From NCBI GenBank assembly GCA_016744855.1, contig JADGDO010000011.1:1-64000 (forward strand): a stretch of DNA of 64,000 bases. The letters are read 5' to 3'. The notes under the pieces are model-generated. The model had not been told where the DNA came from, made no database searches, and worked only from the letters and a program-made list of their open reading frames with translations. The DNA comes from Candidatus Fermentibacteraceae bacterium (lineage in GTDB: Bacteria; Fermentibacterota; Fermentibacteria; Fermentibacterales; JCC-6). Of this stretch, positions 1-64,000 are shown one piece after another. The position numbers and the translations under genes were made by a program. Position 1 is the stretch's first letter. Each line of letters begins with the position of its first letter.

Positions 1-1
1 G

Positions 2-334
2 CGTATGGTATTTCCAGGGGGGAACCAACAAGGCGAGCAAGAGATTGAAGGAGAACCTCTTCTTGTTCCGCTTGCAGTTCCACTGGTAGCGGGGCCTTCA
101 TTGCTTGCAGTACTGCTTCTATTAACGGCAGGCGAGCAGGGCCATATCCCGGGGCTTCTTCTTGCAGCAGGGATTGCCTGGTCGGCAACTTTTGTAGTTC
201 TGATGACTTCTACATTCCTCATGAAATTTCTGACAAAAAGAGGGCTTGTTGCCGTTGAAAGACTTATGGGAATGGTTCTTGTTGCTCTCTCTGTGCAGCT
301 TTTTCTTGAAGGAGCAAGAAACGCATTCCTGTAA
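2..334 (+). CDS. MarC family integral membrane protein, C-terminal part
   Basis: This frame is open to the window edge, so only the C-terminal ~110 residues are present. The PLAVPLVAGPS segment, followed by three hydrophobic helices and the ending RLMGMVLVALSVQLFLEGA, matches the second half of MarC/UPF0056 multi-pass inner-membrane proteins, which are usually about 200-215 residues long. The biochemical role of the family is not established. The ATG at position 5 lies inside the conserved protein and is unlikely to be the true start. No terminator is visible between this gene and the next, 100 bases downstream. The family call is fairly secure; the function is unknown. Confidence 0.75.
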   Translation, partial: RMVFPGGNQQGEQEIEGEPLLVPLAVPLVAGPSLLAVLLLLTAGEQGHIPGLLLAAGIAWSATFVVLMTSTFLMKFLTKRGLVAVERLMGMVLVALSVQLFLEGARNAFL

Positions 335-433
335 GAGTTACCTACCAAGCTATTAACCGATTGCAGGTGGAACCTCTACTAAATCTGAAGATAGGTACAC
401 ATGTAACTTTCCTGATGAACAAAGGAGATCGCT

Positions 434-910
434 TTGAAAAAGTATCTTGTTCTGATTCTTGTCCTTTTCACCGGTTTGCTACTTGCTGACAGTCCGGATC
501 AGGCTTTCAACCAGATCCTCGATGCAGTTTATTCAGAAGATACTGACTGCTTCAGAGAATGCCTTTCAACGGAATCGACTGCCTTGATCGATATGATGCT
601 TGTAATGGTGAAGATGAAACCTGAAGAGGCGGTTGTCGAGGTATCCAGTCAGCTGGGAATTGATGTTTCAGTAGAGGAACTTATGGACTGGGATTCTCGC
701 GACTTGATAAGCACAGTTCTTTCAGCTCCAGGTTTTATTACCGAACTGCCAGCAAGAGAGGACATCGCTGTATCGGGTTATGAAATAAGCGGAGACAGCA
801 GCATGGTTTCTTTCACTATGGCTGATTATCCCGGAACCTTTCAATTGCTTCTCGTGAAAAATGGGGCGAACTGGAAGCTAGACCAGAGCGTTATCCAGTC
901 AATGCTATAG
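434..910 (+). CDS. small secreted protein, paralogue of the 23.5-kb gene
   Basis: A 158-residue protein starting at TTG, with a clear AAAGGAG Shine-Dalgarno 6 bases upstream (421-427). Residues 1-18 form a signal peptide (MKKYLVLILVLFTGLLLA), so the mature product is periplasmic or secreted. The body has no cysteines beyond two near residue 40. It ends in a strand-rich part with a KNGANWKL segment, reminiscent of NTF2-like/DUF4878-type small secreted domains; that fold is inference. It aligns along its whole length with the protein at 23500-23979, sharing segments such as LSTE, MVLVMVK/MMLVMVK, PEEA, ELP.RED and WKL. It probably stands alone, since its neighbours differ in strand or topic. 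The function is not recognised. Confidence 0.72.
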   Translation: MKKYLVLILVLFTGLLLADSPDQAFNQILDAVYSEDTDCFRECLSTESTALIDMMLVMVKMKPEEAVVEVSSQLGIDVSVEELMDWDSRDLISTVLSAPGFITELPAREDIAVSGYEISGDSSMVSFTMADYPGTFQLLLVKNGANWKLDQSVIQSML

Positions 911-943
911 GCATCTTGCCAAGGGTTTTAGAGTACTTATAAA

Positions 944-1813
944 TTATTCCTGAGGAAATGAATCTGCTAATCTGCTCCAGGAACCATCATATGCCAGGAA
1001 CAGCTGGCCTGTTGAATCAAGGCATAAAAGATCAAAGATGCCAGGGCCGCTATTTACCAACTTAAAGTCCCAGGGACCTGTACCGGGGCATGGGTCATGA
1101 ATTGAAGAAGCCAGAATACCCTGATTAACATTGTCATAAAGCTGGCCCAAGCCATCAACTGCAATCAAAAAGATTGTGCCTGTTTCTGAATGAACATAGC
1201 TCTCAAGGTTTTGGATATTCCATTCACTTTCAGGGAGTTCTGCTGTTTGCCAGCCTCCATTATAGAAACCGTAAAGCTTTCCATCAGCACCAATAATGAA
1301 TGGATTGATTGTATATGTGGCTTCATCGGAATAAAAGGTCATATCTCTTGGAGGGGATGAGGGGAAAGTTTCAAATGGAGAAACCCAACTTGTATCGGAA
1401 TCATTGATAAACAAATCACCCTCTTCACTAATCAGAACAAGCTGTATCGATGCAGGCGATAAACTGATAACGGAGCTTAGTGTTATTGCCGAATGTGTTT
1501 CTGGAGGGGAAAGTAGTTCAACCCAAGTATCTCCATTTGTCTGAAACAATTGTCCGGAAGAATCAATAACAAAAATCAGAGCTTCTCTTTCGTTTCTCTC
1601 ATTTGCTTTTAGCTGAAGGCTGAAAGGGCTTGTGCCCGGACAGGATTCACCAATAGTTTCCCAACCAGAATCAGTGTACTCTAAGAGAAAGCCGTCATCT
1701 GAAATGGCCAGAACCAGATCACCAGAAATGTTATTGCTGAATACATCAAAACGGTTCATGGCAGTAGCAGATTGAATCAAGCACACAAGAAATACAGCAA
1801 TAATCTGTTTCAT
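944..1813 (-). CDS. secreted protein with six propeller-like repeats
   Basis: The start at 1813 was chosen because the ATG there has an AAGGA site 8 bases upstream and opens a signal peptide (MKQIIAVFLVCLIQSATA); the frame continues 18 codons further upstream without a better start. The 289-residue product contains about six repeats of the form D..GQLF....G.W.. (for example SSGQLFQTNGDTW, ADGKLYGFYNGGW, STGQLFLAYDGSW). This spacing suits a six-bladed beta-propeller of the tachylectin or PLL type. Such domains often bind carbohydrate, but no binding residues can be assigned here. It is convergent with the preceding small secreted gene. The function is unknown; the fold assignment is inference. 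Confidence 0.65.
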   Translation of the reverse strand: MKQIIAVFLVCLIQSATAMNRFDVFSNNISGDLVLAISDDGFLLEYTDSGWETIGESCPGTSPFSLQLKANERNEREALIFVIDSSGQLFQTNGDTWVELLSPPETHSAITLSSVISLSPASIQLVLISEEGDLFINDSDTSWVSPFETFPSSPPRDMTFYSDEATYTINPFIIGADGKLYGFYNGGWQTAELPESEWNIQNLESYVHSETGTIFLIAVDGLGQLYDNVNQGILASSIHDPCPGTGPWDFKLVNSGPGIFDLLCLDSTGQLFLAYDGSWSRLADSFPQE

Positions 1814-2174
1814 TTCATGAATCCTTAAGAAAAAGAAAACTATTAAATTTGTTGACGAAAGTAACACTACTCAATGAACTGAATCATAGCAAGGCTTTTC
1901 GGGTAACCATTCCCCAGTAGGTTAGCTTCTCTGGATCACTTCTTCATAAAGATCTCGCATCCTCATCAATTCATTACAATTCAAGAAGATACACACCTTG
2001 CGCTGACTACATGGTGACACTATTTTAATTGCAAGCAAGAGGAAGAAGACAAATGCTGGTAATTAAGATGGTTCTCTATCAACAATGATGTAGATAAGCT
2101 ACCAGTATATAGGCTATTAGGGAAGCAAAGCGTGTCAAAAAGCAGGTTCTTAAATTGTTAATGGAGGCCTTCTG
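1814..2174. other. intergenic region, divergent spacer
   Basis: About 360 bases between a minus-strand secreted protein and a plus-strand kinase. I see no convincing RNA gene, repeat or strong promoter. A GGAGG site at 2164-2167 serves the GTG start of the kinase. Confidence 0.5.
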
Positions 2175-5100
2175 GTGAGCGGAAATCAAAAAAAACAGCA
2201 CCATGTTAAAAGCCGATCGTTCTCTGACTCATCAATGCATGCCACCCTTGATAATCAGAAATTCGCATGGCGCTTTCTTGTTTTAGGGCTTATTTTTGTA
2301 TTAGGAATTGCTATTGGAGGATGGTTTGTCTATCAGAATCAGCAAACCAAAACTCGCCGCGCAACCCATGAAACACTTGCTGCAATAGCAAACCTAAAAA
2401 CCGGTGAGATCACTGCATGGGTGCAGGAGCGAAGCAATAACGCAAATCTCATACTTAGCTCCCATCAGGTTCGACATTTTCTTGCGGAAACGGATAATCC
2501 TGCATTCCGGGAAGAATTACTTCAGTGGATGACCACCACAAGGATGGTCTACGACTACTCATCGGTAACCTTGTTCGACTCTAACTGCCAGGTCAGAATG
2601 GCAGTGCCTAATGAAAATTTCATTCAGGATAGTATATACATGGAATCAGTAAGAGCTGCTTTAAACTCAGAAGAAGTTGTGTTTCTTGACTTGCATGGAG
2701 GTCATTCCGACCATCCTATACATCTCAGTTTTTTGGTACCAATACACATAGAATCAAGTACAGATCAACCTGCAGACGGAGTAATACTGCTTGTAGTTGA
2801 TCCATATCAGTTCCTTTATCCACTGGTACAGAGCTGGCCCACCTCCAGTCGCACGGCAGAAACACTTCTTTTTCGCCGCGAGGGTAACGAAATTCTATTC
2901 TTGAACGATTTGCGTCACATGGCTGACACAGCCCTTAAAATGCGCTTGCCTATTGAAGAAAACCCACAGTATCCAGCTACCATGGCAGCAGAAGGAGTTG
3001 AGGGCATCGTAGAGGGGATAGACTACAGAGGAATTCCAGTTCTAGGAGCAATAAGCAGGGTGCCGGGAACACCGTGGTACATGGTGGCCAAGATTGATCA
3101 GAAGGAAATTTATGCCCCTCTTCATCAGCAGGCATGGATAATTACCCTCGCTATAAGTCTTCTGCTTCTGGCATCTATTCTGGTCTTAATCCTGCAATGG
3201 CGGCATCAGAAACAGTTGTATACCTACCGGGCCACTGAAGCTCTCCGGAAGAATGAATCATTTCTTAATGATATTATTGAGCAGAGCCCTTTTTCAATCT
3301 GGATATCTGATAAGGAGGGTCTTCTTATTCGGTTGAACCAGACTTGCAGAGAATTACTACAAGTCACAGATGAAGAAGTTGTTGGGAAATACAATGTTCT
3401 TGAGGATAGCATCTTGATGGAACAGGGTCTTATACCTTTAGTGAAAACAGTTTTTGATGAGAAAAAATCGGTCAGATTCAACCTTCATTATGACTCCTCA
3501 CTGCTCAAAGATCTACCACTTCAAAGAACGGTTTCCCGCATTCTTGATGTGACAATTTTCCCTATTTGTGAGCCTTCTGGGAAGCTCACCAACGCAGTGA
3601 TACAGCATATAGATATCACAGATAAATACATGGCGGAAAAATCTCTTCGTCTTACAAATCTGGTTTTCGAAGCATCCATAACTGCAAACAGTATTGCAGA
3701 CAAGAATGGAATCATTACTAAGGCAAACACAGCATTCCTGAAACTCTGGGGATATGAGAAAAAAGAAGAGATTAGAGGGAAACAAATTTCTGATTTCTTC
3801 AAAAATCCTAAAGAAGGAATTGAAATACTTGCTGCCCTTACCCGAAAAGGCAAATGGGAGGGCAACTACACAGCTAAGAGAAAGAACTGCTCTACATTCA
3901 CTGCCCACGGGCTGGCAACAGTCGTTCTTGATGAAGCCTCAGAAGTAGTGGGATATCAATCAGCTGTTCTAAACATCACAGAACAGAAGCAAATGGAAGC
4001 AACCCTCAGAAATAGTGAAGCAAAGTTGAGGCTCGCTCAGCTGATTGCGGGGATTGGTGACTTCTCCTGGGAATTTGCTACCGGAAAAGTAATATGGTCA
4101 GATGGAATGCATGAGCTTCTTAAATATGATACTCAAAAATACATTGATTACAGCAAAGTAAATTCAGAAATTCACCATCCGGAAGATCGTGATATGGTTA
4201 CCGAGTGGATAAATGATGGCATAAACTCCGGGAAAAAGATTTTAGACCCGAAAGAGTATCGACTGAAATGCAAGGATGGAGAAATTATCCATGTGCTGAC
4301 CAACGCTCAGATTGAACACCGCGATGGCAAACCATTCAAAATGTTTGGAACATGTCTTGACATCACGAAGAGTAAAAAAGCTGAGCTTGCTCTGGCAGCA
4401 GAAAAAGAGCGGCTCGCAGTAACACTTCGCAGCATTGGTGACGGGGTAATTACCACAGATATTGAAGGCAACATTGTCATGCTCAACAGAGCAGCAGAAG
4501 AATTAACAGGCTGGGACTCCGATGAAGCTATCGGCCGGCCACTACTTGAAGTTTTCAAGATAGTAAACGAATACACAAACCAGCAATGCGAGAACCCGGT
4601 TGAAAGGGTACTCGCAGCTGGTGAAATTATAGAATTAGCAAATCATACCTGTCTAATTTCAAAAGACGGCACACAGCGTGTAATAGCAGACAGTGTGGCT
4701 CAGATCCGTGACAGCGATAGCAAAACAGTTGGTGTTGTTCTTGTGTTCAGAGATCTGACAGAAAAGAACAAACATGAAAAATCCTTGCAAAGAGCACAAA
4801 AGCTGGAATCACTAGGTATTATTGCGGGGGGTATTGCACACGACTTCAATAACATCCTCGGTGGTGTCTTTGGTTACATCGAGCTTGCATTGGGAGAAAC
4901 TACCGAAATGCAAGTTTCATCCTACCTTACTGAATCACTCTGTAACATCGACAGAGCCCGCGCATTAACACAGCAGTTGCTAACCTTTGCCAAAGGTGGA
5001 GCTCCTATAAAGAAGGTTGAAAATCTTTTCCCCTTTGTAGAGAAAACTGCTAAATTTGTACTCAGTGGTACATCGGTTTCAAGCAGCTTCCAGATCCAGA

Positions 5101-5906
5101 AAAATCTGTGGTTATGTGATTTTGATAAAAACCAGATTGGCCAAGTAATTGATAATCTGACCATAAATGCCCAACAAGCAATGCCCAAGGGTGGTTTGAT
5201 CGAAATATCAGCCACTAATATATCTTTGTCCCAGAGAGATCACCCCTCACTCGATTCAGGCAAGTATGTGAAGCTGTCAGTTAAGGACCACGGCATAGGA
5301 ATACCCAAAGAATTCCTACCACACATTTTCGATCCATATTACACCACAAAACCAAAAGGGCACGGGCTTGGTCTATCCACCTGCTACTCAATCATCACAA
5401 GGCATGACGGGTCGATAGATGTTGTATCTGAACCTGGGAAGGGAACTACCTTTCATCTCTATCTACCGGCATCACCAGAATCAAAACTCCCCGTCCGGAA
5501 AGATACAAATAGAACACATACTGGAAGTGGCACATTCTTAGTCATGGATGACGAACTGTCCATTCGTGAAATTTTCAAGAGAATGCTTGAATCATTCGGC
5601 TACACCGTTATTCTTTTTGAGAATGGGCAGGATGCTGTCGATTTCTTCAAGATGGAACTTACAGCAGAAAGGCAAATCTCCGGAATGATCTTTGATCTGA
5701 CAATTGCCGGTGGTATGGGAGGAGAGGACGCTATTAAAGAGGTTAGAAAATTGTGCCGAAATACTCCTGCTTTTGTAGCCAGTGGCTATTCACAAAGCCC
5801 GATCATGGCAAACCCAGGAAAATACGGATTTACAGCAAGCATTTGCAAACCGTTTATGGTATCAGAACTGGCAGCGATGCTGGAAAAGCACATGCCAAAA
5901 TTTTGA
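2175..5906 (+). CDS. membrane hybrid sensor histidine kinase, multi-PAS with C-terminal receiver
   Basis: A 1243-residue protein starting at GTG behind a GGAGG site. Transmembrane helices near residues 33-54 and 318-342 bracket a ~260-residue periplasmic sensor region. Cytoplasmic PAS domains follow (about 355-480, 490-610, 620-735 and 740-860). A HisKA domain has the phosphoacceptor His at residue 889 in GGIAHDFNN. The HATPase domain has an N-box (NAQQAMPKGG), G1 (DHGIGIP) and G2 (GHGLGLS). The C-terminal receiver carries MDDE, a phosphoacceptor Asp near residue 1174 (FDLTIAGG) and Lys in CKPF. All catalytic residues are present, so a working phosphorelay is expected. No output domain or partner regulator is adjacent; phosphotransfer partners are probably elsewhere. 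The ligand is unknown. Confidence 0.93.
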   Translation: MSGNQKKQHHVKSRSFSDSSMHATLDNQKFAWRFLVLGLIFVLGIAIGGWFVYQNQQTKTRRATHETLAAIANLKTGEITAWVQERSNNANLILSSHQVRHFLAETDNPAFREELLQWMTTTRMVYDYSSVTLFDSNCQVRMAVPNENFIQDSIYMESVRAALNSEEVVFLDLHGGHSDHPIHLSFLVPIHIESSTDQPADGVILLVVDPYQFLYPLVQSWPTSSRTAETLLFRREGNEILFLNDLRHMADTALKMRLPIEENPQYPATMAAEGVEGIVEGIDYRGIPVLGAISRVPGTPWYMVAKIDQKEIYAPLHQQAWIITLAISLLLLASILVLILQWRHQKQLYTYRATEALRKNESFLNDIIEQSPFSIWISDKEGLLIRLNQTCRELLQVTDEEVVGKYNVLEDSILMEQGLIPLVKTVFDEKKSVRFNLHYDSSLLKDLPLQRTVSRILDVTIFPICEPSGKLTNAVIQHIDITDKYMAEKSLRLTNLVFEASITANSIADKNGIITKANTAFLKLWGYEKKEEIRGKQISDFFKNPKEGIEILAALTRKGKWEGNYTAKRKNCSTFTAHGLATVVLDEASEVVGYQSAVLNITEQKQMEATLRNSEAKLRLAQLIAGIGDFSWEFATGKVIWSDGMHELLKYDTQKYIDYSKVNSEIHHPEDRDMVTEWINDGINSGKKILDPKEYRLKCKDGEIIHVLTNAQIEHRDGKPFKMFGTCLDITKSKKAELALAAEKERLAVTLRSIGDGVITTDIEGNIVMLNRAAEELTGWDSDEAIGRPLLEVFKIVNEYTNQQCENPVERVLAAGEIIELANHTCLISKDGTQRVIADSVAQIRDSDSKTVGVVLVFRDLTEKNKHEKSLQRAQKLESLGIIAGGIAHDFNNILGGVFGYIELALGETTEMQVSSYLTESLCNIDRARALTQQLLTFAKGGAPIKKVENLFPFVEKTAKFVLSGTSVSSSFQIQKNLWLCDFDKNQIGQVIDNLTINAQQAMPKGGLIEISATNISLSQRDHPSLDSGKYVKLSVKDHGIGIPKEFLPHIFDPYYTTKPKGHGLGLSTCYSIITRHDGSIDVVSEPGKGTTFHLYLPASPESKLPVRKDTNRTHTGSGTFLVMDDELSIREIFKRMLESFGYTVILFENGQDAVDFFKMELTAERQISGMIFDLTIAGGMGGEDAIKEVRKLCRNTPAFVASGYSQSPIMANPGKYGFTASICKPFMVSELAAMLEKHMPKF

Positions 5907-5995
5907 CCCTGTATTTCATTGACAATAAAAGCTCTCCTAATTACCTTCAGGAACTATAGCAGTCATCCACCTTTGGAAAGTGAGCTAGTATCAAA

Positions 5996-6841
5996 ATGAA
6001 AAAAATAATAATCGCTTTATTCCTAATTGCCTGCGTGGGTTTTGGGATTGATCTAACAGACTCTGCTGAAAACTTCGATTCCTTCATGCGTACCCGTGGT
6101 GATCTCTCGGGGGAAGAGGTTGTATACTACTGGTCGGGAAGCATATACAGCTTTGTTCCGGGAGAAAGAAGTAGACATCTTTTTGAAGCGGACGGCTTCA
6201 ACATCGGCCGATTGGAAGAATACGACAACGGCTATATGCTTCTCACAAGAGAGGTATTCGTTTACCGTGATCCGGAAACAGGAGAAATTCTGAACGATTG
6301 GTACAACCCCTTCACTGAAGACACTGTGGACATAGTACACGTATGGAATAATCCTGTTAACAGCTACATGCCTCGCGAAGATGGAGATTGGCAATTTTCC
6401 ATGCCGTACACAATTCTGCCGAATGGTAATGTCAGCTGGAATCTGGACATTCTTCTTGCATACCCCTCTGCGCTTCCTGTAGACACATTTCCAGAATTCT
6501 CCTGTTCCAATCTTTATCAAGGGGCAGAGCTGTTTCATTTCTTCGTTGACGAGGAAGATCTTGAAAACGAATCTCTGACTTCCGTTCCATGCAACATGTC
6601 GTGGACCAGGTTCGGCCAGTGGCTTCCCTGGATGAGAATGGGCAGCAGATCAGGCTATATAGTTTACCACTGTGCCGGCTCTAAACTTCCAGGTGGTTTT
6701 GATGCACTGCCAGAAGACCTGAAAAGCCTAGTTATTGAAGAGCATCCCGAATTCGCAGAAGCTCCTGATGAATGGGTATCTCCGAATGAAACTAGTTGGT
6801 CTTACTTCAGAAAATTACTTGACAGCGGCGAAATTCAATAA
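5996..6841 (+). CDS. DUF1838-like secreted protein
   Basis: A 281-residue protein with a signal peptide (MKKIIIALFLIACVGFG). The pattern RGDLSGEEVVYYWSGSIYSF, a YRDPETGEILNDWYNP segment and VVHVWNNPVN-like residues (here IVHVWNNPVNSYMP) fits the DUF1838 family of uncharacterised, mostly secreted proteins. The catalytic role of that family is not known to me. The start has only a weak purine stretch upstream (GTGAG). It follows the hybrid kinase by 90 bases with no visible terminator, so co-transcription is possible. The family assignment is from motif memory and should be confirmed by profile search. Confidence 0.6.
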   Translation: MKKIIIALFLIACVGFGIDLTDSAENFDSFMRTRGDLSGEEVVYYWSGSIYSFVPGERSRHLFEADGFNIGRLEEYDNGYMLLTREVFVYRDPETGEILNDWYNPFTEDTVDIVHVWNNPVNSYMPREDGDWQFSMPYTILPNGNVSWNLDILLAYPSALPVDTFPEFSCSNLYQGAELFHFFVDEEDLENESLTSVPCNMSWTRFGQWLPWMRMGSRSGYIVYHCAGSKLPGGFDALPEDLKSLVIEEHPEFAEAPDEWVSPNETSWSYFRKLLDSGEIQ

Positions 6842-6925
6842 CAAAACAGCGAGAATTTGATTTCTGAATACATTTGATATACCAGTTAAAATTTGCAGAT
6901 TTTTGACCATTTTTGCATACTCCTT

Positions 6926-6934
6926 TGATATACT
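6926..6934 (+). promoter_or_regulatory. candidate extended -10 promoter for the M16 peptidase
   Basis: TGATATACT is an extended -10 (TGn plus TATACT), with no good -35 at standard spacing; a TTGACC lies at 6903-6908. The ten bases TTTGATATAC also occur at 6873-6882, so either copy could be used. It lies 34 bases before the gene start. Confidence 0.35.
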
Positions 6935-6967
6935 CCCCGACAAACAGATCACGAAAGGCTGGTTTTT

Positions 6968-9658
6968 ATGTATCGATTTATCCCGCTTTTTCTGCTAGCA
7001 CTGTTTTCTTCTGCATTTGCTGAGGAACCCACAATAACAATTATGGATAACGGACTAACAGTAATAACCCAGGAATTACACTATGCCCCGGTTATTGCTT
7101 CCGTAATCTCTTACAGAGTTGGTGCAAGAAATGAAACAGGAGACATTCTGGGAATGAGCCACTTCTGTGAGCACCAGATGTTCAAGGGAACCACTGAGAT
7201 GCCTAAGGGCCGATTCTGGCAGATTGTCCAAAGAGACGGTGGAAGTGCAAATGCATTTACCAGTGAAGACGTCACTTGCTACTACCTGATACTCCCATCC
7301 AGCAGGATTGAGGATGCCCTTGCTATTGAAAGCGACAGGATGATGAACTGCACCATAGATTCAGCTGAAGTGGTTTCTGAAGCTAATGTTGTTCATGAGG
7401 AAAGACGAATGCGCACAACGGACAGCCCAAACGGAGCTCTCTGGGAAGCATTGGCTGAAACAGCATTTACAGAACATCCATATGGCCAGCCTGTAATCGG
7501 CTATGATGAGAACATCCTTGCTTACGATCACATAAAAACACGGGCCTATTATGAGACATATTACGTTCCTTCAAATGCAGTGCTCACTATTGTAGGCGAC
7601 TTTGAAACCGAAGAACTCATAGCTCAGATTGAGCAGTACTTCGGAGATATCCCGGCTGGCAATCTACCAGAGGAATCAATACCTGTTGAACCTCGTCAGA
7701 ATGAGGCTAGATTTGTTGAAATTGAGCACAATTCAAATCTACCCAGATTCATTATGGCATTCCATTCCAGCGACGGCAACAACCCAGCGACTCCGGCAAT
7801 GGCAATGATTTCGTCCTACCTTTCCGGTGGAAGAGCAGCAAGACTCGATCAGCTTCTTGTGGAAACCAATATGGTTTACGAAATCGGCGCATACGATCAA
7901 GGTGGAATCGATCCCGGTCTCTTTACAATCTCCGTCTCAATGAATCCTGCGGGTGATGGTGATAGTGAAGTTACCATGGAAGAAGTTCAGGAAATTATCT
8001 GGAATGAACTCGAAGATCTTGCTGAAAACGGCATTCCCGAAGCAACCCTCGAACAACTGAAAAACAGATATCGTGCCCGTGAAATTCTTGGTGATGCTAA
8101 CCCTGTTGGCCTGGCCATGGGTTACAGCCTTTCTGCAACAATGTACGGCAACCCGATGTACAGCCAGCAGCAGCTGGAGCTTGTTGAACAGCTTACACCT
8201 GAAGCAATCAGCAGGGCAGCAGCCGACTGTTTCCGCAGGGATGGTGTTACTGTTGGAGTTCTTACCCCGGTTGGTGGTAACGGAAGGGGTTCAGCAGGAG
8301 GCAACGAGCTGCCCACAGATGTTACTGAACCTTCATCCATTGATTATACAGGCCTCGACATCCCTGAAGACTTCCTTACTCCACCAACTTCATCAATAGC
8401 AGATGGTGTAGAGCGGTTTGAACTTGATAATGGTCTTGTTCTGCTCGTAAAGGAAGATCACGCATTTCCGGTTGCATCTATCAATTTCTCATTGCCAATG
8501 GGCAGCCTAATGCATCCTTCCGCTTTATCGGGTCTTGCTTCAACCACAACCGAGACCATGATGAACGGTACTGAAGAACTTGGGTATATAGACTTTCATA
8601 AGAGACTTGAGACTGAAGGATCATACCTCCGGTTCGGCGCAGGAACTGAGTACTCCTCAGGTTCCATAACCCTGCTCTCAGAAGATATTGAAACCGGCAT
8701 CACAACAATTGAAGACCTGCTCCTGCACCCGGCTTTCCGAGAAGATGATTATGAAAAAGTAATGTTCGAGAACTACACCAGCCTTGAGGAATCTGCCGAA
8801 CAGGCATTCAGTGTTGCATACGACAGCCTCACAGCTATTATTGCTGATTCTCCGGAAGACTATAGAAGAATGTCAGAAGCATCATTGGATAGAATTTCTC
8901 TTCAAGAGGTTATTGATTTCTACACTTTATGCTGCAGACCTGAGGGCACAGTAATAACTATAGTTGGAGACATTACCCCAGAAGCGGCTCTTGAACTGGT
9001 CGAAAACCATTTCTCTGATTGGAACAACCCAACAGAGGTTCTTCCCACGCTTGATATTCCTCAGTTTACCACAGCTCACGGAGATACTGTTGTAACATTC
9101 ATGGATGGCAGAATGCAGGGAACAGTTTTAATCGCTGCAAAAGCACCAGGTTTTGCCATGGCTGATTTCGCCGCATTCAATGTGATGAACACCATTCTTG
9201 GGAGAGGCATAGGTTCAAGGTTGGGACACAGTGTAAGAGACGAGCAGGGACTTGCATACGGAGTAGGCAGCTGGGCATCACAGATGGACAGCAGTGGTGT
9301 CTTCACCGCTTATCTCTCCACCCTGGCAGACTACGTGCCACAGGCAACAGTATCTGTAACAAATGAAATGGAAAGAATTGCGAGTGAGAATGTTCAGGAT
9401 ATTGAACTACGACTTGCAAAAGCCAACTCAGTGGGCAGACAGGCAATGTCCGGTATGTCATATTCGGGTCTTGCAGGTGGTCTAACAACACTTGAATCTA
9501 CAGGCAGACCACTGGACTGGAATAACACATATCTGAGCAGAGTACTGGAACTCACTCCTGATGAGCTTCGGGAAGCAGCTGCCACCTATTTCATTCCTGG
9601 TGAATGGTTTGTTTCCATTGCCGGTAATGTTACTGAAGAAGATCTTGTAAACGAATAG
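6968..9658 (+). CDS. secreted M16 family zinc peptidase, two-domain
   Basis: An 896-residue protein with a signal peptide ending near residue 18 (LLALFSSAFA). The N-terminal half carries the inverted zinc motif HFCEH (His65, Glu68, His69) and a downstream acidic helix around HEERRMR for the third ligand. The second half (from about residue 480) repeats the M16 fold but has no HxxEH in the matching segment. This is the usual arrangement of an active domain joined to an inactive one, as in pitrilysin-like and PqqL-like peptidases. The likely role is degradation of peptides in the periplasm. A strong terminator follows at 9669-9703, and no neighbour is on the same transcript downstream. The substrate is unknown. 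Confidence 0.92.
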   Translation: MYRFIPLFLLALFSSAFAEEPTITIMDNGLTVITQELHYAPVIASVISYRVGARNETGDILGMSHFCEHQMFKGTTEMPKGRFWQIVQRDGGSANAFTSEDVTCYYLILPSSRIEDALAIESDRMMNCTIDSAEVVSEANVVHEERRMRTTDSPNGALWEALAETAFTEHPYGQPVIGYDENILAYDHIKTRAYYETYYVPSNAVLTIVGDFETEELIAQIEQYFGDIPAGNLPEESIPVEPRQNEARFVEIEHNSNLPRFIMAFHSSDGNNPATPAMAMISSYLSGGRAARLDQLLVETNMVYEIGAYDQGGIDPGLFTISVSMNPAGDGDSEVTMEEVQEIIWNELEDLAENGIPEATLEQLKNRYRAREILGDANPVGLAMGYSLSATMYGNPMYSQQQLELVEQLTPEAISRAAADCFRRDGVTVGVLTPVGGNGRGSAGGNELPTDVTEPSSIDYTGLDIPEDFLTPPTSSIADGVERFELDNGLVLLVKEDHAFPVASINFSLPMGSLMHPSALSGLASTTTETMMNGTEELGYIDFHKRLETEGSYLRFGAGTEYSSGSITLLSEDIETGITTIEDLLLHPAFREDDYEKVMFENYTSLEESAEQAFSVAYDSLTAIIADSPEDYRRMSEASLDRISLQEVIDFYTLCCRPEGTVITIVGDITPEAALELVENHFSDWNNPTEVLPTLDIPQFTTAHGDTVVTFMDGRMQGTVLIAAKAPGFAMADFAAFNVMNTILGRGIGSRLGHSVRDEQGLAYGVGSWASQMDSSGVFTAYLSTLADYVPQATVSVTNEMERIASENVQDIELRLAKANSVGRQAMSGMSYSGLAGGLTTLESTGRPLDWNNTYLSRVLELTPDELREAAATYFIPGEWFVSIAGNVTEEDLVNE

Positions 9659-9668
9659 AATCCATAGA

Positions 9669-9703
9669 AAATAGCCCGGGGAATCTTCCTCGGGCTATTT
9701 TAT
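9669..9703 (+). terminator. rho-independent terminator after the M16 peptidase
   Basis: A 14-bp stem, AAATAGCCCGGGGA paired with TCCTCGGGCTATTT (one G-T pair), with a four-base loop and a short T-rich tail. It starts 10 bases after the peptidase stop codon. Confidence 0.85.
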
Positions 9704-9751
9704 TTCCTCAAAAGCCTCAATTGTCAGCTCTTCAATTTCAATCAGGAATTT

Positions 9752-9759
9752 GCTATACT
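9752..9759 (+). promoter_or_regulatory. candidate extended -10 promoter
   Basis: TGCTATACT-type extended -10 (TATACT at 9754-9759), with a weak TTCAAT 17 bases upstream. It lies 34 bases before the gene at 9794, which has its own AAGGGAG site. Confidence 0.4.
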
Positions 9760-9793
9760 TACATCAGTAAATAAAACATGAAGGGAGTTACTG

Positions 9794-10663
9794 ATGTATC
9801 CAGTTATCCTGATTGCAGCATTAACCTTACTTGTTGATCAAGTGCTACCTACCCCTCTTCAAGCACCCCCGTTCGAATGCATAACTAATGGTGTTTCAGA
9901 AATAGATGTACCGGAACTCAAGCTCCTGGAATCAATTCACAACACAATCTCAGATTATGATACATGGTTCGAAGCCCTCCCGGGAAGATGGCCCGGGGCG
10001 ACCTTCCATAATGGTGGCGTGAATGATGCTGTGCGTGGTAATCTTCCTCCTGAGCTGATTCCCTCTGTTCTATATGCCCCGGGTAATACAGTTTTCCACC
10101 TATACCAACTGGTTAACTCCTCAGACTTCGTCATTGCTTTCTATGGATCACCCCCAAACTCATTGGGTGTAATCCTAGACCCAGATATTCTGGTTCTAAT
10201 GGATAAAGACACGTTCAAAATAGTTTCTGTTCTGGATTTTCTAATGTATGCTTATGACTATGAAGAAACCTCAACAGATGAAATGCAATTCACTTATCAG
10301 GCACTAAAGTGGGCAGAGGTTGAAGATGGTGTTCTATATGTATCCAATGCCCATAGAACGTATGCTGAAAGCTCGAATGGAAGTAACGGGTACATAACTG
10401 CAATCGACATTCAGACAAATGAAATCATCTGGAGAAGCCAATCTCTTGTATCCAACAGTCAGAATTTTCTGCTTCTGGAAGAAGTAATAGTATCGGGATA
10501 CGGTTTCACAGATGAAGACGATTTTATCTACATCCTTGACCGTACAACTGGTGAGGTTATTGCCTCAATCCCTGTACCATCATCTCCAGATTACTTCTTT
10601 CACCAGGCAGGCATGATTTATGTGAATTGCTATAATGCCGAATTAGTTTTCTCTCTGAATTAA
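9794..10663 (+). CDS. secreted protein with PQQ/propeller-like repeats
   Basis: A 289-residue protein with an AAGGGAG site 6 bases before the ATG and a hydrophobic N-terminus (MYPVILIAALTLLVDQVLP) that acts as a signal peptide or anchor. The C-terminal half has segments typical of PQQ/pyrrolo-quinoline or YVTN propeller blades (GYITAIDIQTNEIIWRS, DFIYILDRTTGEVIASI), separated by about 55 residues. The N-terminal half is not recognised. Its TAA stop overlaps the ATG of the following DNA-repair-like gene by one base, so the two are probably translationally coupled, although the products would act in different compartments. The function is unknown. Confidence 0.7.
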   Translation: MYPVILIAALTLLVDQVLPTPLQAPPFECITNGVSEIDVPELKLLESIHNTISDYDTWFEALPGRWPGATFHNGGVNDAVRGNLPPELIPSVLYAPGNTVFHLYQLVNSSDFVIAFYGSPPNSLGVILDPDILVLMDKDTFKIVSVLDFLMYAYDYEETSTDEMQFTYQALKWAEVEDGVLYVSNAHRTYAESSNGSNGYITAIDIQTNEIIWRSQSLVSNSQNFLLLEEVIVSGYGFTDEDDFIYILDRTTGEVIASIPVPSSPDYFFHQAGMIYVNCYNAELVFSLN

Positions 10664-11367
10664 TGAGAATATGGGACATTAGCCCGGGCTACTTGAACAG
10701 GCAGAGTTTACTTGGTGAACATCGTGAGCTTCACGGGATTGTTTCCATCATCGTTAACGGCAAGAAAGGATACTCACGGCATCCAGAAACACTGCGTTGG
10801 GGCGGGTTCGGTTGGGCTCTCAGTATGAGACACCGACAACTTGCCTGCGAGATGGCACTAAGGGGATACACCGACAGATCTCCGGTAACAATGAATTCCA
10901 ATCAGAATGAATGGCCTGGCATCTTTATAGACAACCCTTATATGCAGATACAACTTCTCAGAGAAAAATACGCAGACCGTGAAAACGGTAGAATACCTCT
11001 TCCGGGGGATCCGCAGCAATTCTGGAGTCAGCATAAATATTCTGTTCTCGCCCGTAACCAGAATATCTATCGGGACATCGGCCGGAGGGTTGCCGAGCAT
11101 AACATAAGCTTCTCCCGTATGTGTGAAATCTTTACATTAATGCTGAGAGAAAAGCCATCCTCAGGAGGAATAAGAAATTCTGTACAACATATGTGGGGGT
11201 ATGTTTCCGGGAAAGAGGAAGATTCAGCGGCAGCAATAGATCACTGGAGTGCACGCAGGCTGCTTATTGAAACACAGAGAAGAGCAATGTTTGACGGATC
11301 GGAATACATACGTTCCTCAACAGCATTGAGTGATCTGATGGTCTGGCTTGCAGATGATGATTGTTAA
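10663..11367 (+). CDS. Pyr_excise (pyrimidine-dimer glycosylase-like) and DUF1722 fusion protein
   Basis: A 234-residue cytoplasmic protein. The N-terminal ~90 residues (MRIWDISPGYLNRQSLLGEH, then GYSRHPETLRW and SMRHRQLACEMALRGY) match the Pyr_excise family, related to T4 endonuclease V, which removes UV pyrimidine dimers. From about residue 125 (FWSQHKYSVLARNQNIYRDI, then SVQHMWGYVSG) it resembles DUF1722, the C-terminal domain of YbgA-type proteins. The catalytic residues of T4 endonuclease V (N-terminal Thr and a Glu) are not obviously conserved, so activity is uncertain. The start overlaps the previous stop codon by one base. The domain pairing is what I recall for related proteins, but a profile search should confirm it. 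Confidence 0.7.
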   Translation: MRIWDISPGYLNRQSLLGEHRELHGIVSIIVNGKKGYSRHPETLRWGGFGWALSMRHRQLACEMALRGYTDRSPVTMNSNQNEWPGIFIDNPYMQIQLLREKYADRENGRIPLPGDPQQFWSQHKYSVLARNQNIYRDIGRRVAEHNISFSRMCEIFTLMLREKPSSGGIRNSVQHMWGYVSGKEEDSAAAIDHWSARRLLIETQRRAMFDGSEYIRSSTALSDLMVWLADDDC

Positions 11368-11409
11368 GAAATGCTTTTCTTACAAGAATTTACAAGGGAG
11401 GGAGAGAAT

Positions 11410-11880
11410 ATGGGACCCAAGCACGTGTCAATTGGTCTGGTTCTTTGGATTGTTCTGGCTCTAGCTGCAGGATGGATAGGTTCGACGTTCATGCCCGGTC
11501 AGTGGTACAACTCACTGGCAAAACCCTCCTGGAATCCACCGGCCAGTGTTTTTGCACCTGTATGGACTGTTCTGTATCTACTGATGGGTATTGCAGCATG
11601 GCTGGTCTGGAAGAAAGCAGGTTTCGCAGGTGCAAGAGTCTATTTAGCTCTGTTCCTGATCCAGTTGGTGTTGAATGCCTTATGGTCATACCTGTTCTTC
11701 GGAGCACATCAGCCAATGATCGCATTCTTTGAGATTCTTCTACTCTGGGCATTAATCCTGCTAACTCTGCTGGGCTTCTGGAAGATCAACACACTCGCTG
11801 GAGTGCTTCTGATTCCCTACCTTTGCTGGGTTGGCTTTGCTTCGGCATTGAACTTTCAGCTGTGGCAGCTTAACAAGTAA
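11410..11880 (+). CDS. tspO: TspO/MBR family membrane protein
   Basis: A 156-residue protein with five predicted transmembrane helices. Family signatures are the W-rich loop WYNSLAKPSWNPPASVFAPVW, the WTVLYLLMGIAAW helix, ALWSYLFFG, and the C-terminal PYLCWVGFASALN. The start at 11410 was chosen over the upstream ATG at 11371 because a GGGAGGGAGAG purine tract lies just before it and the resulting length fits the family (about 155-160). TspO proteins bind tetrapyrroles and hydrophobic ligands; the physiological role varies. The gene follows the Pyr_excise fusion by 42 bases and may be co-transcribed with it. That pairing is suggestive because tetrapyrrole/light and UV repair functions often sit together, but this is inference. 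Confidence 0.92.
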   Translation: MGPKHVSIGLVLWIVLALAAGWIGSTFMPGQWYNSLAKPSWNPPASVFAPVWTVLYLLMGIAAWLVWKKAGFAGARVYLALFLIQLVLNALWSYLFFGAHQPMIAFFEILLLWALILLTLLGFWKINTLAGVLLIPYLCWVGFASALNFQLWQLNK

Positions 11881-11943
11881 GTTTCCCAAGGTGCAGTGAA
11901 TCATCTGTAAATGTTTACAGGAGGATAACAGAAAGGACTCAAT

Positions 11944-12423
11944 ATGAAACCGGTACTTGTATCTATTATATGCATTGGTCTGGCGCTCGGTGCTATTCCT
12001 CCAGACACTCCACAAACATCTCAAAGATCAACCTGGTTTCCCTGCGTTATGACCAGGTACTCAACTCCACTGAAACTGGGATGTGTTCTGGGAATAAGCA
12101 AGAACTATTTACAGGGTCGTCAGCAATTCCACGGACCCTTCTTTCAGCTTGAACCGGGTTTTGGCGGTGGGAAAATAAATGTGGGGTACAGAGCTGGTGC
12201 ATACAGCTTCATACCCCTATTTAACATCGGTCTATCCGCTTCACTCTTGCAGACATGGGCCAATCCACTCGGAGACATTGAACCCAATCAGACATATGCC
12301 GGTCTTGAACTCTCCGGTGCTCTTTATGTGCTGGGGCTCAACTCCGGAGTTTTCTACCATATCTCAGGTGATGACAACCAGCATGACTGGATAATTACTC
12401 TGGGAGTCGGTGCTGGATTCTAA
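11944..12423 (+). CDS. small secreted protein, possible outer-membrane barrel
   Basis: A 159-residue protein with a signal peptide (MKPVLVSIICIGLALG). The mature part is glycine- and aromatic-rich, with alternating patterns (GKINVGYRAGAY, GLELSGALYVLGLNSGVFY, WIITLGVGAGF) and ends in phenylalanine, as many outer-membrane beta-barrels do. The start has an AGGAGGATAACAG region upstream. It stops 6 bases from the convergent peptidase gene, with no obvious terminator between them. Not recognised as a named family; the barrel fold is inference. Confidence 0.6.
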   Translation: MKPVLVSIICIGLALGAIPPDTPQTSQRSTWFPCVMTRYSTPLKLGCVLGISKNYLQGRQQFHGPFFQLEPGFGGGKINVGYRAGAYSFIPLFNIGLSASLLQTWANPLGDIEPNQTYAGLELSGALYVLGLNSGVFYHISGDDNQHDWIITLGVGAGF

Positions 12424-12428
12424 CACCC

Positions 12429-14126
12429 CTATAGCTTATCATCCTTTACAGAATCAAGCCACTTGGATACCGGTTCCATTATTCTTCCGATAGTTCCATC
12501 TGCAAAGGGATTTTTAAGCCCGGCAGATTTGACCAGTTCAGAGAAACAATGACTACCCCCTAGGTCACACAATCCCAGGTAATCACTCCATGCTTTATCA
12601 CGGTCAGACCTGCTTTTGCCCCAGAATTCAAGAGCACAAACCTGGGCGAGTGTGTAGTCTATATAGTAAAAGGGATCCTCGAATATGTGCCCCTGCCTGA
12701 ACCAGAAACCGCCTTCTTCAAGAAAGCTGTTGTCTTCATACTTCCTGTGCGGCAGGTACTTCTGTTCAATACTTCTCCATGCTTCCCTTCTCTCCTCGGG
12801 TGTCACTTCAGGGTTTTCATAAACCCAGTGCTGAAATTCATCTACAGCAACCCCGTACGGAATAAACAACACTGCCCCTGCCAGATGGCTGAACTTGTAC
12901 TTATCTACATCTTCAAGGAAAAAGTTTTTCATCCAAGGCCAACAGAAGAATTCCATACTCATGGAGTGAATTTCACAGGCTTCAAGCGTCGGGAAGTAGT
13001 ACTCGGGCACCTCAAAATGTCTGGAGCGGTACGCCTGAAAGGAATGTCCTGCCTCATGAGTCAAGACATCCACATCACCGCTTGTTCCATTAAAGTTGGA
13101 AAAAATGAAGGGGGCCTGATGATCGGGAATGTACTCACAGTAGCCTCCGCCTGCCTTACCTTTGCGGGTAACAAGATCAGTCAGCTCACTATCAAGCAAG
13201 TAGTTAATAAACTCACCTGTCTCGGGCGACATCTCATTATACATTACCTTACCATTTCTCTTAATCCACTCTGGATCTCCCTTGGGAACTGCATTCCCTG
13301 AGAGGAATTGAATTCCCTCATCATGATGCAAAAGAGATTCAAGAGAAAGCCTTTTAGCTTGTCTTTCGCGTAACCTGGTAGCCAGTGGTACAATTTTCTC
13401 ATGCACTTGTCTACGGTAATTAGCGACCATTCCGGCATCGTAATCTGATCTCCCAAGCCTCGCATAGGCCAGGGGAACGAAACTCTTAAATCCTAGCTTC
13501 AAAGCAATTGCGTGACGAAGATGAACAAGTTTGTCATAGATCTCATCAAATTTCTTGCAATTTCCCTCATAGAAATCACTGACAGCTTTTACTGCTGCAA
13601 ATCTTGTTGAACGGTCTTCAGACTGGGCAAAAGGCTGCATCTGGGAGAGATTTCTTAGTTCTCCCTGGAATGAAATGGATGCGCTTGCCTTTAATTTTAC
13701 ATAGCTGCTTGTCAGCTTGTTCTCTTCCTGCAAATCTGAAAGAACTTCCGTATCAAAAGTTTTCATCTGAAGCCCGGCAAGTTCAAACAACTGTTTGCCC
13801 CACTTCCCCTCAAGAGAAGTTCTGAAAGGAGAACTCACAAGTGCTGAGTAGAACTCACTCTTTAAACCCTCATACACCGGTTTCAGCTCGTCAAGAACAT
13901 CATTCTCGGCATCATAAAACTCATCATTCGTATCGATGTCATGTCTGATCTGCCCGATAACGACCATCGTTTCAAACCGGTTGCGAACAGCATTGATCTC
14001 TGCCATCAGCACATTCTGCTGTTCTGCTGAATCAGCTACAGAGAACTGCGAGATCAGTCCTCTAACAGTTTTCGCAAAATCATCTCCGTCCGGCCTCGTG
14101 TATTCAAATTCACTGAATTTCTTCAT
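12429..14126 (-). CDS. pepF: M3 family oligoendopeptidase (PepF-like)
   Basis: A 565-residue cytoplasmic zinc peptidase. The HEAGH motif (His at about residue 357, in LTHEAGHSFQAY) and the downstream Glu in FPTLEACEIHSMSMEFF are the M3 zinc ligands and catalytic Glu. The flanking NFNGTSGDVDVLTHE and C-terminal YIDYTLAQVCALEFW segments are typical of the oligoendopeptidase F branch. The start at 14126 was chosen (MKKFSEFEYTRPDG) because GGGAG lies 5 bases upstream and the length then fits the family; the frame stays open for 84 more codons upstream in sequence that looks non-coding. The likely role is hydrolysis of short peptides, in keeping with amino-acid fermentation. Confidence 0.93.
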   Translation of the reverse strand: MKKFSEFEYTRPDGDDFAKTVRGLISQFSVADSAEQQNVLMAEINAVRNRFETMVVIGQIRHDIDTNDEFYDAENDVLDELKPVYEGLKSEFYSALVSSPFRTSLEGKWGKQLFELAGLQMKTFDTEVLSDLQEENKLTSSYVKLKASASISFQGELRNLSQMQPFAQSEDRSTRFAAVKAVSDFYEGNCKKFDEIYDKLVHLRHAIALKLGFKSFVPLAYARLGRSDYDAGMVANYRRQVHEKIVPLATRLRERQAKRLSLESLLHHDEGIQFLSGNAVPKGDPEWIKRNGKVMYNEMSPETGEFINYLLDSELTDLVTRKGKAGGGYCEYIPDHQAPFIFSNFNGTSGDVDVLTHEAGHSFQAYRSRHFEVPEYYFPTLEACEIHSMSMEFFCWPWMKNFFLEDVDKYKFSHLAGAVLFIPYGVAVDEFQHWVYENPEVTPEERREAWRSIEQKYLPHRKYEDNSFLEEGGFWFRQGHIFEDPFYYIDYTLAQVCALEFWGKSRSDRDKAWSDYLGLCDLGGSHCFSELVKSAGLKNPFADGTIGRIMEPVSKWLDSVKDDKL

Positions 14127-14395
14127 TTTAACTCCCGGTATGGTCTGGGTGTAGTTGCTGGCAAGATTATAGAGAAAAGTCACCCTACTTTGCAAAGCCC
14201 AACCTGCTCCTCTTGCCGCAAAGAAAACTGGAAAACACAAACTCGACAGGTAATAGTTCAGCAGCAGCAGCTGAAGATGATTGTATATTTCTTTTAGGCT
14301 AGAAAGGAAGAACAAATTGATCAGGCTGTTAGCAACAGAATGCAACAATCCATGGCAATAGGTTACGAGAATCTGCAATACTGAAAAGGAACCAA

Positions 14396-15157
14396 ATGAG
14401 CGACTGGTTTACAATAGATAAGATTGACAGCAATACTTTTATAATAAGTGAATACCGCCACTGGGAGGAGACGCATTGCTATCTTCTGAATGGTTCTGAA
14501 CGAAGTTTGCTGATTGATACAGGGCTTGGGATTAGCAATATTTACGATGAAGTCATCAAGCTAACAGATAAACCTGTAACCGCAATCGCCACCCATATTC
14601 ACTGGGATCACATTGGCGGGCACGAATACTTTCCTGAATTTTATGCTCATAAGGATGAACTGAACTGGCTCAACGGCGAATTCCCCCTGACAATGGAACA
14701 GATTATTGAGATGGTGGTCGACCGATGTGACCTTCCCGAAGGTTATGACGCAAGCAAATATGAGTTCTATCAGGGCAGCCCAACAAGAGTATTGAAAGAC
14801 AATGACACAATTGATATTGGAGACCGAAGTATTCAGGTACTACATACACCCGGGCATTCACCGGGACATATGTGTTTATGGGAAAAGGAGCGTGGTTATC
14901 TTTTTACAGGTGACCTGGTTTATAAAGACACTCTATTTGCCTACTTCCCATCCACTGACCCAAAGGCTTACCTCAACTCTTTAGAGAGAGTATCATTGCT
15001 CCCGGTGAGGCGTCTATTCCCGGGACATCATTCATTAGACATCAAACCTGAGATTCTGATTCGAATGCGTGATGCTTTCAGAGAGTTACAGAATAAAGGA
15101 AAACTGCATCACGGCAGCGGAAAATATGATTACAGTGACTGGGGTGTTTGGCTGTAG
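14396..15157 (+). CDS. metallo-beta-lactamase-fold hydrolase
   Basis: A 253-residue protein with the full metal-binding pattern: HIHWDH (His67, His69, Asp71, His72), GHSPGH, Asp in FTGDLVY, and FPGHH near the C-terminus. An AAAAGGA site lies 4 bases before the ATG. The hydrolase family includes glyoxalase II-like thioesterases, lactonases and others; no feature here decides the substrate. It has no signal peptide, so it is cytoplasmic. It is divergent from the M3 peptidase (270-base spacer with no clear promoter) and convergent with the hybrid kinase that follows. Confidence 0.88.
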   Translation: MSDWFTIDKIDSNTFIISEYRHWEETHCYLLNGSERSLLIDTGLGISNIYDEVIKLTDKPVTAIATHIHWDHIGGHEYFPEFYAHKDELNWLNGEFPLTMEQIIEMVVDRCDLPEGYDASKYEFYQGSPTRVLKDNDTIDIGDRSIQVLHTPGHSPGHMCLWEKERGYLFTGDLVYKDTLFAYFPSTDPKAYLNSLERVSLLPVRRLFPGHHSLDIKPEILIRMRDAFRELQNKGKLHHGSGKYDYSDWGVWL

Positions 15158-15229
15158 TATATCGCTATTCTATTCATTGCTAATTTTAAATCTGATCGCT
15201 TAAAGTAATAGCAATGATTCTTGTTCCTG

Positions 15230-17560
15230 CTATTTCTGTTTTGCCTCATCCAGGGTAATTCTTACTCTCCTCAGAAGCTCATTCGCGTTGTAGGGCTTCT
15301 GAATAAGCATAATGCCCTCATCCAGAACGAAACCGGTGTGAATTGCACCCTCGCTGTATCCGCTACTGAAGAGAACAGGAAGATTGGGTTTCTGCTCTCT
15401 CATCTGAAGAAGCATCTGCGCACCACCGAACTTTGGCATTACAACATCAAGAAGGGCAAGGTCTACTTCATCTACATGCTCCATGAAAAGAGATACTCCA
15501 GTCTCCCCATCTATTGCCGAATAAACTGTATAACCAGCTCCCTCTAGAATGCGGACAACGATATCACGTACTGATTGGTCATCTTCAGCGACGAGGATCG
15601 TTTCAGTACCACTGAATGTAGGTTCTACTTCTGAATGAACCAGCTCTCTCTCACTTTCCTCTGCCACCGGGAGGTATATCCTAAAAATTGTGCCCTTATC
15701 AATCTCACTGTAGGTGTGGATGAAGCCATTGTGCTGCTTTACAATTCCGTGAACCATTGAGAGACCGAGACCGGTGCCTTTGCCAACAGTCTTTGTTGTA
15801 AAAAACGGCTCGAATATATGAGCCAAAGTCTCTGAATCCATTCCGATACCAGTGTCAGACACACTGAAGAGAACGTATTGCCCTGGTTCAAGGATCGTAT
15901 AGGAGTCGATGTTATCACTGTCGACTGTAATATTGCTTGTTTCCAGAATAAGTCTGCCTCCACCCGGCATTGAGTCTCTTGCATTAACACAAAGATTCAA
16001 AATGACCTGTTCAATCTGCCCTGGATCGGCATAGACCACATCAAGATTGGTGCCGGATACAAACTCCAGCTCAATATGCTCTCCAATAACTCGGCGGATC
16101 ATCTTCAGAATTTCATCAATCAGGTTATTCAAGTTAATATTTTTTGGTTGCATAATCTGTCTGCGACTGAATGAGAGGAGCTGCTTTGTTAGCTGAGCAG
16201 CTCTTTCTGCACACTTGCGGATCTCTTCAATGTCTTTGTAGCGCTTCTCCTCTAGATCAAGACCCTCTTGGGCGAACATGACATATCCGAAAATACCCTG
16301 GAGTATATTGTTAAAATCGTGCGCTACACCCCCCGCAAGCTGCCCTACAGCCTCCATTTTGTGTGATTGTCGCAGTTGTTCCTCCAGCTTGATCTCCCTG
16401 CTGATGTCCCGTTTTACGGCAACATAGTTTACGATCTCACCTGATGGATTGTGGACAGGAGTGATTGTTGCTTCTTCGGTAAAGATCGAACCATCTTTTT
16501 TCTTGTTGATCAAACGGCCGCTCCAGGTTTTTCCACTGAGCAGAGTACGCCACATATCTTTATAAAATGATTCATCATGTTGACCACTCTGAAGAATTCT
16601 TGGATTCTGACCAATTGCTTCGCTTGGAAAATACCCGGTTATCCGCTCGAAAGAGGGGTTAGCGAATTGAATCACAGCATCTGTATCGGTTATAACAATT
16701 GTGTCTGCTGACTGTTCAATGGCGGTAACCAGATGCATTCTTTCCGCTTCAGCCTTTTTGTGCCGTGAAATGTTCCTGGCCATGCTGACTATGGAAGTCG
16801 GTTGGTCATTTTCATCTTTAAGAATGTGGACAGCCATAAAGGTTGGGAAAACAGAGCCGTCCCTGCGAAGGTGATTTATCTCCTCGGTTCTGCTGCCTGT
16901 TAACAGCATCTTCTTCTGGAATGGAAGAACTTCTTGCGAAAATTGCTCGGGTGTGTGAAAAATGCTGACACTTCGCCCTACAAGGTCCTGGGCAGAATCA
17001 AACCCGTGCATCAATCTCCATGCTTTGTTAACAAAAGTAACGATACCGCTAAGGTCTGTGAGAACAATACCTTCCAGAGACTGTTCCACCGCTGACGATA
17101 ACATTTTTATTCGCCCCTCAGCAGCTCGAAGTCTTTTTTCTGTTGCCCGTTCCCGGAATAATCTTTGGAAAGCCGCTGGCAGGCGTTCCAGAAAACCAAG
17201 ACTTTTCGGCAGGTAGTCGCTGGCTCCAAGCCTCATCATCTCAACAGCCATCCTCTCATCGCCATGGCCCGTTACGACAATGAAGGGTACTGAGGTGTTC
17301 ATCTCTCTCAATGAATCGACAATCTCTTTACCAGTAATATCCGGGAGTTTCATATCAATTAAGAGAACAGTTTCCGGATTGGCTACGACATACTCTATTG
17401 CGCCCTCGCCGGTTGAGACCCCGGCAGTTTTGTACCCGGCTTTATCCAAAGTTTTCCTGATAAGATTGTTTAGACCCGCATCGTCCTCAACCACAAGGAT
17501 AAATCTTGTTTCAGAATCACTAGCATCTGATTTCTCAGGGATGTAGGCTGAGTCCTGCAT
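15230..17560 (-). CDS. cytoplasmic hybrid histidine kinase with receivers at both ends
   Basis: A 776-residue protein, order REC-PAS-PAS-HisKA-HATPase-REC. The first receiver (about 20-135) has VVEDD, the phosphoacceptor Asp in LLIDMKLPD, and Lys in LPKS. PAS domains cover roughly 152-270 and 278-395. HisKA has His414 in GGVAHDFNN. The HATPase has NARDSMPGGG, DTGIGM and GKGTGLGLS. The second receiver (about 650-770) has AEDD, Asp in LLDVVMP and Lys in IQKPY. No transmembrane segment is visible. The start codon overlaps the stop of the single-domain regulator by one base (TAATG), indicating translational coupling. It is the third gene of a three-gene signalling operon. The presence of an N-terminal receiver suggests that it is itself a phosphorylation target of the upstream kinase (inference). 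Confidence 0.93.
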   Translation of the reverse strand: MQDSAYIPEKSDASDSETRFILVVEDDAGLNNLIRKTLDKAGYKTAGVSTGEGAIEYVVANPETVLLIDMKLPDITGKEIVDSLREMNTSVPFIVVTGHGDERMAVEMMRLGASDYLPKSLGFLERLPAAFQRLFRERATEKRLRAAEGRIKMLSSAVEQSLEGIVLTDLSGIVTFVNKAWRLMHGFDSAQDLVGRSVSIFHTPEQFSQEVLPFQKKMLLTGSRTEEINHLRRDGSVFPTFMAVHILKDENDQPTSIVSMARNISRHKKAEAERMHLVTAIEQSADTIVITDTDAVIQFANPSFERITGYFPSEAIGQNPRILQSGQHDESFYKDMWRTLLSGKTWSGRLINKKKDGSIFTEEATITPVHNPSGEIVNYVAVKRDISREIKLEEQLRQSHKMEAVGQLAGGVAHDFNNILQGIFGYVMFAQEGLDLEEKRYKDIEEIRKCAERAAQLTKQLLSFSRRQIMQPKNINLNNLIDEILKMIRRVIGEHIELEFVSGTNLDVVYADPGQIEQVILNLCVNARDSMPGGGRLILETSNITVDSDNIDSYTILEPGQYVLFSVSDTGIGMDSETLAHIFEPFFTTKTVGKGTGLGLSMVHGIVKQHNGFIHTYSEIDKGTIFRIYLPVAEESERELVHSEVEPTFSGTETILVAEDDQSVRDIVVRILEGAGYTVYSAIDGETGVSLFMEHVDEVDLALLDVVMPKFGGAQMLLQMREQKPNLPVLFSSGYSEGAIHTGFVLDEGIMLIQKPYNANELLRRVRITLDEAKQK

Positions 17561-18012
17561 TAACCTTTTTCCTCTCCATTGAGAGCCGGAACTACAACAA
17601 CAGCAAGAAAAAGACCTAGCTGCCTGATTGCATTAACAAAATCTTCATAGGCAATCGGTTTGGTAATGTAGTTGTTACACCCCAGCTCATGACAACGTTC
17701 CACCTCCCTCGGATCATCCGTGGTAGTAATCATCATTACCGGCATTTTTCGGAGTATTGGATCGGCTTTAACTCTTTCGAGAACCTCAACACCATCTATT
17801 TTGGGCATGCGAATATCCAACAGAAGAATATAGCTTGATCCATCTATACGCTGTCGTTCCTTTTCTGTTTTGAAGAGAAAATTCAATATCTCCTGGCCGT
17901 CTTTGAAAAACAGCATTTCGTTCACAATACCTGAACGCTTCAGGTTTTTCCTGATAAGACCAGCATGGCCTTCGTCATCTTCAGCAATCAGAATTACAAC
18001 TTCCTTATTCAT
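17560..18012 (-). CDS. single-domain response regulator, Rcp1-like
   Basis: A 150-residue receiver without an output domain. It has AEDDEGH, phosphoacceptor Asp66 (LLLDIRMPKIDG), the conserved Thr in MITTTDD and Lys in ITKP. The long helix 2-3 insert (KTEKERQRIDGSSYILLL) is typical of the Rcp1-type regulators that pair with phytochrome-like or PAS/CHASE kinases. The gene lies one base after the sensor kinase gene and overlaps the hybrid kinase start by one base. The likely job is to carry phosphate from the membrane kinase (18014-19531) to a partner, possibly the following hybrid kinase. Confidence 0.9.
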   Translation of the reverse strand: MNKEVVILIAEDDEGHAGLIRKNLKRSGIVNEMLFFKDGQEILNFLFKTEKERQRIDGSSYILLLDIRMPKIDGVEVLERVKADPILRKMPVMMITTTDDPREVERCHELGCNNYITKPIAYEDFVNAIRQLGLFLAVVVVPALNGEEKG

Positions 18013-18013
18013 G

Positions 18014-19531
18014 TCAACTTTCCCCCCTATTATCGTCTTGTTCTGCAGTAGGAAGAATTACGCAAAAACTACTGCCCACACCAAGTTCAGACTCAACAAT
18101 GATTTTTCCTGATAATTTACTGATCGCCTGCTGCACAATAGCAAGACCAAGACCTTCTCCTTCACTGTCACTGGGATTAAGCCTGTGGAAAATCTCAAAG
18201 ATATTCTTTATGTGATCAGGAGCAATTCCTATTCCGTTATCCGTTACACAGTAAATGGATTTATTACCTTCAACTCTTCCCTTCAGAGAAATCTTCCCTG
18301 GCCGTCCCTTGTCAAGATAATTGATAGCATTGTCAAGCAGGTTTGAGAAAAGCTGATCTACCTGTACACGATCTCCCATGCAGAAAGGCAGATCGCCTAT
18401 CTCAATTGCAATTCCTGCTTCTTTAATCTGATAATCGCTTGCATCAAGAGATTTGCGGATCAGCTGGTTCATGTCGAGTGGTATTATGGAAAGAGCCGAT
18501 CTACCAAGACGGGAAAGTTTAAGAAGACCTGTTAAAAGCACATCCATCTTTCCGGCGCTCGTTCTTATGAAATGAAGTGCTTCATAAACATCACTATTCA
18601 GCAAGTAAGCAATATCTTTAACAGTTTCTTCCGGTGTTCTATCAGAAGAAACAATGCCGGCTATTTCTTCAATAGAACGCTCTAATTCTCTGCTGTAACC
18701 ATCGATGTTTACCAAAGGTGATCTGAGATCATGCGAAGAAACATAAACAATTCTTTCAAGTTCTTTGTTGTTTGATTGGAGTTTGATGTTGAGATCCTTA
18801 CGCAGCTCAACCTCCCTCTCCAATTCTGATGAGTAGGCTTCAAGCTTTTCAATTATTGGATTACCAATCTTGAAGAACAATCTTGTTCCCAGAAGCACAA
18901 CAAAAAGAGCTGCGGTTGCTCCAACTAAAACAGCCTTGATAAAGGGAGCGCGAATCTCAGATAAATCCATCTTTGCAACAATCCCTAGATCTAAAACATC
19001 AACTGGTTCATAGGCTGCAAGAACAGTCTCACCCCTGTAATCAAGACCCACCATTGTTCCGGAAAGACCCTGCAGAGCAAGACGCATGGGTTCGGCAAGG
19101 TCTGAGCTGAAGTCAACGGGTTCAGGATGCAGTACATCTTCATATCTGTGACGAAGCACAAAAATAATCTGGTCTGCTTCTCGGCGTGCCAATGTAAACT
19201 CGCCTGTATTACCAAAGCCTTCATATCGTTCATGGGCATCAGCAATCTGGTCAATTGCTGCCTGGGCATGGTCATAATACTGTCCACCCCGAGCCATGGA
19301 GACTGCTATTTCAATTTCCTTGTTTGCTATGGACTCAAGAAGCCGTGCCTGGCTCTGTGCTGTAACTTGAAGCATCTCTTTCCGTTGATCAAGTTCATAA
19401 TTGTAGAGAACCATAGTGATAATTCCCATGACGATAGTGCATGCAAGAATCATTATGAGAGAGAGGTGAAGAAAGCTTTTTCTTGCACTAGCTGTTGAGC
19501 CGGAACGTTTAAATGTAGCAAGCAGATTCAC
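18014..19531 (-). CDS. membrane sensor histidine kinase
   Basis: A 505-residue protein starting at GTG, with an AGGGAGG site somewhat far upstream. Two helices (about 22-43 and 203-220) enclose a ~155-residue periplasmic sensor with a single-Cache-like feel (GTMVGLDYRGETVLAAYEPV). The kinase core follows a coiled-coil linker rich in Glu and Lys. HisKA has His in VSSHDLRSPL (near residue 265), and the HATPase has NLLDNAINY, DNGIGI and GEGLGLAI, with a clean C-terminal end. The phytochrome-like kinase core fits the Rcp1-type regulator encoded immediately downstream. It is the first gene of the three-gene operon. Confidence 0.92.
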   Translation of the reverse strand: MNLLATFKRSGSTASARKSFLHLSLIMILACTIVMGIITMVLYNYELDQRKEMLQVTAQSQARLLESIANKEIEIAVSMARGGQYYDHAQAAIDQIADAHERYEGFGNTGEFTLARREADQIIFVLRHRYEDVLHPEPVDFSSDLAEPMRLALQGLSGTMVGLDYRGETVLAAYEPVDVLDLGIVAKMDLSEIRAPFIKAVLVGATAALFVVLLGTRLFFKIGNPIIEKLEAYSSELEREVELRKDLNIKLQSNNKELERIVYVSSHDLRSPLVNIDGYSRELERSIEEIAGIVSSDRTPEETVKDIAYLLNSDVYEALHFIRTSAGKMDVLLTGLLKLSRLGRSALSIIPLDMNQLIRKSLDASDYQIKEAGIAIEIGDLPFCMGDRVQVDQLFSNLLDNAINYLDKGRPGKISLKGRVEGNKSIYCVTDNGIGIAPDHIKNIFEIFHRLNPSDSEGEGLGLAIVQQAISKLSGKIIVESELGVGSSFCVILPTAEQDDNRGES

Positions 19532-19679
19532 TGTTACAGTGTCCTCCCTGAAAGGACTGAGGCTTGAACAGACAACCGGGAACCGATCTAAACATTTACT
19601 TAAGATAACACCAATCGGTACCTAAAGCATTCTCCTCCCTAGAACAAATAGTGAGTTCAACAAGTAGAACATTTACACG

Positions 19680-20783
19680 CTAATTCAAATTAGAAAGATG
19701 AAGCCAGTAGAAGAAGAATGGGTTGGACATTAACCAGACTCGACCTCTCTTCAGGAGTATATCCTTTTCCTGCAATCCTGTTATTGCGCTCTTTGCTACC
19801 GAGTAGCTTCCAAGACCGGAGTTGCGCGCAAACAGATTACTTAGAACAAATGGTTCTTTGCCCTTCAGTAGAGCACCAAGACAAAGTATCTGATTTCTTG
19901 ACAAGGAATCAAGTTTTTCTCTGAAAGAGTCCGATTCCAGAGAACATATATGAGCAATACCTTTTAAGACTGCCCTCTCATCAATTGAATCGCCTGATAG
20001 TGTTCCTGCCCAGATTCCTATACATAACCTCTGAATATCACCCGGGTTTCCTCTGCAGAAATCAATAATGCTTTGTACAGTTTCGGCTTTGGGCTGACGC
20101 CCTCCAAGCTTGAACCGCTTCGACAAGAATGCAGAGAACTCTATTGCATCAATGTTTTTTAGCATCATTCGTTCAGCACTGTTGTAAAAAGCAGATTTTC
20201 TATCAGAGAAAAGATCATTCATCCTGTGAAGAAGGCTTCCACAGAAAATGTACGAAGTATCGCTCTGCTTCTGTATTACTGATCTTATGCTTCCCAGAAT
20301 TGTTTCATAACCCTTGATTCTCTGTATATCTTGAAACTCATCCATTACGACTACTGTTCTCTGCTCACCGGCAATTTCCAGCAACTTGTCTATATCCACA
20401 TCTGAAACCTGTATTTGCGGGGAAACTGATAGCTTGATATCGCCTGTAATTGAATCAACTGATACTTCAGGCCGGAGATTTGCAATTGCTTTTAGAAGTC
20501 TGCTGAAGGAATGCTTTGTCTTCTCCTGTTTGTTCAGGCCATTGGCAATTCTCTCACAAAGTTGTCCTCTGGTGACGATGGATCGCAGATCAACATAAAT
20601 GAACCTGTAATCTGGCATTATCCTCGCAGTTTCCATTATCAGAGAAGACTTTCCGGTTCTTCTTTCTCCAACAATGTACACTCGCATAGAAGAACTCAGG
20701 TATTGCTTGAGAAGCTCAAGTTCATTTTTTCTTCCACAGAAATCTGTTCCAGTTACACAAACTCCGTATTTAAAAGGAATCAC
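19680..20783 (-). CDS. AAA+/STAND-type ATPase, archaeal-ATPase-like
   Basis: A 367-residue protein starting at GTG behind GGAGGAG. Walker A is GERRTGKSS (residues 39-47) and Walker B is TVVVMDEFQD. The N-terminal FCGRKNELELL segment before Walker A is typical of the 'ATPase domain predominantly from archaea' group. The C-terminal ~90 residues look like a winged-helix domain (LGALLKGKEPFVLSNLFARN, then SVAKSAITGLQEKDILLKRG). Proteins of this build occur in defence, conflict and regulatory roles, but often have no known partner. It stands alone, with a 15-bp-period tandem repeat upstream. The function is unknown. Confidence 0.8.
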   Translation of the reverse strand: MIPFKYGVCVTGTDFCGRKNELELLKQYLSSSMRVYIVGERRTGKSSLIMETARIMPDYRFIYVDLRSIVTRGQLCERIANGLNKQEKTKHSFSRLLKAIANLRPEVSVDSITGDIKLSVSPQIQVSDVDIDKLLEIAGEQRTVVVMDEFQDIQRIKGYETILGSIRSVIQKQSDTSYIFCGSLLHRMNDLFSDRKSAFYNSAERMMLKNIDAIEFSAFLSKRFKLGGRQPKAETVQSIIDFCRGNPGDIQRLCIGIWAGTLSGDSIDERAVLKGIAHICSLESDSFREKLDSLSRNQILCLGALLKGKEPFVLSNLFARNSGLGSYSVAKSAITGLQEKDILLKRGRVWLMSNPFFFYWLHLSNLN

Positions 20784-20814
20784 CTTATCGCTCCTCCTTC
20801 TGCAGTATCATGGT

Positions 20815-20842
20815 TACTAGTAGCATATTTACTACTAGCATA
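20815..20842 (-). repeat. tandem 13-bp direct repeats upstream of the ATPase gene
   Basis: On the minus strand TATGCTAGTAGTA (20830-20842) and TATGCTACTAGTA (20815-20827) differ at one base and lie in phase at a 15-bp period. A degenerate third copy may lie at about 20848-20860. The distance to the GTG start is about 30 bases, so this is a candidate operator. I have no protein to assign to it. Confidence 0.55.
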
Positions 20843-20942
20843 CATCATACTACTTGATTCATCAATAGCATCGTTTGATGCTTCAGGAAGATAGAATCCC
20901 GAGGTCATTGAGTGGAAAGAGGCAACTAAGTAAGAATCTTGC

Positions 20943-21680
20943 TTACAACACAGATCTGAGAGTTCCTGTAATCACTCTGAATCTACTGTTGGATCCTTCA
21001 AAACCCGGCTCTGTTGAAGCAAGCACCACCACCAGATTTTCAGACAAATACGGATTACTGTAAACAGCATAAATCCCGTAACCCATAGACATTCTCCATC
21101 TCTCAGAAGCAGGATGCTCTTTAAAAAAGATGTATTCCTCTCCATTCATCGATATCTCCAACTCTGGGGTAACGGGGGGAGGAAACCAGTCTGGGTAGTC
21201 CTGTGGTACTCCTGCAGGTTTGTTTGCGAGTGTCAGAACAATTTCACCGCTATGATAATCGGGCATATAGTTTTGGAGACAAAACACAACTGTGTCTCTT
21301 CGAACACCAAGGTCTGTTAAGGGATGATAAACAAGCGGCTCAAAAAACCTGTCAAATCCTATTCCCCAGCCAGACCTCATCCCTTCAATTTTTTCTTCAA
21401 CTGCGCGCAGCTCAGTCAAGGTAGGTAACTCATCAATGCACTCATCCCAAACATGCCTGAACTGTTCCTCCTGTGTGGAAGTGTGCGAGTTCAGAATCTC
21501 TGCTTCAATCCATTCGAACCCGCTCCCATCCTGGATTCCGCCGGTTTCCCATGCTACATATTCTCCGTCCGGTGAGAAACCAACCAGTTTAAACCAGGCA
21601 AGGTCTCCTGAATAAGCCCTGTATGAGAAAATGGATAAACAGAAACAAGCAACTATTGGAAACAGGATAATTCTTTTCAT
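20943..21680 (-). CDS. DUF2259-like predicted secreted protein
   Basis: A 245-residue protein. The start at 21680 was chosen because AGGGAG lies 5 bases upstream and a signal peptide follows (MKRIILFPIVACFCLSIFSY). Just after it, VGFSPDGEYVAWETGGIQDG is the signature opening of the DUF2259 family of predicted secreted proteins. The rest of the protein (about 100-245) includes RWRMSMGYGIYAVYSNPY. The function of the family is unknown. It ends 100 bases before the ATPase repeats and shares a strand with the gene upstream at 21706. Confidence 0.65.
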   Translation of the reverse strand: MKRIILFPIVACFCLSIFSYRAYSGDLAWFKLVGFSPDGEYVAWETGGIQDGSGFEWIEAEILNSHTSTQEEQFRHVWDECIDELPTLTELRAVEEKIEGMRSGWGIGFDRFFEPLVYHPLTDLGVRRDTVVFCLQNYMPDYHSGEIVLTLANKPAGVPQDYPDWFPPPVTPELEISMNGEEYIFFKEHPASERWRMSMGYGIYAVYSNPYLSENLVVVLASTEPGFEGSNSRFRVITGTLRSVL

Positions 21681-21705
21681 TTTCGCTCCCTGGTTTCCCC
21701 TATCT

Positions 21706-22533
21706 TTATCTTGCTTTGTCCCAGTCATGAGGTATTGTTCCGGGGAAATTCCACTTACTGATTTGCATCTGGTCAGCCACATAGATGCCACCAGCTGTAT
21801 TCGTTTTGTAACCAAGCCAGTTATGGAAAGGTACTTCATTTATACAATCACCGGATACAATGGTTTTGGTTTTCTTATCAGGGTGAATAGTCATTTCCGC
21901 TTTGGCATCAGTAAAACGACTTTCGGCAGCGATGTGTATCAGCTCACTTTTGACCTCAGTAAATATTACCTGGCGGAACACCTTGCCAGGGCGGTGAGTA
22001 GCATACCATGCATACTCAACAGGGCTGAGATTGGAAACAATAAGAAGCTGAATAGGACACATCACAAGATAAAGATGAGTCTCTCGGTGTGGAGCCGGGC
22101 TAATTCCCGCAGCGGAAGTTACTTCTGATTGAGACATACCTTCATGGCATTCATGTGAAGAGAAAACATGAACCTGTCCAGCTGGATCCATTGCCAGAAC
22201 TTTTCCACCTGTTTTCACAAGGTAAATCTGTTTGTAAGCTGTAACAGGAGTACAGGAAAATGCATTGTTAGATAAAGCTGTTTTGGTACGGTTACCGGCA
22301 GCAGCGGCAGCTAGTGCGCTGATTGAATCTGCTTTAGCATTTCGCCAACCCCCGTCATCAAGAAACTCAAAATCCGGCTGGTTGTTGTTAATGGCAAGTT
22401 CAACAAAAAGTTTTCGGCCCTTGAAATGCTTGCCGGAACCGGGGCTGTAATGTCGGGCGAGTCCTTCGATTCCAAGAGATGTAGCTGTTGTTACTCCCTG
22501 AGGAATGGACAAAACCAGTTGAGAATCATGCAT
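21706..22533 (-). CDS. orphan protein of unknown function
   Basis: A 275-residue protein. The start at 22533 (MHDSQLVLSIPQGV) was chosen for its AAGGAG site 6 bases upstream; the frame has an earlier Met at 22563 without a site. There is no signal peptide, transmembrane segment or recognisable motif. The protein has several Cys and many His, small stretches of Ala (SALAAAAAG), and a candidate sigma70-type promoter upstream. It stops 25 bases before the DUF2259-like gene, so they may form an operon. I do not recognise it. Confidence 0.65.
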   Translation of the reverse strand: MHDSQLVLSIPQGVTTATSLGIEGLARHYSPGSGKHFKGRKLFVELAINNNQPDFEFLDDGGWRNAKADSISALAAAAAGNRTKTALSNNAFSCTPVTAYKQIYLVKTGGKVLAMDPAGQVHVFSSHECHEGMSQSEVTSAAGISPAPHRETHLYLVMCPIQLLIVSNLSPVEYAWYATHRPGKVFRQVIFTEVKSELIHIAAESRFTDAKAEMTIHPDKKTKTIVSGDCINEVPFHNWLGYKTNTAGGIYVADQMQISKWNFPGTIPHDWDKAR

Positions 22534-22610
22534 GTAATGCTCCTTGATCGTAATGGCAATCATTCAGCTACAGCTCAATAATGCTCTGCTAAAAAGAACT
22601 CCTAAATTTT

Positions 22611-22639
22611 AGCATACTGCTTTAAAAGGCAACCGTCAA
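22611..22639 (-). promoter_or_regulatory. candidate sigma70-type promoter for the orphan gene
   Basis: On the minus strand, TTGACG (22634-22639) is followed by 17 bases and TATGCT (22611-22616). It lies about 80 bases upstream of the start at 22533. The 22534-22897 interval has no other recognisable element except the ribosome-binding site of the AUU-start gene. Confidence 0.45.
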
Positions 22640-22897
22640 GAAATTCATGTAATGGTCTTCAATGAAAGCAATTCTCTTAACTACACTAACAGAGAAATTG
22701 GAACAATTCCTCAAAAAGCCTGTAAAACAAATGTGCAGAGAGCAATTGTCCAGTGCTTCAATTGCAATATGTATATCAGAAGCATGTAGGATTTGAGGAA
22801 AGATAGAAAAGTTGGATTGGAAACAGGAGACTCTGAGCTTACAGAAGACTGAACGTTTTCTGCGAAGAGTCGCAGAGGTTTCAAGAATGGAGATTAC

Positions 22898-23377
22898 ATT
22901 AAAGCATTAACCGTTATTTTTTCTGTTCTCTTTTTGAGTACAGCAACCCCAGCTTCAGCAGAGCATGCAGATTGTCTCGATATAGACAAAGTGCTTGAGT
23001 TAAGCGACTGTGTTTTTCTAGCAGTAACTGGGACGCCCGTGGATGTTCCAATGAGTTACATCGAAAGAACTGAGTACTATTTTAATGTGCTCGAAGTTCT
23101 GAAGGGTCCTGATTCTCTCAATGAGGGAAACACGGTTGTATACTTAAATAGAGCACCCGGTTTCCATAGCAATCAATCGTGTAGCGAAGATTCGCACCCA
23201 ATTATTCCAACCGGCTCCGGTTACGAAATGGATGTAGAACAGGGTGATACTGTTGTAGTTTTCAGTAATATCCACGGAATCTCTCCAACCTCGATGGGAC
23301 TTATTCGTATAGAACCTGCTAGCTACTTAGAAAGCATACGAAGCAAAATAAGTGATATTGAACCTGTTGTGAATTGA
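22898..23377 (+). CDS. small secreted protein with a putative AUU start
   Basis: A 159-residue protein if read from ATT at 22898. The upstream frame to the stop at 22850 contains no ATG, GTG or TTG before a TTG at 22934, yet the codons from 22901 encode a signal peptide (KALTVIFSVLFLSTATPASA). A GGAG sits 5 bases before the ATT. The mature part (EHADCLDIDKVLELSDCVFL, then YYFNVLEVLKGPDSLNEGNTV and GDTVVVFSN) resembles proteins of the type that hold a small beta-sandwich, but no family is recognised. An AUU start is rare (known for infC), so a loss of the start codon is the alternative. Reading from 22934 would lose the signal peptide. Confidence 0.55.
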   Translation: MKALTVIFSVLFLSTATPASAEHADCLDIDKVLELSDCVFLAVTGTPVDVPMSYIERTEYYFNVLEVLKGPDSLNEGNTVVYLNRAPGFHSNQSCSEDSHPIIPTGSGYEMDVEQGDTVVVFSNIHGISPTSMGLIRIEPASYLESIRSKISDIEPVVN

Positions 23378-23499
23378 GTAACATTAAGAACAAATTCTAA
23401 AAAAATCCATTTTAGTGACAGGGAACTTAGGGATGTGTTTTTGATAAAACTATGTGTACCTGGATTGTTTAACCTTCTCTCTTATGAAAGGACTACCTT

Positions 23500-23979
23500 T
23501 TGAAAACGTCTTTTATTTTACTACTTTCCATCTTAGCAGGCGCTGCGTTTGCAACCAACCCAGATGAGGCCTTTGAGAATCTCATTGATGCTGTTTACGA
23601 AGGAGATTCACAGGTTATCCTCGAGAGCCTTTCAACTGAAACTGTAGCAATGTTTGACATGGTCTTGGTTATGGTAAAATCTCAGCCTGAAGAGGCGGCA
23701 ATTGAGCTGTCAGAGACACTTGGTGTTGAGATTACTGTTGATGAACTTCTCGAATGGACCCCTTCCGATTTTATCGATGCTTTTATACTATCACCTGAAT
23801 TTGTCTCAGAACTGCCACCCAGAGAAGATTTTGAAGTGTCAGGTTTCGAAGTTGATGGAGATAACAGTATTGTTTTCATCACCCTAGCAGGTGAGACTGA
23901 GATCCTTGAAGTCAGCATGGTGAAAGATGGTAGCAGCTGGAAACTGGCCCAGGACGTTTTAGAATCCTTTGTAATGTAG
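23500..23979 (+). CDS. small secreted protein, paralogue of the 434-910 gene
   Basis: A 159-residue protein starting at TTG, with an AAAGGA site 7 bases upstream. The signal peptide is MKTSFILLLSILAGAAFA. It aligns full length with the protein at 434-910 (for example DAVYEGD/DAVYSED, LVMVK, PEEA, ELPPRED/ELPARED, VSGFEV/VSGYEI, SWKL/NWKL). It has no cysteines. A strong terminator follows. The fold is perhaps NTF2-like (inference). The family is not recognised. Confidence 0.72.
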   Translation: MKTSFILLLSILAGAAFATNPDEAFENLIDAVYEGDSQVILESLSTETVAMFDMVLVMVKSQPEEAAIELSETLGVEITVDELLEWTPSDFIDAFILSPEFVSELPPREDFEVSGFEVDGDNSIVFITLAGETEILEVSMVKDGSSWKLAQDVLESFVM

Positions 23980-23994
23980 TTTCAGCTGGCAAAG

Positions 23995-24036
23995 AAAAAG
24001 CCCCCCGATGAAATCTCATCAGGGGGCCGTTTTTTA
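23995..24036. terminator. bidirectional terminator hairpin
   Basis: A GCCCCCCGATGA stem with TCATCAGGGGGC (one mismatch), a loop of four bases, a T6 run on the plus side and an AAAGAAAAA run on the other side. It lies between convergent genes ending at 23979 and 24046 and can serve both. Confidence 0.85.
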
Positions 24037-24045
24037 TCCGGTTTA

Positions 24046-25671
24046 TTATCGAACCATCACCATTCTGCTGGAATGAATCGAACCGCCGGAGTTCATCCTG
24101 CAGAAGTATACTCCAGGAACGACTGCCTCTCCATTTGAGTTTACTCCGCCCCACTGGACAGAGTGCTCTCCACCCGAGAATACCGCGTTCTCAACTATCG
24201 CTCTTACCAATCTGCCTGATACATCGTAGATTGAGATTGTAACTGGAGTTGCACCAGTTACATTGAAATTGATCGTTGCAATATCAGTAAATGGATTGGG
24301 ATAGCTTGAGATACCAGTAGCTAAGTTTGTAGAGGCAAATGTATCTTCTTCGTTTGATACATTGCCGAACCAGTCGAAAAACAGCCTGTAATCAATGTTC
24401 CAATTTGTGTACAGAACTGCTGACATATTTGTACTCCAGCCGGCAGTCGCGGGCCAGAAACCTGTAGCCTGAAATTCATTCATGCGTTCAGGAGCTGTAA
24501 AGCTTGTGGGAGTGGTGCCTGAAGCCCATGCCCACATTGTAGAATCTCCCGGATCATCATTAAAGGCAAGAGTAACCGCTGCAAGACTTTTATGAGCTCT
24601 TATGTCGGGCATGTTCTGATCTCCAACACCACCCATTGTTGTGCCATAAGTCCATGAGGAGCCGGAGTTTGTGGTGTAGTAAAACCCAAGATTGTCATTG
24701 TCGACAACATAGTAGGCATTAAAAACCCAGCCAATTGCCGGAGATGCGTGTGTGTAGGCTATTGTGTTTCCGCTAAGATCATATCCACCGGAGTTATTTC
24801 CCAGCTGGGCGGAACCTGTGTAGGTTGAACCATAACTGGAGCTGCTCTTGATTCTAATCTCCTGGTTTGTAGTAAGCCTGCTGTCGAGGAAGGTAACTGA
24901 CACCAGCCCACCTGTACCAGCTGAAATTGCAGGATATGGTGTAATTCCAGGATCCACAAAGAGTACGGTATCATCTACCCATGCTTTTGTGTCTAGAGAA
25001 GCCCTAACACCATAGATATCATCATCTGATGCATCCATAACGTAAGTCGCATACAACCAGGAGTTGTTACCGACTTCTGCATCTACATCGTAATACGATA
25101 CATCATTGGTGGTAACGGTTGTCCATCCGCTTGAACTCTGATCTGGAGTCATGTATCTCATCCTCAGCGTTTTATCAATAAGGAAGAACATGCAGACCCA
25201 GCTCTGGCCGCCGGAATCTTTCACCACGCGAATCCTTGGAGAATTGACTGTAGCCGAAGAACTAAGACTGGTTCGCCAGAAAGTCCAGCTTGCTCCCCCA
25301 TCCTGAGAACGGTAAACGATAGCACTGTCTTGTGTAGCATGGTCTGTGTCGCAAATGGCATAGATATCTCCGGTATCCTCATCAACATCAAAATCCTGAC
25401 CGGAGCCTACTTCACCTCCATAAACAAGAACATCGTTACTCCAGTCGCCTTCAGGCCATACTGATGAACCTTCATCTCTGATAGCCATATTGTGTACTAC
25501 CGGTGACTCAAACACGGTAGTCCATGGATCTACATCACTGTCTGTGAAAATTGGTGCCGGTGGCTGTTGAACTGCTTCAACTCCATTCGGGCAATCGGCT
25601 GAGACATCTTCAAAAGCAACCGCTGAAACGGTTAATAAGCCAGTGAAGACAAGAATTAAGATAACTCTCAT
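24046..25671 (-). CDS. secreted sialidase-like propeller protein with type IX-like sorting domain
   Basis: A 541-residue protein. A GGGGG site lies just before two adjacent ATGs (25674 and 25671); the second has better spacing. The signal peptide is MRVILILVFTGLLTVSAVAF. The middle part has repeated YRSQDGGASWTFW and YYTTNSGSSWTYG motifs, the Asp-box pattern of exo-sialidase/BNR propellers. The final ~85 residues (YPNPFTDIATINF, IYDVSGRLVR, GVYFCRMNSGG) are the FlgD-Ig-like domain used as a type IX secretion or surface-attachment signal in FCB bacteria. It is probably surface-exposed. The binding or enzymatic role is unknown. Confidence 0.82.
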   Translation of the reverse strand: MRVILILVFTGLLTVSAVAFEDVSADCPNGVEAVQQPPAPIFTDSDVDPWTTVFESPVVHNMAIRDEGSSVWPEGDWSNDVLVYGGEVGSGQDFDVDEDTGDIYAICDTDHATQDSAIVYRSQDGGASWTFWRTSLSSSATVNSPRIRVVKDSGGQSWVCMFFLIDKTLRMRYMTPDQSSSGWTTVTTNDVSYYDVDAEVGNNSWLYATYVMDASDDDIYGVRASLDTKAWVDDTVLFVDPGITPYPAISAGTGGLVSVTFLDSRLTTNQEIRIKSSSSYGSTYTGSAQLGNNSGGYDLSGNTIAYTHASPAIGWVFNAYYVVDNDNLGFYYTTNSGSSWTYGTTMGGVGDQNMPDIRAHKSLAAVTLAFNDDPGDSTMWAWASGTTPTSFTAPERMNEFQATGFWPATAGWSTNMSAVLYTNWNIDYRLFFDWFGNVSNEEDTFASTNLATGISSYPNPFTDIATINFNVTGATPVTISIYDVSGRLVRAIVENAVFSGGEHSVQWGGVNSNGEAVVPGVYFCRMNSGGSIHSSRMVMVR

Positions 25672-25848
25672 CATTTTCCCCCTTTTGTTCGTTCCCATAA
25701 AACACAAAGGTATGAAGAGTTGAAACAATCTGAAGGCACAGCTCCCCCGCAAGCCCCGAACACTTCACGCCTCTAATGAGAGTAACCGCCATAAACCTGA
25801 AGAATACAAGGGTGAATAAATTGGATTATAAGGAAGGGTATAAGCACA

Positions 25849-25869
25849 GCCCCCGAGAGCCCCGGGGGC
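25849..25869. terminator. possible hairpin terminator downstream of the S41 lipoprotein
   Basis: A perfect 7-bp stem GCCCCCG/CGGGGGC with a 7-base loop lies within the ~270-base interval between 25672 and 25944. It lacks a T-run on either strand, so it is only a weak terminator candidate for the gene ending at 25945. Nothing else is recognised in the interval. Confidence 0.3.
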
Positions 25870-25944
25870 AGTTTGTAAATAAGGCCGGTTACGTAGAATT
25901 CATAAGGAATATGGAAATACATTCAACAGTGATAAATCTTCTCC

Positions 25945-26988
25945 TCACTGAATCAACCCCATTGCGTACTCCATAACGGGGTCAATACCTGCTGCAAAAT
26001 CTGCCTCCGTTGATTCAACATAGAGATCAGGAGGTACTCCTACACCTTCAATGTAGTGATAATCATGAGTAAGGGTTGTACCGCGTCCATAAGCAACAGA
26101 CCATGTCGAATCTGTACCTTGACCACAGCTGACCATATTGATGTAATTGCAACTTCCCCCGGTTGTGTCACCGACAGTTATTGTATTGGGGAAATAGTTC
26201 ATGTTTGCAGCCATATCCTCCGAACCATTAAGACATTCCCCACCAATAAGGAGATAGACAGTTCCATAAAATCGATTTGGACCTGCTGCATCAATAGCAG
26301 GGTGGTAGTCGCTGAGCATATCATATTCGGGACCGACTCGGTAACGGTAAACAGCTCCAATACGCGAATGCTCCAGGAATCGGCTCATTACATAATGAGA
26401 ATACCGATAGCTTTTTCTGCGAGCAAAGGGGTTCATCCTAATATCAAGGATTATGGCGGGAACACCCTCATCGACACAAGCACCAATGAAGTCATCGAAT
26501 GCCGGGGCAGCAAGAGTGTCAAAAGAAGTGGGAAGAGAATCAAAGAATGCATAGGGAAGAACAGCAGGATCACACCACCCAAACCCTTCAACATGGTCTA
26601 CAAACCCATTTGGAACCAGGTAGTTATCCATCAGAACACTCATGTCTACATTACTCGTGTATTCTTTCATAAAGGGGTAAACACGCTCTCCCGAGGGTGT
26701 TATCACGAAGAGCGAGGGGTCTTCCAGGATGGAAATCATATCAGCTGTTAATAAACTCAGTTCTTCAACAGATTCTACCTCGAGGGCCATTGGATAGTAC
26801 TCTCTGGCAACTTCAACCCAGTCAATGTCTTTTTCTATGAATAGTGGATAAAAACTTTCAAATGATTCCCATACGGTGTAGAAATCGGTTACATCTATTT
26901 CCGATTGAGGTACATTCTCTTCCGGTTCAAGAAGACAACCTGAAAAGAGGAGGGTTAATGCTGTGAGTACCACACAAGTTTTTTTCAT
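25945..26988 (-). CDS. S41-like (tail-specific) peptidase lipoprotein
   Basis: A 347-residue lipoprotein read from the ATG at 26988 (MKKTCVVLTALTLLFSGC); a Met three codons upstream is the alternative. LFSGC is a lipobox. The C-terminal half follows the S41 C-terminal-processing peptidase fold: PAIILDIRMNPFARR, then the segment around LIGGECLNGSEDMAANMNYF with Ser in GSED in the catalytic position, and VGDTTGGS. The protein has no PDZ domain in the first half, unlike the CtpA type. The likely site is the periplasmic face of a membrane. It follows the TonB receptor by about 60 bases and is probably in the same transcript. Confidence 0.75.
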   Translation of the reverse strand: MKKTCVVLTALTLLFSGCLLEPEENVPQSEIDVTDFYTVWESFESFYPLFIEKDIDWVEVAREYYPMALEVESVEELSLLTADMISILEDPSLFVITPSGERVYPFMKEYTSNVDMSVLMDNYLVPNGFVDHVEGFGWCDPAVLPYAFFDSLPTSFDTLAAPAFDDFIGACVDEGVPAIILDIRMNPFARRKSYRYSHYVMSRFLEHSRIGAVYRYRVGPEYDMLSDYHPAIDAAGPNRFYGTVYLLIGGECLNGSEDMAANMNYFPNTITVGDTTGGSCNYINMVSCGQGTDSTWSVAYGRGTTLTHDYHYIEGVGVPPDLYVESTEADFAAGIDPVMEYAMGLIQ

Positions 26989-27049
26989 AGCACACATCCG
27001 TTCGATTCTAATAAAGATGCAATGTGAAGAAGGCTGTCAAAATCAGCAG

Positions 27050-29644
27050 CTACCATGAGAACACCGCCGAGAGAAGAAAGTGTCTGGCCGGGGACCATGA
27101 TCTGGGATTCCCTGAGATGCCTGTAGGATCACCCGTGCTGTGAAAAAGAGTATTATCATATATGTGTATGATATTTCTTCGATTAAACAAGTTGTTAGCG
27201 CTCATCATAAATGAGATACTTCTCTCTCCCATGTCAAAACTCCGTGACAAAGAGAGATCTGTCTGCATGGTGAACGGTCTTCGCTCTGTATTCGATTCAA
27301 TTAGAGCTGATGATTGTGTGGGGATAGAATAAGGCATACCGCTTCCAAAGCTCCATGAAACGGATAGAGCAGAATTCTCAAAGGGATGAACCCCGGCCCA
27401 GAGCGGCCCCTCTCCTGAGAAGGAGCTCAATCCAACCGATACCCCTGCCTGGTGGGTTTGATCCCAATCAAGATAGGTATCTTCACGGGATACGTAGAAT
27501 TCTCCGTACTGCGCATAGTTATATCGCTGAAGCATCGAGGAGTAACGGCCTTTGGCGATAGAAAGGGTATAGAATATCTGCCCGGACAGATTGCTTTCCG
27601 GTGCTCGTGTCAGAGAGAACTCAAGACCCCTTACATTGCCATGACTATCATCATTGGAGAAGACATAATACTCACCTTCACTCTTGTCCTCGGTACTGAC
27701 AAGACCGGTAATGTCTTTGTTATAAAAAGAGAGAGCAAGATCAGTAAAGTTGTCAAGCTCCTGCCTGATTCCTACTTCAAAAAGTGTTGTCAACTCAGGA
27801 TCGAGGTCGGGATTGCCGGCAATAACCCTCTCAGCACCTGTATTGTAGGTTGTCTGGAGGTAAAGACTGTTCATTGAAGGCATTTGGAAATACTGACCGT
27901 AAGTTGTGAAGAAAAGAGATCTTTCACTGAAGGGTACAGAAAAACTGAATCTTGGGCTGAGATGTATTTTCGCATCTACATCTTCAGCAACACCTTCTTC
28001 GAGTGAGAATGAACTAGTGTTTGCGTCGAAATAATCCATTCTGAGACCGGCAGTAGTAATTACTCCGCCGGAGAACCTGTAACTGCCCTGGGCAAAAGCC
28101 GAAGCACTGTGGGGGTAAGCCTTCCAGAGAGAAACGTAACTATTTCCCGGCGATAAATGATAGACATTAAACTGGTATAAATCAAAGTAGCTGCCGGCAA
28201 TTCCAAGTTTTAGTCTCATTCTGGGGTTTGGAGTGATATCAAGATTAGCCATAGCTGTGCTGACAGTAGATTTGGAATCATGCCACACATTATGGTGCAC
28301 ACCATTGTAATAGAACCCGAGTGTATCTTCAATCAGTGAAGGTGGAGAATACTGAAAAAGCCAGTAAAGAGTATTCATATCCTCTCCCAGGTAACCCCCT
28401 TCTCTATCGAAAATGCGATTCCAATTTTCGAAGCGAACAGTACCGGCGGTGAAGCTAAAACTGGTTTTCTCTCCGAGTAGCTGTGAGAGATTGAAAATCA
28501 AACCCTCTGTTTGATTGAACATCGCAGGAATTGCATAATCCTGGTCTTTTGGGGGGAGTATTTCTCCTTCACTAAATGATAGTTCTTCATAGTGGTTCCA
28601 GGCCCATTGATTCCAGCCGTGTTCTCTGTACGAGCCGAGAGCACTCAAAGATATATTCGTTCTAGGGAATGGTTTATTTGTTATTTTTGCAATACATGAC
28701 CCGTCATTAAGGGAATTGTAGGACCAGTAACCCCTGGAATCCAGGTTGTTATCTCCACTGGCAGAGGCCTGACCGGATACACTGATAGAAGTTTCTCCGG
28801 GAAGGATTGACCCAGTAAGTGGCTCGGGACCCGAAAGAGTAAACTCAACATTCATAAGGTCTTTTCTACACTGATCAATATCAATGCTTTCCATGAATAC
28901 CTGCTCCCCAGAAGACAGCATTGAGGAAGTCATATCACCAAGACGACCGGTTATGCTAGCTTCAAACCTTTCTCCTCCCTCTCTACCGATTAGATCAACA
29001 ACACCTGAAAGGGTATTACCGTACTCAATGCTAAGACCCCCAGTCATCAGAGTCGCTCCCGAAACTGCCGAAATGGGTATGTCAAAATTAAATCTGTTAT
29101 CCATCGGTGAGCGCAGTGATATGCCATCCAGAACGTAATCAACTTCACCGGATCTACCACCTCTAACGTGAAGCTCACCATCCTGTTGAACAACACCGGG
29201 CTGAGCCGCGACTACATCAACTATTCGGCTGGTAGCCATTGTTCTCATCTCGGACAGGTCCAACTGATATGCGGTAGCTGGTACATCTCTCAATATGTGT
29301 GATCTTGATTGTACAACAGAAATCACTGTACTTCCAAAAGCATCCTCTTCGAGTTCAAAATTAACAATACTGGTATTATCACTTTGAACTGTTACTCTCT
29401 CAACCCGGGAAGTAGCTCGTCCAACCATTCTGGCGACAAGGGTGTATTCTCCCGGAGATACCGCACTGATTACAAATTCTCCCCTGCTACTGGTCATTGC
29501 TCCGAACACTGTTCCTTCAATATTAACTGTAGCGCCCACAAGGGGATCACCGGAGCCATCAAGAACAAGGCCTGCGATAATACCGCTGGGGGATGCCAAT
29601 GCAGAAAAAAGCACAAAAAGCACAGCAAGCACAAACTTAGGCAT
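27050..29644 (-). CDS. TonB-dependent outer-membrane receptor
   Basis: An 864-residue protein. The start at the ATG of residue 3 (29644) was chosen because GAGAGG lies 6 bases upstream; the TTG two codons earlier is poorly placed. A signal peptide is followed by a carboxypeptidase-regulatory-like domain (about 24-110; AGLVLDGSGDPLVGATVNIE), a plug domain (about 115-230; DVPATAYQLDLSEM, LHVRGGRSGEVDYVLDG), then a beta-barrel ending in a terminal aromatic (HFLLSAVFSW). The substrate is unknown; no TonB box is clear. It lies 75 bases after the propeller lipoprotein with no terminator, so a shared transcript is likely. The pairing resembles TonB receptors with a surface-exposed partner lipoprotein. 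Confidence 0.93.
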   Translation of the reverse strand: MPKFVLAVLFVLFSALASPSGIIAGLVLDGSGDPLVGATVNIEGTVFGAMTSSRGEFVISAVSPGEYTLVARMVGRATSRVERVTVQSDNTSIVNFELEEDAFGSTVISVVQSRSHILRDVPATAYQLDLSEMRTMATSRIVDVVAAQPGVVQQDGELHVRGGRSGEVDYVLDGISLRSPMDNRFNFDIPISAVSGATLMTGGLSIEYGNTLSGVVDLIGREGGERFEASITGRLGDMTSSMLSSGEQVFMESIDIDQCRKDLMNVEFTLSGPEPLTGSILPGETSISVSGQASASGDNNLDSRGYWSYNSLNDGSCIAKITNKPFPRTNISLSALGSYREHGWNQWAWNHYEELSFSEGEILPPKDQDYAIPAMFNQTEGLIFNLSQLLGEKTSFSFTAGTVRFENWNRIFDREGGYLGEDMNTLYWLFQYSPPSLIEDTLGFYYNGVHHNVWHDSKSTVSTAMANLDITPNPRMRLKLGIAGSYFDLYQFNVYHLSPGNSYVSLWKAYPHSASAFAQGSYRFSGGVITTAGLRMDYFDANTSSFSLEEGVAEDVDAKIHLSPRFSFSVPFSERSLFFTTYGQYFQMPSMNSLYLQTTYNTGAERVIAGNPDLDPELTTLFEVGIRQELDNFTDLALSFYNKDITGLVSTEDKSEGEYYVFSNDDSHGNVRGLEFSLTRAPESNLSGQIFYTLSIAKGRYSSMLQRYNYAQYGEFYVSREDTYLDWDQTHQAGVSVGLSSFSGEGPLWAGVHPFENSALSVSWSFGSGMPYSIPTQSSALIESNTERRPFTMQTDLSLSRSFDMGERSISFMMSANNLFNRRNIIHIYDNTLFHSTGDPTGISGNPRSWSPARHFLLSAVFSW

Positions 29645-29719
29645 ACTCAACCTCTCGATCCAAATCCAATAATTGGAATAGACTAAAACTAATATTAGTA
29701 CTTCTTTTCTCTGAACTCA

Positions 29720-30763
29720 TTATTGCTCCACAGTTAGAACATAGATCTGCCCGGAATCGGAAATCTTCAGGTCTATAGGATATCCTGCAAAATCAGCGAA
29801 TCCGTTTATTCCGTATGAGGGACCAATGTAAGTGTATCGATAGAGACGGGATGTTCCGTCTCCCAATGACCCCAGAGCGTAAACATTAATGTAATCATTC
29901 CCTGCGGCGGTTATCCAATTGGAATTTTCGATTGTGTCTGTGTTGTAGAATGACGGAGGAGGGTAACCGGGGTATGCATTCTTGTCGTAGACGCAACACT
30001 CTCCTATTTTCGTTCCATTAGATACAGCAACAAAATTTGAATCATGCGGGATTGGACATAACCCGGACCAACTCGCACCGATTGAATTCTGCACAAAGGT
30101 TAATCTTGTTCCTACCTCATCAGTTGCCTCAAGTCGGCCGATAAGGTTTGTAGTAGCAATCAGTAATGAATCATGGTAACAATTACTTGCTACTAGTTCA
30201 TTAATCACTGAATTCGCTACTATTTGTATTACTCTCAAACTCTCATTGGTCTCTATATCAACACGAACAACAGAATTTGAGGGACCGTCAGCAACCCATA
30301 GATCTCCAGGAGATCCACTGGTAATAGTCATGTCTATCGGTGATAAGCAGACAGAAAACTCATCAATGACTTCACAATCCGGTAGAGAAAGCTCCAGTAT
30401 CTTACCCATTGCACCTATTAGGTAGGCAGTATTCTCTGTTGGACTGAAAGTTAAATCAAAGTAGCCTGCAGGAGATGCAACTCCGACAATGTGTTCTCCA
30501 AGGAGAGAGAGGTCGTTGGAATCGTAAGATCGAACAATTCCTCCACTCGAAGCTACGAATAGTTTTCCCGGGTAGAGCATTAGGGATGATGCATTCTTGA
30601 TCCCCGGTATGGTGTTGACAATTTGCAGATTATCGGCTGAAACAAGATGCAACCCAGCGTCGTATATCATATCTTGCTCTGTAATGTTGGAACACGCGAG
30701 AAAAAACATAGCCACTAGATTCATTATCACTAATATGATAATTTTTTTTGTTACTTCTAACAT
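29720..30763 (-). CDS. beta-propeller lipoprotein
   Basis: A 347-residue protein with GAGGAG 7 bases before the ATG and a lipobox FFLAC. The mature part has repeats of YVTN/NHL type (PGKLFVASSGGIVRSYDSND, YFDLTFSPTENTAYLIGAMG, GDLWVADGPSNSVVRVDIET), compatible with a six- or seven-bladed propeller. It precedes the TonB receptor gene by 75 bases on the same strand. A surface or periplasmic substrate-binding role with the receptor is plausible, but this is inference from context only. Confidence 0.75.
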   Translation of the reverse strand: MLEVTKKIIILVIMNLVAMFFLACSNITEQDMIYDAGLHLVSADNLQIVNTIPGIKNASSLMLYPGKLFVASSGGIVRSYDSNDLSLLGEHIVGVASPAGYFDLTFSPTENTAYLIGAMGKILELSLPDCEVIDEFSVCLSPIDMTITSGSPGDLWVADGPSNSVVRVDIETNESLRVIQIVANSVINELVASNCYHDSLLIATTNLIGRLEATDEVGTRLTFVQNSIGASWSGLCPIPHDSNFVAVSNGTKIGECCVYDKNAYPGYPPPSFYNTDTIENSNWITAAGNDYINVYALGSLGDGTSRLYRYTYIGPSYGINGFADFAGYPIDLKISDSGQIYVLTVEQ

Positions 30764-30950
30764 CTAATCTCTCCTCATAGTTCTTCAATATCACTATTAG
30801 AATCTCTATTATCTGTAACTTTCTTCTGATGTCTTCTATGACATTTTCATACTACTGTTATGGGGAATCTAAATCGTATTAAACAGTATACTACATATTA
30901 TGAATGCACAAAAGGCCTATACTGAAAGGCTGACAGCTCCTGAAAGGGAA

Positions 30951-30978
30951 TTGAGAAACGACTGATATTTCATATATT
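30951..30978 (+). promoter_or_regulatory. candidate sigma70-type promoter for the adenylate cyclase
   Basis: TTGAGA (30951-30956), a 16-base spacer and TATATT (30973-30978). The AAGGAAAGGGA ribosome-binding site lies about 60 bases downstream at 31035-31045. The divergent spacer 30764-31051 shows no other clear element. Confidence 0.5.
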
Positions 30979-31051
30979 CAGTATTGCAAACTCAGAACTG
31001 GGCATGAATTGCCTTGCACTCTGCAAGGTCCTGAAGGAAAGGGAATTTCTC

Positions 31052-33460
31052 ATGAGAAGAACCATCGCAGTAATGTTTACAGATGTTGCGGGTTTTACCA
31101 CCTTCATGGAGCAGAATGAGAAAGACGCCATTGCAATGCTTGAAGAGATAAACAGATCGATTACTACGCTTCTCGACTCCCATTCAGGATCTCTGGTGAA
31201 AGAAATGGGAGATGGTACTCTCTCCTACTTCCTAAAGGGAAGATCCGCTATAAACTGTGCAAGAAAAATCCAGAAATCCCTTTCTGAACACAATTTTCAA
31301 CTAAGGATAGGCATACATTGGGGTAGTGTTATGCTGCAGGGAAACGACATACTCGGAGATACAGTCAATGTTGCTTCAAGATTAGAGAAAATGGCTCCTC
31401 CGGGTGGAATCTGCATTTCCTCAGAGCTTCTTCAAAATCTGGGTACGGGCAGAAAACCGGACACCTTCCCGCTGGGTCTTCAAAAGCTAAAGGGCTTGGG
31501 AAGGCTGATCAATCTGTTCCATGTGAAGGGCTCCAGGGGAGAGCCTCTGCCCATATCCCTAAAGAAGGAAGGGCAGGATGAAAACATTCCAGAATTCTCT
31601 CTTAGTGAATCAGTTCCATCGATAGCGGTCATGCCCCTTGAAAACCTTGGCTCTTCAGAAGATGATTTCTATGCCTATGGCATTACTTCCGATCTAGTTT
31701 CCACTCTCGCTGCAGCTGGTGGAATAGCAGTTACTCCTCTGACGGATCTCATGAAACTTATGAAAAATCAGAGCAGCAACAGTGAAATTGCAGACAAATT
31801 GAAGACCCGTTTTATCCTTAAGGGTTCTCTATGGAAGAAAGATGACTTGTTCCAGCTTTCTATTGAGCTCCACGATCTAAAAAAAGATAAGCTAATCTGG
31901 GCAGATAACTGGGTAGATAACTGGTTAGAGCTCTCTTCCATTAAGACAAAGCTTTCTGATGGTCTTCTGAAAGCCCTTGGAGTCAGACCTGTCACAAATG
32001 ATACTGTTTCAGATGATTCCTCAACTGAATCCAGAGCATATGAGATGTATCTAAATGCTTCTGATTTGTTTTACAACCGAAAATGCCTGGAGGATATTGA
32101 TAAGGCGAAAGAACTGCTCGACAAATCACTTGGTCTTCAACCCGACCTCTCTAGAGCGGCACTTCTTCACGGAGTTATTTGTACATACACCGGCGACCTT
32201 CAAGAGGCGATGCTGAAGCTGTCACATGCCTATGAAATGGCAATGGACAGTGGAGAAAGAGCAGGGGTAATACATGCTCTGAATTACATTGGTATTACTC
32301 AGGGAAGATTGTCCGAGTTCAAAAAAGCTAAAGCCACTTTTCTCCGTGCGATGATGCTGGCAAGAACTGTAGGTGACCTTTCCTCGGAAGCAAAAGCGCT
32401 CAGCAACATTGGTCTTATGGAGTGCAACATGGGCAACTATGCGAGTGCTCTCGAGCACATGGAGAAATCTTTGGAGGTACCGGGAGTCGACTCAATGGGA
32501 TTTCTTAAACCCAATACTCTTTGCAATATCGGGCTCACCCACTGGTTCATGGGAGAGAATTCAAGTGCACTGGATTTCTACAAAAAATCACTCTCTGTCT
32601 ATGAAGCCTTTAAAGACTTCAACGGGCAGGCAAGCCTGAATATGAACATTGGAATTGTCACAAGAAAAATGGGTTTATTCCAGGATTCCATCGCGCATAC
32701 AGAAAAAGCACTTGAACTCAACCTGCTTACCGGAGACAAGATGGGTCAGAGCAGAACCCTTGTTGGTATAGGCAACGTGCATAAGTACACAGGTTTTTAT
32801 GAGAAATCTCTGGCTTGCTACGCTGAAGCTATGGAAGTTGCGGATGAGATTGGTGACAGACTGAACTCAAGTATTATCAAGTCAAATATTGGAGTAATCC
32901 ACACGGCAAATAAAAACTACGACGAGGCTCTGTATTACTATGAGGATGCCCTGGCAATTTCTACTGAAATCAACGACAGAGAGGGCGAAGGGGAAATACT
33001 GTTTCTGATTGGAAACACTCTCAGGTTAAAAGCAGACACTGAAAAAGCGGATGAACAGCTTAGGGCTTCAATTCAGGTATTCAATGAGATAGGTGCAGAG
33101 GCACGAACCGTTCAACCCAGAACAGCTGTCGCTGTTCTGTTGTTGAAGTCTTCAGACCCTGAGAGTGAAACTGAGTTCTTAGAGCAGATCAAAATTGTAG
33201 AGCAGTATATCACTCCGGGAATGAATGACATAACCGAAACCCTCTTTTCTCTTTCAAACATCTACTCTGAATACTCTGATTTGCATTGTAAAGAGAAGAA
33301 AGCGGCGGCAAAGAGCCGTATCTATCTCAGAGATGCATTTGATTCTCTCATGAGGGAAGCCGGCAATATCCATGATCTGAAACTGAGGAATTCTTTCCTC
33401 GCTATCGATTTACACAGAGATATTACTGAAGCGTATAACTCGCCAAAGAGAAAAGAATAA
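31052..33460 (+). CDS. class III adenylate cyclase with TolB-like and TPR domains
   Basis: An 802-residue cytoplasmic protein. The start at 31052 was chosen because AAGGAAAGGGA lies 7 bases upstream; an ATG at 31004 has no site. The cyclase domain (1-170) has the metal Asp11 (FTDVAGF) and Asp54 (EMGDG) and base-binding Lys50. DTVNVASRLE gives Asp103, Asn106 and Arg110. These residues favour ATP as substrate. From about 188 to 320, SIAVMPLENLGSSEDDFYAY is the TolB-like domain found between cyclase and TPR parts in such proteins. About eight TPRs follow (to about residue 750). It is likely to produce cAMP in response to a protein-binding signal; no regulator of cAMP response is in the window. 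Confidence 0.92.
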   Translation: MRRTIAVMFTDVAGFTTFMEQNEKDAIAMLEEINRSITTLLDSHSGSLVKEMGDGTLSYFLKGRSAINCARKIQKSLSEHNFQLRIGIHWGSVMLQGNDILGDTVNVASRLEKMAPPGGICISSELLQNLGTGRKPDTFPLGLQKLKGLGRLINLFHVKGSRGEPLPISLKKEGQDENIPEFSLSESVPSIAVMPLENLGSSEDDFYAYGITSDLVSTLAAAGGIAVTPLTDLMKLMKNQSSNSEIADKLKTRFILKGSLWKKDDLFQLSIELHDLKKDKLIWADNWVDNWLELSSIKTKLSDGLLKALGVRPVTNDTVSDDSSTESRAYEMYLNASDLFYNRKCLEDIDKAKELLDKSLGLQPDLSRAALLHGVICTYTGDLQEAMLKLSHAYEMAMDSGERAGVIHALNYIGITQGRLSEFKKAKATFLRAMMLARTVGDLSSEAKALSNIGLMECNMGNYASALEHMEKSLEVPGVDSMGFLKPNTLCNIGLTHWFMGENSSALDFYKKSLSVYEAFKDFNGQASLNMNIGIVTRKMGLFQDSIAHTEKALELNLLTGDKMGQSRTLVGIGNVHKYTGFYEKSLACYAEAMEVADEIGDRLNSSIIKSNIGVIHTANKNYDEALYYYEDALAISTEINDREGEGEILFLIGNTLRLKADTEKADEQLRASIQVFNEIGAEARTVQPRTAVAVLLLKSSDPESETEFLEQIKIVEQYITPGMNDITETLFSLSNIYSEYSDLHCKEKKAAAKSRIYLRDAFDSLMREAGNIHDLKLRNSFLAIDLHRDITEAYNSPKRKE

Positions 33461-33477
33461 TAAATCCGGCACTAAGA

Positions 33478-34701
33478 TCAGTTAACTACTTTAAGAAAGT
33501 TGCCGTCTTTCTCCAGCTCTTCAACAGAGCCGATGATGGCAGAAGTCTCATCTCCATTATTCTTCAACATAGTAACTGCTTTTTCAGCATCGTCAGGGTG
33601 TATGAAAGCAAGGAGACCTCCCGAGGTTTCAGACTCGGTAAGAAGCTTAAGATTATCGGAAGGAACACCGCTCTGTACAGTTAAAAAGGAATCAACATAC
33701 TCGCTGACTTTGCAGACTCCCAGAGTTGTAAATCGTTCAAGAAGCTGATAGATATCTGAAAGAAGCGGAACTGAGCTCTGGCATATCTGAACAGTAAGAT
33801 TGCTGCTTCTTGCCACAGGCAAAGCATGCCCTAGCAGGCCAAAACCTGTAACATCTGTCATTGCGCTGACTCTAAAACGACTCAAAACATCGGCAGCATA
33901 CATGTTAAGCCTGCTCATGGAAGCCGTGACTTCACGATACTGAGAATCAGAAACACCATCTTTCATCATGCCATTCGCATAAACACCTGTACCTAAGGGT
34001 TTTGTAATAATCACGAGATCATGAAGATTTGCGCTGCAGTTTGTCTTGATTCTGTCAGGATGAACTGTTCCGGTTACGCTCATTCCGTAAAGAAGATCCT
34101 CCTGCTCCATAGTATGCCCGCCGACAAGGGAAACTTTGGCCTCCACGAGTTTACGGCTTCCACCTGCAAGCATTTCTCCTATAGCCTCAGCATTAATTAG
34201 ACCCGGAGGGTAGGCAAGAACATTCATAGCAGTGTGAGCAGTTGCTCCCATTGCCCATATGTCAGAAAGAGAGTTGGCTGCTGCAATCATCCCGTTCATT
34301 CCTGGATCATTTACAACGGGGAAGAAAAAATCAACAGTCTGAACAAGAGCAATGTCATCTGTTATACGATACACTCCCGCATCATCCATGTTCTCCATTC
34401 CCACAAGAAGATTTGGTGAATCATAGCTGGGAAGCTGTTTCAGTATACCTGCCAGCCTGGCGGGTTTAAGCTTGCCTGCTCAACCGGCGCAGGGTGCATA
34501 ATCCAACAACCTTATCTCTTTACCATTTGGTATTGCCCGGTCAGGCTGGTTTGGAGTCTCACTAAGTCTGGCGGCAAGGTGTTCACAATAAGTGGTGTCT
34601 CCCCTACCGTGGTGAAAATCTATGCATTCTTTGCACTTGCCGTGTCGTACACAATCGGCAGGACAGGGGCAATTTATCCCATCATATAACTTTATCGCCA
34701 T
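33478..34701 (-). CDS. selD: selenide, water dikinase, selenocysteine-containing, with N-terminal Cys-rich extension
   Basis: SelD makes selenophosphate from selenide and ATP for selenocysteine and selenouridine synthesis. Reading the frame from ATG at 34701 through the in-frame TGA at 34480-34482 gives 407 residues. Across the TGA the order is LLDYAPCAG-U-AGKLKPARLAGI, which aligns with the E. coli SelD active site (AGCGCKISP), so residue 74 occupies the catalytic Cys17 position. The Lys after it is kept. Later motifs agree: SPNLLVG, DDAGVY, TVDFFFP, ALSDIWAMGA-like, MTDVTGFGLLGH, TSGGLL. The first ~45 residues hold C-P-C, C, C..C and C/H residues (CPCPADCVRHGKCKECI), resembling small Cys-rich DUF6485-type domains, fused in front. 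A strong 7-pair hairpin follows the UGA. No in-frame start exists between the Cys-rich part and the UGA except TTGs. It ends 17 bases from the convergent cyclase gene. Confidence 0.87.
34447..34465 (-). promoter_or_regulatory. candidate bacterial SECIS hairpin in selD
   Basis: On the minus strand ACCCGCCA-GGC-TGGCAGGT forms a stem (one C-A mismatch) with a short loop beginning GG. It starts 15 bases after the UGA, with the loop about 23 bases after it. This fits the known bacterial SECIS rule: a hairpin just 3' of the UGA with a G near the start of the loop. It lies within the coding sequence. Confidence 0.7.
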
Positions 34702-34724
34702 TTTCTTCTTTCATCTTCAGTTTT

Positions 34725-35831
34725 TCAGTCGCCCAATATGTAGAGCTTGTGGAAGTCTTCGGTAAGCATATCAAAAGCGAGAACTCCATAAGGGTTCACT
34801 TGCATATCAATGTAATATGCTGAATCAGGAAGAGCAACAACTATCTCTCTCAACTGTTCACCTGAACGGGAAACTACATCCCATAGATCTCCCGGTAACC
34901 CTCCTCTGCGGCACCAGATATTGCCATCCCTGTCTACTCCAAGGGCACTGATAAATGGTTGCTGGTCTGGCATGTTTACAAATGCCATCTCTGATGTACC
35001 ACTTTCATCAGAATAGGCGTATTGAAGTTGAAAAGCTCCCGGAACCATCACAGTATCCGGTGCTGATATCCTCTCGCGTTCATGAAAAAGAAGAAGTGTA
35101 TCGAGTGCTTCTGCCTCCTCGCCATATACTTCAACCATCCAATTATCGGATTGAATTCTACTCAGATACATTGTGCCAATACCGTCTGAAGTGGCTACCA
35201 GGTAGGCGGGTGTAAAGTCAGTAGATGGTGTTGGATTTCCCGACCAGGCAAAATATTCGGTTACAATTTCACCTGTGATAGCATGATATCTATTTAAGGA
35301 ATAGGTAACATTGATGCCTTCATCTCCCAGTTTCATACCAAAATAATAACAGACAAATGTTGAATCATTGAAGGCGAAACAATCAAGAGGTAGGCCTCCA
35401 AGACCCTCCATAGACCATCCAGCGAGAAATTCACCATTCTCATTAAATGCATTCACTTTCCCCATCATCTCTGCAACAACAACAATACCGGAAGAAAGTC
35501 TTGTGAATTTGAAAGGATGCTGAAACTCACCAGGCCCTCCCCCAAAACCACCAAAGCTTCTTTGGAAAACACCGCTGCTGTCAAAAACAGATACTGTTCC
35601 CTTTATTCTATCAAGAATTACAGGAGAAGCATCCGGTAGCATTGTATAGTCTGCGATTGCTCCAAGTGTATAGCAGCTATCACCCATCAGGATGCCTATT
35701 GAGTCAACAGCAGAAATAGTGTCAACAGGAATTCCTTCCGGTTCAGCCGACAACTCGATCACCGCCGGGCTCTCAGAACAGCCAGTAATCAAAAAGGTCA
35801 CTAATAGTAACAGTGATGTGAGATTTCTCAT
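34725..35831 (-). CDS. 6-bladed propeller lipoprotein (NHL-like)
   Basis: A 368-residue protein with lipobox LITGC and signal peptide (MRNLTSLLLLVTFLITGC). The pattern GTVSVFDSSGVFQRSFGGFGGGPGEFQHP is a strong NHL/6-bladed propeller signature seen in FCB lipoproteins. Further blades are less regular (NAFNENGEFLAGW, LGVDRDGNIWCRRGG). The gene is in a minus-strand row with DUF2141 upstream and selD 24 bases downstream, with no terminator. Its exact role is unknown; a lipoprotein upstream of selD in an operon is not explained by function. Confidence 0.78.
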   Translation of the reverse strand: MRNLTSLLLLVTFLITGCSESPAVIELSAEPEGIPVDTISAVDSIGILMGDSCYTLGAIADYTMLPDASPVILDRIKGTVSVFDSSGVFQRSFGGFGGGPGEFQHPFKFTRLSSGIVVVAEMMGKVNAFNENGEFLAGWSMEGLGGLPLDCFAFNDSTFVCYYFGMKLGDEGINVTYSLNRYHAITGEIVTEYFAWSGNPTPSTDFTPAYLVATSDGIGTMYLSRIQSDNWMVEVYGEEAEALDTLLLFHERERISAPDTVMVPGAFQLQYAYSDESGTSEMAFVNMPDQQPFISALGVDRDGNIWCRRGGLPGDLWDVVSRSGEQLREIVVALPDSAYYIDMQVNPYGVLAFDMLTEDFHKLYILGD

Positions 35832-35874
35832 ATTGCAAACCTTTCTGCTGATCTCATTATCTGTCGGGGTTTTT

Positions 35875-36315
35875 TTATAGTTCGATGGTCATTTCTAACG
35901 GTTCAATTCCCAGATCAAAAGAAGCATCTTCAAAGCTGGGTGGACCCATTCTTCCGGTCGCATTGTTGGATGCCCCGACCTTCTCACTGGGAGGGCCGTA
36001 GAACCTCATGTCCAACTCGCCATCATTGTCTTCATCATGATACACTGAAAATGCGTAAACTCCTGCGGGAAGGAAATCAAACGTAAATGTGACAGTTTCG
36101 GAAGTTACAGGCTCAGCAGCATCATACACGGCCTTCTCTAAGTCAGATGCGAAACCATCATCAGACATATAGAAAGCTATACGGACGGAACCTTCAATTT
36201 TATCAAACCCGGTAACATTAACTGTCAGGTATGTATAGTCATCAACTTCGACTTCTGCGAACGCCACAACGGACAATGTCAGTAATGCAAAGGGAAGCAG
36301 TAGAAATAATTTCAT
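35875..36315 (-). CDS. DUF2141 family secreted protein
   Basis: A 146-residue protein. The start at 36315 was chosen because AGAGG lies 6 bases upstream and a signal peptide follows (MKLFLLLPFALLTLSVVAFA). The body is a beta-sandwich with YLTVNVTGFDKIEGSVRIAFY, then LPAGVYAFSVYHDEDNDGEL, NGELD-type acid loop and FYGPPSEKVGASNNA, which is the DUF2141 pattern. Function unknown. It ends 43 bases before the propeller lipoprotein and starts 22 bases after the phosphoesterase. Confidence 0.8.
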   Translation of the reverse strand: MKLFLLLPFALLTLSVVAFAEVEVDDYTYLTVNVTGFDKIEGSVRIAFYMSDDGFASDLEKAVYDAAEPVTSETVTFTFDFLPAGVYAFSVYHDEDNDGELDMRFYGPPSEKVGASNNATGRMGPPSFEDASFDLGIEPLEMTIEL

Positions 36316-36337
36316 AGGAAACCTCTTTTTCACTTTT

Positions 36338-37048
36338 TTATTTGCCAAGATAGAGTCGTCCGGCAAGATTTCCGGGAAGACCAGCTTTGATAATGGAAGA
36401 TGCTGCAGCTTCTACATCATACTTCACCCGAACATGGCGGAAAGTTCTCTCTTCGGTATTAACAAGAAGATATGCGGCTCTGGGGTCTCCGTCTCGTGGC
36501 TGGCCCACACTACCGCAGTTAAGAAGGGAAAAGTCTGAAAATAATCCCGCAGGTTTATCAGAACAGCTGCCCATTCTGTTCCATTGCATAGGTATATGGG
36601 TGTGGCCGTATATTGACAGGCATTCACCTGCCGCAAGGATTGCATCTATAGCGGTTGCTGAATTCCGGATGTAAATCCAGGAGGAAGGGTTAACAACTGA
36701 AGCATGGCTAAGCCTGATTCCACAACATTTCAACTGCAGTGGAAGAGTGTTTATCCAGTCGATATAACTCTGTCCAAACTGCTTCCGGGTCCATTCAATA
36801 GCCTTCTGACCATCATGGTTGAAGTGGGAAATGCTGATAAGAGCAGCAGCACCCAAATCATGGTTACCAGCGATCACCTCATCACAGACATCGCGAACAA
36901 TATCAGCACACTCAACAGGGTTTGCGCCGTAACCCACCGTATCACCAAGACATATTGTTTTTTCTGCTTTAACTCCGGAAGAGTCATCAAGAACAGCCTT
37001 AAGTGCAGCGAGGTTACCATGAACATCGCTGAACACTCTTATCAACAT
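36338..37048 (-). CDS. calcineurin-like metallophosphoesterase
   Basis: A 236-residue protein with DVHGN, GDTVGYG, GNHD, and GHTHIPM motifs: the ligands of a two-metal phosphoesterase of the YfcE/DUF type. The start at 37048 was preferred because GGGGG lies 6 bases upstream; an ATG six bases earlier is too close to it. No signal peptide, so cytoplasmic. It heads a row of four minus-strand genes ending with selD. The substrate is unknown; relatives include phosphodiesterases and nucleotidases. Confidence 0.88.
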   Translation of the reverse strand: MLIRVFSDVHGNLAALKAVLDDSSGVKAEKTICLGDTVGYGANPVECADIVRDVCDEVIAGNHDLGAAALISISHFNHDGQKAIEWTRKQFGQSYIDWINTLPLQLKCCGIRLSHASVVNPSSWIYIRNSATAIDAILAAGECLSIYGHTHIPMQWNRMGSCSDKPAGLFSDFSLLNCGSVGQPRDGDPRAAYLLVNTEERTFRHVRVKYDVEAAASSIIKAGLPGNLAGRLYLGK

Positions 37049-37130
37049 GCGCATCCCCCATTGATTCTAAAAACCACCTAAGCTCATGTCCCCCCGAACA
37101 ACAACCAACACCCATGTACGCAACCTGATA

Positions 37131-37151
37131 CAGTATGATACTGAATGTCAA
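37131..37151. promoter_or_regulatory. dyad and -35 in the phosphoesterase/membrane protein divergent region
   Basis: A perfect inverted repeat CAGTAT-G-ATACTG (37131-37143), with a TTGACA on the minus strand at 37146-37151 next to it. It could be an operator overlapping the minus-strand promoter of the phosphoesterase. The -10 is weak (TATCAG at 15-bp spacing). Confidence 0.35.
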
Positions 37152-37226
37152 TATGTAAAAAGGGAAAAGAGCACTGTCAGTAATCAATTATTGATATATT
37201 GTGGTATCTGGGGGAGGGTGGCGAAT

Positions 37227-37721
37227 TTGGATGACCGGAAAGAATCACTGAAGTATCTCTTGAGACAGTTTCTGTTTGCGCTGCCTTTGTTCGGGGTGGG
37301 TATTTATTTACTTCTGCCAATTCCTGTTGAAGCCGAAAAACCTATCAAAATGCTGTCGGCTTTCTTTTTGTTGTTGGGTGCTCTTCTGATAGGGAAGCCG
37401 ATTGCTGCTTTGTTTAGCAGTTCGGCAAGCTCAATACTGTTTCCTGCCACTGCCGGTCGGGAGGTTATGCTTGTGTTCAGTATCCCTGAAGGCAAAATAA
37501 TCGCAGGAAAGTATGAAGAAGCCCTGGCTTTGTATCTGGAAATGATTCCTCTGGATCCGGAAAGACTGGAAATATATATGAGAATTATGGATCTGGCTGC
37601 ATACAAAATGAAACAACCCGAGACTGCTCGGGAAGCTTTTTGTACAGGGCTGAAAAATATCAAAGATATTGAAGACCGCCAGACACTTGCAGGGCAGTAC
37701 AAAAGAATTACTGAGGTATAG
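37227..37721 (+). CDS. membrane protein with TPR-like tail
   Basis: A 164-residue protein starting at TTG with GGGGGAGGG 8 bases upstream; an earlier ATG at 37086 has no site and adds sequence with no similarity to a protein. Two hydrophobic helices (about 14-60) are followed by a soluble part resembling a single TPR (AGKYEEALALYLEMIPLDPE, then RIMDLAAYKMKQPETAREAF). The function is unknown. It lies convergent with the rib/nusB operon, with a hairpin between. Confidence 0.6.
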   Translation: MDDRKESLKYLLRQFLFALPLFGVGIYLLLPIPVEAEKPIKMLSAFFLLLGALLIGKPIAALFSSSASSILFPATAGREVMLVFSIPEGKIIAGKYEEALALYLEMIPLDPERLEIYMRIMDLAAYKMKQPETAREAFCTGLKNIKDIEDRQTLAGQYKRITEV

Positions 37722-37740
37722 CCCCGGGTTTACCGGGGCC
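37721..37740. terminator. terminator hairpin between convergent transcripts
   Basis: A perfect 7-bp stem GCCCCGG/CCGGGGC with a GTTTA loop. There is no good T-run on either side, so it may act weakly in both directions (genes ending at 37721 and 37755). Confidence 0.55.
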
Positions 37741-37754
37741 ATATTCTTGTGTCT

Positions 37755-38159
37755 CTATTGGCCTCTTATAAGAATTTTATCGAGCACACCATTAACGAAT
37801 GAACCGGTCTTCGGGCCTTCAAAGTCTATAGCCAGTCGAACGGCTTCTTTGATTACGACAGGAGCGGGAATCTCGAGGTAGTTCTTTTCTGCCGTAGCCT
37901 GCTCAAGTATCAGCTTCGTTATGGGAGTAAGTCGCTCCATGGACCAGTTCACAAGAGAGCCCTCAATAAGAGCGTCTATCTCTTCTCTGTTCTTTTCAAC
38001 AGCTTTTGCAAGATCCTGTATCCATACTCTGGTTTCAGCGTCTTGAATACGAGAAGTAATTTGCATTAACTCCATATTCTCAACTATTGATTCCCCGTTT
38101 GCATCAGCTGCATAACGGCACTGAAGAAGGAACTTTCTCCCCCTGGTTCTTTGACCCAA
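37755..38159 (-). CDS. nusB: transcription antitermination protein NusB
   Basis: A 134-residue protein matching the NusB fold (RTRGRKFLLQCRYAADA, LVNWSMERLTPITKLILEQA, VVIKEAVRLAIDFEGPKTGSFVNGVL). NusB binds boxA RNA with NusE (S10) in antitermination of rRNA operons. The start lies 2 bases after the ribH stop codon, the usual ribH-nusB order in many bacteria. It is the last gene in the nine-gene operon. Confidence 0.93.
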   Translation of the reverse strand: MGQRTRGRKFLLQCRYAADANGESIVENMELMQITSRIQDAETRVWIQDLAKAVEKNREEIDALIEGSLVNWSMERLTPITKLILEQATAEKNYLEIPAPVVIKEAVRLAIDFEGPKTGSFVNGVLDKILIRGQ

Positions 38160-38160
38160 A

Positions 38161-38664
38161 TCACTCCTCCGGATTCTCTGTATTTGAAGCAGTGAAGCCG
38201 TGAATCTGCTCGAAGAGACTCACCATCTCCAGAGCTGTCATTGCTGCATCAAAACCCTTATTACCACTCTTTGTTCCTGCTCTGTCGATCGCCTGATCGA
38301 CAGTGTCAGCTGTAACCATTCCGTAAATAACAGGAACTGTGGAATTCATCCCTGCCTGGGCAATACCCTTGGCATTTTCAGATGTTACATAATCAAAATG
38401 AGGAGTTTCTCCACGTATTATCGCACCGAGACAGATAACAGCATCAAAAGATCTGCTTCCAGTCAGGTTCGAAGCTACGGAAGGGATTTCCCAAGCACCG
38501 GGCACCCAGAAAACATCTATATCCTCTTCTTCAACTCCGTGACGGATAAGACAATCCTGAGCTCCGTCAAGAAGTCTTCCTGTAATAAAACTGTTGAACC
38601 TAGAAATAACTATAGCTATTTTCAAGCCCTCGCCTTCAAGTCGTCCTTCATGTATCCAGGCCAT
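38161..38664 (-). CDS. ribH: 6,7-dimethyl-8-ribityllumazine synthase
   Basis: A 167-residue protein; ATG at 38664 is 9 bases after AAGGGAG and leads directly into the conserved [13 protein letters not shown]...[12 protein letters not shown]. The [14 protein letters not shown] active-site loop and VPGAWEIP segment are intact. It makes the riboflavin precursor from 3,4-dihydroxy-2-butanone 4-phosphate and the ribityl pyrimidine. Its start lies inside the end of ribBA, an overlap of 17 bases, so translation is coupled. Confidence 0.93.
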
Positions 38665-39883
38665 GCTCACCAACTCCCTTCAGCAGGTGTCCCATTCTGT
38701 CTCTTTTTGTTCTGAGATAGAAAAGGTTCTCATCTGTTGGGTCTACTTCAATTCCGACACGCTCGGTTACTTCAAGACCATAGCCGGAAAGCCCAATGAT
38801 TTTTTTCGGATTGTTTGTCATCAGTCTAATAGAAGTCAAACCCATATCACTTAAGATCTGTGCACCAAGGCCGTAATCACGGAGGTCAGGTGCAAATCCC
38901 AGTTCCACATTAGCATCAACAGTATCCATTCCCCGGTCCTGAAGGTGGTAGGCTTTAATTTTATTAGCCAGGCCAATTCCACGACCTTCCTGAGCCATAT
39001 AGAGGATAACACCGCAACCCTCTTCAGAGACTTGTCGCATTGCAGCATGCAACTGACTTCCGCAATCGCATCGTCTGCTGGCAAACACATCGCCTGTCAG
39101 ACACTGAGAATGCACTCTTACAAGAATGTTTTCTCCCTTTTTAGCGATATCTCCTTTGTAGAGAGCAACATGGGTTTCCTTGTCTAAAAGGCTTTCGTAA
39201 ACCTTAACCCTGAACTCACCAAAATCGGTTGGGAGGATAGCATCTGCAACACACTCAACGAGCACTTCACTCTTGTGGCGGTATTTTACCAATTCTTCTA
39301 CCGATGTGAGTAAAAGACCATGTTTCTCTGCAAACACCTTTAACTGAGGCAGTCTCGCCATTGTGCCATCGGTGTTCATTATCTCACAGATAACTCCAGA
39401 TGGGTGAAGCCCAGCGAGTTTAGCGAGATCCACCGCAGTTTCGGTATGACCTATTCTTCGCAGAACACCACCATCTCTTGCGGCGAGGGGGAAAATGTGT
39501 CCCGGTCTTCCAAGATCCTCCGGCTTGGAGTTCTGGTCTATGGCCACTGCTATTGTTTTAGCTCTGTCTGCAGCACTGATCCCGGTTGTTACTCCATCAA
39601 TTGCATCGATACTGACTGTGAATGCCGTCTCGTGCAAAGAAGTGTTTCTAGGCACCATTGCATTAAGATCCAGCCGTGCAAGATGCTCTTTTTTCATTGC
39701 CAGGCAAACAAGCCCGCGGGCATGTGTGGCCATGAAGTTAATATGTGCCGCGTCACAGAATTCAGCGGCAATAATCAGGTCGCCTTCATTTTCGCGATTC
39801 TCATCATCAACTACTATTATCATCTCGCCGCGTTTTATCGCGGCAATGGCTTCTTCAGCCCCTGCCAGATTGGTACTCTTCAA
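38648..39883 (-). CDS. ribBA: bifunctional 3,4-DHBP synthase / GTP cyclohydrolase II
   Basis: A 411-residue fusion. The N-terminal RibB half (1-205) has [10 protein letters not shown] and [10 protein letters not shown]; the C-terminal RibA half (from about 210) has the zinc Cys cluster ([18 protein letters not shown]), EGRGIGL and the GTP-binding segment MTNNPKK. Both halves look active. It provides both precursors of riboflavin. The start overlaps the end of ribE by 29 bases. Confidence 0.95.
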
Positions 39884-40475
39884 GGTACTCCCTCAGCGAT
39901 TCTTTTGATCCAGCTGCCATTGCAGCCCGTGCAACATATTTACCTATTATATCGAACTCGAGATTAACACGATAACCGGGCTTCCAATCCCCGGCAGTTG
40001 TAGACTTCAGGGTTTCGGGAATGATGGCAACAGAAAAACTGCTTTCAGTAAGACCAGCCACAGTAAGACTAATTCCTGAAACAGTGACAGAACCCTTTTC
40101 GACAAGAAGTGTCGAGTATTCCCTGGGGAAAGATACAGTTATCTCACTGAATCCTGAGGTTCTTCTTGTCTTAACAACAGTGCCGGCTGTATCTACATGC
40201 CCGGTCACATAATGTCCGTGAAAGCGTCCGTCGGCTGACATCGATCTTTCAAGATTGACTCTTACTCCACGGAGAGGAGCAGCAATTCTCCTGAAAGTCT
40301 CCGGAGAAACATCAAAAGACAAAATGCGTCCGTCTGTCTGTGTTACTGTAAGACATGAACCGTTAACAGCAAGGCTGTCTCCCGGACTGAGATCAAGGTT
40401 TGTCTCTACCTCAATTTTCAGTCTGGTACCTGTACTCTTCACAGTTCCCATACACTCAATCAGCCCTGTAAACAA
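39855..40475 (-). CDS. ribE: riboflavin synthase alpha chain
   Basis: A 206-residue protein with the start [12 protein letters not shown] of riboflavin synthase and two lumazine-binding repeats ([10 protein letters not shown] and [11 protein letters not shown] segments). It converts two lumazine molecules into riboflavin. Its start overlaps the ribD stop region by 20 bases, which supports coupled translation. Confidence 0.94.
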
Positions 40476-41532
40476 CTTGTCCCTCCGTAAGAATGTCTTG
40501 TCCAGTTCGCGTTACATTAACATTTTCCATCCGGAGAATATCTGCAATGCTCTCTATGCCTGCATCTCCCAGAAGTGGGAATCCTCTGCTTCCGAGTATT
40601 GCCGGTGCCGAGAATATGCTCAGTCTGTCAACCAGGTGGTTTCTAAGTAAAGAAGCAGCAAGAGAACCACCCCCCTCGCACAAAATCAGACCGAATCCCT
40701 CTTCTGCTGTACGCTCCAGAAGCTGCGCCGGGGTTTCTATCCCCATCCATACTTCCACGCCATTGGGAAGGTTAAGCTTTTTAGCGGTTGCGACGACGGT
40801 TCTGCCCGGAGAATTAAACAACTTCAGCTTGTCCGACATTTCACTGTTTGCAAGAACTATTCTAACGGGCTGCTGATCCTCTGGGCACTCAACAGATCTT
40901 GCGGTAAGCTCCGGATCATCTGCAACGGCAGTTCCCCGCCCAATAAGTACGGCGTGAGAATCTCTTCGGTACTCATGCACCCGTTTTCTGGACTCAGGTC
41001 CGGTAATCCATCTGCTTGATCCATCTGCTGCTGCACTTCTTCCATCCAGAGAGCCTGCCATCTTAAGATGGAGAAAACTTCTCCCCGTTGAGATGTAATG
41101 AAGATATACTTCGTTGAGTTTCTCTACCTCTTCTGCAAGAAGCCCTGTTTCAACCTCTATTCCTCTCTCTTTCAGGAAATCTATTCCCTGACCTGAGACA
41201 AGAGGATTCGGATCTTCAATACCGACTACCACACGGGTAATACCAGCCTCAGCAATAGCTAAAGCACAGGGTGGTGTTTTTCCAAAATGGCTGCATGGCT
41301 CAAGAGTGACAACCATTGTACACCCTTTTACATCAAAATCAGCAGCATTTGTAAGGGCATTTCTCTCTGCGTGAGCCCCTCCGTGAAAAGCATGAAACCC
41401 TTCAGCAACAACGTCACCTTCGGAAGAAAGAATAACAGCTCCGACTCTGGGATTAGGGAATGCTTTCTTCCCTCCCCCGGCAGCAAGTTCCACTGCCCTC
41501 TTCATTGCTGCCCGTTCAAACTTACTGAACAA
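40456..41532 (-). CDS. ribD: bifunctional deaminase/reductase of riboflavin synthesis
   Basis: A 358-residue protein. The deaminase domain (1-145) has HAERNAL and the zinc motif EPCSHFGKTPPC; the reductase domain (about 150-358) has GSLDGRSA and GGGSLAASLL segments. It converts the GTP cyclohydrolase product to the ribityl pyrimidine. It begins 20 bases after the transglutaminase-like gene. No FMN riboswitch is seen ahead of it, since it is inside the operon. Confidence 0.94.
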   Translation of the reverse strand: MFSKFERAAMKRAVELAAGGGKKAFPNPRVGAVILSSEGDVVAEGFHAFHGGAHAERNALTNAADFDVKGCTMVVTLEPCSHFGKTPPCALAIAEAGITRVVVGIEDPNPLVSGQGIDFLKERGIEVETGLLAEEVEKLNEVYLHYISTGRSFLHLKMAGSLDGRSAAADGSSRWITGPESRKRVHEYRRDSHAVLIGRGTAVADDPELTARSVECPEDQQPVRIVLANSEMSDKLKLFNSPGRTVVATAKKLNLPNGVEVWMGIETPAQLLERTAEEGFGLILCEGGGSLAASLLRNHLVDRLSIFSAPAILGSRGFPLLGDAGIESIADILRMENVNVTRTGQDILTEGQVVYRAD

Positions 41533-41553
41533 ACTTACTCCCTGCCCTTAATT

Positions 41554-43005
41554 CTACTGCTCTTCAACACTGAGTCTTCCGAGAACTCCATTTACAACAT
41601 ACTGTGCATCAAGACTTCCCTGGGCAAGCACAATGTGAGTGCAGTCTGCAATCTGCTGGCCAAATGTCGGATCAATCGCAACCCATTCACCAACCCAGAC
41701 TGCAGGCCATGCATGGTAACCGAAAATACCATTATCAACATAGACGATTCCAGCACAGGTAACAGCAGGAATCCCAACAGCACGGCATAGAGCAACGGTA
41801 AGAATAGTGTGCTCATTGCAGTCACCTCTCAGGTTATCTAGAACATCAACGGCAGAAGGAAGTGAAACAGTGGGTACGTTTTCTACCTGCCTGTCTACAA
41901 ATCTGGATATTGCTGCTACTGCTTCCCATGCATTTGCAACACCCTCAGTAAGGCTGTCTGCAACTGATACCATTACAGGATCGTAACACTGAATCATGGC
42001 GTCTGCTTCAAGGAAAGGATTCAGTTCTTCGCTTACTTCTTCCATTGGGAAAACAACCGGATTCTGTGGAACTGTGGAGGTAACTGTAATGATCGGTCCA
42101 TCTGTTTTGTTTTGAATACCGGGATACTCCAGCTCGAATTCGTTCCAGTCGATATCTCCAACCAGAAGCCATGATCTTTCGCCTGTGTCCCTGGGATTTC
42201 TGACAGCATTTGATGTAACAGCGTACACCTCGTAAAGATCGCTGGATGGAACAATAGCATCGTTAGTGTCAGGGGCGACTCTTGTGAGAATCATACCCAT
42301 ACCTGCTTCTTCCTCACGGACAATCTGGCCTTCATAAACCCAGACTGTATTCCTCATTCCCTGCTGAACAATTACAAGGCGTGCTGCTGGAACCAAGTCA
42401 CCCATAAGCGAAACTTCTTCTATAGCTTCACAGGTAACCACAGCCTCAAAAATCATTCCGGTGGAAGGATCAAATGTGGGGAAAGTTCTTGCATCTCCCT
42501 CAGCCCATTCCATGGTTGCAGAGGCGAGGTCAACGAAAGCAGGAAGGAAATTTCCCTCAAACTCGTTTGTGCTCACAATATCACGGCCGGAGGTACTCAT
42601 TGTCAGTTCAACAGAATTCCCTGTTCGTACTGCCACAGCACCTATAACAGAAGTTCCGTCAGACATGGACATGCTAAGGTAGCCAAGGTCCATGTTTGTA
42701 CCGGTACGTGCTTCAACATCCATGGAAACAGTTCGAGTTGTTCCCATAAGAAGAAGATGCCATTCCATTGTCTGGGTAATAAACAGTGAATCTCCAACGG
42801 CCTCAGTCTGCATGGTCATGTAACCGACATCTTCACCCTGGAGAGAAACAGCGAATTTCTGGTAATCTGCAGAAGCATAAGAACCGTGTACTGATGCAAT
42901 GGTTTCTATCGAATCCTGATTTACATCTTCTCCAGCTTCTGCACCGCAGCCTGCAACCGCAAAAACGGCTATAAAAACCAGAAGAAATCCCTTCACTATT
43001 TTCAT
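41554..43005 (-). CDS. transglutaminase-like lipoprotein
   Basis: A 483-residue lipoprotein (lipobox AVAGC, residues about 16-20). The C-terminal third has a transglutaminase/protease-like core with Cys in RGDCNEHTILTVALCRAV, His in GYHAWPAVW and Asp in AIDPTFGQ. The N-terminal part is beta-rich and unrecognised. Periplasmic, membrane-anchored. It overlaps the epimerase stop codon by 4 bases, which shows operon coupling. The substrate is unknown. Confidence 0.85.
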   Translation of the reverse strand: MKIVKGFLLVFIAVFAVAGCGAEAGEDVNQDSIETIASVHGSYASADYQKFAVSLQGEDVGYMTMQTEAVGDSLFITQTMEWHLLLMGTTRTVSMDVEARTGTNMDLGYLSMSMSDGTSVIGAVAVRTGNSVELTMSTSGRDIVSTNEFEGNFLPAFVDLASATMEWAEGDARTFPTFDPSTGMIFEAVVTCEAIEEVSLMGDLVPAARLVIVQQGMRNTVWVYEGQIVREEEAGMGMILTRVAPDTNDAIVPSSDLYEVYAVTSNAVRNPRDTGERSWLLVGDIDWNEFELEYPGIQNKTDGPIITVTSTVPQNPVVFPMEEVSEELNPFLEADAMIQCYDPVMVSVADSLTEGVANAWEAVAAISRFVDRQVENVPTVSLPSAVDVLDNLRGDCNEHTILTVALCRAVGIPAVTCAGIVYVDNGIFGYHAWPAVWVGEWVAIDPTFGQQIADCTHIVLAQGSLDAQYVVNGVLGRLSVEEQ

Positions 43006-44051
43006 TTCAGTATCCTCTCTATTTCAGATGCTATCCTGGCTCCGGCTCCCCCATCCCACATGGGAATAACAGGAGGGTTTTCCGGTCTCTTTTCTATCTG
43101 ACTTCTCACAGCAGCTGGGATTTTCTCCGGATCTGGGCAAAGAATATTTGTACCGAGGGTACAGGTTATCGGTCTTTCAGTATTCGGCCTTACCGTAACA
43201 CAGGGAACACCCATAACTGATGTCTCTTCCTGAATTCCACCTGAATCGGTTATAACAACTTCTGCCATCTGCTGATGTCTGATAAAAGCCAGATAATCCA
43301 TTGGTTTGATCATGGTTAGATTAGCGGGAACTCTGTTTTGAAGATCCCAGTTCTGAATGTTTTTAAGTGTTCTGGGATGAGCTGGGAAAAGGAGAGATAG
43401 AGGTGACAGTTTCCCCAGGGCATCAAGAATACTCCCGAGAAGCTTCCTGTTATCCACATTACCCGGCCTGTGAAGAGTCACCAGACCGTACTTGCCTTTT
43501 GGCACCGCAACGGAAGCTGCCTCTGGAAGAAGCCTGAGAAGGGTATCGATCATGGGGTTACCCACCATAACAATCGAATCTGCAGGCCTGCCCTCGCGAA
43601 TAAGGTTTTCTTTTGCCTCAGAGCTGGTAATAAGAAGAAGATCACTTATCTGGTCGGTTAGAAGCCTGTTTATTTCCTCCGGCATTGTTCTGTCAAAGCT
43701 TCTTAAACCAGCCTCCACATGAACGGTTGGTGTGCCGTATCTTACTGCGGTAAGAACGCAGGCGAGTGTAGAATTGACATCCCCGACTACAACAACAGCA
43801 TCAGGTTTCCCCTGAAGAAAAACTGGCTCGTAGGCCTTCATGATATCTGCTGTTTGGACTGTAATTGTCGAGCTGCCTACCCCCAGATTAATATCCGGTT
43901 TGGGCAATCCCAGCTGGTCGAAAAAACTGCCGGACATCGAGTAGTCGTAATGCTGACCGGTATGAATAAGCCTTACCTTCCCAGAAAGACCTCGAATAAT
44001 CGAATCAACCTTCATGAAGTTAGGTCTTGCTCCGCAGATAAGATCAATCAT
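43002..44051 (-). CDS. wecB: UDP-N-acetylglucosamine 2-epimerase (non-hydrolysing)
   Basis: A 349-residue protein matching the WecB/MnaA family: GARPNFMKVDSIIRG, HTGQHYD, HVEAGLRSFDRTMPEE, LHRPGNVD, DSGGIQEE. It makes UDP-ManNAc for surface polysaccharide. Its start overlaps the rpiB stop by 4 bases. The functional link to the riboflavin genes is not obvious; it may be an operon by proximity only. Confidence 0.94.
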   Translation of the reverse strand: MIDLICGARPNFMKVDSIIRGLSGKVRLIHTGQHYDYSMSGSFFDQLGLPKPDINLGVGSSTITVQTADIMKAYEPVFLQGKPDAVVVVGDVNSTLACVLTAVRYGTPTVHVEAGLRSFDRTMPEEINRLLTDQISDLLLITSSEAKENLIREGRPADSIVMVGNPMIDTLLRLLPEAASVAVPKGKYGLVTLHRPGNVDNRKLLGSILDALGKLSPLSLLFPAHPRTLKNIQNWDLQNRVPANLTMIKPMDYLAFIRHQQMAEVVITDSGGIQEETSVMGVPCVTVRPNTERPITCTLGTNILCPDPEKIPAAVRSQIEKRPENPPVIPMWDGGAGARIASEIERILK

Positions 44052-44491
44052 GAAATCACTTCCGGTAGATCAAATTTGTCAGTTCTTCTTTTGTGCCTTC
44101 CACCCTCGAATTCTTCGTGAAGAAAAACGTCTGTTATCTCAGAGGCAAGAAAAAATCCGGTTAATCCGGCACCAAGAGCAAGAACATTAGCATCATTGTG
44201 TCGTCTGGCGTAGTAGGCCATCTTTGGAAAAAGGCAAAGTGCTGCACGGATTCCTTTGAATCTGTTCGCGGCAATACTCATACCTACTCCGGAATTACAG
44301 ACAAGAATTCCTTTTTCAGCTTTCCCATCAAGTAAAGCCCTGCAAAGGGTCTGAGCATAATCTGTGTAATCAACGGACTCAGCTGAACAGGGGCCCAGGT
44401 CAAGAACCTGATGCCCCTGTGATTCAAGTCGGCTGACCAGTTGTTCCTTCAAGAAAAAACCTGCATGATCGCTGGCCAGAACTAATTTCAT
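44048..44491 (-). CDS. rpiB: ribose-5-phosphate isomerase B
   Basis: A 147-residue protein from ATG at 44491 (MKLVLASDHAGFFLKEQL), with a GGGAAGG site about 11 bases upstream. Conserved LACNSGVGMSIAANR-type motif (here LVCNSGVGMSIAANRFKG) with the catalytic Cys, and RRHNDANVLALGAG. It interconverts ribose 5-phosphate and ribulose 5-phosphate, the latter being the RibB substrate, so it has a direct link to the riboflavin genes further down the operon. It lies 2 bases after ptb. Confidence 0.94.
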   Translation of the reverse strand: MKLVLASDHAGFFLKEQLVSRLESQGHQVLDLGPCSAESVDYTDYAQTLCRALLDGKAEKGILVCNSGVGMSIAANRFKGIRAALCLFPKMAYYARRHNDANVLALGAGLTGFFLASEITDVFLHEEFEGGRHKRRTDKFDLPEVIS

Positions 44492-44493
44492 TT

Positions 44494-45417
44494 TTACTTT
44501 TGCCTTCCCTGGTATGCTGCAACAACTCCACTGAGAACGAGGCTGCATAACTTGCTCTCTGCACTGTCGGCACGACTGGTGAGAACAACAGGGTTTGTAG
44601 CTCCCATTACAACGGCACCAAGCTCTGAATTGGCAAGGAAGATAAGACCCTTGTAAAGCACATTGGCTGCTTCGATATCGGGCATAAGAACAACATCGAC
44701 ATCTCCTGCAACTTTGCTTTCAATTTTTTTGATCTTTACAGCAACTGGCGATACGGCAAGGTCGAGGGCCAGAGGACCGTCAAAGAGAATGTCTCCGAAA
44801 TCACCTGCATCAGCCATTTTCTGAACCTCTGCTGCTTCCATCGTGCAGGGCATCTTCTCGTATGGAACTTCTTTTGCACAGATGTAGCTGCACTTGGGAA
44901 CCTCTACACCCAGAGCCTTAGCAACTATAATGGCGTTCTTCAGAATTTCTTTTTTCTGCTCCAGATTAGGCGCTATGTTCATTGCTGCATCGGTAACAAC
45001 AAGAAGCTTGTGGTATGCAGGCACATCAAATGCTGCCACGTGGCTTAGAAGACCACCACCGCGCAGGCCACACTCTTTGTCCAGAACTGCTTTAAGGAAT
45101 GTGCTTGTTGCAACAAGTCCCTTCATAAGCACCTGAGCTTCTCCACTGCGAACAAGAGCAACACCCTTGGCAGCACTCTCTTTGTCATCGGAAGCGTCTA
45201 CAATTTTTACATTAGTGATGTCAAAATCGGCCTCTGCTGCTGCCTTGCGAATGCCGTCTTCCGGTCCTACAAGAATACAGTCAACCATTCCGCCATCTAC
45301 AGCTTCTTTGACCGCAGAAAGGGTCTCTACTTCATCTGCACGAACAACCGACACGACGCTTGAAGGTAAATCTTTTGCGTACTTCTTCAGCTGTTCAAGA
45401 CTACGAATCTGCTCCAT
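44494..45417 (-). CDS. ptb: phosphate butyryltransferase
   Basis: A 307-residue protein. The ATG at 45417 was preferred to that at 45435 because the AAGGAG site lies between them. It has the phosphotransacylase fold: AQVLMKGLVATSTFLKAVL, RGGGLLSHVAAFDVPAYHKL, VVTDAAMNIAPNLEQK, and the C-terminal ANSELGAVVMGATNPVVLTSRAD. It exchanges the CoA of butyryl- or branched acyl-CoA for phosphate. It pairs with butyrate kinase at 61184. It is the first gene of the minus-strand nine-gene operon and is divergent from lat. Confidence 0.9.
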   Translation of the reverse strand: MEQIRSLEQLKKYAKDLPSSVVSVVRADEVETLSAVKEAVDGGMVDCILVGPEDGIRKAAAEADFDITNVKIVDASDDKESAAKGVALVRSGEAQVLMKGLVATSTFLKAVLDKECGLRGGGLLSHVAAFDVPAYHKLLVVTDAAMNIAPNLEQKKEILKNAIIVAKALGVEVPKCSYICAKEVPYEKMPCTMEAAEVQKMADAGDFGDILFDGPLALDLAVSPVAVKIKKIESKVAGDVDVVLMPDIEAANVLYKGLIFLANSELGAVVMGATNPVVLTSRADSAESKLCSLVLSGVVAAYQGRQK

Positions 45418-45483
45418 GATGCTCCTTAATTTCAAATTTCACTACAGTCCTATAATAAACATACAGTAATACATAAGAAGACG

Positions 45484-45501
45484 TTTCCGCCCGAGCGGAA
45501 A
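45484..45501. other. perfect hairpin in the ptb-lat divergent spacer
   Basis: TTTCCGC-CCGA-GCGGAAA: a 7-bp stem with a four-base loop. It has no T-run on either side, so it does not look like a terminator. It may lie in the 5' leader of ptb or upstream of lat. No function is assigned. The rest of the spacer (45418-45628) contains a TTGACA (45542) for the plus strand without a good -10. Confidence 0.35.
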
Positions 45502-45628
45502 TATAGGAAAAGCCCATTTCTGATGCCACAAGAGTGGTGAGTTGACAAATGCTTCTGCTGCATTCAGATTTGACACATCAATCTCAAACAGAGATGCGAT
45601 CACTCCTAAACCCACAGGGAGGCCCCAT

Positions 45629-46951
45629 ATGAGGCACATACCAGCTACAGAGGTAAAAAACACTATCGGTAAGCACATGCTTGCTGACGGATATGACATG
45701 GCTCTCGATCTTAGAAAGAGCCAGGGTCGCTACATTCATGATGCCGCGAGCGGAAAAGACTATCTTGATCTTTTCAGTTTCTTTGCAAGTGCCCCTCTAG
45801 GGTTTAATCATCCTTCCATGACCACTCCCGAATTTAAAAATTACATGGGTGAGGTCGCTCTCAACAAACCATCAAACAGTGATTTCTACACAGAGGAAAT
45901 GGCTATTTTCGTCGATACTTTCGGCACTACAGTTATCCCGGATAGCCACCCCTACCTTTTCTTTGTATCCGGTGGTGCTCTTGCCGTAGAGAACGCTCTT
46001 AAAACAGCTTTTGACTGGAAAGTACGCAAGAATATCGAAGCAGGACGCGGTGACAAACTGGGCTCACAAGTTATTCATTACAAAAAAGCATTCCACGGAA
46101 GAACCGGATATACACTCAGCCTGACCAACACTGCTGACCCTCGCAAGTACATGTATTTCCCGCTGTTCGACTGGCCTAGAGTTGATCCGCCAGCCATGAT
46201 CTTCCCTATTGAGGAAAACCTGGCAGCTGTTGAGGAAGCCGAAAAGGCAAGCCTTGCGCAGATCGATGCGGCAATAAAAGAACACGGTCACGACATTGCG
46301 TGCCTTCTTATTGAGCCGATTCAGGGTGAGGGTGGAGACAATCACTTCCGTAGAGAGTACCTTCAGGCACTCCGCGACAGAGCAGATAAGCACGAATTCC
46401 TTCTTATCTTTGACGAGGTTCAGAGTGGAATGGGAATGACAGGCGAATGGTGGGCATGGCAGGCTGTCGGCGTTGCTCCAGATGTATTCTGTTTCGGTAA
46501 AAAGGCTCAGGTCTGCGGTATAGCTTCCAGCAGAAGAGTCGACGAGGTAAAGAACAATGTCTTCCATGAATCCAGCCGAATCAATTCAACATGGGGTGGA
46601 AACCTTGTAGACATGGTAAGATGCACCAAGTACCTGGAAATCATGGTCGAAGAAAACATTCTGGAAAACGTCAGAGCTCGACATGACCAGGTTATTGAAG
46701 GACTAGAGGCTCTTGCAGCCAAGTTCCCTGGTCGTCTTTCTAATATCAGAGGCCGTGGACTCATGATAGCATTTGATATGGAAAGTACAGAAATCCGTAA
46801 CGATCTTCTTGGCAAAATCTTCAACAACGGAGCCATCATACTTCCTTGTGGACATGTAACAGTAAGGTTCCGTCCACCGATGAATATCACGGCTGAAGAA
46901 GTTGAAAAAGCAATGGCAATCATCGAGAAATCGCTGACTGAACTTTTCTAG
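45629..46951 (+). CDS. lat: L-lysine 6-transaminase
   Basis: A 440-residue PLP enzyme of the class III aminotransferase family. The start at 45629 (MRHIPATEVKNTIGKHMLAD) has CAGGGAGG 6 bases upstream and fits the family length; a longer frame starts at 45542. Characteristic Lat sequences: YLDLFSFFASAPLGFNHP, SGGALAVENALKTAFDW, YKKAFHGRTGYTLSLTNT, IFDEVQSGMGMTGEWWAW, and the PLP Lys in FGKKAQVCG. It transfers the epsilon-amino group of lysine to 2-oxoglutarate, giving a semialdehyde that cyclises to piperideine-6-carboxylate. A good terminator follows. Confidence 0.9.
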   Translation: MRHIPATEVKNTIGKHMLADGYDMALDLRKSQGRYIHDAASGKDYLDLFSFFASAPLGFNHPSMTTPEFKNYMGEVALNKPSNSDFYTEEMAIFVDTFGTTVIPDSHPYLFFVSGGALAVENALKTAFDWKVRKNIEAGRGDKLGSQVIHYKKAFHGRTGYTLSLTNTADPRKYMYFPLFDWPRVDPPAMIFPIEENLAAVEEAEKASLAQIDAAIKEHGHDIACLLIEPIQGEGGDNHFRREYLQALRDRADKHEFLLIFDEVQSGMGMTGEWWAWQAVGVAPDVFCFGKKAQVCGIASSRRVDEVKNNVFHESSRINSTWGGNLVDMVRCTKYLEIMVEENILENVRARHDQVIEGLEALAAKFPGRLSNIRGRGLMIAFDMESTEIRNDLLGKIFNNGAIILPCGHVTVRFRPPMNITAEEVEKAMAIIEKSLTELF

Positions 46952-46964
46952 AACGACGCGAAAG

Positions 46965-46997
46965 AAAGGCCGTCTGCTACTGCAGGCGGCCTTTTCT
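46965..46997. terminator. terminator hairpin after lat, overlapping the kinase 3' end
   Basis: AAAGGCCGTCTGC paired with GCAGGCGGCCTTT (one G-T pair), with a short loop and a TTTTCT tail. It covers the stop codon of the convergent kinase gene (46977-46979). Confidence 0.85.
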
Positions 46998-48914
46998 ACA
47001 GCTATCGTGAATCGCCTGTTTAACGGTAGAAGATATCTCATCAATTGAACATGGCTTGTGCAGAACTCCTGCAATATCTTTGCCGGTGAATTTTCTCATT
47101 ATTCGGTCTCTTGAAAATCCGCTGGAGATAATGATGGGCAGATCAGGAGCAAGCTCTGTTATTCTATCATAGGCTTCAATACCATCCATAACAGGCATGG
47201 TCAAATCGAGAATCACACAGTTTAACCCATGTGGCTTCTCCTTAAAAAACTCGAGAGCTTCTCTGCCATTACAGGCGTAAACGGTAGAGTAGCCTGCTTT
47301 CTCCAGCATTTTTCCTGTCACCTCTCTTACTGCGTCCTCATCGTCCACAACAAGGATACAGCCCGTTCCATCAGAGTCGGAGACAGTCTGAGATTCCTCT
47401 ATAGTCTCTGCTTCATCACAGACAGGAAAGTAAATACTGATAGTCGAGCCATGCCCGGGTTCTGACTTAATTCTAACAGCCCCAAGGTGAGATCTTACAA
47501 TCCCGAGAACAGCAGCCAGACCAAGCCCACGTCCGGTGAATTTCGTGGTGAAAAAAGGATCAAATATTCTCTCAATGGTTTCCATAGACATGCCTGAACC
47601 GGAGTCGGTAACAGTCAAAAGAGCGTAATCTCCTTCAGGTAGATTGTCGTCAAGATAGGTATCAGACAAAAATTCCTTTGTGCAGTAGCTGGTTGATGTT
47701 GAAATGGTAACAACTCCTGTGTGCTCCTCAAGGGCTTCAGAAGCATTGGTAAGAAGGTTCATAGCAATCTGTCTTACCTGCGTGGGATCTGCATGAATGG
47801 AGGGTAAGTCATTGGAAAGATGATACTCCAGTTTCGTTTTCCTCGAAACAGTAACCTCCAGCATATGGGTAGTTTCCCGAATAATCTGATTCATATTGAC
47901 AGGCAACCGGTGTGACTCTCTTCTACCGGAGTAATCCAGCATCTGCCCGGCCAGCTCGGTGGCTCTTCGTGATGCTCCTATGATGTCCTGGAGAAGTACG
48001 TTTAAATTCTCGTTATCTTTTACTTCCCGAATTGCAAGATCTGCACTGCCCAGTACTGTCATCAGTATGTTATTGAAGTCGTGCGCAATTCCCCCGGCCA
48101 TCACACCCAGACTTTCCAGTTTCTGGGTTATCTTGATCTGCTCTTCGAGTTTCCTACTGCGGGAATCCGCTTCCTTGGCCATTGTGATATCCCTCAAGTG
48201 CTCAATTACCTTAACAAGCTTACCTGACTTATCAAGAATGGGGTACGCCCGCACCTCCAGCCAGACACCCCAATCCGACATATACTTCTCTATTCTGGCA
48301 GGCTTAAGGGTCTTGTAAACAGTGGATGTAGCACATTTTGCACAGGGAACGGTGCGACCGATGAACTCATAGCATTTTTTACCATCAATATCGTCGGGAG
48401 TAATACCGAGCATTGCATATCCGGCCGCATTGTATCTAATCATCGTGTGATCCGGATCCTGAATTCCTATAACATCGGGGATTGCATTCAGCACGCTGCT
48501 AAGCATATGATGCGCGCGGTCATCTTCTTCAATTTGTTGCACAGCAAACGGGATGTCACTAAATGTACCAACCAGAGCTTCAGGAAAACCATTAGCATCA
48601 GTAACAAGGGTGTTCCGCATATATGCGGTGAAAACAGATCCGTTCCTGTGCAGATGAAGTATCTCACCGGAAAATGAGCCGGTTTTAAGGACTTGTTTGT
48701 TTGCTTCGAGGACTGAAGTCATATGCTCCGGAAGATGCAAAAACGAATGGTTGAGCCCTGTTAGTTCTTCATTTGTGTAGCCATGCATTTCTGCAAATGC
48801 ATTATTAAGATGCAGGATATTGCCTTCGGTATCGAAAATTGCAATGCCTTCTTCTGTTTGATCGAAAGCAGCAAGGATTAGCTTGATAGTGGCATCGTCA
48901 GGATTGTTACCCAA
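46977..48914 (-). CDS. hybrid histidine kinase with two PAS domains
   Basis: About 645 residues, PAS-PAS-HisKA-HATPase-REC. There is no transmembrane segment. PAS1 (FDTEGNILHLNNAFAEMHGY) and PAS2 (IPDVIGIQDPDHTMIRYNAAG) are followed by GGIAHDFNN (phospho-His), NASEALEE, DSGSGM, GRGLGLAAV, and a receiver with VVDDED, Asp in VILDLTMP, and Lys in LHKPC. PAS2 contains CAKCATS, a pair of Cys that could bind a cofactor or respond to redox (speculation). The start at TTG 48914 was preferred: AAAGAAAGG lies 6 bases upstream, and a candidate -10 box overlaps the ATG at 48956. Confidence 0.85.
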   Translation of the reverse strand: MGNNPDDATIKLILAAFDQTEEGIAIFDTEGNILHLNNAFAEMHGYTNEELTGLNHSFLHLPEHMTSVLEANKQVLKTGSFSGEILHLHRNGSVFTAYMRNTLVTDANGFPEALVGTFSDIPFAVQQIEEDDRAHHMLSSVLNAIPDVIGIQDPDHTMIRYNAAGYAMLGITPDDIDGKKCYEFIGRTVPCAKCATSTVYKTLKPARIEKYMSDWGVWLEVRAYPILDKSGKLVKVIEHLRDITMAKEADSRSRKLEEQIKITQKLESLGVMAGGIAHDFNNILMTVLGSADLAIREVKDNENLNVLLQDIIGASRRATELAGQMLDYSGRRESHRLPVNMNQIIRETTHMLEVTVSRKTKLEYHLSNDLPSIHADPTQVRQIAMNLLTNASEALEEHTGVVTISTSTSYCTKEFLSDTYLDDNLPEGDYALLTVTDSGSGMSMETIERIFDPFFTTKFTGRGLGLAAVLGIVRSHLGAVRIKSEPGHGSTISIYFPVCDEAETIEESQTVSDSDGTGCILVVDDEDAVREVTGKMLEKAGYSTVYACNGREALEFFKEKPHGLNCVILDLTMPVMDGIEAYDRITELAPDLPIIISSGFSRDRIMRKFTGKDIAGVLHKPCSIDEISSTVKQAIHDSCRKGRLQ

Positions 48915-48954
48915 TTTCAACCTTTCTTTATCATACAAGGTGATCCTGATGAGC

Positions 48955-48981
48955 ATACTATAGAAATTTATACCGTGTCAA
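48955..48981 (-). promoter_or_regulatory. candidate promoter of the hybrid kinase
   Basis: On the minus strand TTGACA (48976-48981), a 15-base spacer, then TAGTAT (48955-48960). Spacing is short, but the perfect -35 is notable. It overlaps the ATG at 48956, which argues for the downstream TTG start. Confidence 0.4.
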
Positions 48982-48991
48982 TAGGTGCAGG

Positions 48992-49024
48992 AAGGCCGCG
49001 GGATTGCTCCCGCGGCCTTTTTTA
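48992..49024. terminator. terminator hairpin, copy 1 of an identical pair
   Basis: A perfect 9-bp stem GGCCGCGGG/CCCGCGGCC with loop ATTGCT. The T-run (T7) is on the plus side. On the minus side only a TT follows. It lies after the 3' end of the secreted gene (49037). A 30-base stretch is identical to that at 50546-50575. Confidence 0.8.
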
Positions 49025-49036
49025 TTTTCAGATAAT

Positions 49037-50479
49037 CTATCTGAGAAGAACCACTTTTTTTCCAGTAACAGCGTCACTGGTTGATGCTCTCACATAATAT
49101 GTTCCGGAAGGACAACCGGAGGAATTCCAGTAGATCTCGGGATTCTCCATATCAGAAGAGTGGACAACTCGGCCAGTATTGTCAAAAACTTCTAAAAGGC
49201 AGTTTTCAGGAACATCGCTTAAAGAGACATGTAGCAAATCCATGAATGGATTAGGCCAGACATCAAGATCCAGAGGGCCTTCAATGTGAAGCTCTTCGCT
49301 AATTGATGTAACTACATCCCTTTGAATAAACACAAAATCCGGGTAATTCGAGTCCAATGGAAGCCACACAATCCAATACCCATCCTCAACACTGCAGACT
49401 GCCAGATTTTCTTCCTCCACATATCCTACGTTTGATGCTGCAACATGAGCATATCCATTCCATTCATCTTCGTAATAACGACACATTATCCGGGTAACTG
49501 GGTCTCTCCACACGAGAAGAAGACCTTCGTCTGTTGGCCTGGCTGTCATTGCAGCGGCAAAACTAGGTATTGGTCCAGCTCCAGGGAAAAGATATTCCTC
49601 CACAGGTGAAACAGAAATTCCATCGTAAACTGTACAGTGTAAAACAGCGTCGATATCCCACCAGATCAGCATGATTTCTTCGCTGTTTGAACCAAGCGCT
49701 GTGATACCGGGATTCTGTCCTGTAGCAGAAGAAGAGTAAACAATGTCTTGAGAAAGGGAGAGAGAATCCTCATCAAGATTGTGAGTGTGAGCAAATATTT
49801 TGTAAGAACCCGGCGTTCCACCATAACCACTTTTGTATCTCATAGAGGCCATTAAGGGAAAACCGGAATAGTTCACCACAGGGGATTCAAATCTATAGTA
49901 GAGCACAGAGATTGGCTCATCAAGAGGGTAAGGATCGCTGAACTCCAGACAGGTACCCGGAGCGAGATATCCGGATGAATGAGAGTTGAATTCAAGGGTT
50001 CCCCAGAAAAAGGAACTTCCACTACTGTATATCTCGTACTGGTACAATCCAAGAAGACCGTTGCCTGAGCCTGTTGAGAAACGAAGAAGACCTGCAAGAT
50101 TGTGGTCCCCCCATCCCCATCCTGTGTAGTAAGAGTAATCAAGCTTGGATTCCAGCGCCATTCCATTATATGGACTGAAAGAGAAAAGAGAATCTCTATA
50201 CAAGTTCATTGAAGGCATGAAAATAAGATGATTATCACCAAGCTCATCTGCAGAAAGAGAGATGTTAACACGACCACGATCTTCGTAAGGTGAAAAACCG
50301 GCAGCAGGGAAAATAAGTTCGTTTTCTAATGTAGAACCGAAGTAACGGGCAAGATGAGATACATCATCATGATCAATCCATGTAACCCAGAGAAGGCCAG
50401 ACATATCAGTTGAAGGTACAATATCCAGGTTGCCCAAACACATTCCAAAAATAACAACAACCACTAAAGTACTACGCAC
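49037..50479 (-). CDS. secreted protein with type IX-like sorting domain
   Basis: A 480-residue protein starting at GTG, with AGGAGG 5-6 bases upstream. Signal peptide (MRSTLVVVVIFGMCLG). The N-terminal ~380 residues are rich in beta-strands and repeats such as EIMLIWWDIDAVLHCTVYDG and GLLLVWRDPVTRIMCRYYED, perhaps a propeller. The C-terminal ~85 residues (LDVWPNPFMDLLHVSL, LEVFDNTGRVVHS, GTYYVRASTSDAVTGKKVVL) are a FlgD/Por-secretion-tail-like domain, indicating export across the outer membrane. It is flanked by two identical hairpins and is probably surface-located. The role is not known. Confidence 0.78.
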   Translation of the reverse strand: MRSTLVVVVIFGMCLGNLDIVPSTDMSGLLWVTWIDHDDVSHLARYFGSTLENELIFPAAGFSPYEDRGRVNISLSADELGDNHLIFMPSMNLYRDSLFSFSPYNGMALESKLDYSYYTGWGWGDHNLAGLLRFSTGSGNGLLGLYQYEIYSSGSSFFWGTLEFNSHSSGYLAPGTCLEFSDPYPLDEPISVLYYRFESPVVNYSGFPLMASMRYKSGYGGTPGSYKIFAHTHNLDEDSLSLSQDIVYSSSATGQNPGITALGSNSEEIMLIWWDIDAVLHCTVYDGISVSPVEEYLFPGAGPIPSFAAAMTARPTDEGLLLVWRDPVTRIMCRYYEDEWNGYAHVAASNVGYVEEENLAVCSVEDGYWIVWLPLDSNYPDFVFIQRDVVTSISEELHIEGPLDLDVWPNPFMDLLHVSLSDVPENCLLEVFDNTGRVVHSSDMENPEIYWNSSGCPSGTYYVRASTSDAVTGKKVVLLR

Positions 50480-50545
50480 GTGCTCCTCCTTTTCTCTTGG
50501 GTAATTAAATTACTTCATCCCACGAATAGTGTCAATGAAACTAAA

Positions 50546-50577
50546 AAGGCCGCGGGATTGCTCCCGCGGCCTTTTCT
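50546..50577. terminator. terminator hairpin, copy 2 of an identical pair
   Basis: The same hairpin as at 48992 (30 of 30 bases identical): a 9-bp stem GGCCGCGGG/CCCGCGGCC. On the minus strand T5 follows, so it terminates the ornithine aminotransferase gene (ending at 50591). Confidence 0.85.
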
Positions 50578-50590
50578 ATTGTCTGTCAGT

Positions 50591-51817
50591 TTACTCGAAA
50601 GATGCAATAGATTTCTTAATTATAGCAACGCATTCCATCAGCTGCTCTTCTGTGATAACCAGAGGAGGAGCAAAACGGATAATGTCACCATGTGTGGGCT
50701 TTGCAAGAAGACCGTTCTCGGCCATCTTCAGGCAGACATCCCAGGCAACAATGTCGCCCTTTGGTTTGATGATAATGGCATTCAGAAGACCGCGACCTCT
50801 TACAACAGAAATCATATCGGAATCGATTGCTTCAAGCTCTTTTCTGAGGATTTCACCAAGATAGTTTGCCTTTTCTGCAAGTTTTTCATCACGAACAACC
50901 TCGAGAGCAGCGATTGCTACTTTAGCCCCTACAGGATTGCCACCGAAGGTTGATCCATGCTGGCCGGGTTTGATAAGAAGCATTATGTCGTCATTTGCAA
51001 AAACTGCGGAAACGGGATACATACCACCACTGATAGCTTTTCCAAGAATCAGGATGTCAGGTTTTACATCTTCATAATCGCAGGCAAGGAGCTTACCGGT
51101 TCTTGCGATACCCGTCTGAACCTCATCTGCAATGAAAAGAACGTTGTTCTTCTTGCAGAGTTCTGAAGCACCCTTTAGGTAACCCTCACTTGGAACGTAT
51201 ACACCGGCTTCTCCCTGGATAGGTTCTACAAGGAAACCTGCAACGGTGGGGTCTTCGAGAGCCTTTTCGAGGGCATCAAGATCGTTGTATGGAATTCTGA
51301 TAAAGCCTGGAGTGAAAGGACCGTATTCAGAGTATGCATCAGGATCATTTGAGAATGAAACTATTGTGGTAGTTCTTCCGTGGAAGTTGTTCTCGCAGAC
51401 GATGATTTTAGCCTGATCTTTTTCTATGCCCTTGGCAAGGTATGCCCATTTACGGCAGAGCTTGATTGCTGTTTCAACAGCTTCAGCTCCGGTATTCATA
51501 GGAAGAACCTTGTCAAAACCGAAGTATTCGGTTACAAATTTCTCGAACTCACCGAGTACATCATTATGGAATGCACGACTGGTGAGAGCAAGAGTTCCTG
51601 CCTGATCAACCATTGCCTTCAAGATTACAGGATGACAGTGACCCTGGTTCACAGCTGAGTATGCAGAAAGAAAGTCAAAGTATTTCTTTCCCTCAACATC
51701 CCAGACGTGAACACCCTCTCCTCTTGCCAGTACTACAGGAAGCGGGTGATAGTTGTGGGCACCGTATTTGTGCTCTAGTGCGATAGCTTTCTCAGAAGTC
51801 ATCTTCTCTGTGCTCAT
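50591..51817 (-). CDS. rocD: ornithine aminotransferase
   Basis: A 408-residue class III PLP aminotransferase. [39 protein letters not shown], and PLP Lys in [17 protein letters not shown] match RocD/OAT. It transfers the delta-amino group of ornithine to 2-oxoglutarate, giving glutamate semialdehyde. AAGGA lies 7 bases before ATG. Acetylornithine or other omega-amino substrates cannot be excluded. The spacer to the next gene (51818-51963) has no clear element. Confidence 0.88.
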
Positions 51818-51963
51818 GGTTTCGTCCTTCTTTTGTCGGGTTCACCGTCAACACCGAGGAGGACCGCCAACACTCCAGCGTTAGCCTGACGGGAAGTATC
51901 TTCCGGGTTACAGAAAATTCTTAAGCGGTCTGATGTAAAATACGATGGCTGGAATATATACTC

Positions 51964-52503
51964 TTAAATCCTATGTGCCAGAGTATCTTTCGGAAGAGAA
52001 GAACGAATTCTTCCTGTAAAGACGAAAAGAGCCAAAATCAAGCCACCCATTGTTCCGGCGGTGTAGCTGGCAGTGTGCATCCATAGGGCTGCAATGTACG
52101 AAGAGTGTCCGCTGGCGGGAACAAGAGAAGAAAGAGGTTCGTAAAGGGCAAGAGTTCCATTGTTCGCCAGCTTGTAACCGAAAATACCAGCCGTTGCAGA
52201 GGCAATTCCAGCAATCACGAAAAGAATTAGAAGTGGTTTAAGAAATGAACGGGCATCTCTTTTCGGCCACTTTCCAGCTCTTCCGACGATAGACAGCAGA
52301 ACCCCCATAGCAAAACCAACCCACCAGTTGGGATGAATACCCCAGGCAATTCCCATGAGAGTGGGAGAGGTGGATCTGATAAGTGCCTTATGGCCTATGG
52401 TAAAGTACTCTAGATTAACTCGGACAGAAAACTGATTGTGCAGAATACCGAAAAGCATGGAAGCTGCCATACACAAAAGAATTATCAACGCTGTTTGTTT
52501 CAT
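51964..52503 (-). CDS. conserved four-helix membrane protein
   Basis: A 179-residue protein; ATG at 52503 has AGGG 5 bases upstream. Four hydrophobic helices. It has sequence features (RVNLEYFTIGHKALI, SPTLMGIAWGIHPNWWVGF, GFAMGVLLSIVGR) of a conserved but unnamed family of bacterial membrane proteins. It is the last gene of the stress operon, 7 bases after the DUF2400-like gene. The function is unknown. Confidence 0.7.
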   Translation of the reverse strand: MKQTALIILLCMAASMLFGILHNQFSVRVNLEYFTIGHKALIRSTSPTLMGIAWGIHPNWWVGFAMGVLLSIVGRAGKWPKRDARSFLKPLLILFVIAGIASATAGIFGYKLANNGTLALYEPLSSLVPASGHSSYIAALWMHTASYTAGTMGGLILALFVFTGRIRSSLPKDTLAHRI

Positions 52504-52510
52504 CTTTACC

Positions 52511-53305
52511 CTACTTAAGCAGTTCTCTGAAGAGTTCACATTCTGTTAAACGCTGAATCCCATATCTTGTGAGTGCAAAGTCATACTTCACAGGATCACC
52601 CGAAGATACCACTTTAAAACCAGCAGTGATCTCACTGGCAGTTTTCCCGTCTGCAGCCTTTCGCTGGGTGAAACCGAGTTTTATCCCTATTCTATGCATG
52701 TGAACATCTACAGGAACAATCAATTCAGAGGGAGAAATCAATTTCCAGCCACCGGGATCAACATTATCTTCCCTTATCATCCATCTCATAAAGAGGTGAA
52801 GCCTTTTACAAGCACTTCCTTTAGAGCTTCTGGGGATCAGATGTGATGCTGTGCATCCCATTCTGGAAGTAATTTCAGCCGAAAACTTATCGATAGCATC
52901 TGTATAAGCATGTTTTTTCAAAAGGTATCCTAGAAAATTTTCAATACTTCCATATTGTTTTTGAATAGAAGAAACTGCTCCGAGAAAGGAGGTCATTTCT
53001 TTACCGGATGTAAACCTGTGCTTGAAATCGGCTAGATGGTAATCAACTTCAGCAGCTTCAGTACATTTAAGATATTCAGAAGGCTCGGCTCCAAGAAAAC
53101 CGAGTACAGTCTCAGTGCTTTTCAGGATCATGCTGACTCGGCCGTAAGCAAGTCCAGAAGCTACCAGACCTGCAATTTCCCTGTCCTTTACATCAGGGTA
53201 GCGGTAAAGAAACTCAAGAGGATCAGGGTGAACAAATTCTCGTTTGTTATAGAAGGAGTAGAGTTCCTCCAGTTGAATTTTCAGCCTGGAGGAACCCTTA
53301 GGCAT
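52511..53305 (-). CDS. TIGR02757/DUF2400-like protein
   Basis: A 264-residue protein. Segments VHPDPLEFLYRYPDVKDREIAGLVASGLAYGRV, FMRWMIREDNVDPGGW, VDVHMHRIGIKLGFTQRK, YDFALTRYGI match the TIGR02757 family of unknown function. The family shows similarity to helix-hairpin-helix DNA glycosylase-like folds (recollection, not verified). It begins directly after the 88-residue gene (adjacent) and ends 7 bases before the membrane gene. Confidence 0.85.
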   Translation of the reverse strand: MPKGSSRLKIQLEELYSFYNKREFVHPDPLEFLYRYPDVKDREIAGLVASGLAYGRVSMILKSTETVLGFLGAEPSEYLKCTEAAEVDYHLADFKHRFTSGKEMTSFLGAVSSIQKQYGSIENFLGYLLKKHAYTDAIDKFSAEITSRMGCTASHLIPRSSKGSACKRLHLFMRWMIREDNVDPGGWKLISPSELIVPVDVHMHRIGIKLGFTQRKAADGKTASEITAGFKVVSSGDPVKYDFALTRYGIQRLTECELFRELLK

Positions 53306-53572
53306 TTACTTATCTTCCAGTTCGAGATCCAGCTTGCGCGCAGAAACACCGTCGAAAAGATTCAGCTTTCTTTCAAGTTCGATCAGTTTTTCCTGTTCAC
53401 CGACAAGATCAAGGAAAAGAAGACCATTTTCTGTACAGTTTTCCTGTACGCCTTCGTGTATCCCTAATCTTGTTTTAATCAAGCATCCCCAACCCGTCAG
53501 AACAGATTGAACTTTTGAAGCGGCATCATTTCGGTGGCTTATAAGAACCACCATGACAGTTTTCTTAATCAC
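53306..53572 (-). CDS. small ACT-like protein of TM1266 type
   Basis: An 88-residue protein. It begins VMVVLISHRNDAASKVQSVL, with GLIKTR-type motif (here CLIKTRLGIHEG), and ends in LDLVGEQEKLIELERKLNLF, GVSARKL. This looks like the small ACT/ferredoxin-like-fold domain of TM1266, first annotated as a regulator of iron-only hydrogenase systems. A regulator role is inference. It lies 28 bases downstream of hrb and directly upstream of the DUF2400-like gene. Confidence 0.6.
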   Translation of the reverse strand: MIKKTVMVVLISHRNDAASKVQSVLTGWGCLIKTRLGIHEGVQENCTENGLLFLDLVGEQEKLIELERKLNLFDGVSARKLDLELEDK

Positions 53573-53599
53573 ATTCCCTCCTCGTATTGAAAGAGACTG

Positions 53600-54310
53600 T
53601 TACTGCTCCGAGAACTGATCTTTGCCAACACCACAAACAGGGCAAACCCAGTCTTCAGGGATATCCTTGAAAGCGGTTCCGGGTGCTATTCCACCATCAG
53701 GGTCACCGACTGCAGGATCGTAAACATATCCGCATACATCACATACATACTGTTTCATGATTGTTTCCTCTTTCTGAGGTTTTGGTACTGATTCAACTAC
53801 TGGTTTAAAAGAAGGTGCTGTTGGGGGAGTCTTTCCGCAAAGTACTTCTCTGTAGTAAGAGTAAGTCATCGGGACTCCCTCGCCGTGAATAGCACAATGA
53901 GTAACTTCTCCGACGAAAAGAGTGTGGGTGTCTACCTCGACTTTGCTTTCAATCTTAAGCTCTATGCACGCGAGAACATTCTCACGGGGACAGGGGCATC
54001 CGGCTGGAGTCGTGATGAAATCAACAGTTTCAAATTTGTTGATGTCTCTACCGCTCTTGAAACCGAAGTGACCGATGAAGGGCATAGTTGCTGTCTCACT
54101 GAGTACACCAATAGACAAATAACCAGAATCTTTAATGAATTCATTTGTCAGCTCTTCGCGATTGATTGCAACAGCTATTCTTGCAGGAGAAGCTGTTATC
54201 TGAAAAACTGCATTTGCTATCTGAGCGTTAAGTCTCTCACCGCTTTTCGAACCGATTGTATAGAGACCATAGCTGAGAGTGAAGAGAGCGGAGAAATCTA
54301 TCTCATTCAC
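53600..54310 (-). CDS. hrb: high-molecular-weight rubredoxin (flavin reductase-rubredoxin fusion)
   Basis: A 236-residue protein. The N-terminal ~150 residues are an FMN-binding flavin reductase-like domain; the C-terminal ~55 are a rubredoxin with CDVCGY and CPVCGV. Hrb of acetogens moves electrons from NAD(P)H to FprA. The gene start overlaps the fprA stop by 4 bases, which confirms the functional pair. The product acts in the cytoplasm in NO and O2 reduction. Confidence 0.92.
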
Positions 54311-55518
54311 TGGTTACACCTTTCGTTGAGTTCCTTACCAACCTCTACTCCCAGGCTTCTTGCCCTGGCAAGTGCTTCGTTATCAGGAACATAGTTGATA
54401 TTCAGAGATTCAGCGGCAAGAGGTATCTTCATTTTTTCAAGACATTGCTCAACATTCTTTACAGCTTCACCGCTCCATCCGTAGGAACCGAACACTGCAC
54501 CTATCAGATTTTTGGGTTTAAGACCCTTTAGATAGGTGAGAACATCGGCTACCCGGGGAAACATCTCACCATTAATGGTTGGGCTGCCGACAAGAAGTGC
54601 TCCACTATCCAGTACCGCTGTAGCGACATCGCTTCTATGACTGGAATCAAGAGGCATAACTTTAACGGAAATTCCCTGGGATACCAATCCGTCAGTTACA
54701 GCATCTGCAAGAAGTCCTGTACTCTTCCACATGGTATCGTAAATAATCACAGCTTTGCGTGAACACTTCTGTATTGCCCAGTTTTCCCATCTCTTCAGTA
54801 TCCCTGAAATATCGCTACGCCATATGGGGCCGTGATCCGGGCAAAGAAGCTCTATATCAAGATTCAAATCAGCCAGTTTTTTCATCAAGCCAGACACCAT
54901 TGGTGAGAAAGGAAGAAGGATGTTGGCAAAATACTTCTCTGCTTCTTCATACAGAACCTGCTGCGGAAGCTGATCATCATACCTTTCAGTAGAAGCCAGG
55001 TGCATGCCGAATCCGTCTTGGGAAAACATGATTTTCTCGGTGTCGAGATATGTAACCATGCTGTCGGGCCAATGAAGCATTCTTGTTTCAACGAAAGTTA
55101 GGTTAGATTCTCCAAGAGAGAGAGTCTCACCACTTTTGACGGCAGTAATAACATCATCATCAAAGTGAAAGTGGAGGCCTAGAGCCTTTTTCCCCATGGT
55201 TGAAGCGTAAACCTTCTCAGGTTTTGCCAGCTCAATCATATCGGTAAGACAGCCTGTATGATCCATTTCAGAATGATTACTGATTATGTAGTCGATTTTC
55301 TCAGGTGGAATAACGGATGCTATTCTTGCAATCATTTCATCTTGGAAAGGTTTCTTCACTGTGTCAACAAGTGTCACTTTTTCATCAATTATCAGAAAAG
55401 CGTTGTATGTGCTGCCACGACTGGTGAGGTATCCGTGAAAATCACGGACACCCCAGTCGATAGCACCAACCCAGTAGACCTTCTCGGTTATCTTCTCGGC
55501 GGTGAATGATTTCATCAA
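54307..55518 (-). CDS. fprA: FprA-type flavodiiron protein
   Basis: A 403-residue protein. The beta-lactamase-like diiron domain has NHSEMDH, WPDSM, and DHGP motifs, and the C-terminal flavodoxin domain (about 255-400) has IYDTMWKST and [10 protein letters not shown]. It reduces O2 or NO with electrons from Hrb. It ends in an overlap with hrb. A second Met follows the first directly, and either may be used. Confidence 0.93.
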
Positions 55519-55529
55519 TTCTCCGGACT

Positions 55530-56039
55530 CTATTCTGCGGCCGGAGGGGTAAACACCCTCGAGCCAAGTTCTCTGTCTATCATCAGAAGTCCTCCACCGG
55601 AAGTTCCGGCCAGCTTAAACATTCTGATAACCTCACTCACTGAGGCTTCCTCTTCAACCTGCTCACCTACGAACCACTGAAGGAAATTATCTGACATGTA
55701 GTCATTATCCTTCCTGGCCGAGGCTACAAGATCGTTGATTGATGCAGAGATAAACCTTTCGTGTTCAAGGGCCGCAGTGAATGCTGCGTGAGGGCTATCC
55801 CAAGCGAAAGCAGGCTTTGCAATAGCTTGCAGGGTAACTCTTCCCCCTCTTTCGTTAACAAAATTCATGAACTTCTCAGCATGGGTCATTTCTTCAAGAG
55901 CCTGCGTTCTCATCCATGAAGCAGCTCCAGAAAGATCTTCTGCCTCGAAATACATGCCCATAGCCATGTAAAGATAGGAAGAAAAAATCTCTTTATTTAT
56001 CTGCCCGTTAATGGCAGTCTCCATTGATTCAGAGAGCAT
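55530..56039 (-). CDS. ftnA: bacterial ferritin
   Basis: A 169-residue protein of the ferritin-like four-helix fold. The start at 56039 (MLSESMETAINGQINKEIFS) fits the family; the frame has an upstream alternative at 56078 that would overlap the desulfoferrodoxin end. Ferroxidase ligands are visible in SSYLYMAM, LEEMTHAEKF, VGEQVEEEAS. It stores iron and lowers free-iron toxicity. It is within the stress operon. Confidence 0.9.
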   Translation of the reverse strand: MLSESMETAINGQINKEIFSSYLYMAMGMYFEAEDLSGAASWMRTQALEEMTHAEKFMNFVNERGGRVTLQAIAKPAFAWDSPHAAFTAALEHERFISASINDLVASARKDNDYMSDNFLQWFVGEQVEEEASVSEVIRMFKLAGTSGGGLLMIDRELGSRVFTPPAAE

Positions 56040-56047
56040 GGTATGAC

Positions 56048-56422
56048 CTAACCCTTCCAGAGACCGTGAAGAGAGCAATACTCACGGGCACTAACATCAA
56101 CAGCATCTGTTGCGAAGAATGCCTCAGGTGTATCTCCCGGATTCAGATACTTCTTCATAATTGCGTCACCGGCTTTCAGTTCCACCCACTCGATATAATG
56201 AGCGTCTGTCATCGGATGCAAAACAGAACCGACAATGACCTTGTAACCACCATCAACCTTCTCGATAACCGGAACATGCTTCTCTGTTGTGGAATCTGCT
56301 GTTTTCTCATCCAAAAGCTCCATCGGTTCATTGCAGCAGGCGAGTTCACCCGGTCCGCCATGAAGAACCTCAACAATATTTCCACACATTTCGCACTTGT
56401 ATACCTGCATTCTTTCAGCCAT
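56048..56422 (-). CDS. dfx: desulfoferrodoxin (superoxide reductase)
   Basis: A 124-residue two-iron superoxide reductase. The N-terminal desulforedoxin part has CEMCGN and ACCN (four Cys). The SOR part has [26 protein letters not shown] and the active-site Cys/His in YCSLHGLW. It reduces superoxide to hydrogen peroxide. It lies 25 bases after the rubrerythrin stop. Confidence 0.95.
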
Positions 56423-56446
56423 GATACATCTCCTTTAGAGTGTTTG

Positions 56447-57019
56447 CTACCAGTTTTCGCTTACCAGCATGAAGTGTGCCTGTGGATGATCGCATGCAGG
56501 GCACTTTGCAGGGGCTTCTTTGCCTGTGTGTACATAGCCGCAGTTCTGACAGAACCAGACTTCAGGCTCACTTTTCTTGAATGTTGTTCCCTTGTCAATA
56601 TTCTCCAGAAGACCGAGGAATCTCTTTTCGTGCTGCTTCTCGGCAACAGCGATGTTTCTGAATACTGCTGCAATCAACTTGTGACCTTCGCGGTCTGCTA
56701 TTTCAGCAAAGTCAGGGTACATTTCAGTATGCTCGTGGTGCTCACCACCGGCTGAAGCCTTAAGATTCTCTGCTGTGGTACCTATTACTCCAGCGGGGAA
56801 TCCAGCAGTAATCTCAAGTTCGCCACCCTCAAGAAATTTAAAAAGCCTTTTTGCATGCTCTTTTTCCTGATTTGCAGTTTCTGTAAAGACATTAGAAATC
56901 TGTACATATCCTTCTTTTTTTGCCTTTGATGCAAAATATGTATAACGATTTCTGGCCTGTGATTCGCCTGCAAAGGCTTTAAGAATGTTTTTCTCTGTCT
57001 CTGTTCCTTTAATACTCAT
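56447..57019 (-). CDS. rbr: rubrerythrin
   Basis: A 190-residue protein. The diiron domain (ESQARNRYTYFASKAKKEGY, ANQEKEHAKRLFKF) and the C-terminal rubredoxin-like domain with CQNCGY and CPACDH are both present. It reduces hydrogen peroxide. Its start overlaps the end of perR by 11 bases. Confidence 0.95.
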   Translation of the reverse strand: MSIKGTETEKNILKAFAGESQARNRYTYFASKAKKEGYVQISNVFTETANQEKEHAKRLFKFLEGGELEITAGFPAGVIGTTAENLKASAGGEHHEHTEMYPDFAEIADREGHKLIAAVFRNIAVAEKQHEKRFLGLLENIDKGTTFKKSEPEVWFCQNCGYVHTGKEAPAKCPACDHPQAHFMLVSENW

Positions 57020-57428
57020 TGATTACTCCTTTTTTGCTTTTCAAGCACTGACTGCACTTACCAGTAAATGTAACACTAACTCCATCAACATGAAACCCCG
57101 ATGCCTGCTCTGGAAGCATCGAAACATATTCCACCGGCTTAAAATCTATATCACTCACTTTTCCACAAATCCTGCATTGTATGTGGCAGTGATTGCTTAC
57201 ATTGTAATCGTAGTGAACCTCTGATCCAGGTCCCTTAACGGCAATCAGATCTCCTTCTTCAACAAGAACACCTAAATTCCTGTATACGGTGCTGAGGCTG
57301 ACACTGGGATTACTTTGTCTGACTTTAAGAAAAATCATATCAGCTGTGGGGTGGTCATTCAATTCCTCAACAGCACACATGACCGCTTCTCTTTGCTTGG
57401 ATGATCTTCTTACCGGCTTTTTATTCAA
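57009..57428 (-). CDS. perR: PerR/Fur family transcription regulator
   Basis: A 139-residue Fur-family protein starting at TTG, with AAGGAG 4 bases upstream. DNA-binding helix region SLSTVYRNLGVL, HCHIQCRICGK (zinc Cys pair and His) and CSQCLK (second pair). The position at the head of a peroxide/superoxide operon supports PerR rather than Fur. No asp/his sensing residue can be confirmed by eye. Autoregulation is likely through the promoter at 57461-57488. Confidence 0.9.
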   Translation of the reverse strand: MNKKPVRRSSKQREAVMCAVEELNDHPTADMIFLKVRQSNPSVSLSTVYRNLGVLVEEGDLIAVKGPGSEVHYDYNVSNHCHIQCRICGKVSDIDFKPVEYVSMLPEQASGFHVDGVSVTFTGKCSQCLKSKKGVINEY

Positions 57429-57460
57429 TTTTCTCCTTCTTGCTATTCGGAACTATTCCT

Positions 57461-57488
57461 ATTATAGGGCATCAAAATCATTCGTCAA
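57461..57488 (-). promoter_or_regulatory. promoter of the perR stress operon with possible operator
   Basis: On the minus strand TTGACG (57483-57488), 16-base spacer, TATAAT (57461-57466). Next to the -10, CTATAATAGGAATAG is a partial inverted repeat that could be a PerR-type site. It lies about 33 bases from the start of perR. It is well placed and strong. Confidence 0.65.
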
Positions 57489-57635
57489 TAGAGAGGTACT
57501 CCTGGTTTGTTTCCAGGATTAGCATCTGTCAATCATCTATCAGTTTCAGCTCTAATAAATGGTGTTTATTCATGAAGTTAGTCATTCTGGTTTCCTGCAC
57601 TGGAAAGAAAAACGTTTTTCAATCATATTGCACGC

Positions 57636-58397
57636 ATGAAAAATACAGACATGGTAAAAAATGATATTGCTGAAATAGCCTCCCATCTTTCCCAAATGGG
57701 ATGGTCAGAAGCGAATGCCGGTAACATTTCGGTCCTTCTTCCAAGAGGAACAACGTTTGATCTTGGAGAAAACCCCAGTTCCTATCACTTCCCCGAACCT
57801 GTTCGAGCCCTTGCCGGCCGCACACTGCTGATTACTGCGAGTGGCAGCAGATTCAGAAGAATGAAACGCGATATAGATACACAGATTGTCCCGGTAGTTA
57901 TAACCGAATTCGGTACTGCTGCCTTGTGGCCATCAGCCTTTCCTGCACCCACCAGCGAGATTGGCACACACATACAGGTCCATTCTCTTTCACCCGATTT
58001 GGGCTGGGAAACTTCTGCCATTGTGCACACCCATTCCACAAAGATGCTTACTCTCTCCTCAAGCGATATACCGGGAGAGATGCTTCAAGATGCGGTCGAA
58101 AGAGCACACCCTGAAATCTCAATTCTTATGAGAAAAGGGTTGGCATTCCTTGATTTCACCCCACCCGGAACTTGGCACCTGGGAGAAAGCACACGGGATG
58201 AATTTAAAAACGCAAATGCTGTAATCTGGCGGAAACACGGTATACTGGGCTTTGCTGAGAATATTGAGATGGCGTGCGATTATGTTGAGATGACGGAAAA
58301 AGCAGCAGAGATTCTTCTTCTTGAGAAAACAGCCTTTGGTAACTTTCTGGGTTTGAAAGACAGAGAACTTGTAAACCTTAAAGAAGAACTTTCATGA
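57636..58397 (+). CDS. class II aldolase, RhaD-like
   Basis: A 253-residue class II aldolase/adducin-family protein. The zinc ligands in the HTHS motif and the RKHG motif are visible, with TSEIGTH providing the base Glu. Segments WSEANAGNISV, LLITASGSRFRRM and the C-terminal IEMACDYVEMTEKAAEILL align with rhamnulose-1-phosphate aldolase. No rhamnose genes are adjacent, so the substrate is uncertain. The start ATG at 57636 has only a weak ribosome-binding site. The upstream region shares the perR divergent spacer. Confidence 0.78.
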   Translation: MKNTDMVKNDIAEIASHLSQMGWSEANAGNISVLLPRGTTFDLGENPSSYHFPEPVRALAGRTLLITASGSRFRRMKRDIDTQIVPVVITEFGTAALWPSAFPAPTSEIGTHIQVHSLSPDLGWETSAIVHTHSTKMLTLSSSDIPGEMLQDAVERAHPEISILMRKGLAFLDFTPPGTWHLGESTRDEFKNANAVIWRKHGILGFAENIEMACDYVEMTEKAAEILLLEKTAFGNFLGLKDRELVNLKEELS

Positions 58398-58479
58398 GAA
58401 ACGTTCAGTTTGAGTATAACTGTTTTTATTTTGAATTTTGCACTGACATAGGGGTAAATAGTAATCTGGAGGGGTATGA

Positions 58480-59265
58480 ATGAAAATACTGATAGCCATT
58501 AGTCTTCTTGCTGTGATAGCTGTATTCTCTGGTTGCGGAGATTCTGCAACAGAGATAACCGGCACACTGCCAATCGTTACAGGCGTTACAATCGACACAC
58601 TGACAAGCAGAGGTGATACCGTAGTAGTTACCTGGACAGCTCTTGATACTACCCTGGTAGATGGCTATTTTGTATGGACAAGGCCAAACATTGAAGGTAA
58701 CTGGTCTCTTGCTGTTACGACAGAGAGCAATGTTGGAGTCCATATTGCCAATCAGTCCGGTTTCTATGGAGTAATGGCATTTGCCGGTATCGACAATTCT
58801 GCAGACATGAGCATAACAGTAAACACAAAAACTGACATTCTCTCTGAAATTAGGCAGGAATACGCTCTTAGACCAGTAGGATTCCGAATTGACGTTGAAG
58901 GTGATTCTCTCATCGCAGGAGATCCGACATCTCTTGAATTTCAGCAGCAATTTGTCGTAGCGCCAAACTGGATTGGTGAGAGATATATTTTCAGAGGAGA
59001 TGCCCATCCAGAGCTCTGGCCGTCTGGATCAAGAACAAGAATTTCTTCAATTGGTGGGTATGTTGCACCGGCACCAAACGATACAGTAAGCTGGGCAGAC
59101 AGTATTCTCTTCGGTGGAGATTTCTTTATTCGCCTTGATAACAATTACTACTGCATGCTGAAGGGTTCACACACCTTCCCCGACACTGCTTCTATGACAG
59201 ACACACTGGTATTCAAAGGCCAGATTCAGCCATTAATGGGGCTCAGAGTCTTCAGTGAATTGTAA
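58480..59265 (+). CDS. lipoprotein, FN3-like
   Basis: A 261-residue lipoprotein (lipobox VFSGC) with GGAGG 7-12 bases before the ATG. An immunoglobulin/FN3-like part is suggested by VTGVTIDTLTSRGDTVVVTW and the W and Y positions in VDGYFVWTRPN. The C-terminal half is unrecognised, beta-rich. It is followed by a strong terminator. The function is unknown. Confidence 0.7.
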   Translation: MKILIAISLLAVIAVFSGCGDSATEITGTLPIVTGVTIDTLTSRGDTVVVTWTALDTTLVDGYFVWTRPNIEGNWSLAVTTESNVGVHIANQSGFYGVMAFAGIDNSADMSITVNTKTDILSEIRQEYALRPVGFRIDVEGDSLIAGDPTSLEFQQQFVVAPNWIGERYIFRGDAHPELWPSGSRTRISSIGGYVAPAPNDTVSWADSILFGGDFFIRLDNNYYCMLKGSHTFPDTASMTDTLVFKGQIQPLMGLRVFSEL

Positions 59266-59282
59266 GAAATAATGAAATTAAG

Positions 59283-59317
59283 AAATGGGGAGAGCATCAG
59301 CTCTCCCCATTTTTTTC
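59283..59317 (+). terminator. strong rho-independent terminator
   Basis: A perfect stem AAATGGGGAGAGC/GCTCTCCCCATTT with a four-base loop and a T7 run. It ends the lipoprotein gene and may also act on the AspRS gene on the other strand (A-rich 5' side). Confidence 0.92.
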
Positions 59318-59390
59318 TGCCTAAATCTGCACCCAGCTAACTCTTTAGTCAAAGGATGGGCCACCGATTACAGCGGCCATAGAATTCAGT

Positions 59391-60734
59391 TTATGGAGTA
59401 AGTCTTTTAATATCTCTGGGGAACATTGTCGTAAGACGGATATTTTCTACTCCCAGCAACCTGGCTGTAATTCTCTCAAGACCAATTGCAAGCCCGCCAT
59501 GTGGAGGAAGACCATACTTGTGGGCCTGGAGATAGCTGGAGAAATCCTCAGGGTTAAGCCCCATTGAAGCCATCTTGTCGATCTGCTCCTGGTAATCGTT
59601 TATTCTCTGCCCGCCAGTAGTTATCTCAAGACCTCTGAAGAGCAGGTCAAAACTCAGGGTTGTGCCAGGATTTGCAGGGTCATCTTTTGTGTAGAACGGT
59701 CTCTTCTCAGTTGGGAAATGGGTAACAAATACAAAATCGCTGTTCCAGTTTTCTGAAGAGTATGTACACAGTGCCCGTTCCTCTTCAGGCTCAAGATCCG
59801 GTTCACTGGAGTAGTCTTTCCCCGTTACCTGCCCTGCAATCTCATGTGCCTCAGCTAGAGTAACAACAGGAATGTCATCTTCTATAACAGGCATGTCCGC
59901 CTCAAGAAGTGCCAGTTCGGGAGCACACACTTTCTGAACATAGTCCAGACAGTATTTAAGCAGAGCAGTTTCCATCAACATGATTTCAGTATGATCCTTT
60001 ACAAATCCCATCTCGAAATCAAGAGATGTATACTCATTTATGTGACGGCTGGTCTGATGAGGTTCTGCCCTGAAAACAGGACCCACTTCGAATACTCTTT
60101 CGTATATGCCTACACCCATCTGCTTATAAAACTGGGGAGACTGAGCAAGGTAGGCAGGTTTGCCGAAGTAATCAACTGTAAAGATGTTTGCTCCACCCTC
60201 TGCTCCCGCAACACCGATCTTGGGAGTTCTGATCTCGGTAAAGCCTTGATCACGAAGGAAATCAGCAAATGCACGGGCAAAAGCTTCTGAAATCTTAAGT
60301 CTGGCTCTTTCAACTGGATGGCGGAGACTAAGAGGTCTGAGGTCGAGATTTGTGTCAATGTGAAGGTCAAGAATCTTTTTGGACAGATCAATCGGAGTGA
60401 GTTCGGCTGGAACAGAAACAACTTCTATTCCCTCAACCTGAATCTCCACGCTGCCAGGATTGATTGATTTATCCTTAATCTTTGCTTTCTTCACCATACC
60501 GGTAACTTGAATCGACTGCTCTTCTGCAAGACCATCAATCAGTTCTTCATTCCCGTCACGGCCAATAACGCACTGCAAAAGACCATCCTGACGGCGAATA
60601 ACTATAAAAGCACCCCAACCGAGTTTGCGGATTCGCTGGATCATGCCGTGAACAACAACCTGCTGACCGTCCATTCCGGCAAGATCTGCTGCTGAGAGCA
60701 GCCTCTGATCTACTGATGTAGATACTCTATACAT
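59391..60734 (-). CDS. aspS: archaeal-type aspartyl-tRNA synthetase
   Basis: A 447-residue class IIb synthetase. N-terminal OB-fold anticodon-binding domain (VVVHGMIQRIRKLGWGAF) followed by a catalytic core with motif 2 (VFRAEPHQTSRHINEYTSLDFEM) and motif 3 (GLAIGLERITARLLG). The C-terminus PRDIKRLTP is that of the archaeal AspRS, not of AsnRS. It is about 150 residues shorter than the usual bacterial AspRS, since the GAD insert is missing. Such enzymes often charge tRNA-Asn as well (non-discriminating) in organisms with GatCAB. Whether a second, bacterial AspRS exists cannot be judged. The start codon overlaps the stop of the 119-residue gene by one base. Confidence 0.9.
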   Translation of the reverse strand: MYRVSTSVDQRLLSAADLAGMDGQQVVVHGMIQRIRKLGWGAFIVIRRQDGLLQCVIGRDGNEELIDGLAEEQSIQVTGMVKKAKIKDKSINPGSVEIQVEGIEVVSVPAELTPIDLSKKILDLHIDTNLDLRPLSLRHPVERARLKISEAFARAFADFLRDQGFTEIRTPKIGVAGAEGGANIFTVDYFGKPAYLAQSPQFYKQMGVGIYERVFEVGPVFRAEPHQTSRHINEYTSLDFEMGFVKDHTEIMLMETALLKYCLDYVQKVCAPELALLEADMPVIEDDIPVVTLAEAHEIAGQVTGKDYSSEPDLEPEEERALCTYSSENWNSDFVFVTHFPTEKRPFYTKDDPANPGTTLSFDLLFRGLEITTGGQRINDYQEQIDKMASMGLNPEDFSSYLQAHKYGLPPHGGLAIGLERITARLLGVENIRLTTMFPRDIKRLTP

Positions 60735-61093
60735 TATTCTTCTCCTGTATTCTTCCCGGTAAATCTCAGTAGACGATTTGGTGTGCCCACAAAGGATGCC
60801 CGAGTTTCTTTAATTCTATTTTCCAATGCTTCAAGACGCAGGAATATAGCGGAAGGAATGCTTTCCATCCTGCTCATAGCATAACGAAGCTGCTTTAACT
60901 GGTTTGACATACTAAGCAAAACTGGCTGGTAATGACAGCGTGAACGGTCTCGAAAAGCAAGCAGAGCCTTTTCTCCATTAAGCGTGGCTGCCTCTTTCTC
61001 GAGCTTAAAAGACTTCCCCAAACGAGAAAGAGATCTCTCCATGAAGCTGAGCTCTTCATTTAGATCCGCTGTAGTTCTACAATTTCCATTCAT
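60734..61093 (-). CDS. small helical protein of unknown function
   Basis: A 119-residue, mostly helical and basic protein with no signal peptide. The start ATG at 61093 has no good ribosome-binding site; an ATG at 61042 is an alternative. It overlaps the aspS start by one base, so it is probably translationally coupled. There is no family that I recognise. A role as an accessory to aspS is unlikely; an operon link is all that can be said. Confidence 0.55.
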   Translation of the reverse strand: MNGNCRTTADLNEELSFMERSLSRLGKSFKLEKEAATLNGEKALLAFRDRSRCHYQPVLLSMSNQLKQLRYAMSRMESIPSAIFLRLEALENRIKETRASFVGTPNRLLRFTGKNTGEE

Positions 61094-61183
61094 GTAAAAG
61101 TTGCCTTATATTCTGCTGTTAAAATAGATTCGCCGCAGCGTGAAGCAGTTGCAAAGATACCAAATAACCCCTGAGGAGGGAAG

Positions 61184-62257
61184 ATGAGGATACTCGCAGT
61201 AAATCCCGGCTCTACTTCTACGAAAATTTCTGTGTTTGAAGACGAAAAAGAAGTATGGGATCTAAAACTGACACACTCCCCGGAAGAGTTGTCTCCGTTC
61301 GGTACTAACATTTTTGAGCAGTATGGATTCAGACGTAATGTAATAGTTTCTGCTTTGAATAGTGCAGGATACCCGGTTGACACATTCGATGGGATTGTGG
61401 GCAGGGGCGGTCTCGTAAAGCCTATCCCTGGAGGCACATATCTCGTTGACAATAAACTTCTAAATGACCTGGAAATCGGAATTCTCGGACAGCATGCATC
61501 CAATCTCGGTGGGCCAATAGCAGCAGAGCTTGCAAAAACTGCAGGTTGTGAAGCTTTTATTGTAGATCCGGTTGTAGTCGATGAAATGGCTCCAATTGCA
61601 AAGTACACCGGGAATCCTCTTCTTTCCAGAAGAAGCATTTTTCATGCATTGAACCAGAAAGCAGTCGCCAGAAAAGCAGCTGATGAGCTCGGTAAGAGCT
61701 ATGAAGAGTGCAATTTTATAGTGGTGCACCTCGGCGGTGGTATAAGCGTTGGGGCTCACAAGAATGGCAGTGTTGTTGATGTAAATAATGCCTTGGACGG
61801 AGACGGTCCATTTACTCCTGAGAGGTCTGGTGGATTGCCAGCGGGTGATCTTGCAAAGCTCTGTTTTTCAGGAGAATACACTCTGAACGATGTGAAGAAA
61901 ATGATCAAGGGTAATGGTGGTATTGTTGCCTACCTGGGTACAAATGATATGATGCAAGTTGAAGACGAAGTTGAAAAAGGGAATCAAGAATGGCTAGTTG
62001 TTTATCAGGCTATGGCTTACCAGATTGCTAAAGAGACCGGGGCAATGGCAACTGTGCTTAAAGGGTCTGTTGATGCTGTAGTTATTTCAGGTGGTATTGC
62101 TTATGACAAAAAGTTTATCGGGTGGCTCAAGGAAATGATTGACTTTATAGCCCCCGTTATTGTTTATCCAGGTGAAATGGAAATGGAGGCCCTTGCTCTG
62201 GGAGCTCTTCGAGTTCTGAGAAAGCAGGAGGAACCAAAAACATATAATCCCGAATAG
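61184..62257 (+). CDS. buk: butyrate kinase
   Basis: A 357-residue member of the acetokinase/butyrate kinase family. MRILAVNPGSTSTKISVFED (phosphate-binding), VGRGGLVKPIPGG, HASNLGGPIA, VVHLGGGISVGAH, and the C-terminal GEMEMEALALGALR segment match Buk. It makes ATP from butyryl phosphate or branched acyl phosphates. It works with ptb, 16 kb away. It is followed by the mutase gene with 18 bases between. Confidence 0.93.
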   Translation: MRILAVNPGSTSTKISVFEDEKEVWDLKLTHSPEELSPFGTNIFEQYGFRRNVIVSALNSAGYPVDTFDGIVGRGGLVKPIPGGTYLVDNKLLNDLEIGILGQHASNLGGPIAAELAKTAGCEAFIVDPVVVDEMAPIAKYTGNPLLSRRSIFHALNQKAVARKAADELGKSYEECNFIVVHLGGGISVGAHKNGSVVDVNNALDGDGPFTPERSGGLPAGDLAKLCFSGEYTLNDVKKMIKGNGGIVAYLGTNDMMQVEDEVEKGNQEWLVVYQAMAYQIAKETGAMATVLKGSVDAVVISGGIAYDKKFIGWLKEMIDFIAPVIVYPGEMEMEALALGALRVLRKQEEPKTYNPE

Positions 62258-62275
62258 GGACCGGAGGAAATTAAT

Positions 62276-63937
62276 ATGAGTGATAGGTTCAACGAGGCAA
62301 AGAGTGCCTGGGAAGAGACAATCCTTGCCAAAGTTCTGGGCAGATTCCCTGAACGCAAAGAGGAATTCGTGACAGGCTCTGGAAATCCTGTAGAGCGAGT
62401 TTACTTCCCATCAAATCCTAATGATGATTACATCAAACAGTCAGGATTCCCAGGGGAATTCCCCTACACCAGAGGCGTCCAGCCGACAATGTACAGAGGG
62501 CGACTCTGGACAATGCGTCAGTATGCCGGATTCGGCAGTGCAGTAGAGTCGAACAATCGTTACAAGTTTCTTCTTGATGCTGGACAAACCGGGCTTTCTG
62601 TAGCTTTCGATCTACCAACACAGATAGGTTACGATTCAGATCACGCTCTATGCGCAGGTGAGGTCGGTAAGGTCGGTGTTGCCATTGACAGTCTTGCAGA
62701 TATGGAACTTCTCTTTAAAGACATTCCTCTCGGCAAAGTGTCAACTTCCATGACCATTAACTCCCCCGCATCTGTTCTTCTCGCTATGTACATAGCAGTC
62801 GCCGAAAAACAGGGTGTTTCAAGCGATAAGCTGCGAGGAACTATTCAGAACGATATTCTAAAAGAATACATGGCTCGTGGAACCTACATTTTTCCCCCAA
62901 AGCCTTCAATGCGATTAATCACGGATATTTTCGGTTTCTGCAAAGAGAGTGTACCCAACTGGAATACGATCTCTATAAGTGGTTATCATATTAGAGAAGC
63001 AGGCAGCACAGCAGCTCAGGAAGTTGGATTCACCATAGCCGATGGAATAGCCTATGTTGAAGCTGCTACTAAAGCTGGTCTAGGTGTTGATGATTTTGCT
63101 CCTCGTTTGAGCTTCTTCTTCAATGCACACAATGACCTTTTGGAAGAGGTTGCAAAATATCGTGCTGCTAGAAGAGTTTGGGCCAGAGTGATGAGAGATC
63201 GATTCGGTGCAAAAAACCCCAAGAGCCTCATGCTTCGCTTCCACACACAGACCGGAGGCTCAACACTCACCGCCCAGCAGGCTGATAACAACATCGTTCG
63301 AGTTGCAATACAAACTCTTGCAGCAGTTATGGGAGGCACGCAGAGTCTTCACACCAATAGCCGTGATGAAGCGCTTGCTCTTCCTACACAGCATGCTGTT
63401 ACAATTGCACTAAGAACTCAGCAGATTGTAGCCCATGAAAGCGGTGTTGCCAGCACTATTGATCCACTTGCTGGAAGCTACTTTGTAGAAAACCTTACAG
63501 ACAAGATAGAAGAAGATGCGATGAACTACATTGCCAACATAGACAGTATGGGCGGAATGGTTAAGGCAGTTGAAGAGGGATACCCTCAGCGCCAGATCCA
63601 GGATGCAGCTTACGATTATCAGAGAACTATTGAGTCGGGCGATCGCGTAGTTGTTGGTGTTAACAAATTCACTCAGGAAGAGCCACCTCCGACCGGTCTT
63701 CTGAGAGTAAACCCTGCCGTTGAAGCTGCCCAGAAAAAGAAACTTGAAGCAGACAAGGCAAACCGTGACAATGACAGAGTAAAAACAACCCTTGCCGCTC
63801 TTAGAAGTGCTGCCTCCACAAATGAGAACATGATGCCTGCCATTATTGACTGCGTCAGGTGCTACGGAACACTGGGAGAAATCTGCGGTGTTCTTCGTGA
63901 GGAGTTTGGTGAGTATCAGCCCAAAACTGTAGTGTAG
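62276..63937 (+). CDS. methylmalonyl-CoA mutase-type acyl-CoA mutase, catalytic subunit
   Basis: A 553-residue protein of the mutase alpha N-terminal type. [44 protein letters not shown], and [12 protein letters not shown] are conserved, with Tyr and His around the substrate site. It lacks the ~130-residue B12-binding domain, which must come from a separate subunit, as in Archaea and many bacteria; it could be the next gene. GGAGG lies 7 bases before ATG. It could be a methylmalonyl-CoA or an isobutyryl/ethylmalonyl-type mutase; the residues that decide this were not verified. Downstream of buk, it is likely in the same operon. Confidence 0.9.
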
Positions 63938-63985
63938 CTTCTTTTATTAGCCACTAAGATGGTATCTTTCTGTAGAGAGGGGGAA

Positions 63986-64000
63986 ATGATTGCAATCTTT
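63986..64000 (+). CDS. start of the next gene, cut by the window edge
   Basis: ATG at 63986 with AGAGGGGG just upstream. Only five codons (MIAIF) are visible. Given the context, a B12-binding mutase subunit or another enzyme of acyl-CoA metabolism is possible, but the sequence says nothing about it. Confidence 0.35.

Follow-up and report, generated by a model that had tools for sequence, protein, structure and literature searches.

The window, a 64,000-nucleotide stretch of DNA, carries on its reverse strand a selD gene which, judged from its sequence, encodes a genuine selenocysteine (Sec)-containing SelD. Such proteins are a known kind: that SelD can contain Sec is textbook knowledge, and many bacteria read an in-frame UGA of selD as Sec. 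The less ordinary part is a Cys-rich domain, similar to DUF6485, that is fused before SelD. As far as the open-access papers that we searched show, this fusion is an undescribed SelD architecture. The window belongs to a 3.24-Mb assembly (G000, 94.9% completeness), whose nearest named matches are Candidatus Sabulitectum MAGs of the phylum Fermentibacterota. The gene and its parts are located as follows.

33478..34701, reverse strand: selD gene, Sec-containing and fused to a Cys-rich domain; 407 residues with Sec at position 74, 408 codons if the stop is counted
34570..34672, reverse strand: core of the Cys-rich, DUF6485-like N-terminal domain; residues ~11-44, with C11, C13, C17, C23, C26, H30 and C39
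34483..34569, reverse strand: variable linker, then the start of SelD up to the CAG that contributes C71 of CxxU; from the alignment
34480..34482, reverse strand: UGA within the frame (Sec74), aligned with Cys17 of E. coli SelD; from translation, alignment and conservation
34447..34465, reverse strand: bSECIS-type hairpin, 8-pair helix with triloop GGC; columns 18-25 pair with 29-36, the U of the UGA being column 1
33478..34479, reverse strand: SelD catalytic part after Sec, with AIRS N- and C-terminal domains, from profiles and alignment

Translation confirms the reading frame given in a preliminary description of this DNA: from 34701, 73 codons lead to a TGA at 34482-34480, and 333 further codons lead to the TGA at 33480-33478. 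The frame starts MAIKLYDGINCPCPADCVRHGKCKECIDFHHGRGDTTYCEHL...IRLLDYAPCAG-UGA-AGKLKPARLAGILKQLPSYDSPNLLVG..., and the TGA at 34482-34480 is its sole interruption. When every frame of the window is scanned for continuation past a single TGA, that of selD comes out as by far the longest (76 + 333 open codons). The profile alignment across the UGA that had been proposed as a check gives a match of the TIGR00476 selD model to residues 64-371, spanning the UGA, with 315.4 bits against a cut-off of 125. The UGA had also been placed at the Cys17 position of E. coli SelD, and alignment with 3u0o (and with 2yye) bears this out and pairs Lys77 with Lys20. Lys77, Asp107, Asp124, Asp147 and Asp283 are invariant among relatives, and the SelD part of an AlphaFold model of the full fusion matches Aquifex SelD (2yye). 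One part of the earlier account needs amending: the 73 codons before the UGA had been assigned to selD as a whole, but only the last ~12 encode SelD, and the remainder encodes a separate Cys-rich domain and a linker.

One alternative is that the UGA is a real stop, which would end a 73-residue DUF6485-like protein and be followed by a decayed selD or by one re-initiating from GTG 34404. Mechanical ORF calling returns exactly these two ORFs, the split that the preliminary description had foreseen, and ORF callers would break up the second selD copy of this genome too. However, the segment between the UGA and 34404 is constrained at the amino acid level (dN 0.06-0.16) and contains the catalytic Lys, and dN is low both before and after the UGA. 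Among the SelD hits in 42 Fermentibacterota genomes, 45 of 47 have exactly one in-frame TGA at this site and none has TAA or TAG; the two hits that lack the UGA carry Cys (CSGC in G003:C20 and SAGC in G004:C160). Short peptide patterns recovered 13 loci from a collection of 84,980 species, and all 13 have the same UGA. A chance UGA is excluded by its conservation in these loci and in the phylum's SelD hits. With a covarying hairpin after the UGA and complete Sec machinery in the genome also standing against it, we consider a real stop highly improbable.

The 8-bp hairpin begins 14 nt 3' of the UGA. In an alignment of 41 distinct sites (42 distinct proteins) that is gap-free from the U of the UGA, columns 18-25 pair with columns 29-36 around a triloop of GGC, GGT or GTT, and some members, the window selD among them, have one A.C-type or C.A mismatch pair. 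Across 21 chosen distinct sequences, standard pairs occupy 92.3% of the cells, 27 cells are double changes, and four pairs are altered on both sides. Covariation in the hairpin is 0.382 compared to 0.098 when shuffled, a value that 0 of 500 shuffles reach, and sliding the partner columns by 1 to 3 leaves at most 47% paired. RNAalifold independently recovers the same helix. Folded as a single sequence, the hairpin of the window selD does not exceed shuffled sequences in stability (z 0.1 to 0.6), so the argument for a SECIS structure is the comparative one from covariation. Published bSECIS elements are modeled with an apical loop of 3-9 nt, a G in the first two loop positions and a distance of 16-37 nt from the UGA (PMC13188914); the selD hairpin agrees with this model, having a 3-nt loop, a G at loop positions 1-2 and 22 nt from the UGA to the loop. 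An Rfam scan of the window gave no match. At the hairpin, synonymous codons are constrained, with an identity of 0.74 at codons +7 to +12 versus 0.46 overall; this codon-level test is modest (p about 0.017, nine related genes). For the 25 codons after the UGA, dS is 0.6-1.3; elsewhere in selD it is saturated.

The preliminary description predicted that selA, selB and selC (tRNA-Sec) would be found elsewhere in the genome, and all three are there. The selB gene lies at C85:27694-28767 (316 bits) and encodes GTPase, beta-barrel and SECIS-binding winged-helix domains 2 and 3; selA scores 503 bits, and tRNA-Sec scores 68 bits with the anticodon TCA (UCA). Within the window itself, a tRNA scan found none. 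A search for Fdh-alpha returned only a relative below the cut-off, without a UGA. From these sequence comparisons, the window gene very probably encodes an active selenophosphate synthetase whose UGA is translated as Sec by way of the genome's SelA, SelB and tRNA-Sec and the bSECIS hairpin. The hairpin, within 54 nt of the UGA, would direct Sec insertion at Sec74, and the enzyme, by analogy with the SelD family, would use selenide and ATP to make the selenophosphate needed to synthesize Sec-tRNA. SelA is present in 36 of the 42 Fermentibacterota genomes and SelU, the selenouridine enzyme, in 0 of 42, and Sec is therefore the main known use of selenophosphate in the phylum. The selenium island of this genome (L138:2394-8683) comprises selB-selA, a divergent, UGA-containing second selD and YedF (TIGR03527, 137 bits), followed by an Rnf-type cluster.

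This second selD, also fused and with a UGA, lies at C85:30587-31507, where it adjoins selA-selB and has the gene for the selenium protein YedF downstream. The preliminary description overlooked this paralogue, as it did the Cys-rich domain and the CxxU motif, and had held that a stop accompanied by a separate, complete selD would count against read-through. We rejected that argument on finding that the second selD likewise carries the UGA, at the same position. The window selD has no other selenium genes nearby. Upstream of it (34725-37054, reverse strand) are genes for a metallophosphatase, a DUF2141 protein and a beta-propeller lipoprotein, an arrangement conserved in the genus. Because the lipoprotein gene ends 23 bases before selD, co-transcription of selD with these neighbors is possible. 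On the other side, at 31004-33460 (forward strand), a gene for an adenylate/guanylate cyclase domain with TPR repeats converges on selD, 17 bases from the selD stop.

The location of the two copies raises the question of which one supplies Sec synthesis. The C85 paralogue adjoins selA-selB and YedF while the window selD sits in an unrelated neighborhood of metallophosphatase, DUF2141 and lipoprotein genes, as would be expected if the paralogue fed Sec synthesis and the window SelD were a redundant or specialized second copy. We think this unlikely, although it deserves serious consideration. Most genomes of genus g2 hold only the window-type selD, together with selA, so this type alone is apparently able to serve Sec synthesis. 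Moreover, all catalytic residues are conserved in the window SelD, and the phylum has no SelU that would provide another known use of selenophosphate. A division of the two SelDs between Sec and selenouridine was rejected on the same absence of SelU from 42 genomes.

Residues 1-60 of the fused SelD fall outside the SelD model. They include a Cys-rich domain of ~45 residues with the pattern CPCP-x2-C-x-R-x-G-x-C-x2-C-x2-FHH-x6-TYC, invariant across relatives, which places six Cys and one His within a 29-residue core. Pfam and NCBIfam scans of residues 1-60 of the window SelD gave no match. A profile built from the domain matches in 40 of the 42 phylum genomes, and part of these matches are stand-alone proteins of 60-70 aa that end in TAA, TAG or TGA and have no SelD behind them. 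The best of these stand-alone relatives are DUF6485 proteins (PF20095, 53 bits). Fused and stand-alone proteins have C11, C13, C17, R19, G21, C23, C26, H30 and C39 in common, and profile-profile comparison of the fused domain with stand-alone DUF6485 proteins gives a probability of 97.5% (E 8.8e-12). However, the window domain and 11 of 11 fused members score below the PF20095 gathering threshold, which stand-alone relatives do reach, and the TWDRSF motif at the C terminus of the phylum's stand-alone proteins is absent from the SelD-fused domain. For these two reasons we call the domain DUF6485-like by sequence, a relative and not a member of DUF6485. The only matches of a PDB profile search with the domain were to superoxide dismutase helices and are due to chance, and AlphaFold confidence for it is low to middling (pLDDT 30-58 within the full fusion and 66.5 when modeled by itself), too uncertain to interpret. 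Small Cys/His proteins of 45-55 aa with the pattern CPCTYPGCxRHGxCxxCxxYHHxxGxKTxCxK (L120-L137) also occur in many of the sampled genomes of the phylum of G042, without a Pfam match and with no SelD behind them.

The window SelD and all fused SelDs share CAG-U, a CxxU motif that adds a second Cys, C71, three residues before Sec74. The unfused Sec-SelDs of G009, G014 and G022 are distant, have VG-U and lack the extra Cys. The coupling between motif and domain is not strict, since some SelDs that lack the fusion have CxxU or CxxC as well: an unfused copy of G006 has CAG-U, and G003:C20 has CSG-C. The gene tree unites all CAG-U SelDs in a single clade (support 100/99), and every member, L068 and L074 included, has the Cys-rich domain, except for that one G006 copy. 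A single fusion event that preceded the duplication is therefore the most likely origin.

The fused clade spans Fermentibacterota and one Kiritimatiellota MAG (L032), which is nested within it. Outside Fermentibacterota, the distribution was sampled by short peptide patterns and in 288 genomes of the L032 phylum, among which only the L032 genome has the fused form. Either gene transfer or a misplaced contig could account for this, though a neighboring sulfatase and a second SelD in that genome fit a host outside Fermentibacterota. Every genome considered here is a metagenome assembly, which could prompt the suspicion that the fused SelDs are artefacts of assembly or binning. The same fusion recurs in independent assemblies from many species and studies as a single well-supported clade, and a binning error is conceivable only for the Kiritimatiellota placement of L032, so that we give an artefact next to no credence. 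In one locus, L101:3758-4093 (G037:C71), the frame of a fused selD with UGA is lost ~25 codons on, which may reflect decay of this copy or a fault in the assembly.

Comparison with known systems separates the ordinary from the new. Like other Sec-containing SelDs of the TIGR00476 family, the window protein (315 bits) has Sec at the Cys17 position, the catalytic Lys and Asp residues, a bSECIS downstream and a Sec-decoding genome, but it is ~60 residues longer at the N terminus, where the Cys6-His domain lies, and has CxxU in place of the usual active-site motif. The published prokaryotic N-terminal fusions of SelD are with Ndh, all of them CxxC, and with NifS, which is CxxU (PMC2398784, PMC4561486). 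NifS-SelD of Geobacter sp. FRC-32 resembles our protein in its N-terminal fusion, the Sec in its SelD part and its CxxU motif; however, its partner is a PLP-dependent desulfurase and the fusion occurs in one strain, whereas here a 45-residue Cys-rich domain is found phylum-wide (PMC2398784, PMC4561486). Ndh-SelD (TIGR04369-like) is likewise extended at its N terminus, and its CxxC motif also puts a second Cys three residues ahead of the catalytic position; it differs in being a Cys-type enzyme whose fusion partner, a flavin dehydrogenase, is several hundred residues long (PMC2398784, PMC4561486). No Ndh-like or NifS-like partner was detected on the window SelD by Pfam and NCBIfam scans of residues 1-60, and its frame has only 73 codons ahead of the UGA. 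The domain itself shares with DUF6485 (PF20095) the pattern CxC-x3-C-x-R-x-G-x-C-x2-C-x3-H-x8-C, while differing from it in detectability by Pfam and in the missing TWDRSF motif. Searches of open-access papers turned up no report on DUF6485, on selenocysteine in Fermentibacter or on Cys-rich fusions of SelD.

These comparisons bear on what the domain may do. How SelD is supplied with selenium in the cell is not yet fully understood (PMC13188914), and NifS has been proposed as the selenium supplier in NifS-SelD (PMC2398784, PMC4561486). By analogy with the Ndh-SelD and NifS-SelD fusions, we tentatively propose that the Cys-rich domain and C71 handle selenium for Sec74: the Cys6-His domain together with C71 of CxxU would bind selenium, as selenide or perselenide, and pass it to Sec74, or would keep it reduced. 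Phylum-wide and combined with CxxU, the fusion is a compact candidate for a selenium delivery or protection step, and its partnership with SelD would be the first functional hint for DUF6485.

About as likely, in our estimate, is a structural or docking role, in which the domain would be purely a metal-binding element or a part that docks SelA or SelB, with no selenium chemistry. The core, with its six Cys and one His in 29 residues, might do no more than bind zinc, and small DUF6485-like proteins are widespread without an adjoining SelD. Confinement of the fused form to the clade with the CxxU active site, and an extra Cys beside the active site that fits redox or transfer chemistry, point toward selenium handling; the evidence is weak on both sides.

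A bolder version of selenium handling, which we regard as a long shot, would make the domain a dedicated carrier of selenide or perselenide to CxxU and the UGA a selenium gauge. With little selenium, translation would stop at the UGA and release a free 73-residue carrier; with enough, it would yield the carrier-SelD fusion. If this were true, DUF6485 proteins would become candidate handlers of selenium or persulfide more widely.

Other N-terminal extensions of SelD were also seen. In G006:C329, two UGA-containing selD genes (L061:344 and L061:1716) stand in tandem; the Cys-rich domain is fused to one of them, while the other has an unrelated extension rich in Glu, Pro and Ser. Two Cys-type SelDs (SAGCASK), at L105:230-420 (G004:C160) and L115:1339-1560 (G042:C12), have another Cys-rich extension, HCVCDPxKxCPCxxFKEKxxCxCAGE, with no Pfam match. 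Its CPC-x8-CxC spacing recalls that of the catalytic chain of ferredoxin-thioredoxin reductase.
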